The notes beneath the pieces were generated by a model. That model was not told where the DNA came from. It saw only the letters and a program-made list of their open reading frames with translations, and searched no databases. A stretch of 64,000 nucleotides of DNA from Bacteroidales bacterium (GTDB lineage Bacteria > Bacteroidota > Bacteroidia > Bacteroidales > F082): assembly GCA_013141455.1 (NCBI GenBank), contig JABFQW010000003.1, positions 1-64,000 of the forward strand. Reading direction: 5' to 3'. Of the stretch, positions 1-64,000 are shown one piece after another. Positions within the stretch are counted from its first letter, which is position 1; each line of letters opens with the position of its first letter. The position numbers and the translations under genes were made by a program.

Positions 1-91
1 GAGTGTTAGTGAATATTACCTACTCAAAAATAATACTCTTTGGCTTATGCTACTTTTGTTAAAGAAAGGATACAAACATAGGGACTAATTA

Positions 92-104
92 TTAGGCATA
101 GTAC
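92..104. repeat. Left arm of 13-bp inverted repeat flanking the Shedu-like gene
   Basis: The sequence TTAGGCATAGTAC is the reverse complement, with one mismatch, of GTATTATGCCTAA at 1264-1276. The two arms bracket the single AT-rich gene at 106-1230, and this arm ends one base from its stop codon. Read in the gene's orientation, the pair gives GTTAGGC before the gene and GCCTAAT after it, the arrangement expected at the ends of an integron-type gene cassette. Too little sequence lies to the left to see a complete site. Confidence 0.5.
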
Positions 105-105
105 T

Positions 106-1230
106 TTATTTTATATTGTTCTTTACGCATCTTGCTTGAGTTTTACCTACCATCGGAAAATAATTTCTTTCTTTATCATTAAATAGAAAATAGTTCCTTA
201 TTTCGGTTTTTTCTTGAAATTTAAAGGTTCTGCCGTACATAACTAATTCACCTTGATAAAAATTAGATAATTCATTACTACTTATATCCGAACCTAATGT
301 CATATTTAAGTATCCATCTTTGTTTTCTTGGTCTATTATGAATGAGAAATCAAAATCCATGCTATCAAGAACAATATCTTTAAAATATTTCCCATTAATT
401 TCGAGATTAATAAGTGAATTGTCACTTCCTATGCCAAAATCAAAACATATATAGCAAGGCTGACCATATTCAAACCCAAAACTTTTTTCTTTAATCCTCA
501 AATACTGTTTGTCTCCATTATTATCAATTATCCTATATGTTAAGTAATCATTTTTATCAATATATGCAGAAATCCTATTCCTAGTTAAGTCATTGCCCAA
601 ATCAAATATAAAATTCTGACTATTTCTAAGTCTGAAAATCTTTAATAAATAATGAATAGAACAACCTGGAAAATTCTCATATTTCGAGTATAAATTAGCT
701 CTAAAATATTCTAAATAATTTCTTATATCATCATAAGTTAGAAGTTCAATTTTTGCACCCTCGTTATATAATATTTGATGAACTTTTGTCCTATCAAGTC
801 CATCATTTCTGCCTGCAACAACTACTGATTTTAAATTTTTATGGATATCAACGTTATATTTTGAATTAAAATTATCTCTATTAACTTTTTCATCGAAAAA
901 TTCATTATACTCATGACATTGGGAAATGTAATCTCTAAAAGAGTTATAGAAATTAATTCTTTTCTTTTGAGATTTTAAAATTTCAGTATCAGGCCTTTTT
1001 AGTTCTAAAATCCACCATGTATCATCCATTTTTTGGACTAAAAAATCAGGAATGTTTTTGTTAGTGTCTGATTTCTGTATTCCATGAGGAATAACTTTTT
1101 TAAAACCTAGGGCATCAAAGATAATTCTATTGGTTTCAAACCATTCTTGAAAATATTCTTCGCCAAGATTAGCTGTTGATAACAATTCATCTAAAGAATT
1201 TAATGCATTTTCAAAATCTTGTCTTTTCAT
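106..1230 (-). CDS. Shedu-like (SduA/DUF4263) nuclease with C-terminal beta-sandwich-like domain
   Basis: The N-terminal half (about 55-175) carries a PD-(D/E)xK nuclease signature typical of the Shedu/DUF4263 family: PD at 61-62, ELK at 76-78, a conserved-looking Gln near 104, then a hydrophobic strand ending in AGR (139-141) and a TYDD motif at 165-168. Shedu proteins are single-gene antiphage nucleases, so an antiphage role is inferred. The usual Shedu architecture has the nuclease at the C-terminus with a variable N-terminal part. Here the nuclease is N-terminal and is followed by about 180 residues (205-340) rich in beta strands, with pieces such as YLTYRIIDNNGD and YQGELVMYGRTF that resemble LamG/concanavalin-like domains. 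The gene is clearly more AT-rich than scoAB next door and stands alone. The start follows a -7 box at 1291-1298. Nuclease assignment is fairly sure; the C-terminal fold is inference. Confidence 0.7.
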   Translation of the reverse strand: MKRQDFENALNSLDELLSTANLGEEYFQEWFETNRIIFDALGFKKVIPHGIQKSDTNKNIPDFLVQKMDDTWWILELKRPDTEILKSQKKRINFYNSFRDYISQCHEYNEFFDEKVNRDNFNSKYNVDIHKNLKSVVVAGRNDGLDRTKVHQILYNEGAKIELLTYDDIRNYLEYFRANLYSKYENFPGCSIHYLLKIFRLRNSQNFIFDLGNDLTRNRISAYIDKNDYLTYRIIDNNGDKQYLRIKEKSFGFEYGQPCYICFDFGIGSDNSLINLEINGKYFKDIVLDSMDFDFSFIIDQENKDGYLNMTLGSDISSNELSNFYQGELVMYGRTFKFQEKTEIRNYFLFNDKERNYFPMVGKTQARCVKNNIK

Positions 1231-1263
1231 GTTTAGCTATCTTTTTGAAGCGAAGACGCAACA

Positions 1264-1276
1264 GTATTATGCCTAA
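1264..1276. repeat. Right arm of 13-bp inverted repeat flanking the Shedu-like gene
   Basis: GTATTATGCCTAA matches the reverse complement of 92-104 at 12 of 13 positions. It lies 33 bases upstream of the nuclease start codon. With the next base it contains GCCTAAC, the RYYYAAC/GTTRRRY core seen at integron cassette ends. Confidence 0.5.
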
Positions 1277-1290
1277 CTAGGATATATCAC

Positions 1291-1298
1291 CAAAGATA
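1291..1298 (-). promoter_or_regulatory. -7 box upstream of the Shedu-like gene
   Basis: Read on the minus strand this is TATCTTTG, a perfect match to the Bacteroidota -7 consensus TAnnTTTG. It lies about 60 bases before the start codon and inside the region between the GTTAGGC motifs, so the gene could carry its own promoter. No convincing -33 TTG is seen at the usual distance. Confidence 0.4.
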
Positions 1299-1564
1299 TA
1301 GTACTTTTCTGAGATTTCATTTGCGCATACTACAATTCTTTCAATCAATTCCAGCTGTATTCTTTAAAGCGGCCTAACAATGTTCCTTGTCGCTTCGGGT
1401 GTTAAATGCGTGTAAACCACAATCGTTTTTGTGCTGCTGAGCCACGGCAATTGCAGTATCTAACTTATGTCAGTGTCGGTTTCTGACAAATGGGCTAAAT
1501 ATTATAATGGGTCATAGCGCTTCGCTTTAATTATTCCGTCTTTTTCGTCCTTGCTCATTTTGTA

Positions 1565-1572
1565 TAAGTTTG
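1565..1572 (+). promoter_or_regulatory. -7 box upstream of scoA
   Basis: TAAGTTTG matches TAnnTTTG and would give an RNA starting about 38 bases before the scoA start codon. The -33 element is weak (a T-rich stretch near 1541-1547). Confidence 0.4.
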
Positions 1573-1616
1573 TATCTTTAGCTTCACAATTAATGAACTT
1601 AGTTTAATCTTTTCGT

Positions 1617-2309
1617 ATGAATAAAGTAGTAAACAACGCACTCGAAGCCATACGTGGCCTGGAAGATAATATGACCCTGATGTTGGGTGGATTCGGCCTG
1701 TGCGGAATCCCAGAAAACTGTATCACAGCGCTTTACGAAAGCGGCATCAAAGGTTTGACCTGCATCTCGAACAATGCCGGTGTGGATGATTTCGGATTGG
1801 GATTTCTGTTGAAGAAACACCAGATCAAAAAAATGATTTCGTCCTATGTGGGTGAAAATGTCGAGTTTGAACGGCAATTGCTGAGTGGCGAACTCGAAGT
1901 GGAATTGATTCCGCAAGGCACCTTAGCCGAGCGCTGCCGCGCCGGTGGTGCAGGGATTCCGGCATTCTTTGTTCCGGCAGGTTATGGAACCGAAGTGGGC
2001 GAAGGCAAAGAGGTGCGTGAGTTTAATGGTAAAATGCACCTGCTTGAACACGCGCTTACTGCCGATTTTGCGATTGTAAAGGCGTGGAAGGGCGACACCT
2101 ATGGTAATTTGATTTATCGCCATACGGCAAACAACTTCAATCAGGCCATGGCCATGGCAGGTAAAATCACCATTGCGGAAGTGGAAGAACTCGTTCCGGC
2201 AGGCACACTCGATCCTGACCAGATTCACACACCGGGAATCTTCGTACAACGTATTTTTCAGTCGAAAGACCTCGAAAAACGGATCGAATTTGCAACAACA
2301 TCTAAATAA
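1617..2309 (+). CDS. scoA: 3-oxoacid CoA-transferase subunit A
   Basis: The 230-residue protein is the alpha subunit of a family I CoA-transferase (ScoA/AtoD type), which moves CoA between an acyl-CoA such as succinyl- or acetyl-CoA and acetoacetate or a short-chain acid. The early glycine-rich [13 protein letters not shown] segment (about 21-33) and the later [16 protein letters not shown] segment (about 110-125) are characteristic. Length equals the usual size of separate A subunits. The B subunit follows at 2708, separated by about 400 bp of repeat-filled DNA, unlike the usual tight AB pair. Together with butyrate kinase at 6018 it suggests short-chain acid activation or ketone-body/butyrate metabolism. 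The exact acyl substrate cannot be read from the sequence. Confidence 0.93.
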
Positions 2310-2707
2310 TTTAGCAACAGATTAAGATAAATATAGAGTTTAAATGCCACAGATTAACAGATTACGAATCAATGTCTTTTAGTTTAGGATTTTTAATATT
2401 AAAAGTTTTTACCGCAAAGTTCGGTGAGAAGGCGCAAAGCGGTGCAGTGAGCTTACCGAACTGTGCCGCAGAGTCAAGAATTGTCATACAACTCTGCGGT
2501 ACTCTGCGTAAAACTTAGCGGCTCTCTGCGGTTAAACTTTTCAGCATCCATATTCCTGAACTAACGAGATTGGATTACGAATCCTGATGATTAAAAAAAA
2601 TGCAGAGAGTTTTGTATCAATCAGATTTTAGGTATGTTTGTTTTAATCTGTGGCTAAAATGGGGTTAATGTTTTTTAATATTTTGATAATCAATTTAATC
2701 GAATAAT
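2310..2707. other. Repeat-rich gap between scoA and scoB
   Basis: No open gene is visible. The gap holds one copy of a dispersed repeat (2383-2541) and, outside it, short inverted segments TGCCACAGATTAA (2345-2357) and TTTTAATCTGTGGC (2640-2653). It splits two genes that are usually adjacent, which suggests the DNA was inserted after the operon formed. Confidence 0.6.
2383..2541 (+). repeat. Dispersed intergenic repeat, copy 1
   Basis: This segment, with its ACCGCAAAGTTC, GCCGCAGAGTCAAGAATTGTC and CTTAGCGG blocks, matches the reverse complement of 21120-21253 along almost its whole length. The GCCGCAGAGTCAAGAATTGT core is identical in both. Copy 1 carries about 24 extra bases near 2440-2465. 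Internal CTCTGCG/CGCAGAG blocks could pair, so the transcript may fold. It codes for nothing visible. Confidence 0.8.
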
Positions 2708-3364
2708 ATGGCTTTAGATAAAAACGGCATCGCCAAACGTATTGCCCAGGAACTCAGAGACGGTTATTATGTAAACCTTGGTATTGGCATCCCAACTTTG
2801 GTTGCCAATTTCATCCCAAAGGGTGCAGAGGTTGTACTTCAGTCAGAAAACGGATTGCTTGGTATCGGGCCTTTCCCCACGCAGGAAAACATCGATCCGG
2901 ATTTGATTAATGCCGGTAAACAAACCATCACTTACACCAAAGGTGCGGCATTCTTCGATTCGAGCATGAGTTTCGCCATGATACGCGGCGGCCATATCGA
3001 CCTAACTGTATTGGGCGCTTTTCAGGTTTCTGATACCGGGGATATTTCGAGCTGGAAAATTCCCGGCAAAATGGTAAAAGGGATGGGCGGGGCCATGGAT
3101 CTCGTTGCCTCTGCCAAAAACATTATCGTGGCCATGGCACATTGCGATCCATCAGGGAAATCCAAATTATTGAAATCGTGTACTTTACCACTTACAGGAG
3201 TTCGTTGTGTAAAACGGATTGTTACCGACCTGGCCGTGGTTGATGTTACCGAAAACGGATTCAAACTCATCGAGCGGGCTCCGGGTGTAAGCGTTGATGA
3301 GATTATTGCAGCTACCGAAGGACGCATGATCGTTGAAGGTGAGATTCCGGAAATGACGATTTGA
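2708..3364 (+). CDS. scoB: 3-oxoacid CoA-transferase subunit B
   Basis: The 218-residue beta subunit carries the [10 protein letters not shown] motif (about 46-55), whose glutamate forms the covalent glutamyl-CoA intermediate in family I CoA-transferases. The downstream [14 protein letters not shown] segment is also typical. It pairs with scoA at 1617 to form the active heteromer. An A-rich leader precedes the ATG. Its convergent neighbour ends at 3602, beyond a hairpin and a MITE-like element. Confidence 0.94.
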
Positions 3365-3413
3365 TTGGATCATTTTTTTTGGGCTAAAGCTCGGATTCCT
3401 TTTATTGCTTTTG

Positions 3414-3433
3414 CCACGGCCTGAAGGCCGTGG
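3414..3433. repeat. REP-like perfect hairpin
   Basis: CCACGGCC and GGCCGTGG form a perfect 8-bp stem around a TGAA loop. It lies between the convergent scoB and 807-residue genes and could end transcription or stabilise either RNA. No T-run follows directly, so it is called a REP-like hairpin rather than a terminator. Confidence 0.6.
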
Positions 3434-3445
3434 TAATGCAAATAT

Positions 3446-3596
3446 GAGCCCACTCCGAAAACTGATAAAAGAAGAAATGCCACCAAAACTCTAAGTCTCC
3501 AAAATGCACCAAAGCCTCAAAATCAGTAATTTACCATTGGTGAAATTTGGTGTTTTTGTGTTTTAGTGGCAATATTTGACTTTTCGGAGAGGACTC
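3446..3596. mobile_element. MITE-like element, copy 1 (151 bp)
   Basis: The terminal inverted repeats are GAGCCCACTCCGAAAA (3446-3461) and TTTTCGGAGAGGACTC (3581-3596). Inner ATGCCACCAAAAC and GTTTTAGTGGCAAT are also complementary, so the element can fold back on itself. It is flanked on both sides by the direct repeat AAATAT (3440-3445 and 3597-3602), as after transposition. A copy of identical length lies inverted at 61826-61976. No transposase is encoded. The right flank touches the stop codon of the convergent gene. Confidence 0.85.
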
Positions 3597-3601
3597 AAAT
3601 A

Positions 3602-6025
3602 TTAATCAAAACTTGCAATCTTCACCCTCTCTCCAACTTCCAGATCGAACCAGAAGATCAGTTCTTCGTTTACTTTCCTGTTTTCAGGTGTCGCTCCGTT
3701 TACCAGCACCGAATTGGCTCTGGTAATAAAACTCAATCCTTTGATTGTCTCCCGATTATTGTTTTCAACCACAATGCTTCCGTCATTCTGCACCGAATAA
3801 CTGATATGCTGCACCAACTCATGGTAACGAAGCTGCGCAGCAATTGTTGTCGGGAGTAATCGCCCGGCCAGATGCATCTCGTGTATCCTCGAAAGCGCCT
3901 GGTTGAACTGTTCCTGAGCAACAATTTTTCCATCGGCATCCCTTGTCCAGCAACCAACCTTGTCATTTACCCAGGCCGGATAAACATGGTTGATATACAC
4001 CGAGTGATAGGTGAGCAGCATCTGGAGACGGGTTTTATCGAGATAATAATTCCAGAGCGATGGTTCATTCACGGCTAAGGCACTGGCTGTGGACCACAGC
4101 AAACCATCATACCTCACCGGATTGGACGAAATCATACGATCGGGGAAACGATCACCAAAACCCGGATATGGGAAGATCAGGTTTCCATAAAAATTCCACG
4201 AATCGTAAGGCCTTACATCCTCATAATAAGGATTCCAGAAATACCTGACGCCGTATTTTTTCCACAGATCAGCAGCAAAAAGCGGCGATTTGGCATTGAA
4301 CCCGTCACAGACCGCGTTTTCACGGTTATTGACTGACTTGTTGTTGTAACCGTGGTCGATCCACGTGGGCGAACCAAAAGCCGTTTGCATAAAACCCAGC
4401 GCCTCATCCAGATACTGGCGGTTCGAAGTAAACTGCTCAGGTGTATGCAAACAAATCTCGAAACCCTTGCCATGCAGTTGCTCCAAAAACCCAAAAAAAA
4501 CCGAATCGGATTTGATGCTTTCGTGCAAACCATTGAATAAATTTTTGCTGATCGATGTATTATTGATGCTATCGGGGTTGTGATAGAAAACACTTTTTGT
4601 AACAGGAATTTCATATCTGGCAAAGCCACCAACGGCTTCACTTATATTCACTATATCCTCCCGACCGAAATTCACTGCCCGTTGTGTACGAATATCGGTC
4701 CAGTCGGCATGTTCTGTCCAGATTATCGCCGCCTCATAACCCGATGGCACAGGCATCAGCCTTGGCAGATCGATTAATTTACTCCCGATTGAAATATTGA
4801 ATGATGAAACAATCCCTTGCCCTTTGTTGTATTCATTCGCTGAAATATCCTCATACACATTCGTTTTACGGTTCAACAAAGGAAAATATAATTGTGGATG
4901 ATCTGCTGCATAATCTAAGTTAAGCACCAATAATCCGTTATTCGCCGAAACCTGTCCTGATGAAATCTCATTCAGGTGGTAAACAGTAACCTGCCTTTCA
5001 CTCTCTCCGAATGTAACACCTTGTTTGTCAATATAATATTCATCCTGAATCAAAACATCATCCAACAAGGCATTTTTCCGGTAAACCTTGCTTACAGGAT
5101 CGGTAAACCGAATCGCTAAACTGTGCTGACTGAGTTTTACGTTTTTATTGAAAGTTGAAACAAGCCGGCACTGTAATTCCGATTGCCCATCGGAGGCAAT
5201 CAGATTTAGTTCTACAGTTGAAACACTATTCTTCGAAATCAGCAATATCTTATGTTTACCGACTTCTACACCAATGCTTTTCAGTGTCCAGGCTGAAGTT
5301 TGAAATATTTTTGTCCTACCATTTTTTATAATTGATGTAAACATGCTTATTGGCAAGGTAATCGCTTTCCCATCTGCATCACCGAGTAGAACCGAGCCCG
5401 ATTCCTTGTAAAAAAGAAGTTGAAAATATTCATTTCTGAAAAGAATTTCTTCATTTCCAACCGACTCATTTTTAGTTATTTGTGGAATATAGGTTGGCAT
5501 CGTAACCGTTTCTAACCGAAGTGTCAACAAATCGGTATCAATCAACTCTTTGCCGGGATTCCACAAATACATCTTTATTTTACTGTTGGTAATAATGTCG
5601 GATGGAATTTTAAACACAGTGGAAGCTTTCGACCAAATACCCGTTGTTTTTACCGAATCTTTTAAGGGCAGTCCGTGCCAGTATAGCAGCGAATCGCCAC
5701 GTTGGAGAGTAATAACATAGATTGCTGACTTTGGAAGCTGATGAAACCTGAATGCCGCTTCAACACGAATCAGCATATTTTTACCGCTCAATGAATCCGG
5801 AAAAGGAACTTCCAAACCACAGCCAAACTCCATTTCGGGTGTTGTGCGATGGATAAATTCTCCATCGTAAGCTTCTGAATCGTATTGAGAATTGTCATTC
5901 AGCCATACCTTGTTTTGCTCCGTTGTCTCAAAACTATTGACGAAAACCTGCGATCGGACCGGTGTTGACCAAACGAACGCAATCGTTAACAAAAAAAGGA
6001 AGCCTCTGAAATAAGCCCTATTCAT
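3602..6025 (-). CDS. Secreted protein with possible polysaccharide-deacetylase-like domain
   Basis: The 807-residue protein starts with a clear signal peptide (MNRAYFRGFLFLLTIAFVW, cleavage near 25). I chose this start at 6025 over an upstream ATG at 6067 because the signal peptide begins here. The N-terminal part looks like beta-sandwich modules. From about 440 on, the sequence has features recalling NodB-type polysaccharide deacetylases: IIWTEHADWTD, then GFEICLHTPEQ, then TWIDHGYNN. The family cannot be named with certainty and the catalytic residues are not proven. No C-terminal T9SS sorting domain is obvious. It overlaps the end of the butyrate kinase gene by 8 bp, so the two are probably translated together, an odd pairing of a cytoplasmic kinase with an exported protein. 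Confidence 0.75.
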   Translation of the reverse strand: MNRAYFRGFLFLLTIAFVWSTPVRSQVFVNSFETTEQNKVWLNDNSQYDSEAYDGEFIHRTTPEMEFGCGLEVPFPDSLSGKNMLIRVEAAFRFHQLPKSAIYVITLQRGDSLLYWHGLPLKDSVKTTGIWSKASTVFKIPSDIITNSKIKMYLWNPGKELIDTDLLTLRLETVTMPTYIPQITKNESVGNEEILFRNEYFQLLFYKESGSVLLGDADGKAITLPISMFTSIIKNGRTKIFQTSAWTLKSIGVEVGKHKILLISKNSVSTVELNLIASDGQSELQCRLVSTFNKNVKLSQHSLAIRFTDPVSKVYRKNALLDDVLIQDEYYIDKQGVTFGESERQVTVYHLNEISSGQVSANNGLLVLNLDYAADHPQLYFPLLNRKTNVYEDISANEYNKGQGIVSSFNISIGSKLIDLPRLMPVPSGYEAAIIWTEHADWTDIRTQRAVNFGREDIVNISEAVGGFARYEIPVTKSVFYHNPDSINNTSISKNLFNGLHESIKSDSVFFGFLEQLHGKGFEICLHTPEQFTSNRQYLDEALGFMQTAFGSPTWIDHGYNNKSVNNRENAVCDGFNAKSPLFAADLWKKYGVRYFWNPYYEDVRPYDSWNFYGNLIFPYPGFGDRFPDRMISSNPVRYDGLLWSTASALAVNEPSLWNYYLDKTRLQMLLTYHSVYINHVYPAWVNDKVGCWTRDADGKIVAQEQFNQALSRIHEMHLAGRLLPTTIAAQLRYHELVQHISYSVQNDGSIVVENNNRETIKGLSFITRANSVLVNGATPENRKVNEELIFWFDLEVGERVKIASFD

Positions 6026-7094
6026 ATTCTTTAACTTCAACTTCAGCCCGCAACACCCGTAAGGCATTCAAGGCGTGTGCTTCAAGGTCGTTCACCGATG
6101 GATAAAGCGCCATTGGGGCTAATTTACCAACACGTTTGGTCACGTTATCGAGAAACAATGTACTGTTAAAGATATTTCCCGAAAGTATGATCGCATCCAC
6201 ATTGCCTTCGAGCGTAGCAAAATGCGAGGCAATTTCTTTGCTAACCTGATAGGCACAGGCTTCTGAAATGAACAAGGCCTTCGCATCGCCATCGGCAATC
6301 ATCTTATCAATCTGCGAAATGCTGTCAGTTCCAAGATAAGCCGAATACCCGCTTTTGGAGTTCACCATTTTCAAAACCTCAGCTTCAGTCGCTTTCCCAC
6401 TGAAACAATAATTGATTAACTGACCAACCGGCAAGGTTCCCGATCGGGTGACGGAAAATGGTCCGCCACCATCAAATGCCTGATTTACATCAACTACCAA
6501 ACCCTTTAAATGGGCTCCGACAGATATTCCACCAAGTCCAACATGGCAAACGATCAGGTTAAGGTCTTCATAATTCCGATTGATGCTTTTGGCATATTTA
6601 CGTGCAAAATGCTTATGGCTCAATGCATGAAAAATCGATTTCCGTACAAAAAGCGGATGCCCGGTTATCCGTGCCAGATCGGAGAGCTCATCCACAACCA
6701 CCGGATCGGCCATATAGGCTTGCTTCCCGATCGATTTTGCAAGGTCGTAGGCAATCAGTCCACCGAGATTTGTTTCGTGTACGCCCATGATTCCGACTTT
6801 CAGATCGGCAACCATTTTTTCATTAATCCTGTAAATGCCTGATTTTAATGGCTTCACCAATCCGCTGCGAGCCATGATGATATCGACCAGATTGATATCG
6901 AAGTCATTGCGTTTCAGCTCGGTAAGTATTGCATCGCGCCGGTATGGCATCTGATCGGGTATCGAACTGAATTGCGCAAGCTCCTCGGCAGTATGCTTGA
7001 TCGCTTTCAAAAACAGCGGTTCGGTATTGCGGTAAATGGCCACTCTGGTACTGCGCGGCTCAGGGTAAATGATTAATATTTTGTTTAGAAGCAT
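6018..7094 (-). CDS. buk: Butyrate kinase
   Basis: The 358-residue protein belongs to the acetate/butyrate kinase (ASKHA) superfamily and has the usual butyrate kinase length. It phosphorylates butyrate or branched short acids with ATP, or makes ATP from butyryl phosphate. Visible family features are the N-terminal ILIIYPEPRSTRVAIY phosphate-binding strand, the SIFHALSHKHFARKYAK segment, the VNQAFDGGGPFS...RSGTLPVGQL block and the C-terminal VLRAEVEVKEYE. The central motif reads CHVGLGGISVGAH, one residue longer than the common HLGGGISVGAH, and SGNIFNS replaces the more usual TGGIAYS, so this is a divergent member. No phosphotransbutyrylase gene is adjacent. It is first in a two-gene unit with the secreted protein at 3602-6025. 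Confidence 0.87.
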   Translation of the reverse strand: MLLNKILIIYPEPRSTRVAIYRNTEPLFLKAIKHTAEELAQFSSIPDQMPYRRDAILTELKRNDFDINLVDIIMARSGLVKPLKSGIYRINEKMVADLKVGIMGVHETNLGGLIAYDLAKSIGKQAYMADPVVVDELSDLARITGHPLFVRKSIFHALSHKHFARKYAKSINRNYEDLNLIVCHVGLGGISVGAHLKGLVVDVNQAFDGGGPFSVTRSGTLPVGQLINYCFSGKATEAEVLKMVNSKSGYSAYLGTDSISQIDKMIADGDAKALFISEACAYQVSKEIASHFATLEGNVDAIILSGNIFNSTLFLDNVTKRVGKLAPMALYPSVNDLEAHALNALRVLRAEVEVKEYE

Positions 7095-7114
7095 GGCAAT
7101 TTATATTAGCTTCA

Positions 7115-7122
7115 CAAAGATA
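7115..7122 (-). promoter_or_regulatory. -7 box upstream of buk
   Basis: On the minus strand this reads TATCTTTG, matching TAnnTTTG, 20 bases before the butyrate kinase start codon. No good -33 TTG is seen at the expected distance. Confidence 0.45.
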
Positions 7123-7274
7123 AAAAGTAATACGTATGAATCATTTATGTTATGCAGGAGAATGAAAAAATATAACTGTCGGTGAATACTTTTCCTGGCT
7201 TTGAACATCTTTTTGCCGATCATCCGTGGATTTTATCAGACGTGAATCAGGCGTTGTAAATAAAATAATCCAGG

Positions 7275-8567
7275 TCAGATCCGGTTGTGTTTGGTAAGAA
7301 ATCTGTTGATCAGTGGCGTTTTCCGGGCAAAAAATATACCGGCAACCAGACAAATACCACCGGCGATGCTCAAGGTAACCGGAACACCAATTGCTGAGGA
7401 AGCACTACCAAGTATCAGACTTCCAATAGGTGTAAAACCCATGAACGATAAACTGTAGAACGACAACACCCGGCCACGTTTGTCCTCTTCAACCAGATGT
7501 TGCAATAGAGTATTGGTGGCTGTAAATTGGGCAATCATACCAAATCCGCTGAAGTACAAAAGTAAAATAGAGATGGTTGAAATGGTTGATAGACTGAATA
7601 ATACCAATCCTATTCCAAATGTTATTGCTGAAAATGCAATGTATTTCGGAAAATTTTTATACGATTTTCGTGATGCCAGAAAAAATGCCCCCGTGAGCGC
7701 ACCAGCGCCAACGGCGCCTGTCAGAAATCCTAAGAGTTGCGAATCGCCATGAAGGATGTCGCGTGCGAAAACCGGTAAAAGTGTTTGAAAAGGCAGACCA
7801 AAAATACTGGTAACCGTCACCATAAGTATCATATAGAGCGCCGGTTTGTAACTGAAGGTATAGTTGAACCCTTCCTTAAGTTCGCTCATCACCGATTTAC
7901 TGATGGTTCTTGGGACAAACGGTGCCACCCGCATGGCCAATAAAGCAATAATCACGCCGGTGAAACTGATGCTATTGATCAAAAAACACATCGGCTCGCC
8001 AAACGCTGCGATCAAAATACCACCAAGCGCCGGACCAATAAACCGGGCCGTATTTACTAAGGTCGAATTTAAGGCCACCGCATTCGCTAAAAGTTTTTTA
8101 TCACCAATCATCTCCAACAGAAAGGCATGACGGAAAGGGGTATCAAATGCCATTGCAATACCATTAATCACCACGATAACAATCAAATATGACACTGATA
8201 TTGTGTTGGTATATGATAAAAATGTAAGGATGGCAGCCAGTATCATGGGTAAAACCTGTGTCATGATCAGGATTCGGCGGCGGTTTATCCTGTCGGCATA
8301 AACACCGGCCAAAGGCGCCAGAAACAATGCCGGTATCTGTCCTGCAAAACCAACCAATCCAAGAAAAAATGCCGAATCGGTCAGCCGATATACCATCCAG
8401 CCGATGGCAAGATTCTGAATCCAGGTTCCAAGGAGTGAAACCATGCCGCCAAAAAAGAAAAGCCTGAAATTACGGCTTTCCAGGGCTCTGAATGTGTAAC
8501 CAACACCATGAAGATAGGATCGTATATCGAGATAACGGTTCAAGTTTTTTTGTGCAAAGTTGCTCAT
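7275..8567 (-). CDS. MFS transporter (enterobactin-exporter-like, MFS_3 family)
   Basis: The 430-residue membrane protein has about 12 hydrophobic segments. Its opening FRALESRNFRLFFFGGMVSLLG is typical of the EntS/MFS_3 group of proton-driven exporters. A GVYADRINRRRILI loop (cytoplasmic loop 2-3) is the classic MFS signature. I favour the ATG at 8567 because it places the first membrane segment about 35 residues in, as in relatives; an in-frame ATG at 8627 would add 20 residues. It stands alone on the minus strand, 180 bp upstream of buk. Substrate is unknown. Confidence 0.85.
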   Translation of the reverse strand: MSNFAQKNLNRYLDIRSYLHGVGYTFRALESRNFRLFFFGGMVSLLGTWIQNLAIGWMVYRLTDSAFFLGLVGFAGQIPALFLAPLAGVYADRINRRRILIMTQVLPMILAAILTFLSYTNTISVSYLIVIVVINGIAMAFDTPFRHAFLLEMIGDKKLLANAVALNSTLVNTARFIGPALGGILIAAFGEPMCFLINSISFTGVIIALLAMRVAPFVPRTISKSVMSELKEGFNYTFSYKPALYMILMVTVTSIFGLPFQTLLPVFARDILHGDSQLLGFLTGAVGAGALTGAFFLASRKSYKNFPKYIAFSAITFGIGLVLFSLSTISTISILLLYFSGFGMIAQFTATNTLLQHLVEEDKRGRVLSFYSLSFMGFTPIGSLILGSASSAIGVPVTLSIAGGICLVAGIFFARKTPLINRFLTKHNRI

Positions 8568-8851
8568 TTTAGTTGGATATGATTGATAACGGGCTTCGTT
8601 TTTTAATTTGCCGGCTATGTTGGCCATTCAGCAAAATGTTGCTGTTGACAAGAAAATAAGTGGTAAATTCAATCTGATATTCCATCAATTTATTGCTTCT
8701 TCCCGAAAGAAAACTGGTAGCAAATGCCTAACTTTGAAGCAAATTGAATCATCGTCAGAATCGATAAAATAATTTAATTCATGTCTCCGGTCTTCCGGTT
8801 TCGGCTCTCCGGTCTTATCAGATAATTCATTGATAATCTAAAATATATATC
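8568..8851. other. Divergent intergenic region before the tandem adenylate kinase
   Basis: No gene or RNA is visible. A small imperfect repeat (CTCCGGTCTTCCGG ... CTCCGGTCTT) lies near 8785-8817. The last 30 bases before the adenylate kinase start are AT-rich, and no clear -7 box was found. Confidence 0.4.
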
Positions 8852-10024
8852 ATGTTAAATTTAATTTTATTCGGTCCGCCCGGAGCCGGAAAAGGCACAC
8901 AGTCGGAACTGTTGATGCAATGCTACAACCTGAACTATATTTCAACCGGAGAAGTGCTGCGAAACGAAATCAAAGCAGGCAGCAAATTGGGATTGAAAGC
9001 CAAAGCCATCATCGATGCAGGTGGATTGGTCGATGATGAGATCATCGTACAAATCATCGGAAATTTCCTTCGTTCCGAAAATCGTTGTGATGGCTTTTTA
9101 TTCGATGGTTTCCCCAGAACCTATGTGCAGGCTTATATTCTCGATGGTTTGTTTACCCGTATGCAGACCGGATTAAACCGTATTTATATTCTCGATGTTC
9201 CTGAAGAAGAATGCGTGAAACGACTGTTGCAACGGGCCAAAGAACAAAACAGAAGTGATGATAATGAACTTGTCATAAAAAAACGACTTCAGGAGTACCA
9301 CGAAAAAACATTGCCCTTGCTTGAGTTTTATGACCAATCGGGTTTATTGACCCGCATAAACGGACTGGGGACGACCGAAGAGGTTTTTGCCCGGATCAAT
9401 AAACAGGTGACCGAAGAAATAAACCGTAAACAGGTGAATATCATTTTGTTCGGCTATCCAGGCGCGGGTCGTGCAACGCAGGCTGATAAGCTTGCCCATG
9501 ATTTCAACCTCACCTGTATCTCAACCGGCGAATTGCTTCATGAAGAATTGAAAAGTAACTCACCCATGACTTCACAAATACTTCCCTATCTGAACAAAGG
9601 ATTGCTTGTTCCTGACGAGATTGTTATCCGTTTGATTGAAAAGAAGTTAAAGCAAAACGAGGGAACGAGTCGCGGTTATGTTTTTAAAGGTTATCCACGA
9701 ACATTGGTACAAGCCTATATCCTCGATGGTATTCTCAAGAAAAAGGGACATTCGATCAGTTGTGTGATCAACCTTCAGGTTCCGTTTCTCGAATTGGTGA
9801 AACGACTTGATGCGCGTGGTCAGACTTCATCAAAAATGGCTTACGATGGAAGTGCAGGAACTATTGTTGCACGGCTGGAAGAACATGAACAAAGAACTGA
9901 GCCAGTACTGGAATACTACAGAATACACAATCAGGTGATTGATGTGGATGGTAAGGGTTCCGATGCTGAGGTGTATGACCGTTTGAAAGAACCAGTAATA
10001 CGGACTATCCGGAATCTGAGATAA
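8852..10024 (+). CDS. Tandem (duplicated) adenylate kinase, second half degenerate
   Basis: The 390-residue protein is two adenylate kinase domains end to end, about twice the normal length. Domain 1 (1-190) is intact: P-loop GPPGAGKGT (8-16), STGEVLR (31-37), DGFPRT (85-90) and a short LID without zinc cysteines. It should interconvert ATP+AMP and 2 ADP. Domain 2 (195-390) keeps the order of motifs but has lost key residues: the P-loop reads GYPGAGRAT (201-209, Lys replaced by Arg), STGELLH at 224-230 (AMP-binding Arg replaced by His) and KGYPRT at 279-284 (Asp replaced by Lys). The second half is therefore probably inactive and structural or regulatory. A bidirectional terminator follows at 10061-10096. 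Confidence 0.88.
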   Translation: MLNLILFGPPGAGKGTQSELLMQCYNLNYISTGEVLRNEIKAGSKLGLKAKAIIDAGGLVDDEIIVQIIGNFLRSENRCDGFLFDGFPRTYVQAYILDGLFTRMQTGLNRIYILDVPEEECVKRLLQRAKEQNRSDDNELVIKKRLQEYHEKTLPLLEFYDQSGLLTRINGLGTTEEVFARINKQVTEEINRKQVNIILFGYPGAGRATQADKLAHDFNLTCISTGELLHEELKSNSPMTSQILPYLNKGLLVPDEIVIRLIEKKLKQNEGTSRGYVFKGYPRTLVQAYILDGILKKKGHSISCVINLQVPFLELVKRLDARGQTSSKMAYDGSAGTIVARLEEHEQRTEPVLEYYRIHNQVIDVDGKGSDAEVYDRLKEPVIRTIRNLR

Positions 10025-10060
10025 TGTCAGCCGCATTGTAGATTAGAAAAAGTAGTCACA

Positions 10061-10096
10061 AAAACGGGATGATTTCTATCGAAACCATCCCGTTTT
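10061..10096. terminator. Bidirectional terminator between adenylate kinase and pgk
   Basis: AAAACGGGATG (10061-10071) pairs perfectly with CATCCCGTTTT (10086-10096), and an inner TTTC/GAAA pair lengthens the stem. T-runs stand on the 3' side in both directions. It sits between two convergent genes, as expected for a shared intrinsic terminator. Confidence 0.88.
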
Positions 10097-10114
10097 ATTG
10101 TATTTCAATATCGC

Positions 10115-11308
10115 TTAGGTTGCAAGTATGGCGCTTACTCCGGGTAAGTCTTTGCCTTCGATATATTCAAGCATGGCACCGCCACCGGTGGAAACATAAC
10201 TTACCTTATCGGCTAGATTATATTTGTTAACAGCAGCTACCGAATCACCACCACCAACCAGGGAGAATGCGCCTAAGGCAGTTGCATCGGAGATGGCGTG
10301 TGCAATGGCAATGGTGCCATGAGCAAAATTGTCGAATTCAAATACACCCATTGGACCGTTCCAAAGAATTGTTTTTGAGTTCTTAATGGTTTCCGAAAAT
10401 AACTTAATGGTTTCATCTCCAATATCTAAGCCCATGAATCCATCCGGTATTTCGCCAGTTTTACATACTTTTTTTGGTGAATCGTTGTTAAATTCTGCGG
10501 CAATCACTGTATCAACCGGAATTAAAAGTTTCACGCCATTGGCTTTGGCTTTCTTCATCGCTTCAAGTGCTGTTTCAATCAAATCGTCTTCAACAAGTGA
10601 ATCGCCGATGGTTCCACCAAGCGCTTTCGCAAAAGTGTAGGCCATTCCACCACCAATAATCAGGTTGTCAACCTTATCGAGCAGGTTGTTGATGATTTCA
10701 ATTTTTCCGGAAACCTTGGCTCCACCCAACACAGCTGTGAAAGGCTTATCGGCATGTTTCACAACTTTCTCGAGACTCATTACCTCGTCCTGCATCAGGT
10801 AGCCAAACAGGCTGGCGCCCGGAAAGAATCGAACGATAATTGAGGTTGATGCGTGTGCACGATGGGCTGTTCCAAATGCATCGTTGATATAAACATCCCC
10901 CAGAAGCGCAAGCTTTTTGGCGAAATTTTCGTCACCTTTTTCTTCTTCTTTGTAGAAGCGAAGATTCTCGAGTAACAAAACCTCACCGGGTTTCAGCGAT
11001 GATGACATTTCATTGGCCTGAACACCAATGCAATCATCGGCAAACTTCACTTTTTGACTGAGTTTCGTTTCGAGATCGGGCAAAATATGCCGCAACGAAT
11101 ATTTGTCAACCGGCCCGTCTTTTGGGCGACCCAGATGTGACATAAGGATTACTGAACCTCCTGATGCCAATACCTTTTTGATTGTTGGTAAGGCTGCTCT
11201 GATACGGGTGTCATCGGTAATGGTAAAATTACTGTCGAGCGGTACATTAAAGTCAACGCGAATCAAACAGCGTTTACCCCTGAGGTCGTACTGGTCAATG
11301 TTTTTCAT
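10115..11308 (-). CDS. pgk: Phosphoglycerate kinase
   Basis: The 397-residue protein has the full bacterial PGK length. It transfers phosphate between 1,3-bisphosphoglycerate and ADP in glycolysis. Seen features are RVDFNVPLD near residue 17-25, SHLGRPK (basic patch), [36 protein letters not shown] and the C-terminal GGGDSVAAV and [10 protein letters not shown] nucleotide-site loops. It starts 15 bp after the membrane glycosyltransferase-like gene, so it may be read with the envelope run upstream as well as from its own promoter. Confidence 0.97.
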
Positions 11309-11323
11309 TTTTTAATAAATTTT

Positions 11324-13339
11324 TTAGAATGTATGTTTTAAATATTGCACGATTTGTAATTTCATATCATTGTAAATCAAGTCGTTGCTACCATTATTCC
11401 AAATATAACATTTATAACGGACGTTCTTTTGTTCTATGTTGGGAATCCTCAAAATTACTTCAATTTTTGCTTGTTTGGTCCCATGTTCAAAAAAAGGATT
11501 TAATGTAAATGAGTCATAATATTTAAAATTCTGATTGTCAATATTGTTTGATAAATCCATCACAAAATGTAATCCTCCCTTATTTTCACCCATTAACGAA
11601 GCCTTACATTCAAAAACCATGACTAACGAATCAGTCACCGGCAATGACATGATGGTATCAATCAAAATGAAATTTGTATTCATTGGTATCGTGTTCAGGT
11701 CGTGCCCCGGATATTTTACCATCGAAAATATCCTGTTCTGGTGTTCAAGTCCCATCAATTCAGGATAAGATTTTGCCTGTGAATTATCCGTTAACCGGTA
11801 TAAGCCAATTTTACCATTGTTGGCAATCGGTAACAGCTGCGACCGCAACCGGGGTGCATTTCGAAGTACATCACTTGATAAAAACCGATTTTGAATGGCG
11901 ATAAAATCAAAATTAAAATTGAGTGATTCGTTAATCTCAGATGACGAAGTATTCAACACCGTATATCCTTTGTGGTTGATCAAAATCAAGGGTATATTGG
12001 TGGTGTAGGCATCAATCACTAACACCCGTTCATCAGATGCAATCCCAGCCTGTTCGCAAAGTTTCTGACTATCCGAAAAATTGGCAGTCGTTATTTCAAC
12101 ACTGTCCCAACCTTTACTTGTATAACGTTCATTTTGAATTTTATACGAACTATAAATTATAAAACAAATCAAAACCAGTTGAATTAGATAACGGCCAAAA
12201 ACAAAAAGCCTCTTTTGACTAAATTTTATCGCCGATAATCCAATCAGGGTAAGAAATAGAACGGGAAGAAATCCACTGTCGAGCATATAATAATCGTGGG
12301 CCGGAAATTGCCTCGCCATCGCCACAAAATAAGCTATATCTGCCAATAGGGCCATGACCAACACAACTAAAAATCGTTGCACCGCACTGTCGATCAACTT
12401 TTTACGAAATATCGCAACTGCATAGCCGGTCAGCGCAATAACCATTACCAAATATTGGAAAGCGCTGAAATACACTAATTTCCAGTTTTTCAGGGTCTGA
12501 TTGACTATTGTTTTTAGTTCTTCCAACGAACGGGCAGGCAAAAGTTGTTCAATCACCATTGAACCATATACTTTACCAAGATATTGATTATAAGTAAAAT
12601 ATGCCGAAAAAACCGAGAGAAAAAAAAGAATGATGAGTGATTCTTTAAGGAGGAGCGATTTGTTACGGAGATTGAATAAAGCCTGGGTAGCGGCAACAAC
12701 CATAAATAACATGATAAACGGCATACGGATAAGTGCTGCCAATGTGAGTAAACCGATTGTCAGTATAAAATCACGAAAATGGCTATGTTTCAGATATTTC
12801 CAGTAAAAAAAGAAGCCGGCGCAAGCCAATGAGAATGCCGGAACAGAAGGAATGAATCCGTCGAGATAATAAGTATAAACCGGACTTGAAAAAACAAAAA
12901 TTGTCGAAAACAAGGAGGTTACGAAATCGATCCCCATATTTCGCAATAGTGCAAAAACAAACATCAGACCAATGAAACCCATGATGAGGATGATTGACCT
13001 GAACACAACCGGGTTTTTGTTTCCTGTTACCGTCATCACGATGGCAGCCAGATAGTCAGGCAATGGAAGATCAACACGTGTAATCCCTTTTTCTTCCTCA
13101 ACTGGTTCGCTTGGCTGGTAAATCGGTTGAAGATTATAGGTGGCGGGGTGAAAAAGATCCAGACCATTGTCAACAAATCCTAACGAAAGTGCATAGCGGT
13201 CACTCTGGGTCCAGGCATGTGTGTGAGAAGGAAATTGCCCGATATTGCCACGAAAAAACAAGATAAACAACAAGATAAGTACCGAAGCTGTGATCGATAA
13301 TTCTCTCAGTAAAACAGCATGATGTGATTTTATATTCAT
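11324..13339 (-). CDS. Integral membrane GT-C-like glycosyltransferase
   Basis: The 671-residue protein begins with a membrane segment and continues with about ten more up to residue 405, followed by a soluble C-terminal region of about 260 residues. After the first membrane segment it has a periplasmic loop with acidic residues (AWTQSDRYALSLGF), the place where GT-C enzymes such as the PMT/ArnT group carry their catalytic Asp/Glu. These enzymes use polyprenyl-phosphate sugars. It lies directly behind two sugar transferases and a lipid kinase, which supports a role in envelope glycan or lipid modification. The exact family could not be fixed and the enzyme class is inferred from topology. Confidence 0.6.
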   Translation of the reverse strand: MNIKSHHAVLLRELSITASVLILLFILFFRGNIGQFPSHTHAWTQSDRYALSLGFVDNGLDLFHPATYNLQPIYQPSEPVEEEKGITRVDLPLPDYLAAIVMTVTGNKNPVVFRSIILIMGFIGLMFVFALLRNMGIDFVTSLFSTIFVFSSPVYTYYLDGFIPSVPAFSLACAGFFFYWKYLKHSHFRDFILTIGLLTLAALIRMPFIMLFMVVAATQALFNLRNKSLLLKESLIILFFLSVFSAYFTYNQYLGKVYGSMVIEQLLPARSLEELKTIVNQTLKNWKLVYFSAFQYLVMVIALTGYAVAIFRKKLIDSAVQRFLVVLVMALLADIAYFVAMARQFPAHDYYMLDSGFLPVLFLTLIGLSAIKFSQKRLFVFGRYLIQLVLICFIIYSSYKIQNERYTSKGWDSVEITTANFSDSQKLCEQAGIASDERVLVIDAYTTNIPLILINHKGYTVLNTSSSEINESLNFNFDFIAIQNRFLSSDVLRNAPRLRSQLLPIANNGKIGLYRLTDNSQAKSYPELMGLEHQNRIFSMVKYPGHDLNTIPMNTNFILIDTIMSLPVTDSLVMVFECKASLMGENKGGLHFVMDLSNNIDNQNFKYYDSFTLNPFFEHGTKQAKIEVILRIPNIEQKNVRYKCYIWNNGSNDLIYNDMKLQIVQYLKHTF

Positions 13340-13417
13340 TTGGAGTGGCCTAACAGTAACAACACAAAATTAAGAAAAGAGGGACCTAATAAACCAACAT
13401 TTCCAGCTAAAAGGCTA

Positions 13418-14446
13418 TTATTCAACTGAAAAGGATTGCGTCAAATCTTTCTGTTCTTCGGCCTCGGTATTTTGTTCGGATTTTCCGAATCTGTTAAGCG
13501 CTTTTTTTCGTACGATCAGCCTGATGCCACGGGGAACAATCTCGAAATCGAGTGGAGAGCAACCCAACGATTCGCCATCGGTTTCGAGAAACATAGCATG
13601 ACGTGGCGTTGATGTTATACTTATTTTCTTACCGGTAAATGTCTCTACTTCAGGCATTTTAACAAATGAACCATCGAACAGGTTTTTGATATTTCTCACC
13701 ACACGAAACTTTGTGGTTTTCTTTATCACTGTCATATCATACAGGCCGTCATCGGGGATGGCATTGGGTAGTTGTTTCATGCCTCCGCCATTGAATTGAC
13801 AGATACCAATGCTCATACTAAAAACCTCACCATCTACAACCTCCCTGCCATCCACCACAATATTCAATTGTATGCTTTTGTATTGAAACAGACCGACAAC
13901 TAAGTTAAAAAGGTAAGCGAGCGCTCCCCCACGACCTTTCGCCTTCATGAGGTTGGTTTTTTTTGCAACGAGTGCATCGTAACCCATGCCCGCCATATTG
14001 ATAAAATAGCGGCTTTCATCTTCGCTGTGATAGCGGTACTTAACTTTACCAACGTCTTGCAGGAAAGTTCGTTCGTTTTTTAAAATCTTAACCGCCTTTT
14101 CGTAATTCAATGGAAATGAATACATTCTGCCCCAATCGTTCCCAGTGCCAACGGTGATCATTCCGAGTGTTATATCTGTTGAGGCAAAACGGGTTTGCTG
14201 AAAAATACCATTCACCACTTCGTTCAGTGTGCCATCACCACCAACGGCAATGATTTTTGTGAAACCCTGATTGTTTACCATATCACGTGTGATTTCGATG
14301 GCATGAAACTGATGTTCGGTGAATACACTTATAAATGTAAAACCTTCCGTTGTAAGTAATTCACGTATTACAGGCCAGTCTTTTTCACATTTCCCAACAC
14401 CGGCTTTTGGGTTCACAACAACAAGCCATTTATCTGTTTCTTTCAT
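13418..14446 (-). CDS. Diacylglycerol-kinase-family lipid kinase (YegS/DagK-like)
   Basis: The 342-residue protein has the DAGK catalytic signature: VVVNPKAGVGK near the N-terminus and IAVGGDGTLNEVVNG near residue 75-89, followed by MITVGTGNDWGR. It phosphorylates diacylglycerol or a related lipid at the inner membrane. The C-terminus (after 300) is charged and poorly conserved. The gene overlaps the end of the GT9 gene by 17 bp, so they are co-translated within the envelope run. Confidence 0.9.
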   Translation of the reverse strand: MKETDKWLVVVNPKAGVGKCEKDWPVIRELLTTEGFTFISVFTEHQFHAIEITRDMVNNQGFTKIIAVGGDGTLNEVVNGIFQQTRFASTDITLGMITVGTGNDWGRMYSFPLNYEKAVKILKNERTFLQDVGKVKYRYHSEDESRYFINMAGMGYDALVAKKTNLMKAKGRGGALAYLFNLVVGLFQYKSIQLNIVVDGREVVDGEVFSMSIGICQFNGGGMKQLPNAIPDDGLYDMTVIKKTTKFRVVRNIKNLFDGSFVKMPEVETFTGKKISITSTPRHAMFLETDGESLGCSPLDFEIVPRGIRLIVRKKALNRFGKSEQNTEAEEQKDLTQSFSVE

Positions 14447-15443
14447 TTCGTAGTTCGTTTAGTTTTTGAAACACCTGCTCCGGTAAAATATCAGTCATAC
14501 AACGGCATGAATTCGTTTTGCGACAACGATTGCAATCTTTCTCCATCACCAATGCTGATGCGAATGGTCCAACAGGCCGCCACCTGCCGGGATGCATGGG
14601 TTTGATGGGCGGATAAATTCCGATGGCGATGATACCCGAAGCTGCCGCAATGTGCAAAGGCCCGGTACTCGCAGCGATCAACCCATCTGCTTTTGAAATA
14701 AATTGGATGAGTTCAACCAGGTTAAGTTTCCCGGTCAGATTTATCAATGACGGATGATAATCGAACAGTTCATTGATTTGTTCACCTTCGGTGGCAGTGC
14801 CAGTTACAAATATTCTGAAATCATTTTCAGGAAGCAGCGTCACTAATCCGGAGAAATTTTTCAATCCCCATTCACGGGCGCTGCCTTTCGAGCGCGGATG
14901 AAGTATCAGGTTAAACCGTTGATCATCAATTAAATTTGATATTTCTGGCCGAAGATTTCCTTTTGGTTTCCAGCCGTAGAAAGCGCCTATTTCATCAATA
15001 TTCAAATCTTCATGAACTCCGATCGGCTGTAATAACTTCAGATTTAGCTGAGCCTCGTGCAAGGCTGATCGCCGACGTGTGAGTGCAACAATTTTATTAC
15101 AATATACATAATGATACCATCGTCCCGAAGCGCCGACCCGAATGGGTATCAGCGCTTTTTTTGCAAGCAATGCTATTTTTTTTACCGGAAAAACATGAAT
15201 GATTGCATCGGCTCCTGGTTTTTTCAGAGCCTCCACCTGATTTAAAACCGATAGTTTCTCAAGTTCATCAAAGTTTAAAAAATGGTCAATGTTTTCACAG
15301 GAATCTATTACGGCTTTCGTGTAAGCACGGCCAAGGAAAAATATCTCGCATGTCGGGAAGTGCTTTTTAATCACCCCGCAAAGTGGCAGGGTGAGCATCA
15401 CATCGCCAATACTGTCGGTTCGGCTGATGATGATTCGTTTCAT
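14430..15443 (-). CDS. Glycosyltransferase family 9 (heptosyltransferase-like)
   Basis: The 337-residue protein has the GT9 layout of LPS heptosyltransferases: IIISRTDSIGDVMLTLPL at the N-terminus, a central LILHPRSKGSAREWG, then AASTGPLHIAAASGI, the nucleotide-sugar binding region. It should add a heptose or similar sugar to an LPS core. I place the start at 15443, where ATG overlaps the TGA of the GT2 gene by 4 bp, rather than 24 codons upstream inside that gene. Near the C-terminus it has a Cys cluster (CNRCRKTNSCRC) seen in several GT9 proteins. Confidence 0.9.
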   Translation of the reverse strand: MKRIIISRTDSIGDVMLTLPLCGVIKKHFPTCEIFFLGRAYTKAVIDSCENIDHFLNFDELEKLSVLNQVEALKKPGADAIIHVFPVKKIALLAKKALIPIRVGASGRWYHYVYCNKIVALTRRRSALHEAQLNLKLLQPIGVHEDLNIDEIGAFYGWKPKGNLRPEISNLIDDQRFNLILHPRSKGSAREWGLKNFSGLVTLLPENDFRIFVTGTATEGEQINELFDYHPSLINLTGKLNLVELIQFISKADGLIAASTGPLHIAAASGIIAIGIYPPIKPMHPGRWRPVGPFASALVMEKDCNRCRKTNSCRCMTDILPEQVFQKLNELRNERNR

Positions 15444-16201
15444 AGCTTTTGATCTTTGTTCAGCTTGCGAAGCTTGTAATATTTTTTGTAGGTAGCGCCC
15501 GCTGATATGGTGCATACCTGCCAGCCAGCCTTACCGTCCAAAAAGCCAAGATTGAATAAATAATCACGGATAAACTTTACTGCCGGCGATAACCAAAGCA
15601 ATCCCAATCCGGCTTTGCGGCCCTTTTCGAAATAGGATATCGCTCCTATGGTTGTAAAATATTCGACCTGTTTGTAATGGTCATCGAGGCTGTGGTATGA
15701 GTAATGAAGCAAATCCCCACGGAGGTGTCTGGTGATTGTCTTGTCGAAAAATTCAAATTTGTCATGCGGGTTCATTCCTGTCCAGCATCCTTTCTCTCTG
15801 TCAAACAGGCGAAGTTTAACATCGGGATACCAGCCGCAATGCTTTATCCAGCTTCCACAATAATTTGTAAGTCGGTTAAAGGTGTAGCCACCAGACAATC
15901 CGGATTTTTTCGCATTGAGAATTGATTTTTTCAGTTCATCCGACAGGGCTTCATCTGCATCGACCGAAAGAACGAACCTGTGCGAACAAAGCGATAAGGC
16001 ATGGTTCTTTTGTTCAATATGCCCGGCAAATGGATTGGTAGAAAATTTTACATTAAATTTATCACAAATTTCCTTGGTTCTATCGGTTGAGAATGAATCA
16101 ACTACGATTATTTCATTTGCTATTTCAGCAACAGATACCAAACATCGTTCAATATTGCGTTCTTCATTAAAAGTGATGATTGCTACCGAAAGTTTATCCA
16201 T
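15440..16201 (-). CDS. Family 2 glycosyltransferase (LPS core WaaE/KdtX-like)
   Basis: The 253-residue protein has a GT-A fold start, LSVAIITFNEERNIERCL, then IIVVDSFSTDRTKEI and the DXD-type VDADEAL near residue 83. The WIKHCGWYPDVKLRLF segment is characteristic of the WaaE/KdtX group that adds a sugar to the LPS inner core. It is the first gene of the minus-strand run GT2, GT9, lipid kinase, GT-C-like. Confidence 0.9.
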   Translation of the reverse strand: MDKLSVAIITFNEERNIERCLVSVAEIANEIIVVDSFSTDRTKEICDKFNVKFSTNPFAGHIEQKNHALSLCSHRFVLSVDADEALSDELKKSILNAKKSGLSGGYTFNRLTNYCGSWIKHCGWYPDVKLRLFDREKGCWTGMNPHDKFEFFDKTITRHLRGDLLHYSYHSLDDHYKQVEYFTTIGAISYFEKGRKAGLGLLWLSPAVKFIRDYLFNLGFLDGKAGWQVCTISAGATYKKYYKLRKLNKDQKL

Positions 16202-16471
16202 CCTGTACTATTAAACGATTTCGTAAAATTCAAAATTAAAACAATTTATTCATTAGCCGGAACGTGTAGGCCGCGAATGCTTCGCAAATCTCAAAGGCGC
16301 AATCAATCAGGAGATTTTGAATTATTTTAGCCGGGATGCTTCAAACAAGTATTATTCCCGAAATCCATAACGTCTAACGATGATAAGCTTCCAATAAATC
16401 AAATTTAATCTAATTTGTTAATTCTCAATCAAATACAATAAGGTTTACTCATTTCAAATAATATTCTTTGC

Positions 16472-16822
16472 TCAGCGTGCCGGGTTTATAACTTCTGTTG
16501 TGTCATTTATCTCAATCACCAGATGATCATCAATATCGAGTGTATAAGAAACCTTGGTTTTAAGATAAACCCTGTTACCATCAGCCACCATATAAAACTC
16601 GAGCTGACTCGAAAAAGGAAAAGATTCCTTGTAATCTTTGATGGTTTCTTCTTCAGATGTTTCGCCTGGTAATAGCGACCCGGATAATGAAAAGTCGCCC
16701 CAGCTTACACTTTCAAGTTTAGCATTGTGAACTTTATTACAGACTTTTACATAGCCTTTCTCCATACAGGAAGTAAGTAAAAGTGCAACTATTCCAAAAA
16801 TAATAATTCTACCTGATTTCAT
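16472..16822 (-). CDS. Small lipoprotein of unknown function
   Basis: The 116-residue protein has a lipobox (VALLLTSC, Cys at 19) and should be anchored in a membrane. The mature part looks beta-rich. I do not recognise the family. It starts 2 bp after the preceding lipoprotein gene, so the two are co-translated and probably act together. Confidence 0.7.
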   Translation of the reverse strand: MKSGRIIIFGIVALLLTSCMEKGYVKVCNKVHNAKLESVSWGDFSLSGSLLPGETSEEETIKDYKESFPFSSQLEFYMVADGNRVYLKTKVSYTLDIDDHLVIEINDTTEVINPAR

Positions 16823-16824
16823 TT

Positions 16825-17400
16825 TTACTCGTTGATTAAGATTTCGAACTCACCAATAAATGCACTTCTAAGGTTTTCTTTTATTTCGACCGGCTCAATA
16901 ATCGTGGTTTCAACCTTTTTCATCACCCCATTTTCATCTCTAAATTCAAAAGATTCAACATTGCATATATAAAATCCGGGCTCGAGTGTGAAGTAGGCGT
17001 TCAGCAGATCGGAATATTCCCCTGCTGTTGTTAAAGTATCTTTTGCTGTTTGGAATGGTGCAATAACGGGGTATTTAACAACTTCGTCTGTCACCTTGAA
17101 ATCGTTGAACATCTCGTCCTGGTAACGCGTTGTATCTGTTTTGGCCGAATTAAATTTTCCCCATTCATTCCCGTTCACGCTAAAATGAACGTTGAACAAA
17201 GAATCAGTTAAAATGTACTTTTTTTGATTATCAACCATCGTGTATGGTTTCAAAATTACAAGGAGTTCCCTGAAATTTATTTTGTTCGTCTCTGAATAAA
17301 TTGTCGATTCATTTGGATAGGAATAGGGAGAGTTATCTTTACTACATCCCATGATTACTAAAGCAATCAGTAACCCAACCGTTGCCAGGATTTTCTTCAT
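16825..17400 (-). CDS. Lipoprotein of unknown function
   Basis: The 191-residue protein has a lipoprotein signal peptide ending in VIMGCSK (Cys near 19). The mature part is beta-rich with no known catalytic motif. Its ATG overlaps the stop of the omega-amidase gene by 4 bp, so the operon is aminotransferase, amidase, lipoprotein, lipoprotein. Whether the lipoproteins share a role with the two enzymes is unknown. Confidence 0.7.
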   Translation of the reverse strand: MKKILATVGLLIALVIMGCSKDNSPYSYPNESTIYSETNKINFRELLVILKPYTMVDNQKKYILTDSLFNVHFSVNGNEWGKFNSAKTDTTRYQDEMFNDFKVTDEVVKYPVIAPFQTAKDTLTTAGEYSDLLNAYFTLEPGFYICNVESFEFRDENGVMKKVETTIIEPVEIKENLRSAFIGEFEILINE

Positions 17401-18203
17401 AATTGTAAACTATTGTTTAATAAAAAGTTATCCCAATCTAATCCTACCTGAAAATTCTCACGGAATTGCAGCAGATCTCCGGCAACGAGCTTCGCTATTT
17501 TCACTTCCTCAACAGCAGGTGTTGCCATCGATACAATATTTCCTTTCGGATCGATCAAACATGAATCGCCTGAATAGTTGTTTCCTTGAAAATCGCTTCC
17601 AATCCTATTCACACCCAACACAAAACACTGATTTTCAATTGCTCTTGCGATTATCAGTTGCTTCCAGGGGTAAGCCCTGACGGCAGGCCAGTTGGCAACA
17701 TAAATCAATAAATCAAAATCAAAAATATCATTTTGGTATCTGTTTCGGCTCCAGACCGGAAACCGCATATCATAGCAAATCAACGGTCGTATTTTCCAGC
17801 CTTTCAGTTCGGTATGAAGTAATATTTTGCCGGGTTCGATATGTTTATGTTCGCCACCCATGCGAAAAACATGCCGTTTGTCATAGGTTTCAAACGTACC
17901 ATCAGGGCGCATCCATACAAAACTATTGAAGAATTTGTCTTCTTTTTTCATCAGGAAACTACCGCAAACGACCGTATTGGTTGTGCTGGCAATATTACTC
18001 ATCCAGGCAATTGTTTCGCCTTCCTTTGTCTCAGCAAATTGGTTTGGATCGACAGGAAATCCTGTGGTGAAAGTCTCGGGCAGAACGATCAGGTCAACAT
18101 TTTCGCTAAGACCATAGATTTTTTTTTCGAAAGCAATCCGGTTGGCAAGCGGGTTTTCCCAAAGTAAGTCAGCCTGTATGTAAGCAATTTTTAAATCCTG
18201 CAT
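17397..18203 (-). CDS. Nitrilase-family amidohydrolase, likely omega-amidase (YafV-like)
   Basis: The 268-residue protein has the nitrilase catalytic triad in order: Glu in VLPETF, Lys in TYDKRHVF, Cys in LICYDMRFP. The length and these motifs fit omega-amidases, which hydrolyse alpha-ketoglutaramate or alpha-ketosuccinamate. Its start overlaps the aminotransferase gene by 13 bp. Such amidases commonly pair with glutamine- or methionine-using aminotransferases, removing the 2-oxo-acid amide and pulling the transamination forward. Confidence 0.87.
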   Translation of the reverse strand: MQDLKIAYIQADLLWENPLANRIAFEKKIYGLSENVDLIVLPETFTTGFPVDPNQFAETKEGETIAWMSNIASTTNTVVCGSFLMKKEDKFFNSFVWMRPDGTFETYDKRHVFRMGGEHKHIEPGKILLHTELKGWKIRPLICYDMRFPVWSRNRYQNDIFDFDLLIYVANWPAVRAYPWKQLIIARAIENQCFVLGVNRIGSDFQGNNYSGDSCLIDPKGNIVSMATPAVEEVKIAKLVAGDLLQFRENFQVGLDWDNFLLNNSLQL

Positions 18204-19348
18204 AAAATTTCGGCTGCTTTCAGGAGAGTTTCTTCTTTTTTTGCAAAACAGAATCGTAACAGTCGGGCATCGTTCGACATACTGTAAAAGGGTGAAAGCG
18301 GCACACTCGCAATTTTATGCTCCAACACCAACGATTTCGCATATATCAGATCTGTTTCATTGTTAATATCCGAATAATCGAGTAATTGAAAATATGTACC
18401 GTAACTCGGCACGACTTTAAAACGTGAATTTTTAATATTTTCGATGAAGAAGTCGCGTTTATTCTGATAGAAAATATTGAGACTGGTATAGTTTTCAGGG
18501 TCTTCAAGGAAATCGGCAATAGCATATTGTATCGGGGTATTCGTTGCAAAAACCGTGAACTGATGCAACTTACGAAACTCAACGGTCAATCGTGCCGGCG
18601 CCAGCACATAGCCTGTTTTCCAACCGGTAGCATGAAAAGTTTTACCGAATGAACCAACTACTAAGCTCCGGCTGAGTAATTCCGGAAAACGGCAAACACT
18701 CTGGTGTATGTGTCCGTCAAAAATCAGATGCTCATAAACTTCATCGCTCAACACGATGATATCGCTGTCATGCGTCAGTTTCTCAAGTTCGGTAAGGTCT
18801 TCCTTCGAAATCAAACTTCCGCTTGGGTTGTGCGGACTGTTGATGATGATCATGCGCGTGCGGTTCGACAACATACGTTTCACTTCGCCCCAGTCGATAT
18901 GAAAATCGGGTAATTTCAGTGTACAATATTTCACCAATCCTCCAAAAGCTTTCACGGCAGGAGCGTAACAGTCATAAGCAGGTTCAAAAATGATAACCTC
19001 ATCACCATCGCGCACAAAAGCACTGATGGTAGTGAAAATAGCCTGGGTTGCGCCTGCGGTAATCGTTATCTCAGTTTCAGGGTCATAATCAACATGATAT
19101 GTTGCGCTTATTTTTTCGGTAATGGCTTTTCGCAAGGGTAGAACACCGGGCATCGGCGCATATTGGTTGAATCCTTTTTTCATATAATGATTCACCTTGG
19201 CAATCAGCTTTTCGGAAATAGGAAAATCGGGGAAACCCTGCGAGAGATTTATAGCGTCATGTTCGACTGCCAGTTTCGACATAACGGCAAAAATGGATGT
19301 TCCTGCTGAGGGAAGTTTGGACTGAAGTTCACCGGTAAATTCGGGCAT
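18191..19348 (-). CDS. Class I/II aminotransferase (YbdL/kynurenine-aminotransferase-like)
   Basis: The 385-residue PLP enzyme has the fold type I set: INLSQGFPDFP, NQYAPMPGVLPLR, TAGATQAIF, IINSPHNPSG, VLSDEVYEHLIFDG and the PLP lysine in SFGKTFHATGWK. The SQGFPDF and YAPMPG motifs point to the YbdL/glutamine transaminase K subgroup, which transaminates methionine or aromatic amino acids. Coupling to the omega-amidase supports a glutamine or methionine salvage role. A good promoter precedes it. Confidence 0.92.
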   Translation of the reverse strand: MPEFTGELQSKLPSAGTSIFAVMSKLAVEHDAINLSQGFPDFPISEKLIAKVNHYMKKGFNQYAPMPGVLPLRKAITEKISATYHVDYDPETEITITAGATQAIFTTISAFVRDGDEVIIFEPAYDCYAPAVKAFGGLVKYCTLKLPDFHIDWGEVKRMLSNRTRMIIINSPHNPSGSLISKEDLTELEKLTHDSDIIVLSDEVYEHLIFDGHIHQSVCRFPELLSRSLVVGSFGKTFHATGWKTGYVLAPARLTVEFRKLHQFTVFATNTPIQYAIADFLEDPENYTSLNIFYQNKRDFFIENIKNSRFKVVPSYGTYFQLLDYSDINNETDLIYAKSLVLEHKIASVPLSPFYSMSNDARLLRFCFAKKEETLLKAAEILCRI

Positions 19349-19366
19349 AAATTGTTTTTATTCAAA

Positions 19367-19397
19367 CAAAAATAGGATTGATTCTTGTATTTAACAA
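19367..19397 (-). promoter_or_regulatory. Promoter of the aminotransferase operon
   Basis: On the minus strand, TTG at 19397-19395 and TATTTTTG at 19374-19367 are 20 bases apart, matching the Bacteroidota TTG-N19-21-TAnnTTTG promoter. The -7 box ends 19 bases before the start codon. Confidence 0.65.
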
Positions 19398-19647
19398 CTT
19401 TATGCAGCTTATTATGAAAATTTAAATAAACATCGCATCGGAACAAACTCAAAGTCAACCAGATGTTGGGTGATAAAAATTAACAAATCTGATCGGGTAC
19501 CGGGCTAAATCATTTCATTTGAGTATGTTGTGAAGTGTATTGAATAAACAATCGAATGTTAATAATTCCTTCATACAAGTGAAGCCGAACGGCCTGGTAA
19601 ACGCCATAACTTTACCATAGTGATTCGCACCAAAAACAAAAGCTGAT
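19398..19647. other. Divergent gap between the aminotransferase and phoH genes
   Basis: No gene or RNA is visible in this stretch. No clear -7 box was found for the phoH-family gene. Confidence 0.35.
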
Positions 19648-20985
19648 ATGCCCGTATCGAAATCCAAAACAAAGAAAATATTTGTACTCGACACTTCTGT
19701 GATCATTTACAACCACAATGCCATTAACACCTTCGACGACAATGATGTAGCCATCCCGATAACAGTGCTTGAAGAACTCGATAATTTCAAAAAAGGGAAC
19801 GATACCAAGAATTTTGAGGCGAGGGAGTTTATTCGTTTCATGGACAAGATTTCGGGTAAATATTCAATGAAAAACTGGCGTCGGATTAATGGCCCGACAA
19901 AAGGGAGATTTAAAGTGATCATGGATGAGAACAGCAAATTAGATGCACGTGCCATTTTTGGCGGTGACAAACCCGATCACCGCATTCTGAATGCTGCACT
20001 CAAACTGGCCGAAGAGCATCCTGACCAGCATGTTATCTTAGTAACCAAAGATGTCAACCTGCGGTTGAAAGCCAAATCGATGAGCCTGCAGGCCGAAGAT
20101 TATGAAACCGGTAAAATCAAGGACCTGGAATTGCTTTACACGGGTAAATCTTCGCTGGATGATGTAAATCCGGAGACGATCGATAAGCTCTATACGCAAG
20201 GTTTCTGTAGCCTGGAAGACATTGGATTGACTACCGCTTTACCGAATCATTATTTCATTTTAAAGAGTCAGAAAAATTCTACCCTTGCTTACTTCAATCC
20301 TATCACCAATCGTATCGAACGTATCGAAAAACATCCTGTTTCGCACATTATGCCACGCAATGCCGAACAGGTGTTTGCCTTTCATGCGCTGATGAATCCC
20401 GAGGTGAAACTTGTGACGCTGCAGGGTGTGGCAGGAACCGGAAAAACTTTACTCGCCATGGCAGCAGCATGGGAACAGCGCCGCGATTTCAAACAGGTTT
20501 ATCTTGCACGCCCGATCGTTCCGCTGAGTAATAAAGATATTGGATTTCTGCCGGGTGACATAAAATCGAAGCTGAATCCATATATGGAACCACTCTGGGA
20601 TAATTTGAAATTTATCCAGCACCAATATGGCGAAGAGGATAAAGAATACAAACGCATAACGGAAGCTGTTGAAAAAGAGAAACTTGTGATTACACCATTA
20701 GCCTATATCCGTGGAAGAAGTATTTCGAATGTGATATTTATTGTGGATGAAGCCCAGAACCTGACGCCACACGAGGTGAAAACCATTATTACACGCGCAG
20801 GTGAAAACACGAAAATCATTTTTACAGGTGATATCTTTCAGATTGATACTCCTTACCTCGATTCACAATCGAACGGACTCTCTTATCTTATCGACAAAAT
20901 CAAGCACCATGGCATTTATGCCCATATCCGGCTCGAAAAAGGTGAGCGATCCGAATTGGCCAATCTGGCGAATGAATTGTTGTAA
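19648..20985 (+). CDS. PhoH-family PIN-ATPase (YlaK-like)
   Basis: The 445-residue protein joins an N-terminal PIN nuclease-like domain (FVLDTSVIIYNHNAI at the start, acidic residues further on, including LVTKDVNLRLKA) to a C-terminal PhoH ATPase (Walker A GVAGTGKTLLA near 265, Walker B FIVDEAQNL, FTGDIFQID). This is the PhoH2/YlaK arrangement, linked to RNA unwinding and cleavage. Motifs of both halves look intact. It is a single gene, far from any PIN antitoxin, and does not belong to the nearby RHH/PIN pair. Confidence 0.92.
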   Translation: MPVSKSKTKKIFVLDTSVIIYNHNAINTFDDNDVAIPITVLEELDNFKKGNDTKNFEAREFIRFMDKISGKYSMKNWRRINGPTKGRFKVIMDENSKLDARAIFGGDKPDHRILNAALKLAEEHPDQHVILVTKDVNLRLKAKSMSLQAEDYETGKIKDLELLYTGKSSLDDVNPETIDKLYTQGFCSLEDIGLTTALPNHYFILKSQKNSTLAYFNPITNRIERIEKHPVSHIMPRNAEQVFAFHALMNPEVKLVTLQGVAGTGKTLLAMAAAWEQRRDFKQVYLARPIVPLSNKDIGFLPGDIKSKLNPYMEPLWDNLKFIQHQYGEEDKEYKRITEAVEKEKLVITPLAYIRGRSISNVIFIVDEAQNLTPHEVKTIITRAGENTKIIFTGDIFQIDTPYLDSQSNGLSYLIDKIKHHGIYAHIRLEKGERSELANLANELL

Positions 20986-21349
20986 AACAATTCAACCCGT
21001 AATTTGAACTGCCCCAATGCAACGAAATCACTAATATTGTAGCGGTGATAATATCTGAGTGAGTTTTATCTTAATATATACAATCTTGAATCAAAGTCGT
21101 TTAGTTAACAGAATCATTAAAAAATTAACCGCTAAGAACCGCTAAGTTCTACGCAGAGACCCGCAAAGATGTTTGACAATTCTTGACTCTGCGGCACTCT
21201 GCGCCTCCTCAGTGAACTTTGTGGTAAAAACTTATAAAATTCAAAATCCTTAAATATACGTCATTGAATTATAAATTGTTGTATTTCAGGATCTATCAAT
21301 GTTATCTTTCAGGTCATAGTATTGATATTCAATAAATAAAATTAAAATT
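20986..21349. other. Repeat-containing gap upstream of the menC-type gene
   Basis: No gene is visible. The central part is the inverted copy of the dispersed repeat. The last 50 bases before the start at 21350 are very A-rich, a common Bacteroidota translation leader. Confidence 0.5.
21120..21253 (-). repeat. Dispersed intergenic repeat, copy 2
   Basis: Read on the minus strand it matches 2383-2541, with the identical core GCCGCAGAGTCAAGAATTGT and matching ends (AGGATTTT... and ...GCGGTTAA). It lacks about 24 bases present in copy 1. Confidence 0.8.
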
Positions 21350-22459
21350 ATGCGCGTCGAACGGATCGAATTATGGCAAACAAACATGGAGTTGGTAAGC
21401 CCGTTTGTTACCTCGTATGGCATCGAACACTTTGTTGAGCATATCATGGTACGCATTGATGCCGAAGGCGTTACAGGCTGGGGAGAATGTGTGGCCGAAG
21501 GAACACCATTTTATTCTTACGAAACCGTTACCACTGTCTGGCATATCATGCAGGATTTTCTAATTCCGGCAATCATAGGCAAAGACCTGAAAAAAGCATC
21601 GGATTGTGTTAGCTTGTTCGAAAAAGTTCGTGGACACCGCATGGCAAAAGCAGGCATCGAAGCGGCACTTTGGGACGTTTTCGCAAAAGCCGGAGGTTTT
21701 TCATTGTCAAAAATGCTGGGTGGCACGCGCAATAGCATAGATGTTGGCGTGAGTATCGGAATACAATCTTCAGAAATTGAATTACTTAAAAAGATTGATG
21801 CTTATCTGAAAGAAGGTTATAAACGGATTAAAATCAAAATTTCTCCCGGACACGACCTTGCTCCGGTGAAGGCAGTGCGAAGGCAATTTCCGGATATATT
21901 GTTTCAGGTTGATGCCAATTCGGCTTACACGCTTGCTGATATTGATTTGTTCAAAAAGATGGACGACTATAATCTGTTGCTGATTGAGCAACCGCTTGGT
22001 TACGAAGATATTCATGAACATTCGAAACTACAGAAGGAAATAAAAACCGCTGTTTGCCTCGATGAAAGTATTCTGTCTTTAGCCGATACACAGGCTGCCA
22101 TTGGGTTGAACAGTTGCCGGATCATCAACATCAAACCCGGACGCGTTGGCGGTTTCACCGAATCGAAACTGATACATGATTATTGCCAAACTATGAAGGT
22201 TCCGGTTTGGCATGGAGGTATGTATGAATCAGGCATTGGCCGTGCCGGAAATGTTGCGCTTGCCTCTTTGCCAAACTTTACGTTGCCTGGTGATATTTCG
22301 GCAAGCAAGCGGTATTACAAGGAAGATATCATTGAGCCTAAGTTTGTTGTAAATCAGGATGGTACGATGGATGTTCCGCAGGGACCTGGAATCGGTGTGA
22401 AAGTAAACGAAAAAGCACTGAAAAAGGTGACAGTAAAGAAGGCGGGGTTTTCTAATTGA
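21350..22459 (+). CDS. menC: Enolase-superfamily o-succinylbenzoate synthase / N-succinylamino-acid racemase type
   Basis: The 369-residue protein has the enolase-superfamily catalytic set of the OSBS/NSAR branch: KIK (161-163), metal ligands D188 (FQVDAN), E213 (LIEQP) and D238 (CLDES), and K262 in NIKPGR. The WHGGMYESGIGRAGN segment is typical of the promiscuous OSBS/NSAR proteins, and the 369-residue length matches that branch rather than the shorter gamma-proteobacterial MenC. OSBS dehydrates SHCHC to o-succinylbenzoate in menaquinone synthesis. The other men genes are 24 kb away at 45980-50600, so the menaquinone role is likely but not proven. Confidence 0.83.
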   Translation: MRVERIELWQTNMELVSPFVTSYGIEHFVEHIMVRIDAEGVTGWGECVAEGTPFYSYETVTTVWHIMQDFLIPAIIGKDLKKASDCVSLFEKVRGHRMAKAGIEAALWDVFAKAGGFSLSKMLGGTRNSIDVGVSIGIQSSEIELLKKIDAYLKEGYKRIKIKISPGHDLAPVKAVRRQFPDILFQVDANSAYTLADIDLFKKMDDYNLLLIEQPLGYEDIHEHSKLQKEIKTAVCLDESILSLADTQAAIGLNSCRIINIKPGRVGGFTESKLIHDYCQTMKVPVWHGGMYESGIGRAGNVALASLPNFTLPGDISASKRYYKEDIIEPKFVVNQDGTMDVPQGPGIGVKVNEKALKKVTVKKAGFSN

Positions 22460-22508
22460 TTCCTTCTGGCAAAAAAAATGTCATTCATTGGCAATATTAG
22501 ATAATCTC

Positions 22509-22539
22509 TTGCCTTTGACGTATAGAATGTTTACTTTTG
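22509..22539 (+). promoter_or_regulatory. Promoter of the RHH/PIN toxin-antitoxin pair
   Basis: TTG (22509-22511), a 20-base spacer and TACTTTTG (22532-22539) match the Bacteroidota promoter. The -7 box ends 19 bases before the antitoxin start codon. Confidence 0.65.
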
Positions 22540-22558
22540 TACGTAATCTTTTTCAAAA

Positions 22559-22804
22559 ATGGAAACAAAACTGACACTAAGATTGAATAAAAACATCATC
22601 AATAAGGCCAAAAATTATGCGCATCTGCACAATATCAGCCTTTCGAAGATGATTGAGTCTTATCTTGATTCGATTACTAAACAGGAGAAAACGACCACTG
22701 AAATTTCTCCATTGGTCAAAAGTCTGAGTGGTGTAATCAGCCTCGAACAGGATTATGACTATAAAGAGGATTATTCATCTTTTCTGAAAGAGAAATACAA
22801 ATGA
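22559..22804 (+). CDS. Ribbon-helix-helix antitoxin (DUF6364-like)
   Basis: The 81-residue protein opens with LTLRLNKNIINKAKNYAHLH, a strand-helix pattern of RHH DNA-binding antitoxins, and continues with SLSKMIESYLD. The second half is acidic and probably wraps the toxin. It overlaps the PIN gene by 4 bp (ATGA), the standard toxin-antitoxin layout. It likely represses its own promoter. Confidence 0.82.
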   Translation: METKLTLRLNKNIINKAKNYAHLHNISLSKMIESYLDSITKQEKTTTEISPLVKSLSGVISLEQDYDYKEDYSSFLKEKYK

Positions 22805-23217
22805 GAAAGCTTTTTCTCGATACCAATATCGTCATTGACCTCCTCGCAAAACGAGAACCTTTCTATGAAGAAGCTGCTGTATTGTTTACAATGGCAGACA
22901 ATAAAGTGCTACAATTATTTGTTTCAGCGCTAACATTTGCCAATACGAATTACATTTTGCTTCATGTAATGAAACCGGAAGAGGCTAAACTGATTCTTCG
23001 AAAGTTGAAATTGATCGTTCATGTGCTAAGTCTCGATGATAAAATTGTTGGATTATCACTTAATGATAATGGTTTTAGCGATTACGAAGACGCACTTCAA
23101 TATTATACGGCACTCGAAAATGGTGCCGATGCAATCATCACCAGAAATCTTCGGGATTTTCAGAAGGCAAAAATGCCTGTAATGACTGCTTCGCAATTTT
23201 TGAAGAGTATTCTATAG
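22801..23217 (+). CDS. PIN-domain toxin (VapC-like)
   Basis: The 138-residue protein is a single PIN domain. FLDTNIVIDLL at the N-terminus supplies the first Asp, DYEDALQY the next acidic pair and ITRNLRDF the C-terminal acidic residue, so the active site looks intact. VapC-type toxins cleave RNA, often tRNA, when free of antitoxin. It is translationally coupled to the RHH antitoxin. Confidence 0.87.
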   Translation: MRKLFLDTNIVIDLLAKREPFYEEAAVLFTMADNKVLQLFVSALTFANTNYILLHVMKPEEAKLILRKLKLIVHVLSLDDKIVGLSLNDNGFSDYEDALQYYTALENGADAIITRNLRDFQKAKMPVMTASQFLKSIL

Positions 23218-23279
23218 TTATGGCGAATCGTAATTCTTAACAATAAATGGTAATTTCGCCCCTGATTTCTGATTGAATT

Positions 23280-24080
23280 ATGGACCTCTTTTTTCGCCGT
23301 TACGGAACCGAAGGCAACCCACCGCTTGTTATTCTGCATGGACTTTTTGGCATCTCTGATAATTGGGTTACTTTCGGTCGACGCATTGCCGACGAAGGCT
23401 TCGATGTGATTATTCCCGACCAACGCAACCATGGCCATTCGCCGCACAGCGATACCTTTAATTATCTGGCCCTTACCGATGATATTTACGATCTGATCGA
23501 AAGGCTCAACCTGCGCAATGTACGGCTCATCGGGCATAGCTTGGGCGGCAAGGTAGCCATGCGATTCACCCTCGAGAACCAGTTGTTAGTTTCGAAACTG
23601 CTGGTGATTGATATCAGTTTGAAAGCCTATGGCGACCGACCTTTTCACCGGAATATCATTGCTGCCATGCAATCGGTCGATTTTAACAGCATGAACACAA
23701 GAGCAGATGTTGAGTATCATTTGTCGGAACGCGTTGAATCGGAACGGATCAGACAGTTTCTGATGAAAAACCTTTACTGGAAAGACAAAACCACCCTTGC
23801 CTGGCGAATCAATCTCGAAGGAATTGAAAAAAACCTTGGTGAAATGTTCGATGCCATCGAAACCGGTATCCTGTTCGCCAAACCAACATTATTTATTCGT
23901 GGCGGACAGAGTGATTATATTCTCCCCGAAGATTACCCGAAGATAAGGGCCAATTTTACCAGAGCTGAGATTTTCACCATCGAAAACGCTTCCCATTGGG
24001 TTCATGCCGAAGCCCCTGAACAATTTTATCAGTTGGCATCCGGATTTCTCACCGGACAACCCGACTGGTATAAGGAATAG
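23280..24080 (+). CDS. Alpha/beta hydrolase (YbfF-like esterase)
   Basis: The 266-residue protein has the alpha/beta hydrolase set: oxyanion region LHGLFGISDNW, nucleophile elbow GHSLGGKVAM (Ser near 88), and a late His in ASHWVHAEAP. The length and the HGLFG motif place it with YbfF-type thio- or acyl-esterases. Some menaquinone clusters include a MenH-like hydrolase of this fold, but the LFG motif fits YbfF better. It converges with tatC across 6 bp. Confidence 0.87.
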   Translation: MDLFFRRYGTEGNPPLVILHGLFGISDNWVTFGRRIADEGFDVIIPDQRNHGHSPHSDTFNYLALTDDIYDLIERLNLRNVRLIGHSLGGKVAMRFTLENQLLVSKLLVIDISLKAYGDRPFHRNIIAAMQSVDFNSMNTRADVEYHLSERVESERIRQFLMKNLYWKDKTTLAWRINLEGIEKNLGEMFDAIETGILFAKPTLFIRGGQSDYILPEDYPKIRANFTRAEIFTIENASHWVHAEAPEQFYQLASGFLTGQPDWYKE

Positions 24081-24086
24081 CCTTTG

Positions 24087-24914
24087 TTAAGCCGCAGCCG
24101 CCTGTTGTTTCTTATAAACCCTGCTCGAAACAAGGATACTTAACTCATACAATCCCACAAGCGGTATCGTTGTTAATATTTGCGTAAACATATCAGGCGG
24201 AGTGATGATAGCCGCAATTATCAGTAGGATAACTAAGGTATATTTACGGTTCTTTTTAAGGAAAGCCGGCGTCACAATGCCTATTTTTGTTAGAAAAAAT
24301 ACTAAAACCGGCAGTTCAAACACCAATCCAATTCCGAAATTCAGCGAAACGAAAGTTGAGATATATGAAGTCAGTGATATCTGATTCGATACCATATCGC
24401 TTACCTGATAACCGCTGAAGAAATTGATGGTCATCGGGATGATCATATAAAAACTGAAAAGGGCGCCAATGAAAAATAACAAGGAACTCGCAATAATTGC
24501 CCAGCCCGAAAGGCTTGCTTCTTTAGCATGTAACGCAGGACGGATAAATCGCCATATTTGTGAAAGAATGAAAGGAAAGGCCACAAAAACACCGGCGATG
24601 AACGAAATATACATATGTGTCATAAACTGCCCCGACATATTCAGGTTGATGATCTGCATACCGGAATTATCCATACAAATACCTTCAATTGAGAAATAAT
24701 TGCCTGCCCAGCAAAAGAACTTGTTGGTTAAGAAATCTGATTTGGTTGGCGCCAGTACAATAGAATCAAAAATAAACTCGCGGTTCAGAAAAGCGATGAC
24801 ACTCAGGATAGTAACCGCCAGGGCACTTCTTACCAAAACCTTACGCAGTTCTTCCAGATGGTCCCAAAACGACATTGTTTTTTCATCTTGCGGAAGCGGG
24901 TTTTTTTCGGCCAT
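24087..24914 (-). CDS. tatC: Twin-arginine translocase subunit TatC
   Basis: The 275-residue protein has six membrane segments. The N-terminal MSFWDHLEELRKVLVRS is the TatC signature that binds twin-arginine signals, and the conserved first periplasmic loop and FVAFPFILSQIWRFIRPAL follow. It forms the receptor of the Tat pathway with TatA/B, which are not in this window. The insertion after the first membrane segment contains FFCWAGNYFSIEGICMDNSG, which adds two cysteines and makes the loop longer than usual. A minus-strand -7 box lies 20 bases upstream. Confidence 0.95.
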   Translation of the reverse strand: MAEKNPLPQDEKTMSFWDHLEELRKVLVRSALAVTILSVIAFLNREFIFDSIVLAPTKSDFLTNKFFCWAGNYFSIEGICMDNSGMQIINLNMSGQFMTHMYISFIAGVFVAFPFILSQIWRFIRPALHAKEASLSGWAIIASSLLFFIGALFSFYMIIPMTINFFSGYQVSDMVSNQISLTSYISTFVSLNFGIGLVFELPVLVFFLTKIGIVTPAFLKKNRKYTLVILLIIAAIITPPDMFTQILTTIPLVGLYELSILVSSRVYKKQQAAAA

Positions 24915-24933
24915 GAATCATTAATTTGAAGTA

Positions 24934-24941
24934 CAAAACTA
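24934..24941 (-). promoter_or_regulatory. -7 box upstream of tatC
   Basis: On the minus strand this reads TAGTTTTG, matching TAnnTTTG, 20 bases before the tatC start. No proper -33 element is seen, so tatC may also be read through from the arsenic genes. Confidence 0.4.
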
Positions 24942-24965
24942 CAAAAGTCGTCAATACCTGCCGAT

Positions 24966-25352
24966 TTATAATTTTCGCTTCTTTTTCAACTGGCACATAC
25001 ATGCACCGGTGAGCGTTTCGGTAAGGTTAATCCCGGTTGGCAGACTGGCCCTTTCCCAATCGACCATGCCACCTGACAGGTTTCCAACTGTCTCAAAACC
25101 ATGATCAAGAAGCATTTTCGCGGCTTTTTGACTGTTGATTCCGGAGGAATCTGCACAAATAAAAAACAAGTTTTTTGGCAATTCATCAATCATTTCTGAA
25201 AGTTTCTCAAATGGGATGTGTATGCTGCATGGCACCGCAAACTGCTTAAATTCATGCAGATATTCAATGCGTATATCCAACAGAACTGCCTTACGATTTT
25301 CAAGATGATCGAAAGCCTCCTTTGCTCCAAAATGTATTATTTTGTTTTCCAT
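24966..25352 (-). CDS. Rhodanese-domain protein
   Basis: The 128-residue protein is a single rhodanese domain: VLLDIRIEYLHEFK at the start, HIPFEKL, then the active-site loop FFICADSSGINSQKAA, with Cys near 71, and GGMVDWE at the end. The loop is CADSSG rather than the common CRSGxRS. A basic tail (GACMCQLKKKRKL) carries two further cysteines as CMC. It is the last gene of the arsenic unit, 17 bp after ACR3, and may handle sulphane sulphur or thiol-bound arsenic. That role is inference. Confidence 0.8.
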   Translation of the reverse strand: MENKIIHFGAKEAFDHLENRKAVLLDIRIEYLHEFKQFAVPCSIHIPFEKLSEMIDELPKNLFFICADSSGINSQKAAKMLLDHGFETVGNLSGGMVDWERASLPTGINLTETLTGACMCQLKKKRKL

Positions 25353-25369
25353 CGTTTTAACAATGTAGT

Positions 25370-26440
25370 TTATCTCGTCTGAAAGTACTTTCTTTTGAAA
25401 TAAAAAGCAACATTCACCAAACCAATCATCACCGGGACCTCTACCAACGGACCGATCACGGCCGCAAATGCTTCACCCGAATTCATTCCGAAAATGGCAA
25501 TCGCAACAGCAATGGCCAATTCAAAATTATTACTGGCTGCTGTAAACGAAAGCGTTACAGATTGCTCGTAATTTGCACCGACCTTTTTGCTCATGAAGAA
25601 TGAAATCACGAACATTGTTACAAAATAAATGAGTAATGGGATCGCGATTAACACCACATCGAGCGGTATTTTAACAATATATTCACCTTTGAGTGAGAAC
25701 ATAACGATGATCGTGAAGAGTATTGCAATAAGCGTCAACGGGCTTATTTTCGGGATAAATTTTGTATGATACCAGACTTTGCTTTTCACACGGATCAATA
25801 TAAAACGGGTAAGGAAACCGGCAATAAAAGGTATTCCAAGGTAAATAAAAACGCTTTCAGCTATTTGTCTGATGGTTATTTTGGCAACGGCTTCGCTTGT
25901 AGGAATGTCGAACCAGGCAGGAGCAATGGCGATAAAAAAATAGGCATACACCGAAAAGAATAGTACCTGAAATACACTATTAAAGGCTACCAATCCGGCC
26001 GCATATTGCGTATCGCCTTTGGCAAGGTCGTTCCAGACAATTACCATGGCAATGCATCGGGCTAATCCAATCATGATTATACCATACACATAAGGTAAGT
26101 TGGCGTTGTTTTCGCCCGGAAAGAATTTGAAAAGCAATATGGCAAGTGTAAACATCAATACCGGACCGATGATCCAGTTTTGAATCAGCGATAAACCAAG
26201 TATTTTAGTGTTGCGAAACACTTCGCCCAACTCTTCGTACTTCACTTTAGCCAAAGGTGGATACATCATGACAATCAGCCCGATGGCAATGGGGATATTG
26301 GTTGTTCCGGATGACATACTGTTCCAGAATTCGGCAACAGAAGGATACAGCCAACCTGAGAATACGCCGATAAACATGGCTGAGAAAATCCATAAAGTCA
26401 GATATCGGTCGAGGAATTTTAATCGTTTTTGTGAGGGCAT
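25370..26440 (-). CDS. ACR3-family arsenite efflux permease
   Basis: The 356-residue protein has ten membrane segments and the ACR3 hallmarks: [19 protein letters not shown], the essential Cys in [14 protein letters not shown] and a late EVPVM. It exports arsenite from the cytoplasm, driven by the membrane potential. It sits downstream of ArsC, which makes arsenite from arsenate, with a four-helix-bundle gene inserted between. Confidence 0.95.
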
Positions 26441-26454
26441 TTTTTTTAATTTAA

Positions 26455-26531
26455 AAATGGTTCAATTTGAAAATGAGACAATGTGACAATTCGATAATTC
26501 GACAATGAAAAAATTCGTTGTCTCACCGAAC
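26455..26531. repeat. Degenerate A/T repeat, left of the four-helix gene
   Basis: Repeated GACAATT/ATTCGAYAATT blocks occur at 26477-26506. Inverted versions (AATTGTC) stand on the other side of the four-helix gene at 26931-26979, so the gene is bracketed by imperfect inverted repeats. Confidence 0.5.
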
Positions 26532-26888
26532 TTAGATTGTACGTTTTGATGTCCCTATTATTTTTGAAATAATCTTTTTTATCGGCTCAAGGTCATCCAA
26601 AAGTCGGGTTGAATCAGGCAGTTTTTTTGAATGTTTACAAAGCAACAACCAATATTCAGTTTCTTCGACCTCTTTGGCAGAAATCTTAAATTTATGAATA
26701 AAATCTGCTCTACTTTCTGCATTTTGCGCTTCTCTTGCGTTAGCACCAATGGAGGTACCGGATTTAAAAAGTTGATCAGATAGTTTGTACTTCCTTATTC
26801 CATCAAGTCCATCACAGAAATCAATAATTTTCAATGCAAACTCAAAAGTCAGGTTAATAATCGCGTTTTCTTTGAATTCGTTGTTCAT
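26532..26888 (-). CDS. Four-helix-bundle protein (23S rRNA IVP-like)
   Basis: The 118-residue all-helical protein matches the bacterial four-helix-bundle (IVP/S23) family, with an N-terminal FEFALKIIDFCDGL, the SDQLFKSGTSIGANAREAQNAESRADF centre and the EVEETEYWLLLC part. The function of this family is unknown; members occur as inserts in rRNA genes and as isolated genes. Here it interrupts an arsenic unit between arsC and ACR3 and is bracketed by inverted AT-rich repeats, so it probably arrived as a separate insertion. Confidence 0.85.
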   Translation of the reverse strand: MNNEFKENAIINLTFEFALKIIDFCDGLDGIRKYKLSDQLFKSGTSIGANAREAQNAESRADFIHKFKISAKEVEETEYWLLLCKHSKKLPDSTRLLDDLEPIKKIISKIIGTSKRTI

Positions 26889-26930
26889 GATATTGAATAT
26901 TAAGTGTTTATCTTATATATTACTTTTAAG

Positions 26931-26979
26931 ATTGTCAAATTGCCGAATTGTCAAATTATAAAATTGTCGAATTATAGAA
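26931..26979. repeat. Degenerate A/T repeat, right of the four-helix gene
   Basis: Repeated AATTGTCRAATT blocks, inverted relative to those at 26477-26506. They reach into the last codons of arsC, so the C-terminal YNSTIL of that protein is encoded by repeat-like sequence. Confidence 0.5.
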
Positions 26980-27372
26980 TTCCCTGAAAGCCTTTTCAAT
27001 TTCATCTCTTACACGGATAAATTCATTGTGTATAAATTCATCCGAACCTGTTAGGTGCGAAGGATCATCGAAGCCAATGTGCAGCCGATGTTTCACTTTG
27101 CCGATGAAGGCCGGACAGGCTTCGTTGGCACCTCCACAAACGGTGATCACATAATCCCATTCTTCGCCCAGATACAGATCGACTGAATCGGAAGTATGGT
27201 GACTGATGTCGATACCAGCTTCCTTCATGACTGAAACGGCTTTTTCGTTAAGTTTTCCGGAAGCTTCTGTTCCGGCAGAACAAACTTTGATATTCAGATC
27301 AAAGGACTGCAAAAAGCCATGAGCCATCTGGCTGCGGCAACTGTTTCCGGTACATAAAATCAATATTTTCAT
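26956..27372 (-). CDS. arsC: Thioredoxin-coupled arsenate reductase (low-MW PTP fold)
   Basis: The 138-residue protein has the LMW-phosphatase loop CTGNSCRSQ near its start and a second pair of cysteines in VITVCGGANEACP. This three-Cys set identifies the thioredoxin-dependent ArsC type, which reduces arsenate to arsenite. I use the ATG at 27372, directly before KILILCTGNS, because the upstream ATG at 27414 would run 14 codons into the ABC ATPase gene. The C-terminal end is encoded by an AT-rich repeat and may have been altered. Confidence 0.93.
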   Translation of the reverse strand: MKILILCTGNSCRSQMAHGFLQSFDLNIKVCSAGTEASGKLNEKAVSVMKEAGIDISHHTSDSVDLYLGEEWDYVITVCGGANEACPAFIGKVKHRLHIGFDDPSHLTGSDEFIHNEFIRVRDEIEKAFREFYNSTIL

Positions 27373-27379
27373 TTTTAAA

Positions 27380-28066
27380 TTAGTTTTTGTTTTTAATATC
27401 AAGTTTTCCATCAATAAGTTTGATTTTTACATTGCCGTAATCAGCGGCCTGAGGACTATGGGTTACCATCATTATGGTGATATTCAGATCCTTATTAATT
27501 GTTTGCAGGAATTCTAAAATTTCAGTTGATAGTGTTGGATCGAGATTTCCTGTTGGTTCATCAGCAAAAATAATCGTGGGTTTATTCACCAGAGCTCTGG
27601 CAATGGCAACACGCTGCTGTTGTCCGGCAGAAAGCTCTCTTGGAAAATGATTTTGTCTGTTTGCCAATCCAACCAGTTCCATTACGGCGGATGATAGAGC
27701 CTTTTGTTCGGAAGAAGTTTTACCATTCAATCCCAATGGAATCATGACATTTTGAATCGCTGTCATATAAGGAATGAGAGAAAAATTCTGCATAACAAAT
27801 CCCACATGTTTCTTCCTGAATTCTGCAAGTTCTTTATCGGATGCACATGCAATATCCTGATTTTCAAACAATATTTTCCCAAAACTGGGACGGATTAAAC
27901 CACTCAATGCAAGTAGTAAGGTTGTTTTACCCGATCCTGAAGGGCCGGTAATAGATACAAAATCGCCTTTCTGAATTCTAAGTGAAACGTCATTCAGAGC
28001 GTACACGATTCCGTCCCTCATTTGGTATGTTTTAGCGATATTCTCGGCTGTTAAAATAGTTTTCAT
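27380..28066 (-). CDS. ABC transporter ATP-binding protein (LolD/MacB type)
   Basis: The 228-residue ATPase has Walker A GPSGSGKTT, the signature ELSAGQQQRVAIARAL, in which LSAGQ replaces the usual LSGGQ, Walker [13 protein letters not shown] and the H-loop MVTHSPQAA. It belongs to the LolD/MacB/FtsE group that works with FtsX-type permeases. Its start overlaps the permease stop by 4 bp, so they form one transporter. Its place inside an ArsR-controlled unit implies a role in metalloid or thiol stress. Confidence 0.92.
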   Translation of the reverse strand: MKTILTAENIAKTYQMRDGIVYALNDVSLRIQKGDFVSITGPSGSGKTTLLLALSGLIRPSFGKILFENQDIACASDKELAEFRKKHVGFVMQNFSLIPYMTAIQNVMIPLGLNGKTSSEQKALSSAVMELVGLANRQNHFPRELSAGQQQRVAIARALVNKPTIIFADEPTGNLDPTLSTEILEFLQTINKDLNITIMMVTHSPQAADYGNVKIKLIDGKLDIKNKN

Positions 28067-29280
28067 ACTTCCTGCATATTTGAATAAGGTTCAAAACGAG
28101 CTGCAAACCAGGCTGGTAATACCGATCCTATCAATGAGATGAAAACAGAAATCATAACTGACCAAAGTAAAAGAATTGGAATGGGTGCGATATTTATTCC
28201 GGCAATATAAGGACCTAAAAACCAGGCAATCAGCACGCCTGCCAGATATCCGATAACTCCGCCAATTAAGCCCATGATGACTGCCTTAAGCATGAGAATA
28301 TAATAAATGGATGATTTGGGGTAGCCGATCATGCGCAATATTCCGATTTCTCTTTTGCGTTCGTTTACATTTGCCCACATATAATTTCCTATCGAAATTC
28401 CACCAACAAACACTATGATAATCAGTATGATAAGCGAAATTTGATTCATCAGTTGATTTGTCTTAATTTGGGTCGAAACAATTTGGCCAATGGTGGTGAT
28501 TTTGGTATCGGGCAGAATATTACGAAGTTTCCCAAGCAGTCCATCCGAAATGGCATTGCAGCAACCCATGATCTCGATGGCACTTACCTGATTCGGGATT
28601 CCAAGGATTGCTTGTACTGTGTGCAGATGCGCAAAAATGCGATCATCATCGATTGTACCCGTTTCACTGAGAACCTTTCCAATTGTTAATTCAGTCTTTT
28701 CGATGGTGATTTTATCACCTTCTTTCAGATTCAGCCGGATAGCTGCTACTGAACCGATCAGGCAATCGGACATTCCCAGTGCATCAATAGATTTTCGCTG
28801 AAGTTTTTCATCCTTATAACCCAATGTTTCGTTCGATGGATTTGGTCCGCATGCAGCTTTTATTTCGGCTCCAAACAGACCTGAATTTTGCCAGATTGGT
28901 TTTGAGGCTAACTCGTTTTTAGGTAATATTCCGGTTAAAACCAGTTTTTGACCATTGATGTCGATTCGTCTTGTTAATTTTGGCGATAGATTGTCCACAC
29001 CAGTAAGATTTGAAGTAACTATCCGTTCAACATATTCTTCAGGAAATGTGGGAGCGTCAATATCAGCAGCATAATAATTATCAACGCTGGCGCCCAGAGG
29101 TAAAACCATAATGTTTGCTCCAAGATTATCGAGGTTGATGGCAACTGCCTTTTCAGAAACAACAGAAATAGATCGGATGGCAACGATAACCCCGACACCG
29201 AGTGTAATGGCTAAAATACCCGAAATCAACTGTGTTTTGCGTTGGCCAAGTTCGAGCCAGACAAGTTTATACAGATTCAT
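28063..29280 (-). CDS. FtsX/MacB-type ABC permease with vicinal Cys pair
   Basis: The 405-residue protein has one N-terminal membrane segment, a periplasmic domain of about 220 residues, and three C-terminal membrane segments, the MacB/FtsX topology. The C-terminal NVNERKREIGILRMIGYPKSS coupling segment is characteristic. The periplasmic domain has cysteines in KAACGPN and a vicinal pair in EIMGCCNAISDG, unusual for oxidising surroundings and of the type that binds As(III) or soft metals. It lies between the Cys-tailed periplasmic protein and its ATPase in the ArsR-led unit. Confidence 0.88.
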   Translation of the reverse strand: MNLYKLVWLELGQRKTQLISGILAITLGVGVIVAIRSISVVSEKAVAINLDNLGANIMVLPLGASVDNYYAADIDAPTFPEEYVERIVTSNLTGVDNLSPKLTRRIDINGQKLVLTGILPKNELASKPIWQNSGLFGAEIKAACGPNPSNETLGYKDEKLQRKSIDALGMSDCLIGSVAAIRLNLKEGDKITIEKTELTIGKVLSETGTIDDDRIFAHLHTVQAILGIPNQVSAIEIMGCCNAISDGLLGKLRNILPDTKITTIGQIVSTQIKTNQLMNQISLIILIIIVFVGGISIGNYMWANVNERKREIGILRMIGYPKSSIYYILMLKAVIMGLIGGVIGYLAGVLIAWFLGPYIAGINIAPIPILLLWSVMISVFISLIGSVLPAWFAARFEPYSNMQEV

Positions 29281-29291
29281 ATTTCAGATTT

Positions 29292-30023
29292 TTATTTCGG
29301 ACAACATCCGCTTCCGGCTCCTGGTGCGCAACTACTACTGATGACCTTGCGTGATGCAGCGATAAGGTCAGAAGAGCTGACAGGTGATTTAAACTCACCT
29401 GTAAACTGACCTTTGTTGTTAAAAACCAGGATATGTGTAATAGTTGCATCCAATTCAGGTTTTAATAAACTCAAAAATTCGACCTCACTTTTATCTTCAA
29501 GATCAACATCAACAACCACCGCTTTAGTATTTAATGCGGCTACAGCATTTTTACACTCTTGAATTGCAACAGTTTTGTCTGTCATTGATTTTTTATATAA
29601 AATGATAAAAGCTGATTTTCCTTCAGAAAATGCCAGTAAGGCATCGGCTTGTTTTTTTGTTGGAATTGCATCAACAAGTTTATCAGGTGATGCCTGATCT
29701 AAAACATAGCCACCTGTTACCACACCATTTGTTGCCATAACGAGGAGGATTGGTGTGGGGGCTCCTGATAATCCATATTTAGAAATCAGAGCAGCATTTG
29801 TCTGATCAAGCCGGTCAAGAGTAATCACTTCTGATTTTGGATATTTTTTCTGTGCCTGAGAAGCGATTTCTTTGGCTTCAGATAACCTGGCATTTCCGTC
29901 AGAAACTACTAGAAAAACAACGTTTTTATTTAAAACGGCAGCTTCTATTTTTTCCTTCGTCTGTGTAAATACGGTCGTTGTAAACAATACGAGCGTGAGT
30001 AAACAAAAAATCTTCCTTTTCAT
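29292..30023 (-). CDS. Periplasmic double-thioredoxin-like protein with Cys-rich tail
   Basis: The 243-residue protein has a signal peptide (MKRKIFCLLTLVLF..., cleavage near 21) and two successive segments with thioredoxin-like strand patterns (about 30-120 and 130-225), but no CxxC in either. It ends in CAPGAGSGCCPK, with Cys at 232, 240 and 241. Such a tail could bind As(III) or another soft metal. The gene is 11 bp before an ABC permease whose periplasmic domain also has a Cys pair, so it may be that transporter's substrate-binding partner. The family is not one I can name and the function is inference. Confidence 0.7.
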   Translation of the reverse strand: MKRKIFCLLTLVLFTTTVFTQTKEKIEAAVLNKNVVFLVVSDGNARLSEAKEIASQAQKKYPKSEVITLDRLDQTNAALISKYGLSGAPTPILLVMATNGVVTGGYVLDQASPDKLVDAIPTKKQADALLAFSEGKSAFIILYKKSMTDKTVAIQECKNAVAALNTKAVVVDVDLEDKSEVEFLSLLKPELDATITHILVFNNKGQFTGEFKSPVSSSDLIAASRKVISSSCAPGAGSGCCPK

Positions 30024-30105
30024 AAAAAGTAATTTATATATTATTAATTAACAAATATTTACAAGGATATACATGAATTATATATTTATCTGAAATCGAA
30101 TATTA

Positions 30106-30438
30106 TTATTGTGAATCACAATGTATTTCGGAAGTTCTGATGGAGTCAAAAAACTGGTCGAACATCGCCAGACGTGACTGAATCTGAGTGGAACACAGGC
30201 AATAATTCACCTTTAAACCATCAATTGTACCATGAATCAATCCCATATCTTTCAATTCTTTTAGATGTTGCGAAACAGTTGTCCGGCTTAAGGGTATCTG
30301 ACCCGAAATATCTCCGGAAATACATGACTTCGTTTCAGCGAGATATTTAAGGATGGCAAGCCGTGCCGGGTGTGAAATAGCCTTGGTAAAAGCAGCCAAC
30401 TCTTGCAAGTCTTCGTTAAAAAGATCTTTCTTTATCAT
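30106..30438 (-). CDS. ArsR-family repressor (downstream arsenic unit)
   Basis: The 110-residue winged-helix protein has AISHPARLAILKYLAE, SRTTVSQHLKELKDMGLI (recognition helix) and a beta-wing, the ArsR/SmtB pattern. Cysteines in KSCISG and YCLCS are possible As(III) ligands; the classic ELCVCDL motif is absent. It heads the unit that runs to the rhodanese gene. A 22-bp inverted repeat upstream, enclosing the -7 box, is its likely operator. Confidence 0.9.
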   Translation of the reverse strand: MIKKDLFNEDLQELAAFTKAISHPARLAILKYLAETKSCISGDISGQIPLSRTTVSQHLKELKDMGLIHGTIDGLKVNYCLCSTQIQSRLAMFDQFFDSIRTSEIHCDSQ

Positions 30439-30449
30439 TGTTTATGTTT

Positions 30450-30471
30450 AATGTAGCAAACATACGACATT
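30450..30471 (-). promoter_or_regulatory. Candidate ArsR operator over the -7 box, downstream unit
   Basis: AATGTAG (30450-30456) and CGACATT (30465-30471) are inverted repeats with one mismatch. The 8-base spacer, read on the minus strand, is TATGTTTG, a perfect TAnnTTTG -7 box. Repressor binding would cover the promoter. A possible -33 TTG lies at 30489-30487. The layout equals the element at 33515-33536. Confidence 0.7.
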
Positions 30472-30707
30472 CTTTTAATTTCATTACAATTTTTGAAAAA
30501 TTTCATGGCAATATTTAACCTGTATTATTCACAAAAATATCTCACAAATCAGATAAGTCGCAATGTATAAGTATTTGAGTGAAAACCATTGAAAAAAAAG
30601 ATATTTGCATTTCTAGTATTAAACTGTTGCAATTCAATACTTTGCGCCTTTGCGAGATGAATTATTCAGGCTAAAAACCAGGATTGAAGAATTTTCAGCA
30701 TTTCGTT
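30472..30707. other. Gap between the two arsenic units
   Basis: No gene is visible. The stretch separates the end of the permease gene from the promoter of the second ArsR gene. A fragment, CTTTGCGCCTTTGCGAG (30641-30657), resembles blocks of the dispersed repeat family. No clear terminator hairpin was found. Confidence 0.35.
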
Positions 30708-31733
30708 TCAGAGTACATAATTAAACAAATACCCAACAATCATGATTCCGGTTGCTACAATTCCGACAAAGGTCAGAATCAAAGGAAGTTTGAGTACTTT
30801 TTTCAGAATGATCATTTCCGGCAGCGAAAGTCCGATTACGGCCATCATGAAAGCAAGTGAGGTACCCAACGAAGCTCCTTTCTCAATCAAAACTGAAACG
30901 ATCGGAATAATCCCAGCAGCATTTGAATAGAGTGGCACGCCAATCAATACTGACAATGGCACACTATACCAAACTGATTTCCCCATCAGCGCTGCCATAT
31001 AATCTTCCGGAACATATCCATGAGCGCCAGCCCCCACAGCGATACCGATAGCCACATAAATCCAAACCTTGCCCACTATTTCTTTAACAGCCTCATATCC
31101 GCGTTGAATTCGCAGTGAAAATGTTAGTTTTTCTTCCGTATCACCTTCGTTGCCCAAATGTGTTTTATATACCCAATCCTGTACCCAGTGCTCTAATTTC
31201 AGCTTTCCGATAATCCAGCCTGCCACAATGGCAATCACAAGTCCGGTCAATACGTAAATTAAGGCTGTTTTCCAGCCAAACAAACCAAAAAGCAGAATCA
31301 CGGCTACCTCATTGATCATGGGCGCGGCAATCAGAAATGAAAATGTAACCCCAAGCGGAACCCCGGTCTCAACAAAACCAAGAAACAAAGGAATGGCCGA
31401 ACAGGAACAAAATGGCGTTACGATTCCCAGCAATGATGCCAATACGTTCCCGGTAAAGGTCGATTTTCCTTCAAGCATTTTCCGGGTTCGTTCGGGCGAA
31501 AAATAGGTTCTTATAATTCCAACAACAAAAATGATCAGGGCAAGCAACATCATCACTTTTGGCACTTCAAAAATGAAAAACCGGAGCGCTTCGGTCAGGT
31601 GCTTACCTGCTTTCATCTCCAAAATATGATCAACAAACCAATCAGAAAGAGGATGCAAATAATGGTAAATAAGGAACCAGAGCGGAATGAGCAAAAGAGC
31701 GATTGTAAAATTCTTATTCCATTTCATATTCAT
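30708..31733 (-). CDS. DUF318-type permease (ArsP/SO0444-like)
   Basis: The 341-residue protein has about eight to ten membrane segments and the paired-domain form of DUF318 permeases, with TPFCSCSAIPLFLGFVETG in the first half and VPLYSNAAGIIPI in the second. The CSCS motif is shared with ArsP-type exporters of trivalent organoarsenicals and with copper/zinc efflux relatives. I chose the start at 31733; the longer frame would run 120 bp upstream into the neighbouring gene. An ATG two codons later is an alternative. The ArsR/ArsF/ArsG context favours an arsenical substrate. Confidence 0.85.
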   Translation of the reverse strand: MNMKWNKNFTIALLLIPLWFLIYHYLHPLSDWFVDHILEMKAGKHLTEALRFFIFEVPKVMMLLALIIFVVGIIRTYFSPERTRKMLEGKSTFTGNVLASLLGIVTPFCSCSAIPLFLGFVETGVPLGVTFSFLIAAPMINEVAVILLFGLFGWKTALIYVLTGLVIAIVAGWIIGKLKLEHWVQDWVYKTHLGNEGDTEEKLTFSLRIQRGYEAVKEIVGKVWIYVAIGIAVGAGAHGYVPEDYMAALMGKSVWYSVPLSVLIGVPLYSNAAGIIPIVSVLIEKGASLGTSLAFMMAVIGLSLPEMIILKKVLKLPLILTFVGIVATGIMIVGYLFNYVL

Positions 31734-31773
31734 ATTTTTTATTTCGGATCGATTTAAATTGACATCTATGAAT

Positions 31774-32472
31774 TTAAAACGATACCAGAAAAATATAATA
31801 TATGCCAACCACAATAAACAAAACTGCCACAATGCGCCTGAACCAGCGCTCAAATGTTTTTATCTGCTTATAAAAATTCCCTAAGTTTCCGATAGCAAAG
31901 GCAAGAATCCATGCAAAAAGAATGACGGGCAATCCGGTTGTAACAGCAAACACCACAGGCAGATACAATCCTTTGGCGCTGGCAATGGTCATGGGTATCA
32001 GCATCCCAAAATAAAGCACGCCACTGTATGGACAAAAAGCGAGTGCGAAGATCATTCCTAATAGAAGGGTTCCCAAATAACTGCCTTTTACTTTGTTTTC
32101 AAGCTTTTCCGAAATTCCGGAAAAGCCCGGGAATCTTATCCTGATAACATCAAGCATAAACAGACCGATAAGGATCAGCAAAGGACCGAGGATTTTTTCG
32201 CCCCAACCCTGAAACAGCATCGAAACATGCATTTTACTTGCTCCGAAAAACAGTATCAATGCCAGTCCGGTATAACTTATCGCTCTGCCTAAGGTGTAAA
32301 CCAAACCATTCATAAACACGCGGTTTTTGTTTTCGATATCCCGGCTGATAAAACCGATGGCGGAGATATTGGTAGCAAGCGGGCACGGACTTATCGCGGT
32401 CATTAGCCCCAATATCATGGCAGTGATCACTGAGTACTCCGTGTTCTCAAGTATGCTTTTTAAAAATTCCAT
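31774..32472 (-). CDS. ArsG-family transporter (CcdA/DsbD-like membrane protein)
   Basis: The 232-residue protein has six membrane segments with the CcdA-type Cys-Pro motifs: AISPCPLATN in the first segment and LAFCPYSGVLYFG in the fourth. These cysteines could pass electrons across the membrane. The sequence fits the group named ArsG in aromatic-arsenical clusters, where it accompanies ArsF. It ends 40 bp before the DUF318 permease and begins 3 bp after the ArsF-like gene, so the three form a unit. Confidence 0.85.
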   Translation of the reverse strand: MEFLKSILENTEYSVITAMILGLMTAISPCPLATNISAIGFISRDIENKNRVFMNGLVYTLGRAISYTGLALILFFGASKMHVSMLFQGWGEKILGPLLILIGLFMLDVIRIRFPGFSGISEKLENKVKGSYLGTLLLGMIFALAFCPYSGVLYFGMLIPMTIASAKGLYLPVVFAVTTGLPVILFAWILAFAIGNLGNFYKQIKTFERWFRRIVAVLFIVVGIYYIFLVSF

Positions 32473-32475
32473 GCC

Positions 32476-32898
32476 TTAATTCCGGCTTACCTTATCCACC
32501 GCGGTTTGTATGATTTGTTTCATTTTTTCAAGATCGCCGGAGTTCAAAAATCCTTTGTCGGTGATATCTTCCTTCTTTTCGCCGCAAACGACCAAAAGTG
32601 TCTGGCCGCCAATACCTAATTTTTCGGCTATTTTCTCACTTCCCTCATCATCAAGGTTGATGCCCTGAAACAAATAATCACCACTTTTGATTTTGTCGGA
32701 ATACAATTCCTCAACGGCTTTTTTTGAATTCGCTTCCACCGCTTTGCAGGTTTCGCATCTTCTGGTAAAATGAAAATAATACACTTCTACTTTCGTCCCA
32801 GGTTTAATTTCAGTAACCGGACTTGTTTGAGCCTGAACAGGAGAATTCAGGCAGCTCATTGCCATCACTACGGCGATGATAAACCACATTTTTTTCAT
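32476..32898 (-). CDS. ArsF-family thioredoxin-like secreted protein
   Basis: The 140-residue protein starts with a signal peptide (MKKMWFIIAVVMAMSCLNS, cleavage after AQA near 24). The mature domain carries VYYFHFTRRCETCKAVE, the CxxC motif of the ArsF family found with ArsG. Periplasmic reduction, fed by ArsG, is a reasonable reading. I start at 32898; an in-frame ATG at 32925 would put nine extra residues before the signal peptide. Confidence 0.82.
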   Translation of the reverse strand: MKKMWFIIAVVMAMSCLNSPVQAQTSPVTEIKPGTKVEVYYFHFTRRCETCKAVEANSKKAVEELYSDKIKSGDYLFQGINLDDEGSEKIAEKLGIGGQTLLVVCGEKKEDITDKGFLNSGDLEKMKQIIQTAVDKVSRN

Positions 32899-32942
32899 CA
32901 GTATTTTTTTTATTGGTAATCGCATTCTTTCCAGGTCGGTGT

Positions 32943-33176
32943 TTATCTCATCAATAATTTTCTGATTTCATCTGCTGATGGAACCCGTCCTTTTATTTCA
33001 ACTTTTCCATCAACCACTAAGGCCGGTGTTGTCATGATATTGTACTTCATGATCTCAACAATATCTTCTACCTTGGTGATCGTTGCTTCAATATTGTTTT
33101 GCTCAACAATATCGCGGGTGAGTTTTTCGAGTGTTTTGCATTTGGCGCATCCAGGGCCTAAAATCTTGATATCCAT
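32943..33176 (-). CDS. Small CxxC thioredoxin (redox-active disulfide protein 2 type)
   Basis: The 77-residue protein opens with IKILGPGCAKCKTLEK, the CxxC of the MTH895/TM0996 small thioredoxins, and has the cis-Pro segment MTTPALVVDG. It has no signal peptide and is cytoplasmic. It could reduce the ArsG CcdA-type protein from inside, or serve ArsC. It is the second gene of the ArsR-led unit. Confidence 0.9.
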   Translation of the reverse strand: MDIKILGPGCAKCKTLEKLTRDIVEQNNIEATITKVEDIVEIMKYNIMTTPALVVDGKVEIKGRVPSADEIRKLLMR

Positions 33177-33209
33177 GGTTTAAAAATTTAAATTTATTGA
33201 AATTGAATA

Positions 33210-33503
33210 TTATTTTTTTAGCAGTGCATCAAACAATAGTTTTGCTGAAGCCCAATTTTCTTTATTAATGCAATACTTGATATAAGGTGGGTTGATTTCT
33301 CCCTGTATCAGTCCGGCGGCTTTTAGTTCCTTCAGGTGTTGCGAAAGGGTTGATAAAGCGATTGGAAACTCCTCAGCAATATTTCCGCTATAACAACAAT
33401 CCTGATTTGATAATATTTCGAGGATTTTGATGCGAGCCGGGTTACCCATTGCTTTGGCAAACCGTGCAAGCTGTATCTGGTTCTGAGAATAAGAAATTTT
33501 CAT
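33210..33503 (-). CDS. ArsR-family repressor (upstream arsenic unit)
   Basis: The 97-residue winged-helix protein has MGNPARIKILEILSNQ, the vicinal Cys pair NQDCCYSG at the start of the third helix, and ALSTLSQHLKELKAAGLI. The CC and the later Cys in YIKYCIN are candidates for As(III) binding. It is the first gene of the unit that runs through the DUF318 permease, and its operator is visible just upstream. Confidence 0.92.
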   Translation of the reverse strand: MKISYSQNQIQLARFAKAMGNPARIKILEILSNQDCCYSGNIAEEFPIALSTLSQHLKELKAAGLIQGEINPPYIKYCINKENWASAKLLFDALLKK

Positions 33504-33514
33504 GTTCTATTTTG

Positions 33515-33536
33515 TATTTCGCAAAAATACGAAATA
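33515..33536 (-). promoter_or_regulatory. Candidate ArsR operator over the -7 box, upstream unit
   Basis: TATTTCG (33515-33521) and CGAAATA (33530-33536) are perfect inverted repeats. The 8-base spacer reads TATTTTTG on the minus strand, a perfect -7 box, so a bound repressor would block the promoter. The element lies 12 bases before the arsR start. A TTG at 33544-33542 is only 12 bases from the box, so the -33 element is unclear. Confidence 0.75.
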
Positions 33537-33739
33537 GATTGCAACGACTTATTTTAAAATTGAAAATATCTTGTATTTTTTTCGGCTTGTTTGCCAATCA
33601 TTCCAAAGGTTCATTACCTTTGAATCGAAACCATGATGTGATAGCGATTGTTTATCGTAACTTATTTAAGATAAGCATACTATACGTTATTAATCATGTA
33701 GTTGGGATTAATTTGCTATTAACCTGATAACCAATCGAA

Positions 33740-36700
33740 ATGAAACTTTTTAGAACAATAAGCATGTTGGCATGTGTTACAAGCCTTAACCTGATATTTA
33801 TCGGTAAGGTGTTGTCTCAAGGTGCTGAAAGCCAAACTTCCTTAGTGGATACAACAATTCATTTGTCGGATGTAGGCAATACATTGCAACTGAATCAGGA
33901 ACAATTGCAGCGAATCCCCTTTCACAAACTGTCATCCTACGGATTATTAGCCCCATCGGCCTATAGTTTGAAAGGAGATCGGATGTACTTTTATGGTATT
34001 TCGGTTACTGACAGTCACACTTTTATTGATGGGATGTTAATTAGCGATGCTTCCGATTTTCCGGTCAGGGTGTTGCAATCGTACCAACTTTTCACCAGCA
34101 GGTTACCCATTGGGATGGGTTTTTCTTCGGTCGGAATAACCTCCCTTGAAACGATGATCCCCACCGAGAAATTTAGTGCGATTGCTGATATTTACAGTGA
34201 TCAGGCTTATAATCTGCATAGTATCAATGGCGAACTGGCATTCAATATACCCTTATCAACTAAAGGTAAAAGAACAGGAAATACCCCGGGGCCAACACTT
34301 CTTATTGCAGCAAAGTTTGCCAAATCGGACAATACCGATCCCATCTGGAAAAAAACGATGAAATTAAATCAGGAAAGTCTCTCACGTTTCACTTCCCATC
34401 CTTACAGACCAAATCCCGATTATCCGTCGAATGATTTAAATACTGAATTTGTTAAACAAGCCGATCTTATAAATCAAAAAGTGCCTGATAACAATGGCAA
34501 AACAGGTATTTATCCTTTTCTGAAACTGAGCATTCCGGTTACGAAGAATGCCACGCTAAGTCTTGGAAGTTATTCAGTTATTGATAAAACAGATGTCTTT
34601 GACCACAATAACGCCATGTTTAACGCAAGCAACAATGCTGTCCGTAGCCGCCGTAATTTTGATAATTCCATAAACTGGAACCATCAGATTGATGTGAATG
34701 CCGATCTCAAACTTACCTATGACCTTCAACTGCAATACGCTAACCATTTCGAAAGGACCGAAAGCGCCGAACACGGTAACAACTTTTTCGATTACGGCTA
34801 TATTGGCAAATTCATGTCCTACAAAACCGATACCTACGAGATTGGCAATGTCGAGGTTGACGGACAATATTATTCTAACGTGATACTGTTAAATTCACAT
34901 GATTACGATACCCTTGTTACCTTTGAACCCTCAGCAATTAATCCTTCGGTATCGGTTTACACAACGGATGTTTATGCCAACAAACTGAACCATAAATTTC
35001 GAAATATGGACGAGCTTGCTTTGGCTGGAGGGCTAATCAATGGTATGCAACCCAATTCAGTTTATGATTTGTACAACAATACTGGTACAGTTTCCAATAA
35101 TTATCAGGAGATGTCAGAGGAAAAAATTCGGGTTGCATTCAATATGAAAGCGGATTATAAGTCGCATCATTTTCTGATTGGCGGGGAATATAACCGCGAA
35201 ACAAACAGCCATTATTCAGTTGCACCTGTTGGCCTTTGGAATCTTGTCAGGGGGCTTACAAATTTTCACATAATCGAACTTGATAGATTGAATCCAATAC
35301 TTGTTGAGCATAATGGATCATTTGATACTGTAAAGTTTAACCGGAAATATGATGCAAATTCACAGCGGATTTTTGATTATAATCTGCGTCAGAAACTTGG
35401 CCTTTCAACGGATGGAGTCGATTATATCATGACAGATTCATACGACCGTGAAAATAATACGATCAGTTATTATGATGAATACAATACCTTGCATACAATC
35501 AACACGCCCGATAATCTTTTTTCACTTGATATGTTCTCCCCCGATGAGTTGCTCAATTATGGTAATGCTTACATCAGTTATGCCGGTTACAATTTTTCAG
35601 GTGGCAAAGCAAAGGGCAGTAACAATCCGTATTCCTTCTTCGATGACTTTAGTATAAACGCTTCTAAACCTGAATATTGGGCAGCTTATTTTCAGGATGA
35701 ATTCAAATGGAAAGGGCTTCGTGCCTGCATAGGACTAAGGATTGATGTGTATGATGCCAACCGCCCGGTTCTTAACGATATTTATTCATTGTATCCCGCT
35801 TACAATGTGAAGGAAGCCTTAACGGAAGGAAGTATCGAATTTGTAAAACCAGGAGATATTGGTGATGACTATATGGTATATGTAGATAAGGTAAACGAGC
35901 CAAACAGGGTGGTGGGTTACCGGGATGGGGACAACTGGTATAATGCTGAAGGAATAAAGATCATGGATCCTTTAAGTTTGGATGTTGGGAGTGGAGTTTG
36001 TCCCTATTTAAAATACCCGGAAATTAGATTAGGGAAGGAAAACTGGAAGCCCGAAATGACTTTCCGTGATTATACAAAAACAATGAATCTTTTACCTCAG
36101 TTTAGTCTGGATTATTCTATTTCTGAACGGCTTAACATCTACACGAATTATAGTTCATCAACACGAAATCCACAGTATCTGTCTGATTTTCGACCGGAAA
36201 TATATTACAACTGGTTAAGCAGTGGAAGCACAGAGATTATACCAAATCCGGCGCTCAAACCCGTCAGGACCGGAATCCTGTTTGCCGGTGCCAAAGGTAT
36301 TGTGTGGAAAAATCTGGTGGCCGACATTGCCTATCTTGTCACATCCGTGGATAATTACATAACGATGAAATATCTGCTCGGTGCATTTCCCAAAAGGTAT
36401 TTTACGGTTGACAATGCAAATAATAGAATCTCAACCAATGGTTTTCAGGCAAAAATACATTGGCTTAATCCACAAAATTCAGGTGTTTCGGCAGGCATGA
36501 ACCTCGCAAAAACCTATGCAAACAAGGAAGACCTGACCTATTTTCAGGTCAGTGATTTGGTATTGAATGCCAATATCGGATATCGGTTTGAAAGTAAGGA
36601 GATTTCACGAATGCCGGCATCGGAATACCTGGGTTTCATGCAGGGCCTTTCGTTACAGTTGTTTTATCAGTTTCGTCACGGAACCCCATATATCCATACC

Positions 36701-37033
36701 GCCAACAATAATCATAAAAGCACCCGACTGACACCAAATGTAAATTTATTCAACCTGAATGTTCAAAAGGATATTACAATCAATAAGAAGGCGAAGCTAA
36801 CTATTTATCTGAATATCGAAAACCTGTTCAATTTCAAAAACGTGTTTGAGGTTTACACCAAAACCGGTAGTGCTACTGATGATGGTTTTCTCACTGATCC
36901 CGCATGGCAACGTTTTATTAACACGCAGACCAATCCCGATTCATACCGGATGCTATATCAATTGCAACTGTATAACCCGGCCTATTTCGATATTCCCCGG
37001 ATATGGCGTATTGGGTTGATAGTCAAATATTAA
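33740..37033 (+). CDS. TonB-dependent-receptor-like outer-membrane protein
   Basis: The 1097-residue protein has a signal peptide (cleavage near 27) and a long beta-barrel part. Barrel features include the YTNYSSSTRNPQYLSDFRPE strand and the C-terminal IYLNIENLFNFKNVFEVY and IPRIWRIGLIVKY ending in an aromatic residue, typical of Oar-like receptors. The N-terminal carboxypeptidase-like domain common in this phylum is absent and the plug (about 40-130) is weak, which makes the transported substrate uncertain. It is divergent from the arsR unit and 79 bp ahead of the FAD oxidoreductase. Confidence 0.85.
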   Translation: MKLFRTISMLACVTSLNLIFIGKVLSQGAESQTSLVDTTIHLSDVGNTLQLNQEQLQRIPFHKLSSYGLLAPSAYSLKGDRMYFYGISVTDSHTFIDGMLISDASDFPVRVLQSYQLFTSRLPIGMGFSSVGITSLETMIPTEKFSAIADIYSDQAYNLHSINGELAFNIPLSTKGKRTGNTPGPTLLIAAKFAKSDNTDPIWKKTMKLNQESLSRFTSHPYRPNPDYPSNDLNTEFVKQADLINQKVPDNNGKTGIYPFLKLSIPVTKNATLSLGSYSVIDKTDVFDHNNAMFNASNNAVRSRRNFDNSINWNHQIDVNADLKLTYDLQLQYANHFERTESAEHGNNFFDYGYIGKFMSYKTDTYEIGNVEVDGQYYSNVILLNSHDYDTLVTFEPSAINPSVSVYTTDVYANKLNHKFRNMDELALAGGLINGMQPNSVYDLYNNTGTVSNNYQEMSEEKIRVAFNMKADYKSHHFLIGGEYNRETNSHYSVAPVGLWNLVRGLTNFHIIELDRLNPILVEHNGSFDTVKFNRKYDANSQRIFDYNLRQKLGLSTDGVDYIMTDSYDRENNTISYYDEYNTLHTINTPDNLFSLDMFSPDELLNYGNAYISYAGYNFSGGKAKGSNNPYSFFDDFSINASKPEYWAAYFQDEFKWKGLRACIGLRIDVYDANRPVLNDIYSLYPAYNVKEALTEGSIEFVKPGDIGDDYMVYVDKVNEPNRVVGYRDGDNWYNAEGIKIMDPLSLDVGSGVCPYLKYPEIRLGKENWKPEMTFRDYTKTMNLLPQFSLDYSISERLNIYTNYSSSTRNPQYLSDFRPEIYYNWLSSGSTEIIPNPALKPVRTGILFAGAKGIVWKNLVADIAYLVTSVDNYITMKYLLGAFPKRYFTVDNANNRISTNGFQAKIHWLNPQNSGVSAGMNLAKTYANKEDLTYFQVSDLVLNANIGYRFESKEISRMPASEYLGFMQGLSLQLFYQFRHGTPYIHTANNNHKSTRLTPNVNLFNLNVQKDITINKKAKLTIYLNIENLFNFKNVFEVYTKTGSATDDGFLTDPAWQRFINTQTNPDSYRMLYQLQLYNPAYFDIPRIWRIGLIVKY

Positions 37034-37089
37034 CTAACATTTGTACTGCGACTTTCGGCCCTTTACCTCCATCACCCGGGTCAATTGCC

Positions 37090-37097
37090 TACTTTTG
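37090..37097 (+). promoter_or_regulatory. -7 box deciding the start of the FAD oxidoreductase
   Basis: TACTTTTG matches TAnnTTTG. It lies inside the longer frame that opens at the TTG at 37041, and 16 bases before the GTG at 37113. If used, only the GTG start is possible from this promoter. Confidence 0.45.
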
Positions 37098-37112
37098 TCA
37101 AAAAAAACAGAA

Positions 37113-38291
37113 GTGCTGAAATATTACGATTATGTGGTCATAGGGTCAGGAATAGCCGGAATAAACGCGTCTGAATCTATCAGAAAACAGGATGCTTCAG
37201 GTAAAATACTACTGATAAACGGCGAAGATCGACTGCCTTACAAACGAACATCGATCAGTAAAAGACTTTCCGCAGGATTTCAAAAAGAAGAACTGGCGCT
37301 TAAACCGGTTGAATGGTACGAACAGATGACCATCGAACTTGTGAATGGAACTGTTAGTCAGGTATTGTTAGAGACAAAGGAATTGATTCTTGGGAACGAA
37401 AAAATCCAGTGGAACAAACTGATCATGTGCACCGGCTCAAAACCAGTTGAGATATACCCGATTTTGCCACCATGGGCCGGGCTTCATTATTTCAGAAATG
37501 CTGCTGATGTCGATTTCATTCGTTCACAAAACAAAGGGAATGAACATATTGTGATTATAGGTGGTGGAGTTCAGGGGATCGAGCTTACCGAACAAATGCT
37601 GTCATTGGGCAACAAAGTCAGTTTGATTCACCACGCGAAAATGTTGATGAACCGACATTTTGATGATTTCATGGCTGACCATTTGGGGCAATTGCTGAAA
37701 GAAAAAGGTGTGGAAGTGTTTCTCGAAACTCAGGCAATTGCTATGCAAAAGATTGAAAATAAATGTTTTGAAATTATATTGGATCGAGGTGAGCCCCTGC
37801 GTTACGATAAAATTATTGTAAGTATCGGAACGATGCCCGATATACATTTGGCCAGCGAAGCCGGATTGAAAACCAACAAAGGGATTTTAGTGGATCAATT
37901 TCTAAAAACCTCTCATCCAGATGTTTATGCTGCCGGTGATGTGGCCGAGCATTCGGGCGGTTTGGTAAGCGGTTTATGGCATGCGGCCGAAAAACAAGGA
38001 ATGATTGCCGGTGCAAATGCTACGGGTAAGCAATTCGAATTCGAAAAAACCAATTTCCGGCTCAAATTAAACGCATTTAATCAATATTATTTTTCGATGA
38101 ACCCACAAATCGACAATCCTGAATTTGAAGATGTTATCTGCCAGAAAGACGATAAATATTATCGGTTATTTTTTGCAGAAGAACGGTTATGTGGTGCATT
38201 GATGATGAACGACAAGGACAAGGCAAAACTGTTGGAAACTGCTATCAGGGAATCGGTTGAAAGGGTGGAGATTATGCGTGTTTTCCCCTGA
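37113..38291 (+). CDS. NAD(P)/FAD-dependent oxidoreductase (rubredoxin/nitrite-reductase-like)
   Basis: The 392-residue protein begins directly with a dinucleotide fold, YYDYVVIGSGIAGINAS, has a second one at IVIIGGGVQGIELTEQ (about 150-165) and the late FAD motif DVYAAGDVAEH. This order is that of the class I pyridine nucleotide-disulphide family that reduces rubredoxin or ferredoxin-like partners. The frame is open from a TTG at 37041, but no family homology precedes the GTG at 37113, and a promoter -7 box lies between. The redox partner is not encoded nearby. Confidence 0.83.
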   Translation: MLKYYDYVVIGSGIAGINASESIRKQDASGKILLINGEDRLPYKRTSISKRLSAGFQKEELALKPVEWYEQMTIELVNGTVSQVLLETKELILGNEKIQWNKLIMCTGSKPVEIYPILPPWAGLHYFRNAADVDFIRSQNKGNEHIVIIGGGVQGIELTEQMLSLGNKVSLIHHAKMLMNRHFDDFMADHLGQLLKEKGVEVFLETQAIAMQKIENKCFEIILDRGEPLRYDKIIVSIGTMPDIHLASEAGLKTNKGILVDQFLKTSHPDVYAAGDVAEHSGGLVSGLWHAAEKQGMIAGANATGKQFEFEKTNFRLKLNAFNQYYFSMNPQIDNPEFEDVICQKDDKYYRLFFAEERLCGALMMNDKDKAKLLETAIRESVERVEIMRVFP

Positions 38292-38382
38292 GATTGCCTG
38301 AAAAGGATAATTCCGGCAATTGGTGAACGTAAATAATATGAAAAGCATTGACCGTATTTTTCCGGCAAATCTGAATATACCT

Positions 38383-38390
38383 TACATTTG
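38383..38390 (+). promoter_or_regulatory. -7 box upstream of mrp
   Basis: TACATTTG matches TAnnTTTG and lies 45 bases before the mrp start. A T-rich block at 38357-38361 is the only -33 candidate. Confidence 0.45.
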
Positions 38391-38435
38391 TGCCGTTGTA
38401 CGTTGTTGCATTAATGAAGTCTAAGTAAGAATAGT

Positions 38436-39476
38436 ATGTTATTAACAAAAAGTCAGGTATTAGAAGTCCTGAAAGGTGTCATCTATTTTGCAAAAGGGGA
38501 TAATATTGTAAGCCTGGGCATGATTGATGATTTTGAAACCGGTGAAGATGAGGTGAAAATCAGGATTATTTTCCCGCGATTGGATGAACCGGCTGTAAAT
38601 ATAGTTTCAAATTCGGCTAAAAAAGCCATTCAGGATGCCTTCGGCGCCCATGTCGAGGTGAAAATCACACCGGTAAGTGAGAAGGAAAAAGGCCGTGGTC
38701 CATTGGCTGGTGTGAGAAATATCATTGCAGTAGCATCAGGCAAAGGTGGTGTTGGTAAATCGACAGTTGCAGCAAATTTAGCCATCGCCCTGGCACGTTC
38801 AGGTTCGAAAGTCGGATTGGTTGATGCCGATATTTATGGCCCATCGGTCCCGATGATGTTTGGTATCGGCGACGAGCAGCCCGGCGTTTATGAACGGGAA
38901 GGAAAACCGACCATCATCCCCATCGAAAAATATGGAATCCGATTGCTTTCGATCGGTTTTTTTGTCGATACCGAAAAGGCATTGATATGGCGCGGACCAA
39001 TGGCGACAAGCGCTTTAAACCAGTTACTTCGCGATGCCGATTGGGGTGTACTCGATTATTTGGTTATCGATCTGCCTCCCGGAACCGGTGATATCCAACT
39101 CACCCTTGCACAGTCGTATTCAATTACCGGTGCTATTGTGGTTACCACGCCACAAAAAGTTGCTTTTGCCGATGTGAAAAGAGCCGCTGCAATGTTCCGT
39201 CAGGAAAAACTGACGATTCCATTACTCGGTTTGATAGAGAATATGGCCTATTTCACACCACTCGATATGCCCGATAAAAAATACTATATTTTCGGAAAAG
39301 GGCAAGGTGAATCGTTTGCGGATCAGTTGGGGATACCATTACTCGGACAAATTCCATTAGTTGAATCAATCTCTGAATCGGGAGATAAAGGCAGCCCGAT
39401 TGCATTGGATGAAACATCGCCCGTTACCAAAGCATTTGATAAGGTGGCCCTGGAAATTAAAAAGCAGGTTCCATAA
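38436..39476 (+). CDS. mrp: Mrp/ApbC-type iron-sulphur cluster carrier ATPase
   Basis: The 346-residue protein joins an N-terminal MIP18/DUF59 domain (about 1-85) to a ParA-type ATPase with the deviant Walker A VASGKGGVGKST near 105-116 and LVDADIYGPS. It loads and delivers Fe-S clusters. The C-terminal CxxC seen in many Mrp proteins is missing; the corresponding stretch reads NMAYFTPLDMPDKKYYIFG. The NFU-type scaffold follows 36 bp later, so the two act in one Fe-S assembly unit. Confidence 0.93.
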   Translation: MLLTKSQVLEVLKGVIYFAKGDNIVSLGMIDDFETGEDEVKIRIIFPRLDEPAVNIVSNSAKKAIQDAFGAHVEVKITPVSEKEKGRGPLAGVRNIIAVASGKGGVGKSTVAANLAIALARSGSKVGLVDADIYGPSVPMMFGIGDEQPGVYEREGKPTIIPIEKYGIRLLSIGFFVDTEKALIWRGPMATSALNQLLRDADWGVLDYLVIDLPPGTGDIQLTLAQSYSITGAIVVTTPQKVAFADVKRAAAMFRQEKLTIPLLGLIENMAYFTPLDMPDKKYYIFGKGQGESFADQLGIPLLGQIPLVESISESGDKGSPIALDETSPVTKAFDKVALEIKKQVP

Positions 39477-39512
39477 TTTAACAAACAGATAATCATATAA
39501 ATACATACAATT

Positions 39513-39761
39513 ATGTTAGAAAATAATGATGCGTTGTCAACGAAAGTTAAAAACCTGATTGATCAGGTTCGCCCCTATCTGCAACAGGATGGTGGTGATA
39601 TAAATTTCGTTGGAATCACGGATGATTTCGTTGTGAATGTTGAGCTGACAGGCGCCTGCGGGAGTTGTCCATACAGCACAATGACCTTGAAAAACGGTGT
39701 TGAAAATACCATTCGCAAAGCTATTCCTGAAATCACTGGAGTTGAAGCGATAAATCTGTGA
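39513..39761 (+). CDS. NifU C-terminal-domain (NFU) scaffold protein
   Basis: The 82-residue protein is a single NFU domain with PYLQQDGGDINFVGI and the cluster-binding CxxC in TGACGSCPYSTMTLK. It carries a 4Fe-4S cluster between two subunits. It follows mrp and probably passes clusters to or from it. Confidence 0.93.
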   Translation: MLENNDALSTKVKNLIDQVRPYLQQDGGDINFVGITDDFVVNVELTGACGSCPYSTMTLKNGVENTIRKAIPEITGVEAINL

Positions 39762-39829
39762 GATGAAAGTTTATTAAGTTGAAGGTTTGTAATGGATATT
39801 GACTCAATAAACGGAACGAACTTTCAACA

Positions 39830-41467
39830 CTAAGATAAATATCTGGCCACGATGGGCATCCTGCGTCCCATACCAAAAGCTTTTGGGGTAACACGCAGAA
39901 TAGGAGGAGTTTGGTGTCTTTTATATTCGTTTGTGTTCACAAGTTTCAAAACCCTGTTTACAATTTTCTCTTCAAAACCCATGGCAATCAGCTCTTTGGG
40001 ACCTTTCCGGCATTCGATATACTGAAACAGAATCTGATCGAGAATATCATAATCGGGTAAACTGTCGCTGTCTTTCTGGTTCGGACGCAGTTCAGCCGAA
40101 GGTGGTTTCGTAATTGTATTTTGAGGGATCACTTCACCATCTTTGTTGATGTAACGGGCCAACTCAAAAACACGTGTTTTATACACATCACCCAACACCG
40201 ACAATCCACCGTTCATATCGCCATACAAGGTTCCGTATCCAACAGCTGCCTCACTCTTATTGCTGGTATTCAGTACGATATAACCAAATTTATTTGATAA
40301 AGCCATCAGTAAAACTCCACGGATCCGGGCCTGAATATTTTCCTCGGCAAGACCGAAAGGCAGATCCTTAAACTCAGTTTCGAGTTGCACTTCAAACGAG
40401 TCGTATAATTCTTTAATCGGTATTGTTTTGTAAGGACTTCCCAGATTAATTGCCAATTGAAGAGCATCATCCACAGAATGGTCTGATGAATACTGCGATG
40501 GCATGAGTAGGCCAACAACATTTTCAGCGCCCAAAGCTTTGGCCGCCAGTACCATTGTAACAGCAGAATCGATGCCGCCCGATAATCCAAGTATAGCTTT
40601 GTTGAATCCCAATTTTTCGAAATAGTTTTTTATCCCCATCACCAAAGCATCATGAATGAGTTCAATCTCAGTAGATTCAGGTTTTGTTAATACTACGCCA
40701 CTTTCATTAAGTAAAGAATCTGTTTCGACAAGTTGCATATCTTCCCTGAAAAATGGAAGTTTGAGCTGAATTTTATTTTCAGATGATATCGCCATGGAAC
40801 CGCCATCAAAAAGCAATTCGGTTTGAGCGCCAACGTGGTTCACATAAATAAGCGGAATTTTATATTTTCCAACATTTTGCTGAAGCACTTCAGTACGCGC
40901 TTTTGCCTGCCGGTAATCGAAGGGTGAAGCAGCAATATTGATCATGAAATCAGGCTGTTGCTTCATCAATTCATCCATCGGATTGATGGTGTAAAGCGGA
41001 TCGTTTCCAATATTCCACAAATCTTCACAAATTGTCAGGGCAATTTTTTTTCCATTAAAATGAAGAATCTCAAATTCGCGCGATGGTTCAAAATATCGGT
41101 ATTCGTCGAACACATCATAATTAGGCAACAAGGCTTTTTTAAAAAATTGAACTTCCCCATTTGCAATAAATGCGGCTGAGTTGAATAAGGGTTTTCCTTT
41201 TTCGGCGAGGTTTCTGATCGGTGTGCCAACAATTACAGCAATATTTTCACATTGGCTGGCAATGTCTGCGACCGCATGCTGGCAGCGATCGATGAAATCA
41301 TCAAACTCGAGAAAATCACGTGGCGGGTAGCCACAGATAGCCAATTCTGCAAACACAACCAATTCGGCGCCAAGTGATTGCGCTTTCAATGCCTCAGCAA
41401 TTATTTTCTGTGTATTGGCTTCAAAGTTGCCAATGTGGTAATTCAGTTGTGCGAGCGCAATCTTCAT
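39830..41467 (-). CDS. nadE: Glutamine-dependent NAD+ synthase
   Basis: The 545-residue enzyme has an N-terminal nitrilase-type glutaminase with Glu in FAELAICGYPP, Lys in FFKKALLPNYD and Cys in LTICEDLW, and a C-terminal NAD synthase domain with the PP-loop LGLSGGIDSAV. It converts deamido-NAD to NAD using glutamine. I take the ATG at 41467, since KIALAQLNYHIGNFEAN is the usual family start; the longer frame would run 68 bases into the PorT gene. It starts 10 bp after porT-like stops. Confidence 0.95.
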   Translation of the reverse strand: MKIALAQLNYHIGNFEANTQKIIAEALKAQSLGAELVVFAELAICGYPPRDFLEFDDFIDRCQHAVADIASQCENIAVIVGTPIRNLAEKGKPLFNSAAFIANGEVQFFKKALLPNYDVFDEYRYFEPSREFEILHFNGKKIALTICEDLWNIGNDPLYTINPMDELMKQQPDFMINIAASPFDYRQAKARTEVLQQNVGKYKIPLIYVNHVGAQTELLFDGGSMAISSENKIQLKLPFFREDMQLVETDSLLNESGVVLTKPESTEIELIHDALVMGIKNYFEKLGFNKAILGLSGGIDSAVTMVLAAKALGAENVVGLLMPSQYSSDHSVDDALQLAINLGSPYKTIPIKELYDSFEVQLETEFKDLPFGLAEENIQARIRGVLLMALSNKFGYIVLNTSNKSEAAVGYGTLYGDMNGGLSVLGDVYKTRVFELARYINKDGEVIPQNTITKPPSAELRPNQKDSDSLPDYDILDQILFQYIECRKGPKELIAMGFEEKIVNRVLKLVNTNEYKRHQTPPILRVTPKAFGMGRRMPIVARYLS

Positions 41468-41477
41468 GTAGAAACGT

Positions 41478-42182
41478 CTAAAAAAGAAAACAAAGCTGTA
41501 ATTCGATGAAATTTGAGATGGCTTTTTGCTCAATCGAACTATCAACGGTATTCTGATCTTTCAGTATATCGAAGAAATTATTATCGAACCTTAATCCGGT
41601 AGTTATTTTATTCGATGTCCCCAATGAATATTCGAGTCCGGCACCAAGAATCAACGATTCACGTAAGAAACGGTATTGGTTGTGAACGTCTTCTTTTGTT
41701 GTTTCGTAAATAAGTAAACTATCTTCATAAAACGAATCACTTGCCTTTGCATCGAACAAGAAACCCAATCCAAACCCAATTTCACCATAAAAACTAATGG
41801 AATTCGTTTCTTCGGTCTTCATCCTGAAAACTAGGGGTAATTGAATGTACTTGGCTGATAAAGTGCGGTTTAAAGTTCCGGTAATATAAGAACTGGAACC
41901 GCCTGTCCCGGGTATCTGATGCGGATAATGATAGGCACCACGTATGAATTGTACATTAAAACCGGTATTGAACCAGTAGTTTTCCATCAGATGTATATCG
42001 CCAACAAAACCCCAGCTAAATCCCATTTTCACCCCATCACCAACGTAAGTTTCCGCGTTAGGCTTCACCCAGCCAAGATTGGGAGCTGCTTTGAACCCAA
42101 ACTGGAATGCCTTGTCCTGCGCCTTGGTTAATTGATTGAATATGAATAGAAACAATGAGAGTAAAAGTATTCGCTTAGTCAT
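41478..42182 (-). CDS. PorT-family outer-membrane beta-barrel protein
   Basis: The 234-residue protein has a signal peptide (MTKRILLLSLFLFIFNQL, cleavage after KAQ near 22) and alternating strands ending in Phe (FIELQLCFLF), as in PorT/OmpA-like barrels. The FQFGFKAAPNLGWVKP opening and the YWFNTGFNVQF strand fit the PorT family, some of whose members belong to type IX secretion, but family-level matching does not prove that role. It is probably co-transcribed with nadE. Confidence 0.85.
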   Translation of the reverse strand: MTKRILLLSLFLFIFNQLTKAQDKAFQFGFKAAPNLGWVKPNAETYVGDGVKMGFSWGFVGDIHLMENYWFNTGFNVQFIRGAYHYPHQIPGTGGSSSYITGTLNRTLSAKYIQLPLVFRMKTEETNSISFYGEIGFGLGFLFDAKASDSFYEDSLLIYETTKEDVHNQYRFLRESLILGAGLEYSLGTSNKITTGLRFDNNFFDILKDQNTVDSSIEQKAISNFIELQLCFLF

Positions 42183-42318
42183 ACGATTAAATTTTTAAGG
42201 TGTAAAGGTAATCCAACTGAATCATTCTATTGTCATTGAATCAGATAGTTTTTAATAGTTATTTGTTCATAAAAAGCTGCCACAATTAGTCAAATAAAAT
42301 GATGCAAAAATTAAAAAC

Positions 42319-42349
42319 TTGTATTCAGAAATTTGTTTCGTTATTTTTG
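42319..42349 (+). promoter_or_regulatory. Promoter of the beta-barrel gene at 42372
   Basis: TTG (42319-42321), a 20-base spacer and TATTTTTG (42342-42349) match the Bacteroidota promoter. It ends 22 bases before the ATG at 42372 and overlaps the longer frame that opens at 42333, which supports the later start. Confidence 0.65.
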
Positions 42350-42371
42350 TTCGATAATTAAACAAAAAAAC

Positions 42372-43010
42372 ATGAAAAAATTATTGCTTGTAGCCATCTT
42401 ATTCAGCCTGAGTTGCGGATTAATGGCTCAGATATCATTTGGTCCGAAAATCGGATATACCACCGGAAAATTATCGACCGACAAAAGCGACATTACAACT
42501 TCGATGAAGAGTAGTTTTTTATTTGGAGCTTTTCTGCGATTGGGTGGTAAGGTTTATTTGCAGCCGGAAGTGAACTGGTACACAGCGGGTGGCGTGTTCA
42601 AAAAACCCAGCTTAACTGGCATAAGTCCATTCGAAGATGAGGTTAATCTTAAATCTATCCAAATTCCGCTGTACTTAGGCTACAAATTACTCGACCTGAA
42701 ATTGGTTCAGGTAAGGGCTCAGGCCGGTCCAACAGCCAGTATAATTACCAGCAAATCAATTAATCCGCTAAAACCGTTGGATTATGGCGCGCAAATTAAA
42801 GAAGCAGATATTAAGGATGTATTGTGGGGTTTGCAGTTTGGCGCCGGTGTTGACGTGTTGATGTTCACGCTCGACGTTCAATATATGTTTGGGCTAAACA
42901 AACTTATTGGGGATGTTCAGGTTACAACAGACGCAGGAACAACTGAAACAGTGAAATTCGACTCACGCCAACAAGGGTTTATGGTTTCACTTGGATGGAA
43001 AATATTCTGA
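42372..43010 (+). CDS. Outer-membrane beta-barrel protein
   Basis: The 212-residue protein has a signal peptide (MKKLLLVAILFSLSCGLMAQ, cleaved after AQ) and a small barrel with strands such as ISFGPKIGYTTGK and the final QGFMVSLGWKIF. I chose the start at 42372, where the signal peptide begins, and which lies just after the promoter. It has its own terminator, so it is a single-gene unit. Function unknown. Confidence 0.87.
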   Translation: MKKLLLVAILFSLSCGLMAQISFGPKIGYTTGKLSTDKSDITTSMKSSFLFGAFLRLGGKVYLQPEVNWYTAGGVFKKPSLTGISPFEDEVNLKSIQIPLYLGYKLLDLKLVQVRAQAGPTASIITSKSINPLKPLDYGAQIKEADIKDVLWGLQFGAGVDVLMFTLDVQYMFGLNKLIGDVQVTTDAGTTETVKFDSRQQGFMVSLGWKIF

Positions 43011-43030
43011 TAATCATATATTTAAGTAAT

Positions 43031-43057
43031 AAAACCGCTATGAACTGGCGGTTTTTT
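43031..43057 (+). terminator. Intrinsic terminator after the beta-barrel gene
   Basis: AAAACCGC (43031-43038) pairs with GCGGTTTT (43048-43055), followed by more T residues. It lies 20 bases after the stop codon. Confidence 0.87.
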
Positions 43058-43127
43058 TATTTATACATACCATGACAATGAAAGCGAAAATATCTCGTTT
43101 TAGCTTGTCGAAAAAAAAAATTTAAAA

Positions 43128-44189
43128 ATGAAATCCCAAATCTCTAAATTCTTCCTCCCTGTTTATTACTTTTCAACCTGTTTCAACCGGTACTTTTTGT
43201 TGGCGGGCATTGTTGCGTTATTATCGGTTGAATTTTCATGTACAAATCTGATGAAGAGCGGGTTAGATATTGATATTTCAGATTTGAAACCCGAAAAAAT
43301 AGTATTGAAGCAATATGGAAATGCGCTTTTTGAATGTGACACTACCAGGCTGTTAGACGAATTAAAACGCTTGCAACCCGAATATTACTATTTCCTGGAT
43401 GCTGACCTCGATAATCCTGAAAATTTTCAACAGCTTCGGGACTTTGTCACAGATAAACATTTGATTGCTTTATATTTGAAAACAAAAACTGTTTTTCCGG
43501 AAGTTACCGGCCTCGAAAAACAAATCACCGATGCATCAAGACGGTTCAGTTATTATTTCCCACAGATTCAACTTCCTGAATACTACACCTATATCTCTGG
43601 CGTAAATATCGAATCGCCTGTATTGTCCGATGAAAAAGCAGTTGTGATCGGGATGGATTGCTACTTAGGTGAAAAGGAAGATTTCTATGGTCAAATTGGA
43701 ATTCCGTTATATGCTTCTGAACGAATGACCAAGGATCATCTGGTGAATGATGTGTTTAAAGCCATTTATTCCACTCATTTCCCGCAGAAAACAGCTTCAA
43801 AAACAATTCTCGAAGAAATGATCGAAGCCGGAAAAAAACTTTATTTTCTGGAAGCCATGCAACCAAAGCTTGCCGATCATCTGATCATCGGGTACCGCGA
43901 AAGTCAATTAAACTGGACTGTTGAACATCAGGCAGAGGTTTGGGCATTTCTGGTGTCGGAACAACTGTTGTATAAAAATGATTTCCTGATGTTTAAGAAA
44001 CTTTTTGGCGACGGTCCTTTTACTCAGGAGTTTTCGGAGCAAGCGCCAGCCAGGTTAGGCGAATGGGTTGGTTGGCAGATCGTTCGTAAATTTATGGAGA
44101 AGAATCCGAAAACCGGACTTGGCGAGCTACTTCAACTTACAGATTATCAGTATATTTTAACTAAATCGAACTATAAGCCGAAATCATAA
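43128..44189 (+). CDS. gldB: GldB-like gliding-motility lipoprotein
   Basis: The 353-residue protein has a long N-terminal hydrophobic region ending in a lipobox-like EFSCTN (Cys near 38). The body matches the GldB family: the FLDADL centre, VVIGMDCYLGEKEDFYG and the late APARLGEWVGWQIVRKFMEKNP. GldB is needed for gliding in Flavobacterium but is also present in non-gliding Bacteroidota. The signal peptide is longer than usual, so a later start is possible, though no other ATG lies before the lipobox core. Confidence 0.85.
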   Translation: MKSQISKFFLPVYYFSTCFNRYFLLAGIVALLSVEFSCTNLMKSGLDIDISDLKPEKIVLKQYGNALFECDTTRLLDELKRLQPEYYYFLDADLDNPENFQQLRDFVTDKHLIALYLKTKTVFPEVTGLEKQITDASRRFSYYFPQIQLPEYYTYISGVNIESPVLSDEKAVVIGMDCYLGEKEDFYGQIGIPLYASERMTKDHLVNDVFKAIYSTHFPQKTASKTILEEMIEAGKKLYFLEAMQPKLADHLIIGYRESQLNWTVEHQAEVWAFLVSEQLLYKNDFLMFKKLFGDGPFTQEFSEQAPARLGEWVGWQIVRKFMEKNPKTGLGELLQLTDYQYILTKSNYKPKS

Positions 44190-44332
44190 GGGAAATATCT
44201 GAAGTTTTACAGACCGGCTTGTTTTTTAATCACTTTTCCTATTCAGAAAATTTTGTCTTGCATTGCGATCTTTTGTAGATTTACACGATGAATTTGTGTT
44301 TTACACCAGCTCATCACTAAAAACAACCGGTT

Positions 44333-45871
44333 ATGCTTGTCAAAACCTTTGGAAGTGCATTGTTTGGAATAGAGGCTATCCCGATAACAATAGAAGTGAA
44401 TATTGATAAGGGGATTCAGTTTTTTCTGGTCGGCTTGCCCGATAATGCCGTAAAGGAAAGCCAGCAACGGATTGAGGCAGCGCTAAATAACACAGGATTC
44501 AAATACCCGAAGCAGAAAATCGTGATTAATATGGCGCCGGCCGACATCCGCAAGGAAGGCTCATCCTACGACCTTCCCATTGCCATCGGTATCATGGCTG
44601 CATCAGATCAGACCGACCATACAATGCTTGAACAGTTTATCATCATGGGCGAACTGTCGCTCGATGGCGGATTGAAACCCATCAAAGGATCATTGCCCAT
44701 TGCAATTAAGGCGCTGCAACAAGGATTCAAAGGATTGATTGTGCCGGTTGAGAACGCATCCGAAGCGGCTGTAGTTTCCGATCTGGAAGTTTACGGGGCC
44801 AAAAACATAAGTCAGGTTGTTGATTTTTTAAACGGAAAAGATTCAATCCGACGCACCATATTGGATGTTGCCGGTAATTTCTTCTCACAGGTCAACAGCT
44901 ACGAATTTGATTTCTCGGATGTTAAGGGACAGGAAAACATCAAACGCGCACTTGAAATTGCCGCTTCAGGCGGACATAATGTGATTTTAATTGGACCTCC
45001 CGGCTCAGGTAAAACGATGTTAGCCAAGCGATTGCCTTCCATCTTACCACCATTAACGCTTGAAGAAGCCCTCGAAACTACTAAAATTCATTCCGTTTCG
45101 GGATTACTTGGCAAAAACACTTCCATGGTGAATGTGAGACCATTCCGAAGTCCGCACCACACCATTTCAGATGCAGGCCTGGTCGGAGGTGGCACTTATC
45201 CGCAGCCGGGTGAGATTTCATTGGCACATCATGGTGTTTTGTTTTTGGATGAGTTGCCGGAGTTCAAACGATCTGTACTGGAAGTGATGCGTCAACCCAT
45301 GGAAGATCGGGTGGTCACGATATCCCGTGCCAAAATGTCAATTGATTTCCCGGCAAGCTTCATGCTTGTGGCAGCCATGAATCCATGCCCCTGCGGGTAT
45401 TACAATCATCCCGATCAGGAGTGCGTGTGTAATCCGGGAATCGTGCAGAAATACCTGAATAAAATCTCAGGACCGCTCATGGATCGCATCGATCTGCATG
45501 TGGAGGTCGTTCCGGTTCCGTTTAAAGATCTGGCCGATCGTACCAATGGTGAACAAAGCGAAACCATCAGGCAACGGGTAATGAAAGCACGTAAAATCCA
45601 GGAAATCCGTTTTAAGGACCATCCGAATGTGCATAATAATGCCCAGATGTCGAGCAAGATGTTGCAGACCTATTGCGATATCAACGATGCTGGTAGAAGT
45701 CTGTTGAAAAATGCCATGGAACGACTCAGCCTTTCGGCACGGGCTTTCGATCGTATTCTGAAGGTTTCTCGTACCATTGCCGACCTCGAAGCATTTGAAA
45801 ACATCCAAACCGAACATCTTGCCGAAGCCATTCAATATCGAAGCCTCGACAGAGAAACCTGGGGTAGTTAA
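44333..45871 (+). CDS. YifB/ComM-family Mg-chelatase-like AAA+ ATPase
   Basis: The 512-residue protein has the three ComM parts: an N-terminal Lon-substrate-like ChlI domain (1-180), the AAA+ core with Walker [15 protein letters not shown] near 220 and Walker [11 protein letters not shown], and the C-terminal Mg_chelatase_C domain. The [10 protein letters not shown] loop is typical. ComM is a helicase that extends recombination tracts during natural transformation. A hairpin repeat follows the stop codon directly. Confidence 0.93.
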
Positions 45872-45896
45872 AATTCCCCTCCATTGGAGGGGAATT
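45872..45896. repeat. AATTCCCCTCC hairpin repeat, copy 1
   Basis: AATTCCCCTCC and GGAGGGGAATT form a perfect 11-bp stem around ATT, directly after the ComM stop codon. No T-run follows. A related, inverted and degenerate copy is at 50601-50642, so the two bracket the menaquinone genes. Confidence 0.75.
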
Positions 45897-45979
45897 AACC
45901 GCCCTTCGGACAACCAACCGGTAGAGGCGAATTTTTTAACATGCATTTATTCCCTAAATTTGTGTTTTAAAACTCAACA

Positions 45980-46408
45980 ATGATAAATACAAATTCCACG
46001 ATTGAAGAGCTAAATGCCCTGAACAAAAATACCTTGATGGAACAGCTTGGCATTGAGTATCTTGAGGTGAATGAAGGTTTCGTTTATGCCCGAATGCCCG
46101 TGAATGAGAAAACGAAACAACCCATGGGAATCCTGCATGGCGGAAGCAGTCTGGCACTCGCCGAAACTTTAGGTAGTCTCGGTTCGGCCTTCATTGTCGA
46201 TCTTGATAAAAACGATGTACGTGGCTCGCATATGAGTGCCAACCATGTGCGTGCAGCCATGAGCGGATGGGTTTACGCAAAAGCTGTTATCATCCATCGG
46301 GGAAGAAATACACATGTGTGGAACATCGACATTTTTGACGAGGACCAACAGTTGGTATCGACCTGCAGGTTGACGAATTTTATTATCGCCAGGGAAGGAA
46401 AAAAGTGA
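45980..46408 (+). CDS. Hotdog-fold thioesterase, likely DHNA-CoA thioesterase
   Basis: The 142-residue protein has the hotdog pattern GILHGGSSLALAETLGSLGS, with the catalytic acid in the LAETLG helix, and the C-terminal DEDQQLVSTCRLTNFI strand. It belongs to the PaaI/YbgC-type group that includes 1,4-dihydroxy-2-naphthoyl-CoA hydrolases of menaquinone synthesis. That role is supported by isochorismate synthase 38 bp downstream and menD further on. Confidence 0.85.
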   Translation: MINTNSTIEELNALNKNTLMEQLGIEYLEVNEGFVYARMPVNEKTKQPMGILHGGSSLALAETLGSLGSAFIVDLDKNDVRGSHMSANHVRAAMSGWVYAKAVIIHRGRNTHVWNIDIFDEDQQLVSTCRLTNFIIAREGKK

Positions 46409-46434
46409 GAGGTGCATGAAATGAGCAGGTTTAA

Positions 46435-46440
46435 AAGGAG
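46435..46440 (+). promoter_or_regulatory. Shine-Dalgarno site of the isochorismate synthase gene
   Basis: AAGGAG stands six bases before the ATG at 46447. Such strong sites are uncommon in this window. It decides for the ATG over the in-frame TTG at 46441, which would be too close. Confidence 0.65.
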
Positions 46441-46446
46441 TTGTTT

Positions 46447-47526
46447 ATGCTATTAACAGAATTTATTAATCAATATTCCAGTCATAACATACCATTTGTT
46501 TGTTACAGATTGCCATTAACAACCGAACCAACCACTCTGGTTGGAGGTTCATTTTCAAAAGCTTACCAGCCTGATAAAAATCAACCAATTCAATTTGTTT
46601 TCGCTCCGTTTGATACAGAAAACGAACCCATACAGTTTTTTAACCCGGAGAAAACAGTTACAGGTTGGGATATAGGAGAAGGATTTTTCAACAGAAATAC
46701 TCCGGAATTACTCCCTCTCAAATTCCCTGATAAACCAGTGATTACAGATTATGAAACTTATACTTTACATGCCCTGAAGTTCATTCATGCCATGCAAAAG
46801 CATGAGGTTGAAAAAGTTGTGCTTTCACGGGTTAAGGAATACGCATTGAAGAATGATTTTCGGGCTGGCGAAATCTTCAGAAAAGCCTGCACAGCTTACC
46901 CGGCTGCCTTCGTTTATTTGCTCAATGATGGAAAAGGTCAGGTTTGGTTTGGCGCTACGCCGGAGACCTTGTTGAAAGTGACTGCCGGAAACGGATCAAC
47001 GATGGCCTTGGCCGGCACCCAGGCGATTGATAATCAACCACTCGAAAATATGGTTTGGGGAGAAAAAGAAATCAAAGAACATGAATTTGTTATTGATTTT
47101 ATTCGTGAAATACTGCAGAAAAACCAGGTAGAAAACCTGCAAGAAGGAAAATTAAAGAGCGTTCAGGCCGGAAAATTTGCTCACCTTCAGACTGACTTTA
47201 CATTTACAGTCACCGGAAATACAGGAACATTCAATATTGCCAAAGCCTTGCATCCAACACCGGCAGTTTGTGGGTTGCCGCAAAAGGAAGCCTTTCGCAG
47301 GATAATTTCAACTGAAAATCACAACCGAAGTTATTATACTGGCTTTCTGGGTATTCAGGACAATCAGGATAATTGTCAGTTTTTTGTAAATTTGCGTTGC
47401 ATGCAAATTATTGACAATAAGGCATATATATATGTCGGCGGTGGTTTGACTGCACAATCTGATCCATTGAAAGAATGGAACGAAACCGAGTTAAAGGCAG
47501 GGACATTGCTCACTCTGTTTGAATAA
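46447..47526 (+). CDS. menF: Isochorismate synthase
   Basis: The 359-residue chorismate-binding enzyme has the family blocks KVVLSRVKEYAL, WFGATPETLL, MALAGTQ, WGEKEIKEHEFVIDFI, LHPTPAVCGLPQ, RSYYTGFLG and YVGGGLTAQSDP. The short length (no anthranilate-type N-terminal extension) and the order of blocks fit MenF/EntC. It converts chorismate to isochorismate, the first committed step towards menaquinone. An alternative siderophore role is less likely given menD downstream. Confidence 0.9.
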   Translation: MLLTEFINQYSSHNIPFVCYRLPLTTEPTTLVGGSFSKAYQPDKNQPIQFVFAPFDTENEPIQFFNPEKTVTGWDIGEGFFNRNTPELLPLKFPDKPVITDYETYTLHALKFIHAMQKHEVEKVVLSRVKEYALKNDFRAGEIFRKACTAYPAAFVYLLNDGKGQVWFGATPETLLKVTAGNGSTMALAGTQAIDNQPLENMVWGEKEIKEHEFVIDFIREILQKNQVENLQEGKLKSVQAGKFAHLQTDFTFTVTGNTGTFNIAKALHPTPAVCGLPQKEAFRRIISTENHNRSYYTGFLGIQDNQDNCQFFVNLRCMQIIDNKAYIYVGGGLTAQSDPLKEWNETELKAGTLLTLFE

Positions 47527-47614
47527 TATTGCCAATACAAGTAGTTTGAATTTGGGAGAACTTGCCACATAGATATTTATAAAACACAAACAATGAACCA
47601 ATTATAATTAATTC

Positions 47615-48820
47615 ATGAAAATAAAGATACTATTTTGCATTCTGTTTTTAAGTGCTGAATGTTCCTTTGGTCAAATCATTTTCGAAAAAGGCTATCTGAT
47701 CACCAATGAAAATCAAAAAATCGAATGTTTAATCAAAAACAATGATTGGGATTTATCTCCAACAATGATAAAATATAAACTAATTGATAATGAAGACATT
47801 AAAACCGGAAATATAAGTACCATAAGAGAATTTGGTATCTATGGCTATTCAAGATATATCAAGGCAACTGTAAAAATAGACCGGTCTTCAACAAAACTTT
47901 CTGATTTGTCGCAATCACGAAATGCGATCTGGAATCAGGAACAGTTGTTTTTAAAAGTGCTTGTGCAGGGAAAAGCAAATCTCTATTGCTATAAGGAAAG
48001 AAACTTTACCAAATTTTTTTACTCATTAACAGATACACTTATTCAACAACTGATGTTTAAGGAATATAGCGTTAATAGCCATCAAATGGCTACCAATAAT
48101 GACTTTCGCCAACAATTAATGCGTGAAGTCAGTTGTGAAAATACCCCTTTGACTACCATTGAAAAAATTAATTATGATCAAAACGAACTCGAAAGGTATT
48201 TTGAGAAATACAATGCTTGTGAAAAGAATTCAATAGCCACGACCAATACCAAGAAAAAACTGGGAAAATTCAATCTTAGAATAACACCCGGCCTAAATTA
48301 TTCTTCCCTGTCATTAGGCGATGGAAATGCTATAAAGACTAAAAAATATTTTAAAAATGAACCCGATTTCAGATTTGGACTTGAGGCAGAATACATTTTG
48401 CCATTCAACAAAAACAAATGGGGCGTGACATTTGAGCCATCGTATTACTATTTCAAAGGAAAAAACCCGCTTAGCACTAGTTTCAAAATTGTGAAATTCA
48501 GCTCTTTATATTTCTCCATTGGTGTAAGACATTATTTTTTCCTGAATAATACAAATAAGATATTTATTAATGGCATTATCAATTCAATAACCAGAATAGA
48601 TTTAAACTCTCAAATTTCATCCATTATAGGAACTTTATATATTCGACACAAACCAAATTTGGCATTCGGTGTTGGGTTTGAATATAGAAACCTTAGTGCA
48701 GAATTCCGATATTATACAAACCAGGGGGCACTAAAGTATAGAAGTGACTGGTCTTTTGAATATTCAAATATTTCCTTCATCATTGGTTACAAATTATTAA
48801 GAACCGGGGATCGAAAATAA
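47615..48820 (+). CDS. AT-rich secreted beta-barrel-like protein of unknown function
   Basis: The 401-residue protein has a signal peptide (MKIKILFCILFLSAECSFGQ). The N-terminal half includes the KGYLITNENQKIECLIKNNDW segment; the C-terminal half (from about 215) has barrel strands such as FNLRITPGLNYSSL and FSSLYFSIGVRHYFF. It is clearly more AT-rich than its neighbours and stands between menF and menD without evident metabolic link, so it is probably a later insertion. The function is unknown. Confidence 0.8.
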   Translation: MKIKILFCILFLSAECSFGQIIFEKGYLITNENQKIECLIKNNDWDLSPTMIKYKLIDNEDIKTGNISTIREFGIYGYSRYIKATVKIDRSSTKLSDLSQSRNAIWNQEQLFLKVLVQGKANLYCYKERNFTKFFYSLTDTLIQQLMFKEYSVNSHQMATNNDFRQQLMREVSCENTPLTTIEKINYDQNELERYFEKYNACEKNSIATTNTKKKLGKFNLRITPGLNYSSLSLGDGNAIKTKKYFKNEPDFRFGLEAEYILPFNKNKWGVTFEPSYYYFKGKNPLSTSFKIVKFSSLYFSIGVRHYFFLNNTNKIFINGIINSITRIDLNSQISSIIGTLYIRHKPNLAFGVGFEYRNLSAEFRYYTNQGALKYRSDWSFEYSNISFIIGYKLLRTGDRK

Positions 48821-48908
48821 AACCTGAGAATGCTTTGTATCTCGTAAACATTGCTTGGTAATTAGATAAAATACAACTGCTTTAAATTATTTTATTGACC
48901 TTTGCAGG

Positions 48909-50600
48909 ATGATGATGAACGAAAAAATTAGTCTGTTACATCTTGCCTGGCTCCTCGAAAAGAGCAATATCCGGCATTTGGTCATTTCGCCCGGATCACG
49001 CAATGCCCCTATTATAACTATCATCAACAACAAAACTGATATCAAATGTCACACCATCGTTGATGAACGCAGTGCAGCTTTTTTTGCCCTGGGAATTGCC
49101 CAGCAATTGAATCAAACAGTAGCCATTGTATGTACCTCGGGATCGGCAGTTTTAAATTATGCGCCGGCGATTGCGGAGGCATATTATCAACGTGTATCTT
49201 TACTTGTTCTAACAGCAGATCGTCCGGTGGAATGGATCGATCAGGCCGATGGACAAACGATCAGACAGCAAAATATTTTCTCAAATTATATACGGAAATC
49301 GGTGCAACTACCTCAGAACATCACAAACAATGATGATTTATGGTACAACGACCGGCTCATCAATGAAGCCATTCTCGCAACCCGGTTTCCAGTACCCGGT
49401 CCGGTTCATATCAATATTCCGATTCGTGAGCCACTTTATGGATTTGATCAGGAGATGAATGATATTCCCAGGCAAATCGCACTTGTTCCAGTGAAGGCGA
49501 TGATTGATACTTCAGAAGTTAAGTCATTTGCAGCTATTTGGAATAAATCGCAACGGAAAATGATTTTGATTGGGCAGCATGAAGTTGATCAAACACTTAA
49601 CAATCAACTGATTGAACTTTCGAAAGATCCTTCGGTGATCATCCTTACCGAGACTATTTCGAATATGCACCATCCTGATTTTATAGGGTGTATTGACAGA
49701 TGTCTGGGAATTGTCAATCGAAATAGTTCAGGATTTGAACCGGATTTACTACTCACAACCGGTGGAGCGGTGGTGTCGAAGCAGATAAAAACTTTTTTAC
49801 GGAAAGCCGGTATTCAGCATCATTGGCATATCGATCCAACCGAATATCTGGTGGATACCTACCAGCATCTTACATTCGGAATTCCACTTGATCCATCAGT
49901 TTTTTTCGGTCAGTTGCTTCCTGAAATAAAACACCTCAGCAGTAGTTTTTCGGGTGATTGGCAATCGGTTGCAGTCAAAGCAAAAGCAATACATCAACAA
50001 TATCTGGCTGATTGCGGGTATTCCGATTTGAAAATATTTGAAGCAATTTTCGGTTCCTTGCCAGAGGATTTCAATGTCCAGATTGCCAACAGCACTCCGG
50101 TTCGTTATGCACAGTTGTTTGATTATCAATATAATTACAGGATGTTTTCAAACCGTGGAACGAGTGGTATCGATGGTTGCGTATCAACAGCGGCCGGAGC
50201 AGCATCTGCTTCAAACCATCCAACATTGGTCATCAGTGGTGACCTTGGATTCTTTTACGATTCCAATGCGTTGTGGAACAGTGCATTACCTGCAAATTTA
50301 AAAATCATCGTGATCAATAACGAAGGAGGTGGCATTTTCAGGTTTCTTCCCGGACCGGATACAACAGGTTTATTAGAATCACATTTTGAAGCCCGGCAGC
50401 AACTCAGTGTTAAGAATATTGCAAGTACGTTTGATGTAAATTATTATACCGCTGACAATCTTACAAGTCTTTTGGCAGTTTTACCCGATTTTTTCAAAAC
50501 TTCTTCCGAAGCTGCCTTGCTTGAGATTAATAGTCCGGCTGAAGATAGCGCCAACGTGCTGCGCGACTATTTCACGTTTCTGAAAAAGGAAGAGAATTAA
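48909..50600 (+). CDS. menD: SEPHCHC synthase MenD
   Basis: The 563-residue ThDP enzyme has LVISPGSRNAPI near residue 24-35, VDERSAAFFALG with the cofactor-activating Glu, and a C-terminal ThDP-binding stretch, ISGDLGFFYDSNALWN ... IVINNEGGGIF. It joins 2-oxoglutarate to isochorismate in menaquinone synthesis. Three ATG codons stand in a row at the start; the first is used here. It should act directly after MenF, and its product needs a MenH-type lyase before menC at 21350. Confidence 0.94.
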   Translation: MMMNEKISLLHLAWLLEKSNIRHLVISPGSRNAPIITIINNKTDIKCHTIVDERSAAFFALGIAQQLNQTVAIVCTSGSAVLNYAPAIAEAYYQRVSLLVLTADRPVEWIDQADGQTIRQQNIFSNYIRKSVQLPQNITNNDDLWYNDRLINEAILATRFPVPGPVHINIPIREPLYGFDQEMNDIPRQIALVPVKAMIDTSEVKSFAAIWNKSQRKMILIGQHEVDQTLNNQLIELSKDPSVIILTETISNMHHPDFIGCIDRCLGIVNRNSSGFEPDLLLTTGGAVVSKQIKTFLRKAGIQHHWHIDPTEYLVDTYQHLTFGIPLDPSVFFGQLLPEIKHLSSSFSGDWQSVAVKAKAIHQQYLADCGYSDLKIFEAIFGSLPEDFNVQIANSTPVRYAQLFDYQYNYRMFSNRGTSGIDGCVSTAAGAASASNHPTLVISGDLGFFYDSNALWNSALPANLKIIVINNEGGGIFRFLPGPDTTGLLESHFEARQQLSVKNIASTFDVNYYTADNLTSLLAVLPDFFKTSSEAALLEINSPAEDSANVLRDYFTFLKKEEN

Positions 50601-50642
50601 AACCACCACGTCCTGCGGACACTCCTCCAATGTAGGGGAATT
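50601..50642. repeat. AATTCCCCTCC hairpin repeat, copy 2 (inverted, degenerate)
   Basis: Read on the minus strand it begins AATTCCCCTACATTGGAGGA, matching copy 1 at 45872-45896 with changes, then GTCCGCAGGAC. It separates the convergent menD and histidine kinase genes, where it may help end transcription. The stem is less perfect than in copy 1. Confidence 0.65.
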
Positions 50643-50643
50643 A

Positions 50644-51999
50644 CTAAAAAGTTAAGGTGAATACGGTGCCTTCGCCGGGTTTCGATTTCACCGAGATTGC
50701 ACCTTTATGCATCTGCATGATTTGTCGCGAAAGGCTTAATCCGATGCCAGATCCTTCTTTTTTGCTCGTGAAAAATGGCATAAAAATTTTATCCAACAAA
50801 TCAGGGGTGATGCCGGTACCATTGTCGGCAAACTCAATGGTGGTGCGATTATTAATACTAACCGAGGCTGTGATGGAGATTTTTGGTTGTGATTGGTCTT
50901 TCACGGCATCAATAGCATTCAGTATGAGGTTTATCACCACCTGATCGATCAGGTCGGGATCGGCGAGCAACATTAAATCGTCCGGAAAAACTTTACACTC
51001 ACATTGAATAGTAAGTTCTTCCATTTTTGGTTTCATCAATTCATACGCCCTGTCGAAGGTTTCTCGGATTCGGAAATGTCTGAAATTCGGTTTTGGAATA
51101 CGGGTGAGATTTCGGTAAATTTCAACAAAATTAAGCAGCCCCTTGCTCCTGCTTTCAATAGTAAACATAGCCGAAGCAATGGTTTCAATATCATCCGGAC
51201 TCAGATTTTCGACATGAATTTCGTCCGTTTCAGGATCAGTCAGGATGTCGTGTACCGTGGAAGCAAGGGATGAAATGGGAGTGATCGAATTCATGATCTC
51301 GTGTGTGAGCACGCGGATAAGGCGTTGCCAGCTTTCAATTTCTTTTTCTTCGAGTTCGGGATGGATATTTTGCAACGAAACCAATAAATATTCCTCACCA
51401 CGCATTCTGAATTCGGTCGCGCTTACCGACAATTGAATCAACTCATCTTCGATGAATAACTTGATCAGCAATTTATCACCGGCTTTCATTTTCATCAAAG
51501 TCTCAGGCAAATCATCTTTTACTTCCCTGAGTTCGGTAATATTACGCAGATGACTCAGTCGTAGTATTTTTTTAATCGCGTTGTTGAACACATCTACCTT
51601 GCCGTCTCTCCTGAAAACGATTATTCCGATAGTAACATGCTGAACAACCGTGAGTAAATAATTAAAATGCTCTTCCTTTTCTGCCCTGTTTTTTTTGAAT
51701 TCAGTAATTATCTGATTAAATTCCTTACTCAGATCCTCAAAACTTTTACCCATGCTTTTATCGGAGAAAGACGATGAAAAGTCGGCATGTCTGATTCCCT
51801 CGAAAAACTTTGTCAACCGGCTGTTCGTTTGCTCGGTATAAAGAATCAGCGAAACCGTCTCGAGCAGAATGAGTAACATCACGATAATGGAACTCATGCG
51901 GTACTCGCCTTGCATGACCAGAAACGACAACAACAGGCAGGTAACAGCCAATGCGATTACCCGAAGCATGATCTGAATACGGAAGCGTTTATAAATCAT
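50644..51999 (-). CDS. NtrY-like sensor histidine kinase
   Basis: The 451-residue protein has two N-terminal membrane segments (about 8-45), a linker and PAS-like part (about 110-190), the phosphoacceptor helix LTHEIMNSITPISSLAST near 235-250 and the HATPase domain with NLILNAIDAVKD, ADNGTGI and GSGIGLSLSRQI. It overlaps the response regulator gene by 11 bp, so they form a cognate pair. The short sensor region suggests membrane or cytoplasmic stimuli. Confidence 0.92.
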   Translation of the reverse strand: MIYKRFRIQIMLRVIALAVTCLLLSFLVMQGEYRMSSIIVMLLILLETVSLILYTEQTNSRLTKFFEGIRHADFSSSFSDKSMGKSFEDLSKEFNQIITEFKKNRAEKEEHFNYLLTVVQHVTIGIIVFRRDGKVDVFNNAIKKILRLSHLRNITELREVKDDLPETLMKMKAGDKLLIKLFIEDELIQLSVSATEFRMRGEEYLLVSLQNIHPELEEKEIESWQRLIRVLTHEIMNSITPISSLASTVHDILTDPETDEIHVENLSPDDIETIASAMFTIESRSKGLLNFVEIYRNLTRIPKPNFRHFRIRETFDRAYELMKPKMEELTIQCECKVFPDDLMLLADPDLIDQVVINLILNAIDAVKDQSQPKISITASVSINNRTTIEFADNGTGITPDLLDKIFMPFFTSKKEGSGIGLSLSRQIMQMHKGAISVKSKPGEGTVFTLTF

Positions 52000-53368
52000 G
52001 TTTTTCCAATCTTCTGTACAACGAAGCCCTTGTCAATCCAAGCTCTTTGGCGGCGCGACTGATGTTACCGCCATATTTATCCACCACTTTACGGATTAGT
52101 ATTTTTTCGGTTTCTTCGAGATTCATGTTTGTCGGAAGCTTTTCGACCTCAATATTTTCGGTTGTCTCATTCAAAAAGAAATCGAAAGGTTCAAGCACAG
52201 TACCTTCGCTCATGATAACCGCCCGTTCAACGGAATGTTGCAATTCGCGAATGTTACCTGGCCAGTGATGCATCTGCAAACGCTTGATGGTGCTTGCATT
52301 AAGACGTTTTTTCGGTAGCTTATATTTTTTACAATATTGATCCAGAAAATGTTCAACCAACACCTCAATATCGTCGGCTCTTTCACGAAGCGATGGTAGT
52401 TTTATTTCGACTGTGTTGATTCGGTAAAGCAGATCCTGACGAAATTTTCCTTCATTCACCATCTGGTACAAGGGCATATTTGTGGCACAAACCAAGCGAA
52501 CATCAATCGGAATTTCTTTGTTTGATCCCAACCGGACTACCTTTCTGTTTTGCAACACACTCAATAATTTTGACTGTAAACTTTGTGTCAGGTTTCCGAT
52601 CTCGTCAAGGAAAATGGTGCCTTTATGGGCGGCTTCAAACCTACCGGCACGATCTTCCTTTGCATCGGTGAAAGCACCTTTTTTGTATCCGAAAAGCTCG
52701 CTTTCGAACAAACTTTCGGTTATGGCACCCAAATCAACATTGATAAATGCTTCGCCGGAACGAGCCGAAGCACGATGTATAGCCCTGGCTATCACCTCCT
52801 TACCCGTACCATTTTCTCCAAGTATCAAAATATTGGCATCTGTTTTGGCTACTTTATTAACAGTGCCAATCACCTTCATCATCGGTTGACTGTTTCCAAT
52901 GATATTATTATACGCATGATCCTGATCGGCAAGCAGCACTTTCTGCCGGCCACGCAGATCTTCCAACTCAACTTTTGAATGTCGAACCTGCAAGGTGGCG
53001 CTGATGGTGGCGAGCAATTTCTTATTCTCCCATGGTTTCAGCAAAAAATTAGAGGCGCCCTCTTTGATGCCCTGAACGGCAAGCTCAATATCGCCATAAC
53101 CGGTTATCAGAATGACAGCGGCTGCCGGATCAGTCTCAAGAATCTTGTTCATCCAATGGAAACCTTCTTTACCACTGGTGGCATCGCGCGAAAAATTCAT
53201 ATCGAGCAGAATCAGATCGTAGTTTTCCGATTTCATCAACTCGGGGATGTTGGCGGGGTTTTTCTCGGTATGCACGATGTCGATATGTTGCCGAAGAAAC
53301 AATCGGGCGGCCAGCAACACATCGGCATCATCGTCAACAATCAGGATTTTTGCATTCATTTTTTCCAT
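51989..53368 (-). CDS. NtrC-family sigma-54-dependent response regulator
   Basis: The 459-residue protein has an N-terminal receiver domain (ILIVDDDADVLL, LILLDMNF with the phosphoacceptor Asp), an AAA+ domain with GENGTGKEVIA and the sigma-54-contact GAFTDAKE, and a Fis-type HTH (NISRAAKELGLTRASLYRRLEKH) at the end. It activates sigma-54 promoters. It is divergent from the exporter operon at 53555, its most likely target. An ATG three codons later is a possible start. Confidence 0.94.
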   Translation of the reverse strand: MEKMNAKILIVDDDADVLLAARLFLRQHIDIVHTEKNPANIPELMKSENYDLILLDMNFSRDATSGKEGFHWMNKILETDPAAAVILITGYGDIELAVQGIKEGASNFLLKPWENKKLLATISATLQVRHSKVELEDLRGRQKVLLADQDHAYNNIIGNSQPMMKVIGTVNKVAKTDANILILGENGTGKEVIARAIHRASARSGEAFINVDLGAITESLFESELFGYKKGAFTDAKEDRAGRFEAAHKGTIFLDEIGNLTQSLQSKLLSVLQNRKVVRLGSNKEIPIDVRLVCATNMPLYQMVNEGKFRQDLLYRINTVEIKLPSLRERADDIEVLVEHFLDQYCKKYKLPKKRLNASTIKRLQMHHWPGNIRELQHSVERAVIMSEGTVLEPFDFFLNETTENIEVEKLPTNMNLEETEKILIRKVVDKYGGNISRAAKELGLTRASLYRRLEKHDL

Positions 53369-53413
53369 GGTAGAACGACTTTGATTGACAATAATATGTA
53401 AAAGTATTTATTC

Positions 53414-53429
53414 TGTACGTAACTGTACA
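53414..53429. promoter_or_regulatory. Possible activator-binding site upstream of the exporter operon
   Basis: TGTAC and GTACA form a small inverted repeat spaced by six bases, and CTGTAC also occurs twice in direct orientation ten bases apart. It lies in the divergent gap about 100 bases before the possible -24/-12 element, where an NtrC-type enhancer would be expected. The match is short and could be chance. Confidence 0.3.
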
Positions 53430-53514
53430 AGCTAATGGACGAAAATGAACAGTTAAAGTTACAGAAGCGCAACAAATATATTTTAAACATTTGAAATACA
53501 ACCGGATACGTGGG

Positions 53515-53530
53515 TTGGCATAATCTTGGT
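53515..53530 (+). promoter_or_regulatory. Possible -24/-12-like promoter element
   Basis: TTGGCA (53515-53520) and TTGGT (53526-53530) resemble the sigma-54 elements TTGGCACG-N4-TTGC, but the spacing is one base short and the -12 GC is GG. It is 24 bases upstream of the HlyD start. The link to the NtrC-type regulator makes it worth listing. Confidence 0.3.
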
Positions 53531-53554
53531 TAAATTTTCTTAAAAAAATTTTGC

Positions 53555-54805
53555 ATGGATCGAATCATTGAAAAGAAAAAATGGCCACCCAAACGGATCA
53601 TTGCCGTTTCAGGTATTTCAGGATTGGTGTTGTTGGTTTTCTATTTGATTTTTTTTCGTGACAATGGAAGTAGAATCTATGTCCCCCGCGACCGGGTCAC
53701 CATTTCAACAGTAAAAGAGGAGTTATTTCAGGAATTTATTCCGGTGGATGGGATTGTTTTTCCAAAGACAACCATTTTTATCGATGCCATCATGGGTGGC
53801 AATGTTCAGGAAGTGTATGTCGAAGATGGCGCTATGCTGATGAAGGGCGACAACATCATGAAACTCGTGAATACAAACCTCGAGTTGAGTTATATGGAAC
53901 AGGAGACCCGCATTTTTGAAGCAATCAATAACCTGCAAAACAGTAAGATAGCCTTAGAGCAAAATAAATTTGTCAGGCAGAAAGAGATTGTTTCTATTCG
54001 TCAGGAGATAGAGCTGGCAACGGCAAACTTCAACCGGATGAAGCAATTATATGCTGATAGTTTAATTTCGACCCAGGAATTTGAAGACAATGAACGTACG
54101 TATCGCTACACCCGCAAGCAACTCGAAATTTCGATTGAATTACAAAAACTTGATTCCATTTCGGCATTACGCCGCTATGGACAAATTGATATTTCGATGG
54201 ACCGTTTGTATCAGAATCTGAACCTGTTGCGTGAAAGTCTGGGAAACCTTTACGTGAAAGCGCCTGCTGATGGAAAACTCTCATCCTTTAACATCGAAGT
54301 GGGTCAAACAGCCATTGTTGGCGAACACCTTGGGCAGATTGACATTCCCGATGATTTCAAACTGAGGGCAAACATTGATGAGCGCTATATTTCCCGTGTT
54401 TCATTTGGTCAGGAAGCAGAATTTGATTTCGAAGGAAAATCATATTTATTGACCGTACATAAGATTTATACCGATGTGAATGCAGGTTCTTTTCAGGTTG
54501 ACTTATATTTCAGCGATGGCTATCCCGAACATATCAAACGTGGGCAAACATTGCAACTAAAGCTGAAATTCAGTGGAGCAACCAATGCAATAACGGTGAA
54601 GCGAGGTGGATTTTTTCAGCAAACAGGTGGAAACTGGATATTCGTTGTTGATCCTACCGAAAGTTTTGCAACCAAACGCAACATCCGCATCAACCGTCAA
54701 AATACACTGTCGTACGAAGTGGTTGAGGGCCTTGAGGCAGGTGAGAAAGTGATTAGCTCGTCGTATGAGGCTTTTGGAAATAAGGATAAAGTGGTTTTTA
54801 AATAG
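53555..54805 (+). CDS. HlyD/MacA-family periplasmic adaptor
   Basis: The 416-residue protein has one N-terminal membrane anchor (about 17-36), a split lipoyl domain (GGNVQEVYVEDGAMLMKGD and LYVKAPADGKLSSFNIEVGQ), a coiled-coil hairpin between them (about 120-220) and C-terminal beta domains. It connects an inner-membrane ABC exporter to an outer-membrane channel. It is the first gene of the operon at 53555-60812. No TolC-type gene is in the window. Confidence 0.92.
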   Translation: MDRIIEKKKWPPKRIIAVSGISGLVLLVFYLIFFRDNGSRIYVPRDRVTISTVKEELFQEFIPVDGIVFPKTTIFIDAIMGGNVQEVYVEDGAMLMKGDNIMKLVNTNLELSYMEQETRIFEAINNLQNSKIALEQNKFVRQKEIVSIRQEIELATANFNRMKQLYADSLISTQEFEDNERTYRYTRKQLEISIELQKLDSISALRRYGQIDISMDRLYQNLNLLRESLGNLYVKAPADGKLSSFNIEVGQTAIVGEHLGQIDIPDDFKLRANIDERYISRVSFGQEAEFDFEGKSYLLTVHKIYTDVNAGSFQVDLYFSDGYPEHIKRGQTLQLKLKFSGATNAITVKRGGFFQQTGGNWIFVVDPTESFATKRNIRINRQNTLSYEVVEGLEAGEKVISSSYEAFGNKDKVVFK

Positions 54806-54807
54806 AG

Positions 54808-54860
54808 GATTGAGTAGTGAGTTATGAGTTGTGAGTAGTGAGTAGTGAGAAATGAGAAAA
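54808..54860. repeat. Short GAGTAGTGAG tandem-like repeat
   Basis: Imperfect repeats of GAGTAGTGAG/GAGTTATGAG fill the gap after the adaptor gene. They encode nothing, and the ABC ATPase starts about 60 bases later. Confidence 0.55.
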
Positions 54861-54919
54861 GTGTAATACAAGTAAGTTAATCAATGAAGATAAAGTAAAA
54901 CTATAATAGCATAAGCAAA

Positions 54920-55606
54920 ATGATCAAGGCAGAAAAACTAACAAAAATATTCCGCACCGATGAGGTGGAAACTACTGCATTGAATGCAGTTTCATTCGAA
55001 ATTAAAGAAGGTGAATTTGTCGCCATTATGGGGCCATCGGGTTGTGGAAAATCGACTTTGCTCAACATTCTTGGGCTACTCGATAATCCAACATCGGGCA
55101 CTTATACTTTTCTCGATTACGAAGTGTCGAAAAGCAACGAACGTCAACGGGCAAACCTCCGCAAACACAATATTGGTTTTGTATTTCAGAATTTCAACCT
55201 GATCGACGAACTCACCGTTTTTGAAAACGTAGAACTGCCTTTGATTTATCTCAACATGGCAACCCGTGACCGCCGTGAGCGCGTGAATGAGGTATTGGAA
55301 CAAATGCAGATCGCACATCGCGCCAAGCATTTTCCGCTTCAGCTATCAGGAGGACAGCAACAACGTGTGGCCGTAGCACGTGCCGTGATTGCAAAACCTT
55401 CGCTCATACTTGCCGACGAACCTACCGGAAACCTCGATTCGGCTCACGGAGAAGAAGTGATGAACCTGCTGAACGAGCTCAATATCACCGGGACAACTAT
55501 CATCATGGTAACGCACTCGCAACGCGATGCCGAATATAGCCGGCGCGTAATCAGGTTGTTCGACGGACAAATCATCAATGAAAACATTAAAAAAAGTATC
55601 GTATAA
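54920..55606 (+). CDS. ABC transporter ATP-binding protein (MacB/LolD type)
   Basis: The 228-residue ATPase has Walker [11 protein letters not shown], signature [16 protein letters not shown], Walker [13 protein letters not shown] and H-loop MVTHSQRDA. It is the motor for the two large permeases downstream and resembles the ATPase at 27380 in family only. Confidence 0.94.
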
Positions 55607-55623
55607 TACTAAATTTCAAGGCG

Positions 55624-55884
55624 ATGCGTGAAGTAGTTATCCTTATTCCCGATATTGACAAAGATCAGAATGTTGAAATAGATGTCCGTATTGATGGCCG
55701 AAACAGGAGCCTCCAATACCGTGTTGAGTTGCTCGACTGGGAAGGAAATGCCATATCAGGCGATGAAAAGGTTCAGGTGTTGAAACATAAAATTGAATCT
55801 TACGATAAAGATTGGGAATTAGTCGAGATCGGACCTCCAACGGATAAGAATATCACCCTGATGTTTAAACGGAAAATGACCTAA
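55624..55884 (+). CDS. Unknown 86-residue protein in the ABC exporter operon
   Basis: The small protein has no signal peptide and no membrane segment. Its pattern suggests beta strands followed by a charged helix (VLKHKIESYDKDWELVEIG). It starts 17 bp after the ATPase and ends 10 bp before the first permease, so it is almost certainly translated with them. I do not recognise the family. A cytoplasmic accessory of the transporter is a guess from position only. Confidence 0.7.
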   Translation: MREVVILIPDIDKDQNVEIDVRIDGRNRSLQYRVELLDWEGNAISGDEKVQVLKHKIESYDKDWELVEIGPPTDKNITLMFKRKMT

Positions 55885-55894
55885 TTAAACTGAG

Positions 55895-58261
55895 ATGTTC
55901 TATTCGTTTTTAATCACTTTTTACCGCAATGCAATACGCAGAATTGGTTCTACGGTGATTAATCTGTTGGGACTCTCTATCGGTCTGGCCGCCGGAATCC
56001 TGATTCTGCTCTATGTTTTTAACGAATACAGCTTCGACAGGTTCCATAAAAATTTCGAGTCAATCAGCCGCGTCAATCTGAATTACGCCAATAAGGATGA
56101 CGATTTTTATGCAAGCGAAATACCTGCAGCCGTTGGGCCCAGCCTGCTTGAGTACTTCCCTGAAATCAGCTCCTTCTGCCGTGTGACCAACACCCGAGAT
56201 GCCTATTTTAATTATAAGGGTAAAATTGTTGACATTGAGAATGTTATCTACGCCGATTCTAACTTTTTTCAGTTCTTCAGTTTTCAATTGGCCGAAGGGA
56301 ACACAAAGGATGTTTTACGGGGTATCAGGAAGCTTGTATTAACCGAAGAATTGTCAACCAAACTGTTTGGTGATGAAAATCCAATTGGAAAAATAGTGTT
56401 ACTCAATGGTACCGAAAGCTGGTTGGTTAGCGGAGTTGCCAAAAAATCACCTCAAAACTCAACAATTCAGTTTGAAGCCCTGCTCTCGTTTGAAACGCTT
56501 TATACCGATCCGGATTTATACATGGATTGGAACGGAGGTAACCAATATCAAACGTATGTTGCTCTAAATCCCACTTTTAACAAAGCCGGTTTTGAGTCGA
56601 AACTTGAATATTTTCTCGATATCCAGATCAACAGAAAACTCGAAGGTTCAGGATTTAAGGTTGGATTGATGTTGGAGCCCATGCAGCGGTTACATCTCTA
56701 TTCGTTAACCGAAGATGGTTCGGGCGGCAATATTGCGAATATCCGGATTTTTGCACTTATTGCCATTTTCATCCTTCTGATTGCCTGCTTCAACTTCACA
56801 AATATGGCGGCAGCATCGGCCATTTATCGCGCGAGGGAAACCGGTATCCGAAAAGTATTGGGGGCAACACGCCCAACACTCATCAGGCAATACCTGGGCG
56901 AATCGATCATGCTGAGCGTGCTGGCAGCTTTGTTGGCACTCTTGTTAACCGAAATCGTTATGCCTTATTATAATGCCTTGATCGACAAAGATTTGAATTT
57001 CTACCAAACCGGAAATTTTATCATACCCATCGCATTTATCGTATTGGTTATTGTTACTGGATTCGTCTCCGGCATTTTTCCGGCGATTTTTTTGTCAGCG
57101 TATCAACCAGTTGACACCTTAAAAGGCGGATTCATCTCCTCCAAAAACAGACATCTTTTCCCTAAAATCCTTGTCGTGCTCCAGTTTGCCATCGCTGTCG
57201 GGCTATTGAACAGCATCTGGATAATCAATAGCCAGTTAAAATATATCAGAGAATATAAAACCGGATTTTATACCGAAAATGTTTTTGGAATATCGCTTCC
57301 GGGCAAAACAGCCAAAGAAAAAGTTGAAGTGCTTAAGCAGGCTTTTCTTCAACAGGCCGGGGTAATTCAGTGTGGAGCCACGGTTGAACTGCCCGGCGCA
57401 GGGGTCACCATGAATGGCTATTTTCCCGAAACTTACACCCAACCTGTAATGATTCATGTGATGGATATCGATGCCACCTTCATCGAAACGATGGGAATGA
57501 CAGTGGTTAAGGGCCGTGATTTTGATAAAATAGATGCTGAAAACCCAATGAATTGTCTGGTGAATGAAGCTTATGTTCGTCAATATGTTGCATCGGATCC
57601 AATTGGTAAAAAGATTTCAAGAGGAGGAGAAATGACCATTATCGGTGTGGTGAAAGACTTTCATTTTGCTTCGTTGCACGAAACAATTGCACCACTGATA
57701 CTTACAAACAAACCCTATAACGGATTTAATTTTATCGCTGTCAGAACTGCTGATAATGCCGGAAACAATGTGATTGAAAAGCTTGAAAAGGCATGGTTCA
57801 GTGTATTGCCAAACGATCCATTCATTCCGGTTTCAATGTCAACTTATCTGCAACGCAGTTATGTAAGCGAAATGCAACTTGCATCCATACTCTCGTGGTT
57901 TACATTTCTGGCTGTCATTATTGCCGTAACCGGATTATTGGGTTTGTCGTCACTCATTTTGAAACTCAGGACAAAGGAGTTGGGAATCAGAAAAATACTT
58001 GGCGCTTCGGGTCAACGACTTATGATTGCATCGCTTATCGAATTTTCAATTTTGGTACTTATCGCAAATGTGCTGGCGGTAATTCCGGTATGGTATTTCA
58101 TGGATGCCTGGTTAGCTGGATTTAGTTATACGATACATATTTCAGCAGCAAATTTTGCGGTTACCTTGATCGTTACACTGCTGATTTCATGGATCAGTGT
58201 TGGTTGGCAGGCCTTGCGGGCCGCACGGGTTAAAACGATAGATATTATTAAATATGAATAA
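55895..58261 (+). CDS. Large MacB/FtsX-type ABC permease, first
   Basis: The 788-residue protein is a double-FtsX permease of the kind common in Bacteroidota: an N-terminal segment (IRRIGSTVINLLGLSIGLAA), a periplasmic MacB core, three membrane segments in the middle (with RARETGIRKVLGATR), a second periplasmic domain, and three more at the end (with RTKELGIRKILGASG). It should work with the adaptor and ATPase upstream. Confidence 0.92.
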   Translation: MFYSFLITFYRNAIRRIGSTVINLLGLSIGLAAGILILLYVFNEYSFDRFHKNFESISRVNLNYANKDDDFYASEIPAAVGPSLLEYFPEISSFCRVTNTRDAYFNYKGKIVDIENVIYADSNFFQFFSFQLAEGNTKDVLRGIRKLVLTEELSTKLFGDENPIGKIVLLNGTESWLVSGVAKKSPQNSTIQFEALLSFETLYTDPDLYMDWNGGNQYQTYVALNPTFNKAGFESKLEYFLDIQINRKLEGSGFKVGLMLEPMQRLHLYSLTEDGSGGNIANIRIFALIAIFILLIACFNFTNMAAASAIYRARETGIRKVLGATRPTLIRQYLGESIMLSVLAALLALLLTEIVMPYYNALIDKDLNFYQTGNFIIPIAFIVLVIVTGFVSGIFPAIFLSAYQPVDTLKGGFISSKNRHLFPKILVVLQFAIAVGLLNSIWIINSQLKYIREYKTGFYTENVFGISLPGKTAKEKVEVLKQAFLQQAGVIQCGATVELPGAGVTMNGYFPETYTQPVMIHVMDIDATFIETMGMTVVKGRDFDKIDAENPMNCLVNEAYVRQYVASDPIGKKISRGGEMTIIGVVKDFHFASLHETIAPLILTNKPYNGFNFIAVRTADNAGNNVIEKLEKAWFSVLPNDPFIPVSMSTYLQRSYVSEMQLASILSWFTFLAVIIAVTGLLGLSSLILKLRTKELGIRKILGASGQRLMIASLIEFSILVLIANVLAVIPVWYFMDAWLAGFSYTIHISAANFAVTLIVTLLISWISVGWQALRAARVKTIDIIKYE

Positions 58262-58400
58262 ATGGGAACGGAAGGCAGACGTTTAAGGTCAGTTACTGGT
58301 GACTTGTTACTGGTTATGAGTAACCAAAAACCTGTAACCATTACTAAATAGCTGTTATAGATAAACAAAGTACGGAATAAACGATAACACCACATACACC

Positions 58401-60812
58401 ATGTATCTGACTCAACTGAAAATAGCGTTACGCAATATTTTTAAACACAAAATTTCATCCATTGTAAATGTGTTTGGACTGGCGATCGGATTGGCGAGTT
58501 TCATCCTGATCCTGTTGTATGTGGTGGATGAATTAAGTTATGACAAGCAGCATAAAAACGCTGATTCAATATATCGTTTGGTAAGCATTTCCGATTTCGA
58601 AGGCGTTGGTGAGGAATCGGCCAGTGCACCATTTCCGGTAGCTCCAACGCTTGTGAATGAGTTTCCCGGAATGATAGAACGTGTGGTGAGGCTGTTTAAT
58701 TTTCAGGCGCCGCGAAGCCTGATTCAATTGGATGAAAAAGTATATAACGAAAGGAGATTGTTTTTCGCCGATTCGAATTTCTTTCAGATGTTCGATTACA
58801 ATTTCATTTATGGTGATCCACAAATTGCTTTAAATGAAGCATTTGCTGTTGTTATCACCAAAGAGACAGCCGAAAAGTATTTTGGAAGAGAGAATCCGAT
58901 GGGGAAACTTTTCCGATACGAAGGAAACTTTGATTTAAAAGTTACCGGTGTTATCGACAAGGTGCCATCAACCTCTCATTTCACCTGGGATTTTATGGTT
59001 TCCATGTCATCGGCAAAAACGATGTTTCGCGGAAAACTTCCCGAAACATGGGTCTGGAACCCATGCTGGACCTATATTCAGTTGAAACAAGGTGTAAAAC
59101 AATCACAATTGGAAGCGGCTTTTCCCGAATTTGTGAAGAAATTCTATTACGATGCTTCCAAAACAAGTATCCGACTGTATCTTCAAAAATTGACAGATAT
59201 TCACCTTTTTTCTCATCTCGATTATGAGATCGAACCGAATGGAAACAACAGCTATGTACATATTTTATCCACCATAGCCATCTTTTTACTGATGATTGCA
59301 ACCATCAATTTTATGAATCTGAGCACTGCCACCTCCGGTTCGCGTACGGTTGAAATCGGAATGAAAAAAGTGATCGGAGCTGAACGGTGGCAACTCGTAG
59401 CTCAGTTTCTGGGCGAGGCTTTGATCATCAGTTTTCTGGCTCTTTTATTAGCACTGCTTATGGTTGAAATAGGACTACCCTATTTTAATGTATTGGCTAA
59501 TAAACAGTTAAGCTTAAGTCTGTTTCTCAAACCACTTTGGTTCTTTGTTCTTTTCATGATAGGTTTATTAACAGGTCTTCTATCGGGATTGTATCCTGCT
59601 TTTTACCTTTCATCTTTTCAGCCATTACTCGTGTTGAAGGGACACTTTACAGGTAGTCTGCGTACAGGACTGGCACGTAAGATATTGGTTGTCATACAAT
59701 TCACCATTTCCATCGGGTTAATTGTGAGTACATTAACAGCGTTCGATCAGCTCCATTTTCTGCGTAATGCCAATCTTGGATTTAATAAAGATGCCGTTGT
59801 TTTCATTCAGGTGACAAGGAATCCGATTATTCAGCGCTACGAAAGTTTTAAAAATGAACTCCTTGCCAATCCTGATATCAAGGCTGTTACCTGTGTTGAT
59901 GATATTTTTGGTGTATCCCACAACACCCATGAATTTCGTCCCGAAGGCGTACCGGAAGATGAATGGCAGTTTTATCCGGCCCTGATCGTTGATGAAGATT
60001 TTATCAAAACATTTGATATTCAAATTGTTGCCGGACGTGATTATAATCGTAACAACAAAACAGATGCAGCAAATGCCATGCTGATTAACGAAGCCATGGT
60101 AAAATATATGGGTTGGGGTAGCAATGAAAACGCAATCGGTAAGAAATTCAAATCACTCGGTGGTGAAGAACGTGTGATTGGTGTATTTAAAGATTTCAAT
60201 GCAACCTCGCTGCACACGGCAGCTTCGCCATTTGTGTTGAATATTAAAGAAGACGATCGTGCCAGGTTCTTCTTTCTGAAGTTTGTTGCGATAAGAATCG
60301 TTGGTGGTAATTATGCAAAAACCATGGCCGATATCGAGAAAACATTCAACCAATATGCACCAGGCAGGCCTTTTGAGTACAGTTTCCTTTCGGATGAACT
60401 GAACAAACAATATATCGAAGAAACACGACTGAGCAAGTTTTCGCTCGGGCTGACCCTATTGATCATTTTTGTTGCCGGGCTTGGACTGTTTGGATTGGTT
60501 TCCTACATGATCGCCCAACGCAACCGCGAAATATGTATCCGGTTAACTGTCGGGGCCGGATTAAAAAATATGTTTGTGCTGTTTTCGAAAGAATATCTCT
60601 GGTTAATCATTTTGTCGAATCTTATTGCCTGGCCTGTTTCGTGGCTGATGTTGCATCGCTGGCTCGAAAACTTTGCTTATCATATTAACCTGAGTATCGG
60701 ATATTTTGTCGTTGCCGGTTTGGTTTCGGTTTTGATGACGCTGAGTATCATCTTATGGCGAACAACTTCGGCAATTCGCTCTAATCCATTGCAGGCCCTG
60801 CGTTGGGAATAA
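58401..60812 (+). CDS. Large MacB/FtsX-type ABC permease, second
   Basis: The 803-residue protein has the same layout as the permease at 55895: IFKHKISSIVNVFGLAIGLAS at the start, GSRTVEIGMKKVIGAE in the middle and AQRNREICIRLTVGAG near the end. The two share the family and arose by duplication, though they are well diverged. With one ATPase gene between them and the adaptor, they may form a heterodimer or alternative pumps. A 139-bp gap with TTACTGGTTA-type repeats separates them. Confidence 0.92.
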   Translation: MYLTQLKIALRNIFKHKISSIVNVFGLAIGLASFILILLYVVDELSYDKQHKNADSIYRLVSISDFEGVGEESASAPFPVAPTLVNEFPGMIERVVRLFNFQAPRSLIQLDEKVYNERRLFFADSNFFQMFDYNFIYGDPQIALNEAFAVVITKETAEKYFGRENPMGKLFRYEGNFDLKVTGVIDKVPSTSHFTWDFMVSMSSAKTMFRGKLPETWVWNPCWTYIQLKQGVKQSQLEAAFPEFVKKFYYDASKTSIRLYLQKLTDIHLFSHLDYEIEPNGNNSYVHILSTIAIFLLMIATINFMNLSTATSGSRTVEIGMKKVIGAERWQLVAQFLGEALIISFLALLLALLMVEIGLPYFNVLANKQLSLSLFLKPLWFFVLFMIGLLTGLLSGLYPAFYLSSFQPLLVLKGHFTGSLRTGLARKILVVIQFTISIGLIVSTLTAFDQLHFLRNANLGFNKDAVVFIQVTRNPIIQRYESFKNELLANPDIKAVTCVDDIFGVSHNTHEFRPEGVPEDEWQFYPALIVDEDFIKTFDIQIVAGRDYNRNNKTDAANAMLINEAMVKYMGWGSNENAIGKKFKSLGGEERVIGVFKDFNATSLHTAASPFVLNIKEDDRARFFFLKFVAIRIVGGNYAKTMADIEKTFNQYAPGRPFEYSFLSDELNKQYIEETRLSKFSLGLTLLIIFVAGLGLFGLVSYMIAQRNREICIRLTVGAGLKNMFVLFSKEYLWLIILSNLIAWPVSWLMLHRWLENFAYHINLSIGYFVVAGLVSVLMTLSIILWRTTSAIRSNPLQALRWE

Positions 60813-60885
60813 CCTTACCATTTCCGCTGAAACTTTTTGCCCTAAACGTTGTTTATTTTGATGACCATTGACTATCCAAATACAA

Positions 60886-61761
60886 ATGACGCGGGAATCG
60901 TTTCTTAAAACATTGACATTTACAACATTAACTATGACATCATTGAAACTTTCGGCATTGGGAAGCCTTTCAACCGATTTGGACGAAACTTCACGACTAC
61001 CGGTTTTGTTTGTCGGACACGGTAATCCGATGAACGCGATCGAAGAAAATGAATTCGTTACCGGCTGGCGAACCATGATTGAAAAAGTGGAAAGACCCAA
61101 TGCCATACTTTGTATTTCAGCCCATTGGGAAACGCAGGGAACCTTTGTCACTGCCATGAACAATCCCAGAACCATACACGATTTCGGTGGCTTCCCTCAG
61201 AAACTCTTTGATATTCAATACAATGCACCAGGTAGCCCCGAATTGGCATCATTCATGAAAGAAACTATCAAATCAACCGATGTACAACCCGATTACGCCT
61301 GGGGACTGGATCATGGATGCTGGTCGGTGATCAGACAAATGTATCCGATGGCCGACATCCCGGTGATTCAGTTGAGTATTGATTACACAAAAAATCCCGT
61401 TTTTCATTTCGCGCTGGCAAAAGAATTGGCCGCCCTACGCAGGAAAGGCGTGTTGATCATTGGGAGTGGTAATATGGTTCACAACCTACGGAAAGTCGAT
61501 TGGGAAAAAGAAAATTCGGGTTACGATTGGGCGATTGAGGCCAACGAAGGATTCAAAAAGATGATTTTAAACGATGAGGTTGACAAACTCACGAAACCGA
61601 AAGAATTATCATCGGCTTTTCAGTTGGCCATTCCCACTCCCGAACATTATATTCCTTTATTGTACACCTTGGGATTGAAGGAAAAAGACGAAGAAACTGT
61701 GTTTTACAACGACGCATTGGTCATGGGCTCACTTTCGATGACTTCGTTGAAAATAGGATAA
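60886..61761 (+). CDS. ygiD: DODA-type extradiol dioxygenase (YgiD-like)
   Basis: The 291-residue protein has the zinc-dependent DODA pattern: VLFVGHGNPMNA (first His), CISAHWETQG (second His), LDHGCWSVIRQMYP (third) and the late IPTPEHYIPLLY His. These enzymes open catechol-type rings such as DOPA, but the natural substrate in bacteria is usually unknown. I use the ATG at 60886 because the earlier in-frame start is a TTG at 60868. The N-terminus MTRESFLKTLTF resembles a Tat leader (S/TRRxFLK) in which the second Arg is Glu, so Tat export is doubtful. Confidence 0.88.
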   Translation: MTRESFLKTLTFTTLTMTSLKLSALGSLSTDLDETSRLPVLFVGHGNPMNAIEENEFVTGWRTMIEKVERPNAILCISAHWETQGTFVTAMNNPRTIHDFGGFPQKLFDIQYNAPGSPELASFMKETIKSTDVQPDYAWGLDHGCWSVIRQMYPMADIPVIQLSIDYTKNPVFHFALAKELAALRRKGVLIIGSGNMVHNLRKVDWEKENSGYDWAIEANEGFKKMILNDEVDKLTKPKELSSAFQLAIPTPEHYIPLLYTLGLKEKDEETVFYNDALVMGSLSMTSLKIG

Positions 61762-61825
61762 TTAATCATGACTTTCGATGAAATTTACAGGATTCCCCGA
61801 AAAAAATGTTTGAAGATCAAAACAT

Positions 61826-61976
61826 GAGCCAACTCCGAAAAGCCATATATTGCCACCAATTCACAAAAACACTAAATTTCACCAAAGGTAAAACACTAAT
61901 TTTGAAGTCTTGGTGCATTTTGGTGATCTGGAGTTTTAGTGGCATTTCTTCTTTTATCAGTTTTCGGAGTGGGCTC
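61826..61976. mobile_element. MITE-like element, copy 2 (151 bp)
   Basis: The terminal inverted repeats GAGCCAACTCCGAAAA (61826-61841) and TTTTCGGAGTGGGCTC (61961-61976) match at 15 of 16 positions. The flanks are the direct repeat AAACAT (61820-61825 and 61977-61982). The element has the same length as copy 1 at 3446-3596, in opposite orientation. The right duplicate overlaps the ATG of the next gene, so its leader was replaced by the element. Confidence 0.87.
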
Positions 61977-61980
61977 AAAC

Positions 61981-62538
61981 ATGAATAAAACAACAAAAAC
62001 TTATTTTGCCTTACTACGAGGTATCAATGTGGGCGGTAAAAATATGCTCCCGATGGTTAGCTTAAAGAAACTATTTGAACAAATTGGTTTCACATCAGTT
62101 ACAACCTATCTGCAAAGCGGAAACGTAGTATTCCGATCGGTCATGACCGACGAAAAACAGATTGAAATCATACTAAAACAATCCATCCATGAAAATTTCG
62201 GATTGCTGATTGAAGTGTTTGTAAAGCAGACAAATGTCTTGACAGGGCTTATTGATCAAAATCCATTCAATAACCGTGTGGAACTTGAAAGTGATAAAAC
62301 CGGACTGGTATTTCTGTCGGGAATTCCATCACCGGAAGGTATCGAAAAGCTAAGCACATATGAAGTTCAGCCTGATGAATACTTCATTTTCCGGGATTAT
62401 GTTTTTATTTATTGTCCGAATGGCTTTGGCCGTGCACGAATTACCAATGCTGTGCTGGAATCGAAATTGAAACTTAAATCAACGATCCGTAACTGGAAAA
62501 CAATTCAGGCTTTGGCAAAAATCAGTACGACAGTATAG
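61981..62538 (+). CDS. DUF1697 family protein
   Basis: The 185-residue protein has the family hallmarks YFALLRGINVGGKNMLPM at the start, TYLQSGNVVFRS and the late YCPNGFGRARITNAVLES. The function of DUF1697 is unknown. The start at 61981 is set by the conserved N-terminus; the frame extends to 61939 only through MITE sequence. It is bracketed by a full copy and a vestige of the same element. Confidence 0.88.
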   Translation: MNKTTKTYFALLRGINVGGKNMLPMVSLKKLFEQIGFTSVTTYLQSGNVVFRSVMTDEKQIEIILKQSIHENFGLLIEVFVKQTNVLTGLIDQNPFNNRVELESDKTGLVFLSGIPSPEGIEKLSTYEVQPDEYFIFRDYVFIYCPNGFGRARITNAVLESKLKLKSTIRNWKTIQALAKISTTV

Positions 62539-62564
62539 TTCAGGTTAAAAAAAGTTTCAAGTTT

Positions 62565-62608
62565 GAATCATCTCCGAAAAGCCAAACATCAGTATTTGGA
62601 GTGGACGC
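62565..62608. mobile_element. Vestigial MITE-like element (44 bp)
   Basis: The left end CTCCGAAAAGCCA is identical to copy 2, and the right end ATCAGTATTTGGAGTGGACGC matches its last 21 bases with four changes. About 107 internal bases are missing, so this is an internal deletion of the 151-bp element. Flanking duplicates are no longer visible. Confidence 0.65.
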
Positions 62609-62686
62609 AAGGAAATATTTTACAGGCTTTCTCAATGTTCCTCAAAGATTTAAGAAAGCATTAACATTATTCGTCATATAAAACTG

Positions 62687-62694
62687 TATTTTTG
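62687..62694 (+). promoter_or_regulatory. -7 box upstream of the HYC_CC_PP-type gene
   Basis: TATTTTTG matches TAnnTTTG, eight bases before the start codon at 62703, so the mRNA leader would be very short or absent. Confidence 0.4.
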
Positions 62695-62702
62695 TTCCCG
62701 TT

Positions 62703-63191
62703 ATGAAGCACATCAGCATATTTACACGATCGGTTTCTATCGTATTGACGCTCATCATTTTCGTCAGTTCGATCGGTCTTACCGTGAATGCACATTACTG
62801 CGCTTCAACCAAAACCTTGCTAAAATCGGTACTTACTTCGGATCTCGATTGTAAGTATGAGAATCCGGGTACTGCTTGTCATTCCAAAACCGAACAGAAA
62901 AAAGCCACGAAATCGTGTTGCGCGCAGGTAGTTTCTGTTCCTGTCAAACACGATTGCTGTTCCGATTTCAGTCATTACTATAAAATAAGTATTGACGTTG
63001 ACATTGCGAATGAAAAACCACAGATTATCCAGTATTTCGCGCTGATTGTTAATCCATTGATACGCACTGTGCTTGTTGATGATCAGACAGACCAAATCAT
63101 TGCCGATCTTCCGGATGATATTCCCATATTCCTTTCCGGCAAAACACTTCTCACTTCTATTCATCAACTGAAGATTGATTTACACTGCTAA
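62703..63191 (+). CDS. HYC_CC_PP-type Cys-rich secreted protein
   Basis: The 162-residue protein has a signal-anchor region (about 10-27), the HYC motif in NAHYCAST, a later SCCAQ and HDCCSDF, and a PDDIPIFLS end. This is the pattern of the HYC_CC_PP family found next to metal-linked TonB receptors in Bacteroidota. The cysteine pairs and histidines suggest binding of copper or another soft metal. The TonB-dependent receptor follows 64 bp later, so the two probably work together. Confidence 0.85.
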   Translation: MKHISIFTRSVSIVLTLIIFVSSIGLTVNAHYCASTKTLLKSVLTSDLDCKYENPGTACHSKTEQKKATKSCCAQVVSVPVKHDCCSDFSHYYKISIDVDIANEKPQIIQYFALIVNPLIRTVLVDDQTDQIIADLPDDIPIFLSGKTLLTSIHQLKIDLHC

Positions 63192-63255
63192 AAATCATCC
63201 AGTCACTGACTGTAAATTATTGATTATTAAGCAGCATTAAATCAAATCTTCTACT

Positions 63256-64000
63256 ATGAAAAAATTCAGAATATTATTACTATTGATTGTACCCATCCTG
63301 TTTTCGTCACAGCTCAATGCACAGGCGATACGGGGTACAGTTTTTGAATCGGGTGAGCCGAAACCTGCTCCTTTGCCAGGTGTAAACATTTATTGGTCTG
63401 GAACCCAGCAAGGAACGGTATCGGATGAAAACGGGCAGTTCAGTCTGCCAGCATCAAAAGATGCCCATATGCTGATATTCAGTTTTGTGGGTTTTTTGAA
63501 CGACACCCTGCATGTGAATGGCGATGAAGGAAGGATCAGTCATACCATGAGTAAATCAATCATGCTTGGTGAGGTGGAGGTTTCTACCCGTGCCAAAACT
63601 TCCTTCGTTTCGAGGATGAGCACCGTGAATTCCACCACCATCACTTCAGGCGAATTGACCAAAGCGGCTTGTTGTAACCTTTCGGAAAGTTTCGAAACAA
63701 GTGCCAGTGTGGCTGTTTCATACAGCGATGCCATAACCGGAGCAAAACAGATCGAAATGCTTGGATTGTCGGGTATCTATACACAGATGATGGCCGAAAA
63801 CATTCCGAATTTGCGTGGCTTAGCCACTTCTTTTGGCTTGAATTATGTTCCCGGAAGCTGGATGCAATCCATTCAGGTGTCGAAAGGCGCCTCTTCGGTG
63901 ATCAACGGTTATGAATCGATCAGCGGTCAGATCAATGTGGAATACAAAAAACCAAAAGACAGCGAACGTTTCTTCCTGAACCTCTACCAGGATCAGATGG
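63256..64000 (+). CDS. TonB-dependent receptor, N-terminal part (cut by window end)
   Basis: The frame is open to the window end (248 codons). A signal peptide (MKKFRILLLLIVPILFSSQ) is followed by a carboxypeptidase-regulatory-like domain (AIRGTVFESG ... VSDENGQFSLPA) and the start of the plug (LTKAACCNLSESFETSASV, MLGLSGIYTQMMAENIPN). The AACCNLSESF segment is typical of receptors next to HYC_CC_PP proteins. Substrate, probably a metal or metallophore, is inferred from the neighbour. Confidence 0.9.
   Translation, partial: MKKFRILLLLIVPILFSSQLNAQAIRGTVFESGEPKPAPLPGVNIYWSGTQQGTVSDENGQFSLPASKDAHMLIFSFVGFLNDTLHVNGDEGRISHTMSKSIMLGEVEVSTRAKTSFVSRMSTVNSTTITSGELTKAACCNLSESFETSASVAVSYSDAITGAKQIEMLGLSGIYTQMMAENIPNLRGLATSFGLNYVPGSWMQSIQVSKGASSVINGYESISGQINVEYKKPKDSERFFLNLYQDQM

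Follow-up and report, generated by a model that had tools for sequence, protein, structure and literature searches.

A Shedu-family nuclease with a nuclease-first layout and a predicted lectin-like C-terminal domain in a Bacteroidales genome

The Shedu gene and the repeated site beside it

The window analysed here comprises 64,000 nucleotides of a Bacteroidales genome (GCA_013141455.1; 4.39 Mb in 154 contigs) and begins at base 1 of contig C11 (JABFQW010000003.1). An intact Shedu-family open reading frame is encoded on the minus strand at the very start of the window (Table 1) and, as the window starts at the contig end, the downstream side of the gene is cut off. The gene carries signs of horizontal acquisition. 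Its G+C content is 26.7 %, as opposed to 40.9 % in window positions 1617-64000, and G923, a genome of the same genus, is syntenic exactly from 1616 onwards, at a gene read as CoA-transferase-like. On the basis of the low G+C content and of synteny starting only at this point, the Shedu gene sits in a variable and probably acquired stretch. Within the family it is confined to its own genome (1/173), the other 172 lacking it. The two arms of a 14-bp inverted repeat (93 %) lie on either side of it, at window positions 92-105 and 1263-1276 (TTAGGCATAGTACT / AGTATTATGCCTAA).

Table 1. Features of the Shedu locus, with positions in the window
Feature	Position	Strand	Description
Shedu-family gene	106..1230	-	374 aa; ATG at 1230, stop 106-108
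SduA_C / DUF4263 PD-(D/E)xK nuclease domain	727..1161	-	residues 24-168; Pfam PF14082, E 7.5e-11
Catalytic motif D62 ... E76-x-K78	997..1047	-	D and E in 29/29, K in 25/29 aligned Shedu nucleases
Q104 of SQCHEY motif	919..921	-	invariant, 29/29
Concanavalin-A-like (lectin/LamG) beta-sandwich domain, predicted	166..666	-	about residues 189-355; low-confidence model, Foldseek, VIA-align, weak Laminin_G_3 match of the homologue
25-bp site AAGTACTATATCTTTGGTGATATAT	1282..1306	-	central part of a longer repeat (about 1266-1323); immediately upstream of the Shedu gene, with further copies in the genome
Decayed 3' end of an integron-integrase-like tyrosine recombinase	1337..1501	-	contains stops; 52.7 % over 55 aa, E 1.3e-10

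Directly 5' of the Shedu gene lie a repeated site and the decayed end of a recombinase gene. With up to three mismatches, AAGTACTATATCTTTGGTGATATAT occurs at seven places in its own genome (C7 twice, C11, C14, C145, C69 and C28) and at six places in five other genomes among 100 genomes of the family, while a reversed-pattern control gave none among the matches listed. Two further diverged copies were found by BLAST on contig C109. The site contains TATCTTTG, which we take to resemble the Bacteroidota -7 promoter box, and it may thus double as promoter and recombination site. The decayed recombinase end aligns with an intact relative of 578 aa, at its residues 520-574. This intact tyrosine recombinase is encoded in two other genomes (G932 and G946), with about 11 bp between its end and the copy of the site that follows it; the integron-integrase model TIGR02249 is its best family, with a score of 220.7 bits that lies below the cut-off of 265. 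The two genomes have the genes upstream in common and differ in the cargo after the site, which in G946 can be read as a restriction-modification system. Elsewhere in the genome of the window, a further tyrosine recombinase gene (C95:363-2372) appears to be frame-disrupted near its 3' end, and is directly followed by what is presumably an IS91-type transposase gene.

Further copies of the site lie next to other defence genes elsewhere in the genome. Following the copies on C14, C7 and C69 (loci L050, L052 and L053) are a kinase matching PD-T4-6 (E 1e-51) and proteins with weak matches to Wadjet JetC and JetD (E 1.1e-5 and 2.3e-5) and to SIR2 (E 9.7e-4), with five of the nine proteins tested at these loci having no match at 0.01. 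On C7 and C109 a single gene lies between two directly oriented copies of the site, in a cassette-like arrangement.

The nuclease domain and the domain order

The Pfam profile SduA_C matches the window protein with 42.9 bits, against a cut-off of 27 bits, and thirteen PADLOC SduA models also match it (best E 1.9e-13), so that, at the sequence level, the similarity to Shedu nucleases lies far beyond chance. The original prediction, which placed a PD-(D/E)xK core at residues 61-78 and a Shedu-like AGR/TYDD end further on, is borne out by the residues P61-D62 and E76-L-K78, and A139-G140-R141 and T165-Y166-D167-D168, respectively, as is its proposed similarity to DUF4263. D62, E76 and K78 align with the PD-(D/E)xK residues of the Shedu family. 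In an alignment of 29 nuclease domains, taken from 33 proteins after removal of four with partial, disrupted or split matches, D62, E76, Q104 and G140 are invariant, with K78 retained in most. The window protein can be assigned to Shedu by its defining domain, and, as the catalytic residues are intact and invariant, this domain can be expected to cut DNA. A search of the window protein against NCBIfam gave no match, PHROGs gave nothing below E 0.09, and sequence searches of the PDB returned no solved Shedu chain. The nuclease fold is likewise absent among the PDB matches listed in the structure search with the window-protein model, in which a single domain may fill the match list (VIA-align).

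The nuclease-first order of the window protein is real, and is not the product of a fusion or frame artefact. The ATG is preceded by a stop two codons upstream, and the open frame comprises 376 codons for a protein of 374 residues; no N-terminal domain can therefore precede the nuclease. A homologue in another lineage, an uncultured Chlorobiaceae metagenome-assembled genome (CAJEXL010000011.1; a single locus, recorded as L002, L014 and L025), is 34-35 % identical from end to end; its first residue coincides with that of the window protein and its domains follow the same order, with its own SduA_C match at E 1.8e-14. A start-codon or frame artefact as the source of the order, which was considered as an alternative, is ruled out by the upstream stop and this homologue, and the layout as originally proposed stands.

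The neighbours of the Chlorobiaceae homologue are Septu, methyltransferase and helicase defence genes, with matches to PtuA (E 4.5e-93), PtuB (E 4.9e-52), a type II methyltransferase (E 8.2e-79) and PDC-S37 (E 8.2e-63), and the homologue is thus located in a defence island. The occurrence in defence islands that is expected of Shedu is seen here through the homologue, which is also what the proposed search for same-order relatives and their context has yielded. Besides the genome of the window itself, that of the homologue is the only one of 395 genomes of the phylum to encode a full-length relative, and no further ones were found in 198 genomes of the order, 395 of the class and 173 of the family (overlapping sets). 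The homologue is also the sole relative found in a scan of genome contigs; a genome-contig search with the window protein alone, a viral-contig search with three alignments and a tblastn search of phage genomes returned no relative. Searches of plasmids gave matches to the nuclease domain only (three records for each of two queries), none covering 80 %. In three of the four plasmid records examined the nuclease is C-terminal (L102, L103 and L105), and the fourth is a 214-aa nuclease-only frame.

The contrast originally drawn with known Shedu proteins, in which the nuclease is C-terminal, holds in part: the arrangement is real, but it is not unique to this protein. PF14082 has 34 matches in 28/395 Bacteroidota genomes, and 33 of these had a locus in which the residues following the nuclease could be measured (the frame of L097 is broken, and the domain is only partly matched in L098 and L099). 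The protein continues for at least 200 residues beyond the nuclease in 3/33 loci, namely those of the window protein (206), the Chlorobiaceae homologue (217) and L096 of genome G177 (204), followed by L094 of G205 with 89 residues and the remaining loci with no more than 67. L096 (388 aa) and L094 (277 aa) are nuclease-first and have no Pfam match beyond SduA_C, and the tail of L096 is unrelated to the C-terminal domain of the window protein (hhalign probability 0.5 %). In the PADLOC model PDLC00378 the nuclease occupies positions 4-191 of 287. On the nuclease tree, which contains long branches and gives the window clade a poorly supported sister group (87/68), the nuclease-first label takes three changes, with the starred branches forcing at least two. 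Since at least two changes of layout are required, the nuclease-first order probably arose more than once, and, together with L096, L094 and PDLC00378, these changes indicate from sequence that nuclease-first Shedu proteins exist more widely than the present pair. The genome of the window encodes a second Shedu protein (L012; C77:4838-5269) with the usual order, its nuclease being located at residues 180-323 of 345.

The C-terminal domain

The domain border of the window protein lies near residue 185. The C-terminal half beyond it has no Pfam match and no Pfam lectin family over the cut-off, while that of the Chlorobiaceae homologue has a sub-threshold match to Laminin_G_3 (PF13385; E 0.084; 13.5 bits against a cut-off of 27.6) which spans most of the profile. 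An AlphaFold2 model of the window protein, built from two sequences, has a mean pLDDT of 46.8 (low confidence); in it, residues 191 to 332 are all-beta and a helix comes next. The model of the homologue (pLDDT 35.5) has fewer C-terminal strands and was too poor to search. Foldseek comparison of the former model against the PDB matched concanavalin-A-like lectins at E 5.7e-5, with 39 chains at E <= 0.001; by title, nearly all matches listed are pentraxins, laminin-G/LNS domains, CBM40 modules and galectins, which we take to form one concanavalin-A-like superfamily, with TM-scores by target length of 0.14-0.49 among the matches listed. The best VIA-align match of the same model is the PilC minor pilin 7oa7 (Z 10.9; rmsd 3.0; 139 aligned; residues 189-355), and Z ranges from 9.6 to 10.9 over the best 50 matches (9.6 at rank 50), where values of 7-8 are usual when a model has no clear match. 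Many of the matches in a viral library are phage proteins named 'Concanavalin A-like lectin' or structural proteins. Concanavalin-A-like lectin-type domains are mostly secreted, whereas the window protein, whose hydropathy reaches a maximum of 0.66 over 19 residues, contains no strongly hydrophobic segment.

A concanavalin-A-like, lectin-like fold is thus likely for the C-terminal domain, at the low confidence of the model. The LamG- or jelly-roll-like partner originally proposed is in keeping with the beta-rich sequence, the Foldseek matches and the hint of Laminin_G_3 in the homologue, but its fold depends on that low-confidence model. The possibility that the C-terminal half is a displaced copy of the usual Shedu module was considered and finds no support in sequence. 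The hhalign probability was at most 2.1 % against 30 pieces (mostly N-terminal extensions of more than 60 aa, together with two C-terminal extensions and the two nucleases), with a two-sequence C-terminal profile as query, and no blastp match had an E below 1.1; this comparison, being one of sequences, is compatible with a shared fold. The original view that this part is not the usual N-terminal module is, at the sequence level, upheld. The domain is known so far, by sequence, only in the window protein and the Chlorobiaceae homologue.

Proposed function and relation to known Shedu systems

The best reading, to which we assign a probability of about 55 %, is that the window gene encodes a single-gene anti-phage Shedu nuclease of inverted architecture, gated by its C-terminal lectin-like domain. 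The N-terminal SduA_C domain would cut DNA, and the C-terminal beta-sandwich would stand in for the usual N-terminal sensor, either by recognising a ligand linked to infection or by controlling assembly and access to DNA, and would hold the nuclease inactive until recognition or assembly takes place. A phage glycan, glycosylated phage DNA or a virion protein would be candidate ligands. That the C-terminal domain should gate the nuclease is suggested by analogy with the Escherichia coli SduA, in which an N-terminal clamp senses DNA ends (available portions of PMC12904381), and that of Vibrio cholerae, which carries a GHKL ATPase domain at its N-terminus and depends on both domains (available portions of PMC12137116). 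Autoinhibition, ligand sensing and an anti-phage role would follow from this reading, and a Shedu subtype sensing a different trigger, as originally suggested, is plausible. More tentatively, and with considerable doubt, a cytosolic lectin-fold domain behind the nuclease may recognise either a sugar of the phage, such as one on modified phage DNA, or a phage structural protein, and so license DNA cutting.

Many of the folds matched by the C-terminal domain are oligomeric, as both pentraxins and galectins oligomerise, and it is conceivable, though less likely, that the beta-sandwich is an assembly or DNA-clamp module instead of a ligand sensor, with DNA ends triggering the nuclease and the clamp relocated from the N-terminal to the C-terminal side. 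The DNA-end sensing through a clamp that is reported for EcSduA in the accessible text of PMC12904381 is consistent with such a module, whereas the absence of any sequence relation between the C-terminal domain and the 30 Shedu pieces, mostly N-terminal modules, argues against it. The low pLDDT of the two models, the Laminin_G_3 match far below its cut-off and the low TM-scores among the matches listed would also fit another all-beta fold, with the lectin match an artefact of a poor model. This is unlikely, however, given that the Foldseek matches listed come almost exclusively from one superfamily, that the VIA-align Z-scores of the best 50 matches exceed those typical of models without a clear match, and that the sequence of the homologue hints independently at Laminin_G_3. 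The decayed state of the adjacent recombinase and the restriction of the gene to one genome of its family might further point to an inactive or non-defence nuclease, carried as decaying cargo at a chromosomal acquisition site, but with the frame and catalytic residues of the window gene intact, and its homologue in another lineage full-length and among defence genes, this explanation is highly improbable.

Shedu is described as one nuclease core driven by varied N-terminal sensors. The gated, inverted architecture favoured here would mean that the sensor slot can also sit behind the nuclease, as in the window protein and its homologue. This slot may be filled by a lectin-type fold, and the family would then have a novel type of input. 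If sugar or structural-protein recognition were true, the protein would be one in which a bacterial pattern receptor of the lectin type is joined directly to its effector. As a single gene is involved, and both its catalytic residues and the border between its domains are clear, lectin gating is directly testable.

Among known systems, Shedu has been described as a nuclease core under the control of another domain (available text of PMC12904381 and PMC12137116), with variable, N-terminal sensory modules (PMC12839542, in part). The parts of PMC12948488 and PMC12839542 available contain nothing on C-terminal Shedu partners, and no report of a nuclease-first Shedu with a lectin-type domain was found in the literature searched, the scope of which left out most subscription papers. 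The predicted beta-sandwich and its strand order liken the C-terminal domain to the concanavalin-A-like superfamily (pentraxin, laminin-G, CBM40 and galectin; Laminin_G_3), while, unlike the families of that superfamily, the window protein lacks a family-level sequence match over the cut-off. L096, L094 and PDLC00378 similarly have the nuclease near the N-terminus, but what follows it is either shorter than the C-terminal domain of the window protein or unrelated to it. The second Shedu protein of the same genome (L012) belongs to the same nuclease family (E 4.9e-20), but differs in its usual domain order and is not close to the window protein in the nuclease tree. With type I Shedu (SduA, DUF4263/PF14082) the window protein shares the single-protein form, the nuclease domain and the D, E-x-K, Q and G residues. 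In type I, according to the available part of PMC12409362, the regulatory domain precedes the nuclease, whereas in the window protein the nuclease begins at residue 24 and the partner domain comes after it. Given this start, the 376-codon frame and a homologue that begins at the same residue, the window protein is placed outside type I, and type II, which is named in the same portion of PMC12409362, may cover nuclease-first forms such as this one.

Follow-up and report, generated by a model that had tools for sequence, protein, structure and literature searches.

Why should an arsenic resistance operon encode an FtsX-type ABC transporter next to a secreted protein that ends in a cysteine-bearing tail? 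To our knowledge, the known bacterial means of arsenic resistance mostly expel arsenic from the cytoplasm, and protection of the periplasm in Gram-negatives that pump As(III) into this space has been little discussed. The genes concerned lie on the minus strand of the window (the whole 64,000-nt stretch analysed, from a Bacteroidales contig), where those for the tail protein, a permease and its ATPase (the trio, or module) were read in a preliminary description as a candidate arsenic or soft-metal exporter. Among the more than 700 transporters of ars operons surveyed in one study, five ABC transporters are mentioned but not described further (PMC4435449), and the term ABC is absent from a review of ars genes (PMC6205960). 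Literature searches, with subscription papers mostly outside their coverage, returned no description of the three-gene module and nothing joining ‘type VII ABC transporter’ with arsenic.

Gene content and regulation of the ars operon

The first gene of the operon encodes an ArsR/SmtB-family repressor (30106–30438; NF033788, 59.3 bits, cut-off 55) and is followed, all on the minus strand, by genes for the tail protein (29292–30023), the permease (28063–29280), the ATPase (27380–28066), an arsenate reductase, ArsC, of the low-molecular-weight-phosphatase type (26956–27372, ATG at 27372; TIGR02691, 127.5 bits), a protein resembling 23S rRNA intervening-sequence proteins (26532–26888; PF05635) and the arsenite exporter ACR3 (25370–26440; TIGR00832, 434.8 bits, cut-off 282.8). 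Re-reading of the window returned the order and coordinates previously given for ArsR, tail protein, permease and ATPase. Neighbouring genes within the trio overlap or are 11 bp apart, making a single operon likely; rhodanese and TatC genes are found beyond ACR3. Directly upstream is a second ars unit (30708–33503, minus strand) encoding ArsR2, an ArsF-like thioredoxin, the DsbD-like ArsG and an ArsP-family permease (NF040494 and NF040495 over their cut-offs; PF03773). The ACR3, ArsG and ArsF-like matches exceed curated cut-offs, and the ArsC match is below its own (174.3).

An inverted repeat, ATGTTT-N8-AAACAT (30444–30463, minus strand), is conserved just upstream of arsR and is a candidate ArsR operator. 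About 15 of the loci compared have the operator-like repeat GTATGTTTGCnnCATTAAACAT where arsR starts; one of these sites, in locus L044, precedes an arsR heading arsC-arsM-ACR3. Matches to GTATGTTTGCnnCATTAAACAT total 94 versus 38 expected in shuffled sequence, with palindromic sites counted on both strands. The trio is predicted to have a conserved, candidate ArsR-type operator, and this predicted common operator, together with co-location with arsR, arsC and ACR3, places it within an ars operon. ArsR proteins adjacent to the module share a Cys located behind the wing (YC), and many also have a CxC pair at the C-terminus; together these may make up a further metalloid site of three thiols.

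Genes resembling those for 23S rRNA intervening-sequence proteins are also found in the ars clusters of three other loci (L038, L110 and L115). Elsewhere in the window, a two-gene unit encoding a 138-aa PIN-like protein (22559–23217) resembles a toxin-antitoxin pair, and two long proteins (790 and 815 aa; 56756–60788), with two FtsX matches each, are like duplicated ADOP-type permeases.

Cysteines of the tail protein and the permease

The window's tail protein matches no Pfam or NCBIfam family; Pfam Thioredoxin_6 is matched by 11 of 21 relatives (best 2.9e-6). Profile comparison of its N-terminal with its C-terminal half gave E 3.8e-11, column-shuffled controls giving only 0.012 to 0.66; the protein is thus an internal duplication. 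The predicted secondary structure comprises two repeats with elements in the order of the thioredoxin-like fold (low-confidence model, pLDDT 52). AlphaFold models were built from two sequences only (pLDDT 37 for the permease), and a fold search with the low-confidence tail-protein model gave no significant match. The half-versus-half comparison, the Thioredoxin_6 matches and the predicted secondary structure support the two thioredoxin-like domains that had been proposed. CxxC, by which a redox-active thioredoxin would be recognised, is absent from both predicted domains and from those of the aligned relatives. The sequence carries a secretion signal, and in three relatives (L105, L108 and L111) a lipobox-like Cys behind the signal segment is consistent with an anchored, periplasm-facing form.

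The C-x7-CC tail of the preliminary description is present as C232-x7-C240-C241 (29301–29330, minus strand). Its conserved trait, overlooked at that stage like the nearly invariant C157 of the second domain (29553–29555, minus strand; 29 of 31 relatives), is the number of cysteines and not their spacing. Among 31 proteins, exactly three tail Cys are found in 28, four in one and two in two, distributed over 12 spacing patterns, of which CC-x7-C is commonest (13) and the window's C-x7-CC is shared only with L007, an uncultured Bacteroidetes MAG (isolate Loclat_bin-05130). Fixed spacing was dropped as a signature, since it varies where the number of cysteines holds. A constant number at drifting positions is as expected of a flexible three-thiolate As(III) site; a disulfide relay would be more likely to retain a Cys pair and is disfavoured.

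The missing CxxC and the odd number of tail cysteines with drifting spacing, unlike a disulfide relay, also speak against periplasmic thiol-redox support, in which the module, like Campylobacter FetABCDEF, would reduce or protect thiols under arsenic stress and not handle arsenic itself. In agreement with such a role, genes for CxxC thioredoxins and DsbD-like proteins often lie near the module, and a reducing-power relay has been proposed for fetMP-fetABCDEF, the best-studied cluster of FtsX-type permeases, ATPase and thioredoxins and the nearest characterised one (PMC10783030). fetMP-fetABCDEF of Campylobacter jejuni, FetMP-Fls of enterobacterial plasmids and the module are all metal-related and all combine FtsX-type permeases, an ATPase and thioredoxin-fold proteins. 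Unlike the module, the fet systems serve iron acquisition and have two permeases, a DUF2318 protein and CxxC thioredoxins. Membership of the FetABCDEF family was rejected, the module having one permease, a partner without CxxC and no DUF2318 gene seen among its neighbours; on the same grounds of CxxC, tail and DUF2318, thiol-redox support is considered unlikely.

The permease matches FtsX (PF02687, 3.7e-20, over cut-off) and MacB_PCD (PF12704, 2.2e-8, 35.1 bits versus cut-off 27), with the MacB-like periplasmic core between TM1 and TM2. The ATPase gene, encoding an ABC ATPase of LolD/FtsE/MacB type (PF00005, 1.6e-33), overlaps the permease gene; the LolD (best NCBIfam match) and FtsE models fit it best, both below their own cut-offs. 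With FtsX domain, MacB-like core and LolD/FtsE-type ATPase, the pair belongs to the type VII (FtsX/MacB superfamily) ABC systems. Identity with LolCDE was rejected, as the curated cut-offs for LolC/LolE (lolCE, 38.4 versus 362.45 bits) and LolD (215 versus 307.75 bits) were not reached.

The vicinal pair previously placed in the periplasmic domain is C240-C241 (28558–28563, minus strand; motif IEIMGCCNAIS), which precedes the C-terminal FtsX domain (residues 284–398) and is thus periplasmic by homology. Two further invariant periplasmic cysteines had been missed: C144 (28849–28851, minus strand), invariant in 22 of 22 aligned sequences, and C173 (28762–28764, minus strand), invariant, like C240-C241, wherever the position is present. 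In the first 22 permease sequences each of the four positions, where present, is Cys, CC also occurs in all eight further permeases, and the four are kept in 27 of 27 full-length permeases (four of these with a fifth Cys, in the membrane part). CC is found in none of the 17 other FtsX matches of the window's genome, and a FetB-like permease encoded on an E. coli plasmid also lacks it at the corresponding position. Permease orthologues form a tight island (61–93% identity, then a gap to E about 1e-29). Between the window and L007, third positions account for 173 of 224 changes, and the permease appears to be under purifying selection.

Characterised type VII members act on the periplasmic side of the membrane or on the leaflet facing it. 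This architecture (FtsX, MacB_PCD) and the periplasmic location of all the permease's invariant cysteines make it quite unlikely that the ABC pair moves an arsenic-thiol conjugate or a small thiol from cytoplasm to periplasm, with the tail protein as receiver, even though ACR3 and ArsC are encoded in the module's own operon and eukaryotes have ABC-driven arsenic extrusion (cited in a passage of PMC4435449).

Linkage to ars genes and occurrence

Gene order was read around the module in 33 genomes having the tail protein. ACR3, ArsC, ArsM, ArsP or ArsG is on the same stretch in 30 of these loci, and the remaining three (L051, at a contig end, L111 and L112) have ArsR directly upstream, so that the linkage to arsR and ars loci extends to the homologues. 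Overall, the arsR gene is directly upstream of the tail-protein gene in 21 loci. In L111 (3705–6811) and L112 (8316–11475), ArsR and the trio form a stand-alone unit, without another ars gene on the stretch read. With ACR3 over cut-off in 126 of 247 genomes from the order, mere co-presence in a genome would be weak evidence. Chance alone would not be expected to place the genes within a few kilobases of one another, and the linkage is informative for that reason. ACR3 is present in 15 of the 16 permease genomes of the order; in the sixteenth (G440) the contig ends inside the permease.

Divergent tail proteins are found in ars clusters without the ABC pair (L105, 7684–8418; L106, 3599–4348; L107, 7928–8725), suggesting that the tail protein can act without it; the two-Cys tails (L105 and L106) belong to such genomes. 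One cluster with the module also includes an ArsA ATPase (L049, 10938–12653), ArsA and the module not being mutually exclusive. Pairwise-distance correlations within the trio are 0.72, 0.75 and 0.83, and those of the trio with ACR3 and ArsC are 0.28–0.48 and 0.03–0.16, respectively; these values are not corrected for shared ancestry and do not amount to a formal test. The trio appears to co-evolve more closely internally than with arsC or ACR3.

Within the order, 16 of 247 genomes carry the permease. A phylum-wide sample of 395 genomes added a single genome to the window's own; in the family to which that genome belongs, outside the window's class, 5 of 54 genomes have the permease. A tail-protein profile found the protein in 27 of 393 genomes of the order. 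The module thus occurs in some environmental Bacteroidota and in only about 6–7% of the order's genomes, and ACR3 operons must accordingly work without it. Scanned against genome contigs, the tail protein gave one locus, L007. In plasmids, the tail protein had no match and the permease only distant relatives, and none was found in the viral contigs scanned. Judged from sequence, the module is real and conserved.

Proposed role in the periplasm and related systems

From linkage to ars genes, the shared candidate ArsR-type operator and the cysteine pattern, a link between the module and trivalent arsenic, or some similar soft metalloid, is well supported, and to this extent the preliminary reading stands. 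The two sequence checks put forward with it, on conservation of the cysteines and on location of homologues at ars loci, both gave clearly favourable results. Its ‘exporter’ is not supported. A MacAB-TolC-like machine working across the outer membrane, as then envisaged, would agree with MacB giving the best PDB sequence matches of the permease (6e-17), but these lie mainly over the C-terminal membrane part, the tail protein is not of the adaptor type, and no MacA-type adaptor or TolC-type outer-membrane channel gene recurs among the neighbour families listed (25 of 61), making such an exporter very unlikely. Several type VII ABC machines, among them FtsEX, LolCDE and YbbAP-TesA, export no small molecules from the cell. 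That the trio is one ars-operon unit, comprising a type VII ABC complex and a periplasmic partner for trivalent arsenicals or a similar soft metalloid, is given about an even chance.

The module is like MacAB-TolC, LolCDE-LolA, FtsEX-EnvC and YbbAP-TesA in having a permease with a large periplasmic domain and C-terminal FtsX helices, a LolD/FtsE-like ATPase and a partner in the periplasm, whose gene in this case belongs to the same operon. It is unlike them in that this partner consists of duplicated thioredoxin-like domains and a three-Cys tail, the permease has four invariant periplasmic Cys and is encoded in an ArsR-led ars operon, and no counterpart of MacA, TolC, LolA or EnvC recurs beside it. 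Each of the known type VII ABC systems of E. coli has a periplasmic partner, and in known systems of this type the movements made by the periplasmic domain are coupled to ATP (PMC12646458).

In the mechanism proposed here, three thiolates of the tail would bind As(III), or else MAs(III) or Sb(III); once loaded, the tail would dock on the permease, and the permease cysteines would take over the metalloid or compete for it, with ATP-driven movement of the periplasmic domain making the transfer one-way. Given that no adaptor or channel gene recurs among the neighbour families listed, handover within the periplasm would be more likely than direct export. The likely benefit would be clearance of metalloid that ACR3 and ArsP put into the periplasm, or its removal from thiols of the envelope, in either case before it can re-enter or harm proteins of the periplasm. 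The neighbouring ArsG and ArsF-like CxxC thioredoxin could keep the thiols reduced. Whether this amounts to a new functional class, ATP-driven periplasmic metalloid handling in which a thioredoxin-like carrier with an AsS3 tail exchanges trivalent arsenic with a Cys-bearing permease and detoxification is directed at the periplasm instead of the cytoplasm, is a more tentative proposition, held at somewhat less than an even chance. If true, a conserved ABC module and its dedicated thiol carrier would give the periplasm ATP-driven protection, and the range of type VII ABC machines would come to include metalloids. The short three-thiol tail might then be tried as a sensor element. In itself, conserved Cys number with drifting position can serve as a signature in looking for further metalloid carriers.

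Thiol-based delivery of As(III) to an ATP-driven machine is known from ars operons in ArsA/ArsD, which the proposed module would resemble in this respect; ArsA/ArsD is, however, cytoplasmic and has no sequence relationship to the module. A set of three thiols would be expected to bind Hg(II), Cu(I), Cd(II) or Sb(III) as well. The metalloid site of AfArsR, like the module's tail, has three Cys in a short flexible stretch (CC-x5-C), forming AsS3 in AfArsR; as AfArsR is a transcription factor, the likeness is at the motif level only. A 10-residue AfArsR peptide, NCCHGTRDCA, forms AsS3 alone (log K 6.35 at pH 7.5) and binds Hg(II) more tightly (PMC11212059), and metalloid selectivity is consequently not readable from the motif.

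The module might instead act on another soft metal, or in envelope repair, and merely travel with ars genes. The two loci with ArsR as the sole ars gene on the stretch read (L111 and L112) could be taken in this sense, as could a distant relative on Pelobacter propionicus plasmid pPRO1, whose neighbours are a heavy-metal P-type ATPase and a Cus-like pump. Ars genes accompany the module in all but three of the 33 loci, many of which share the operator found at an ACR3 operon, and genes for copper or mercury were not noticed among these loci; an unrelated role of this kind is regarded as highly improbable. The pPRO1 permease (WP_011733754.1) has 26% identity to that of the window over its whole length, with CSGC in place of CC. 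Its cluster (L012, 7030–9839) comprises genes for an HMA protein, a DUF2318 protein, the FtsX permease and an ATPase, and the HMA protein ends in a CC-x6-C tail resembling that of the module. Unlike the module, the pPRO1 cluster has DUF2318 and M23 genes, a metal P-type ATPase and a Cus-like context, and no double-thioredoxin protein. It is possibly a sister system for another soft metal, and its CSGC may be a hint that thiol-bearing type VII ABC systems for soft metals form a wider group.
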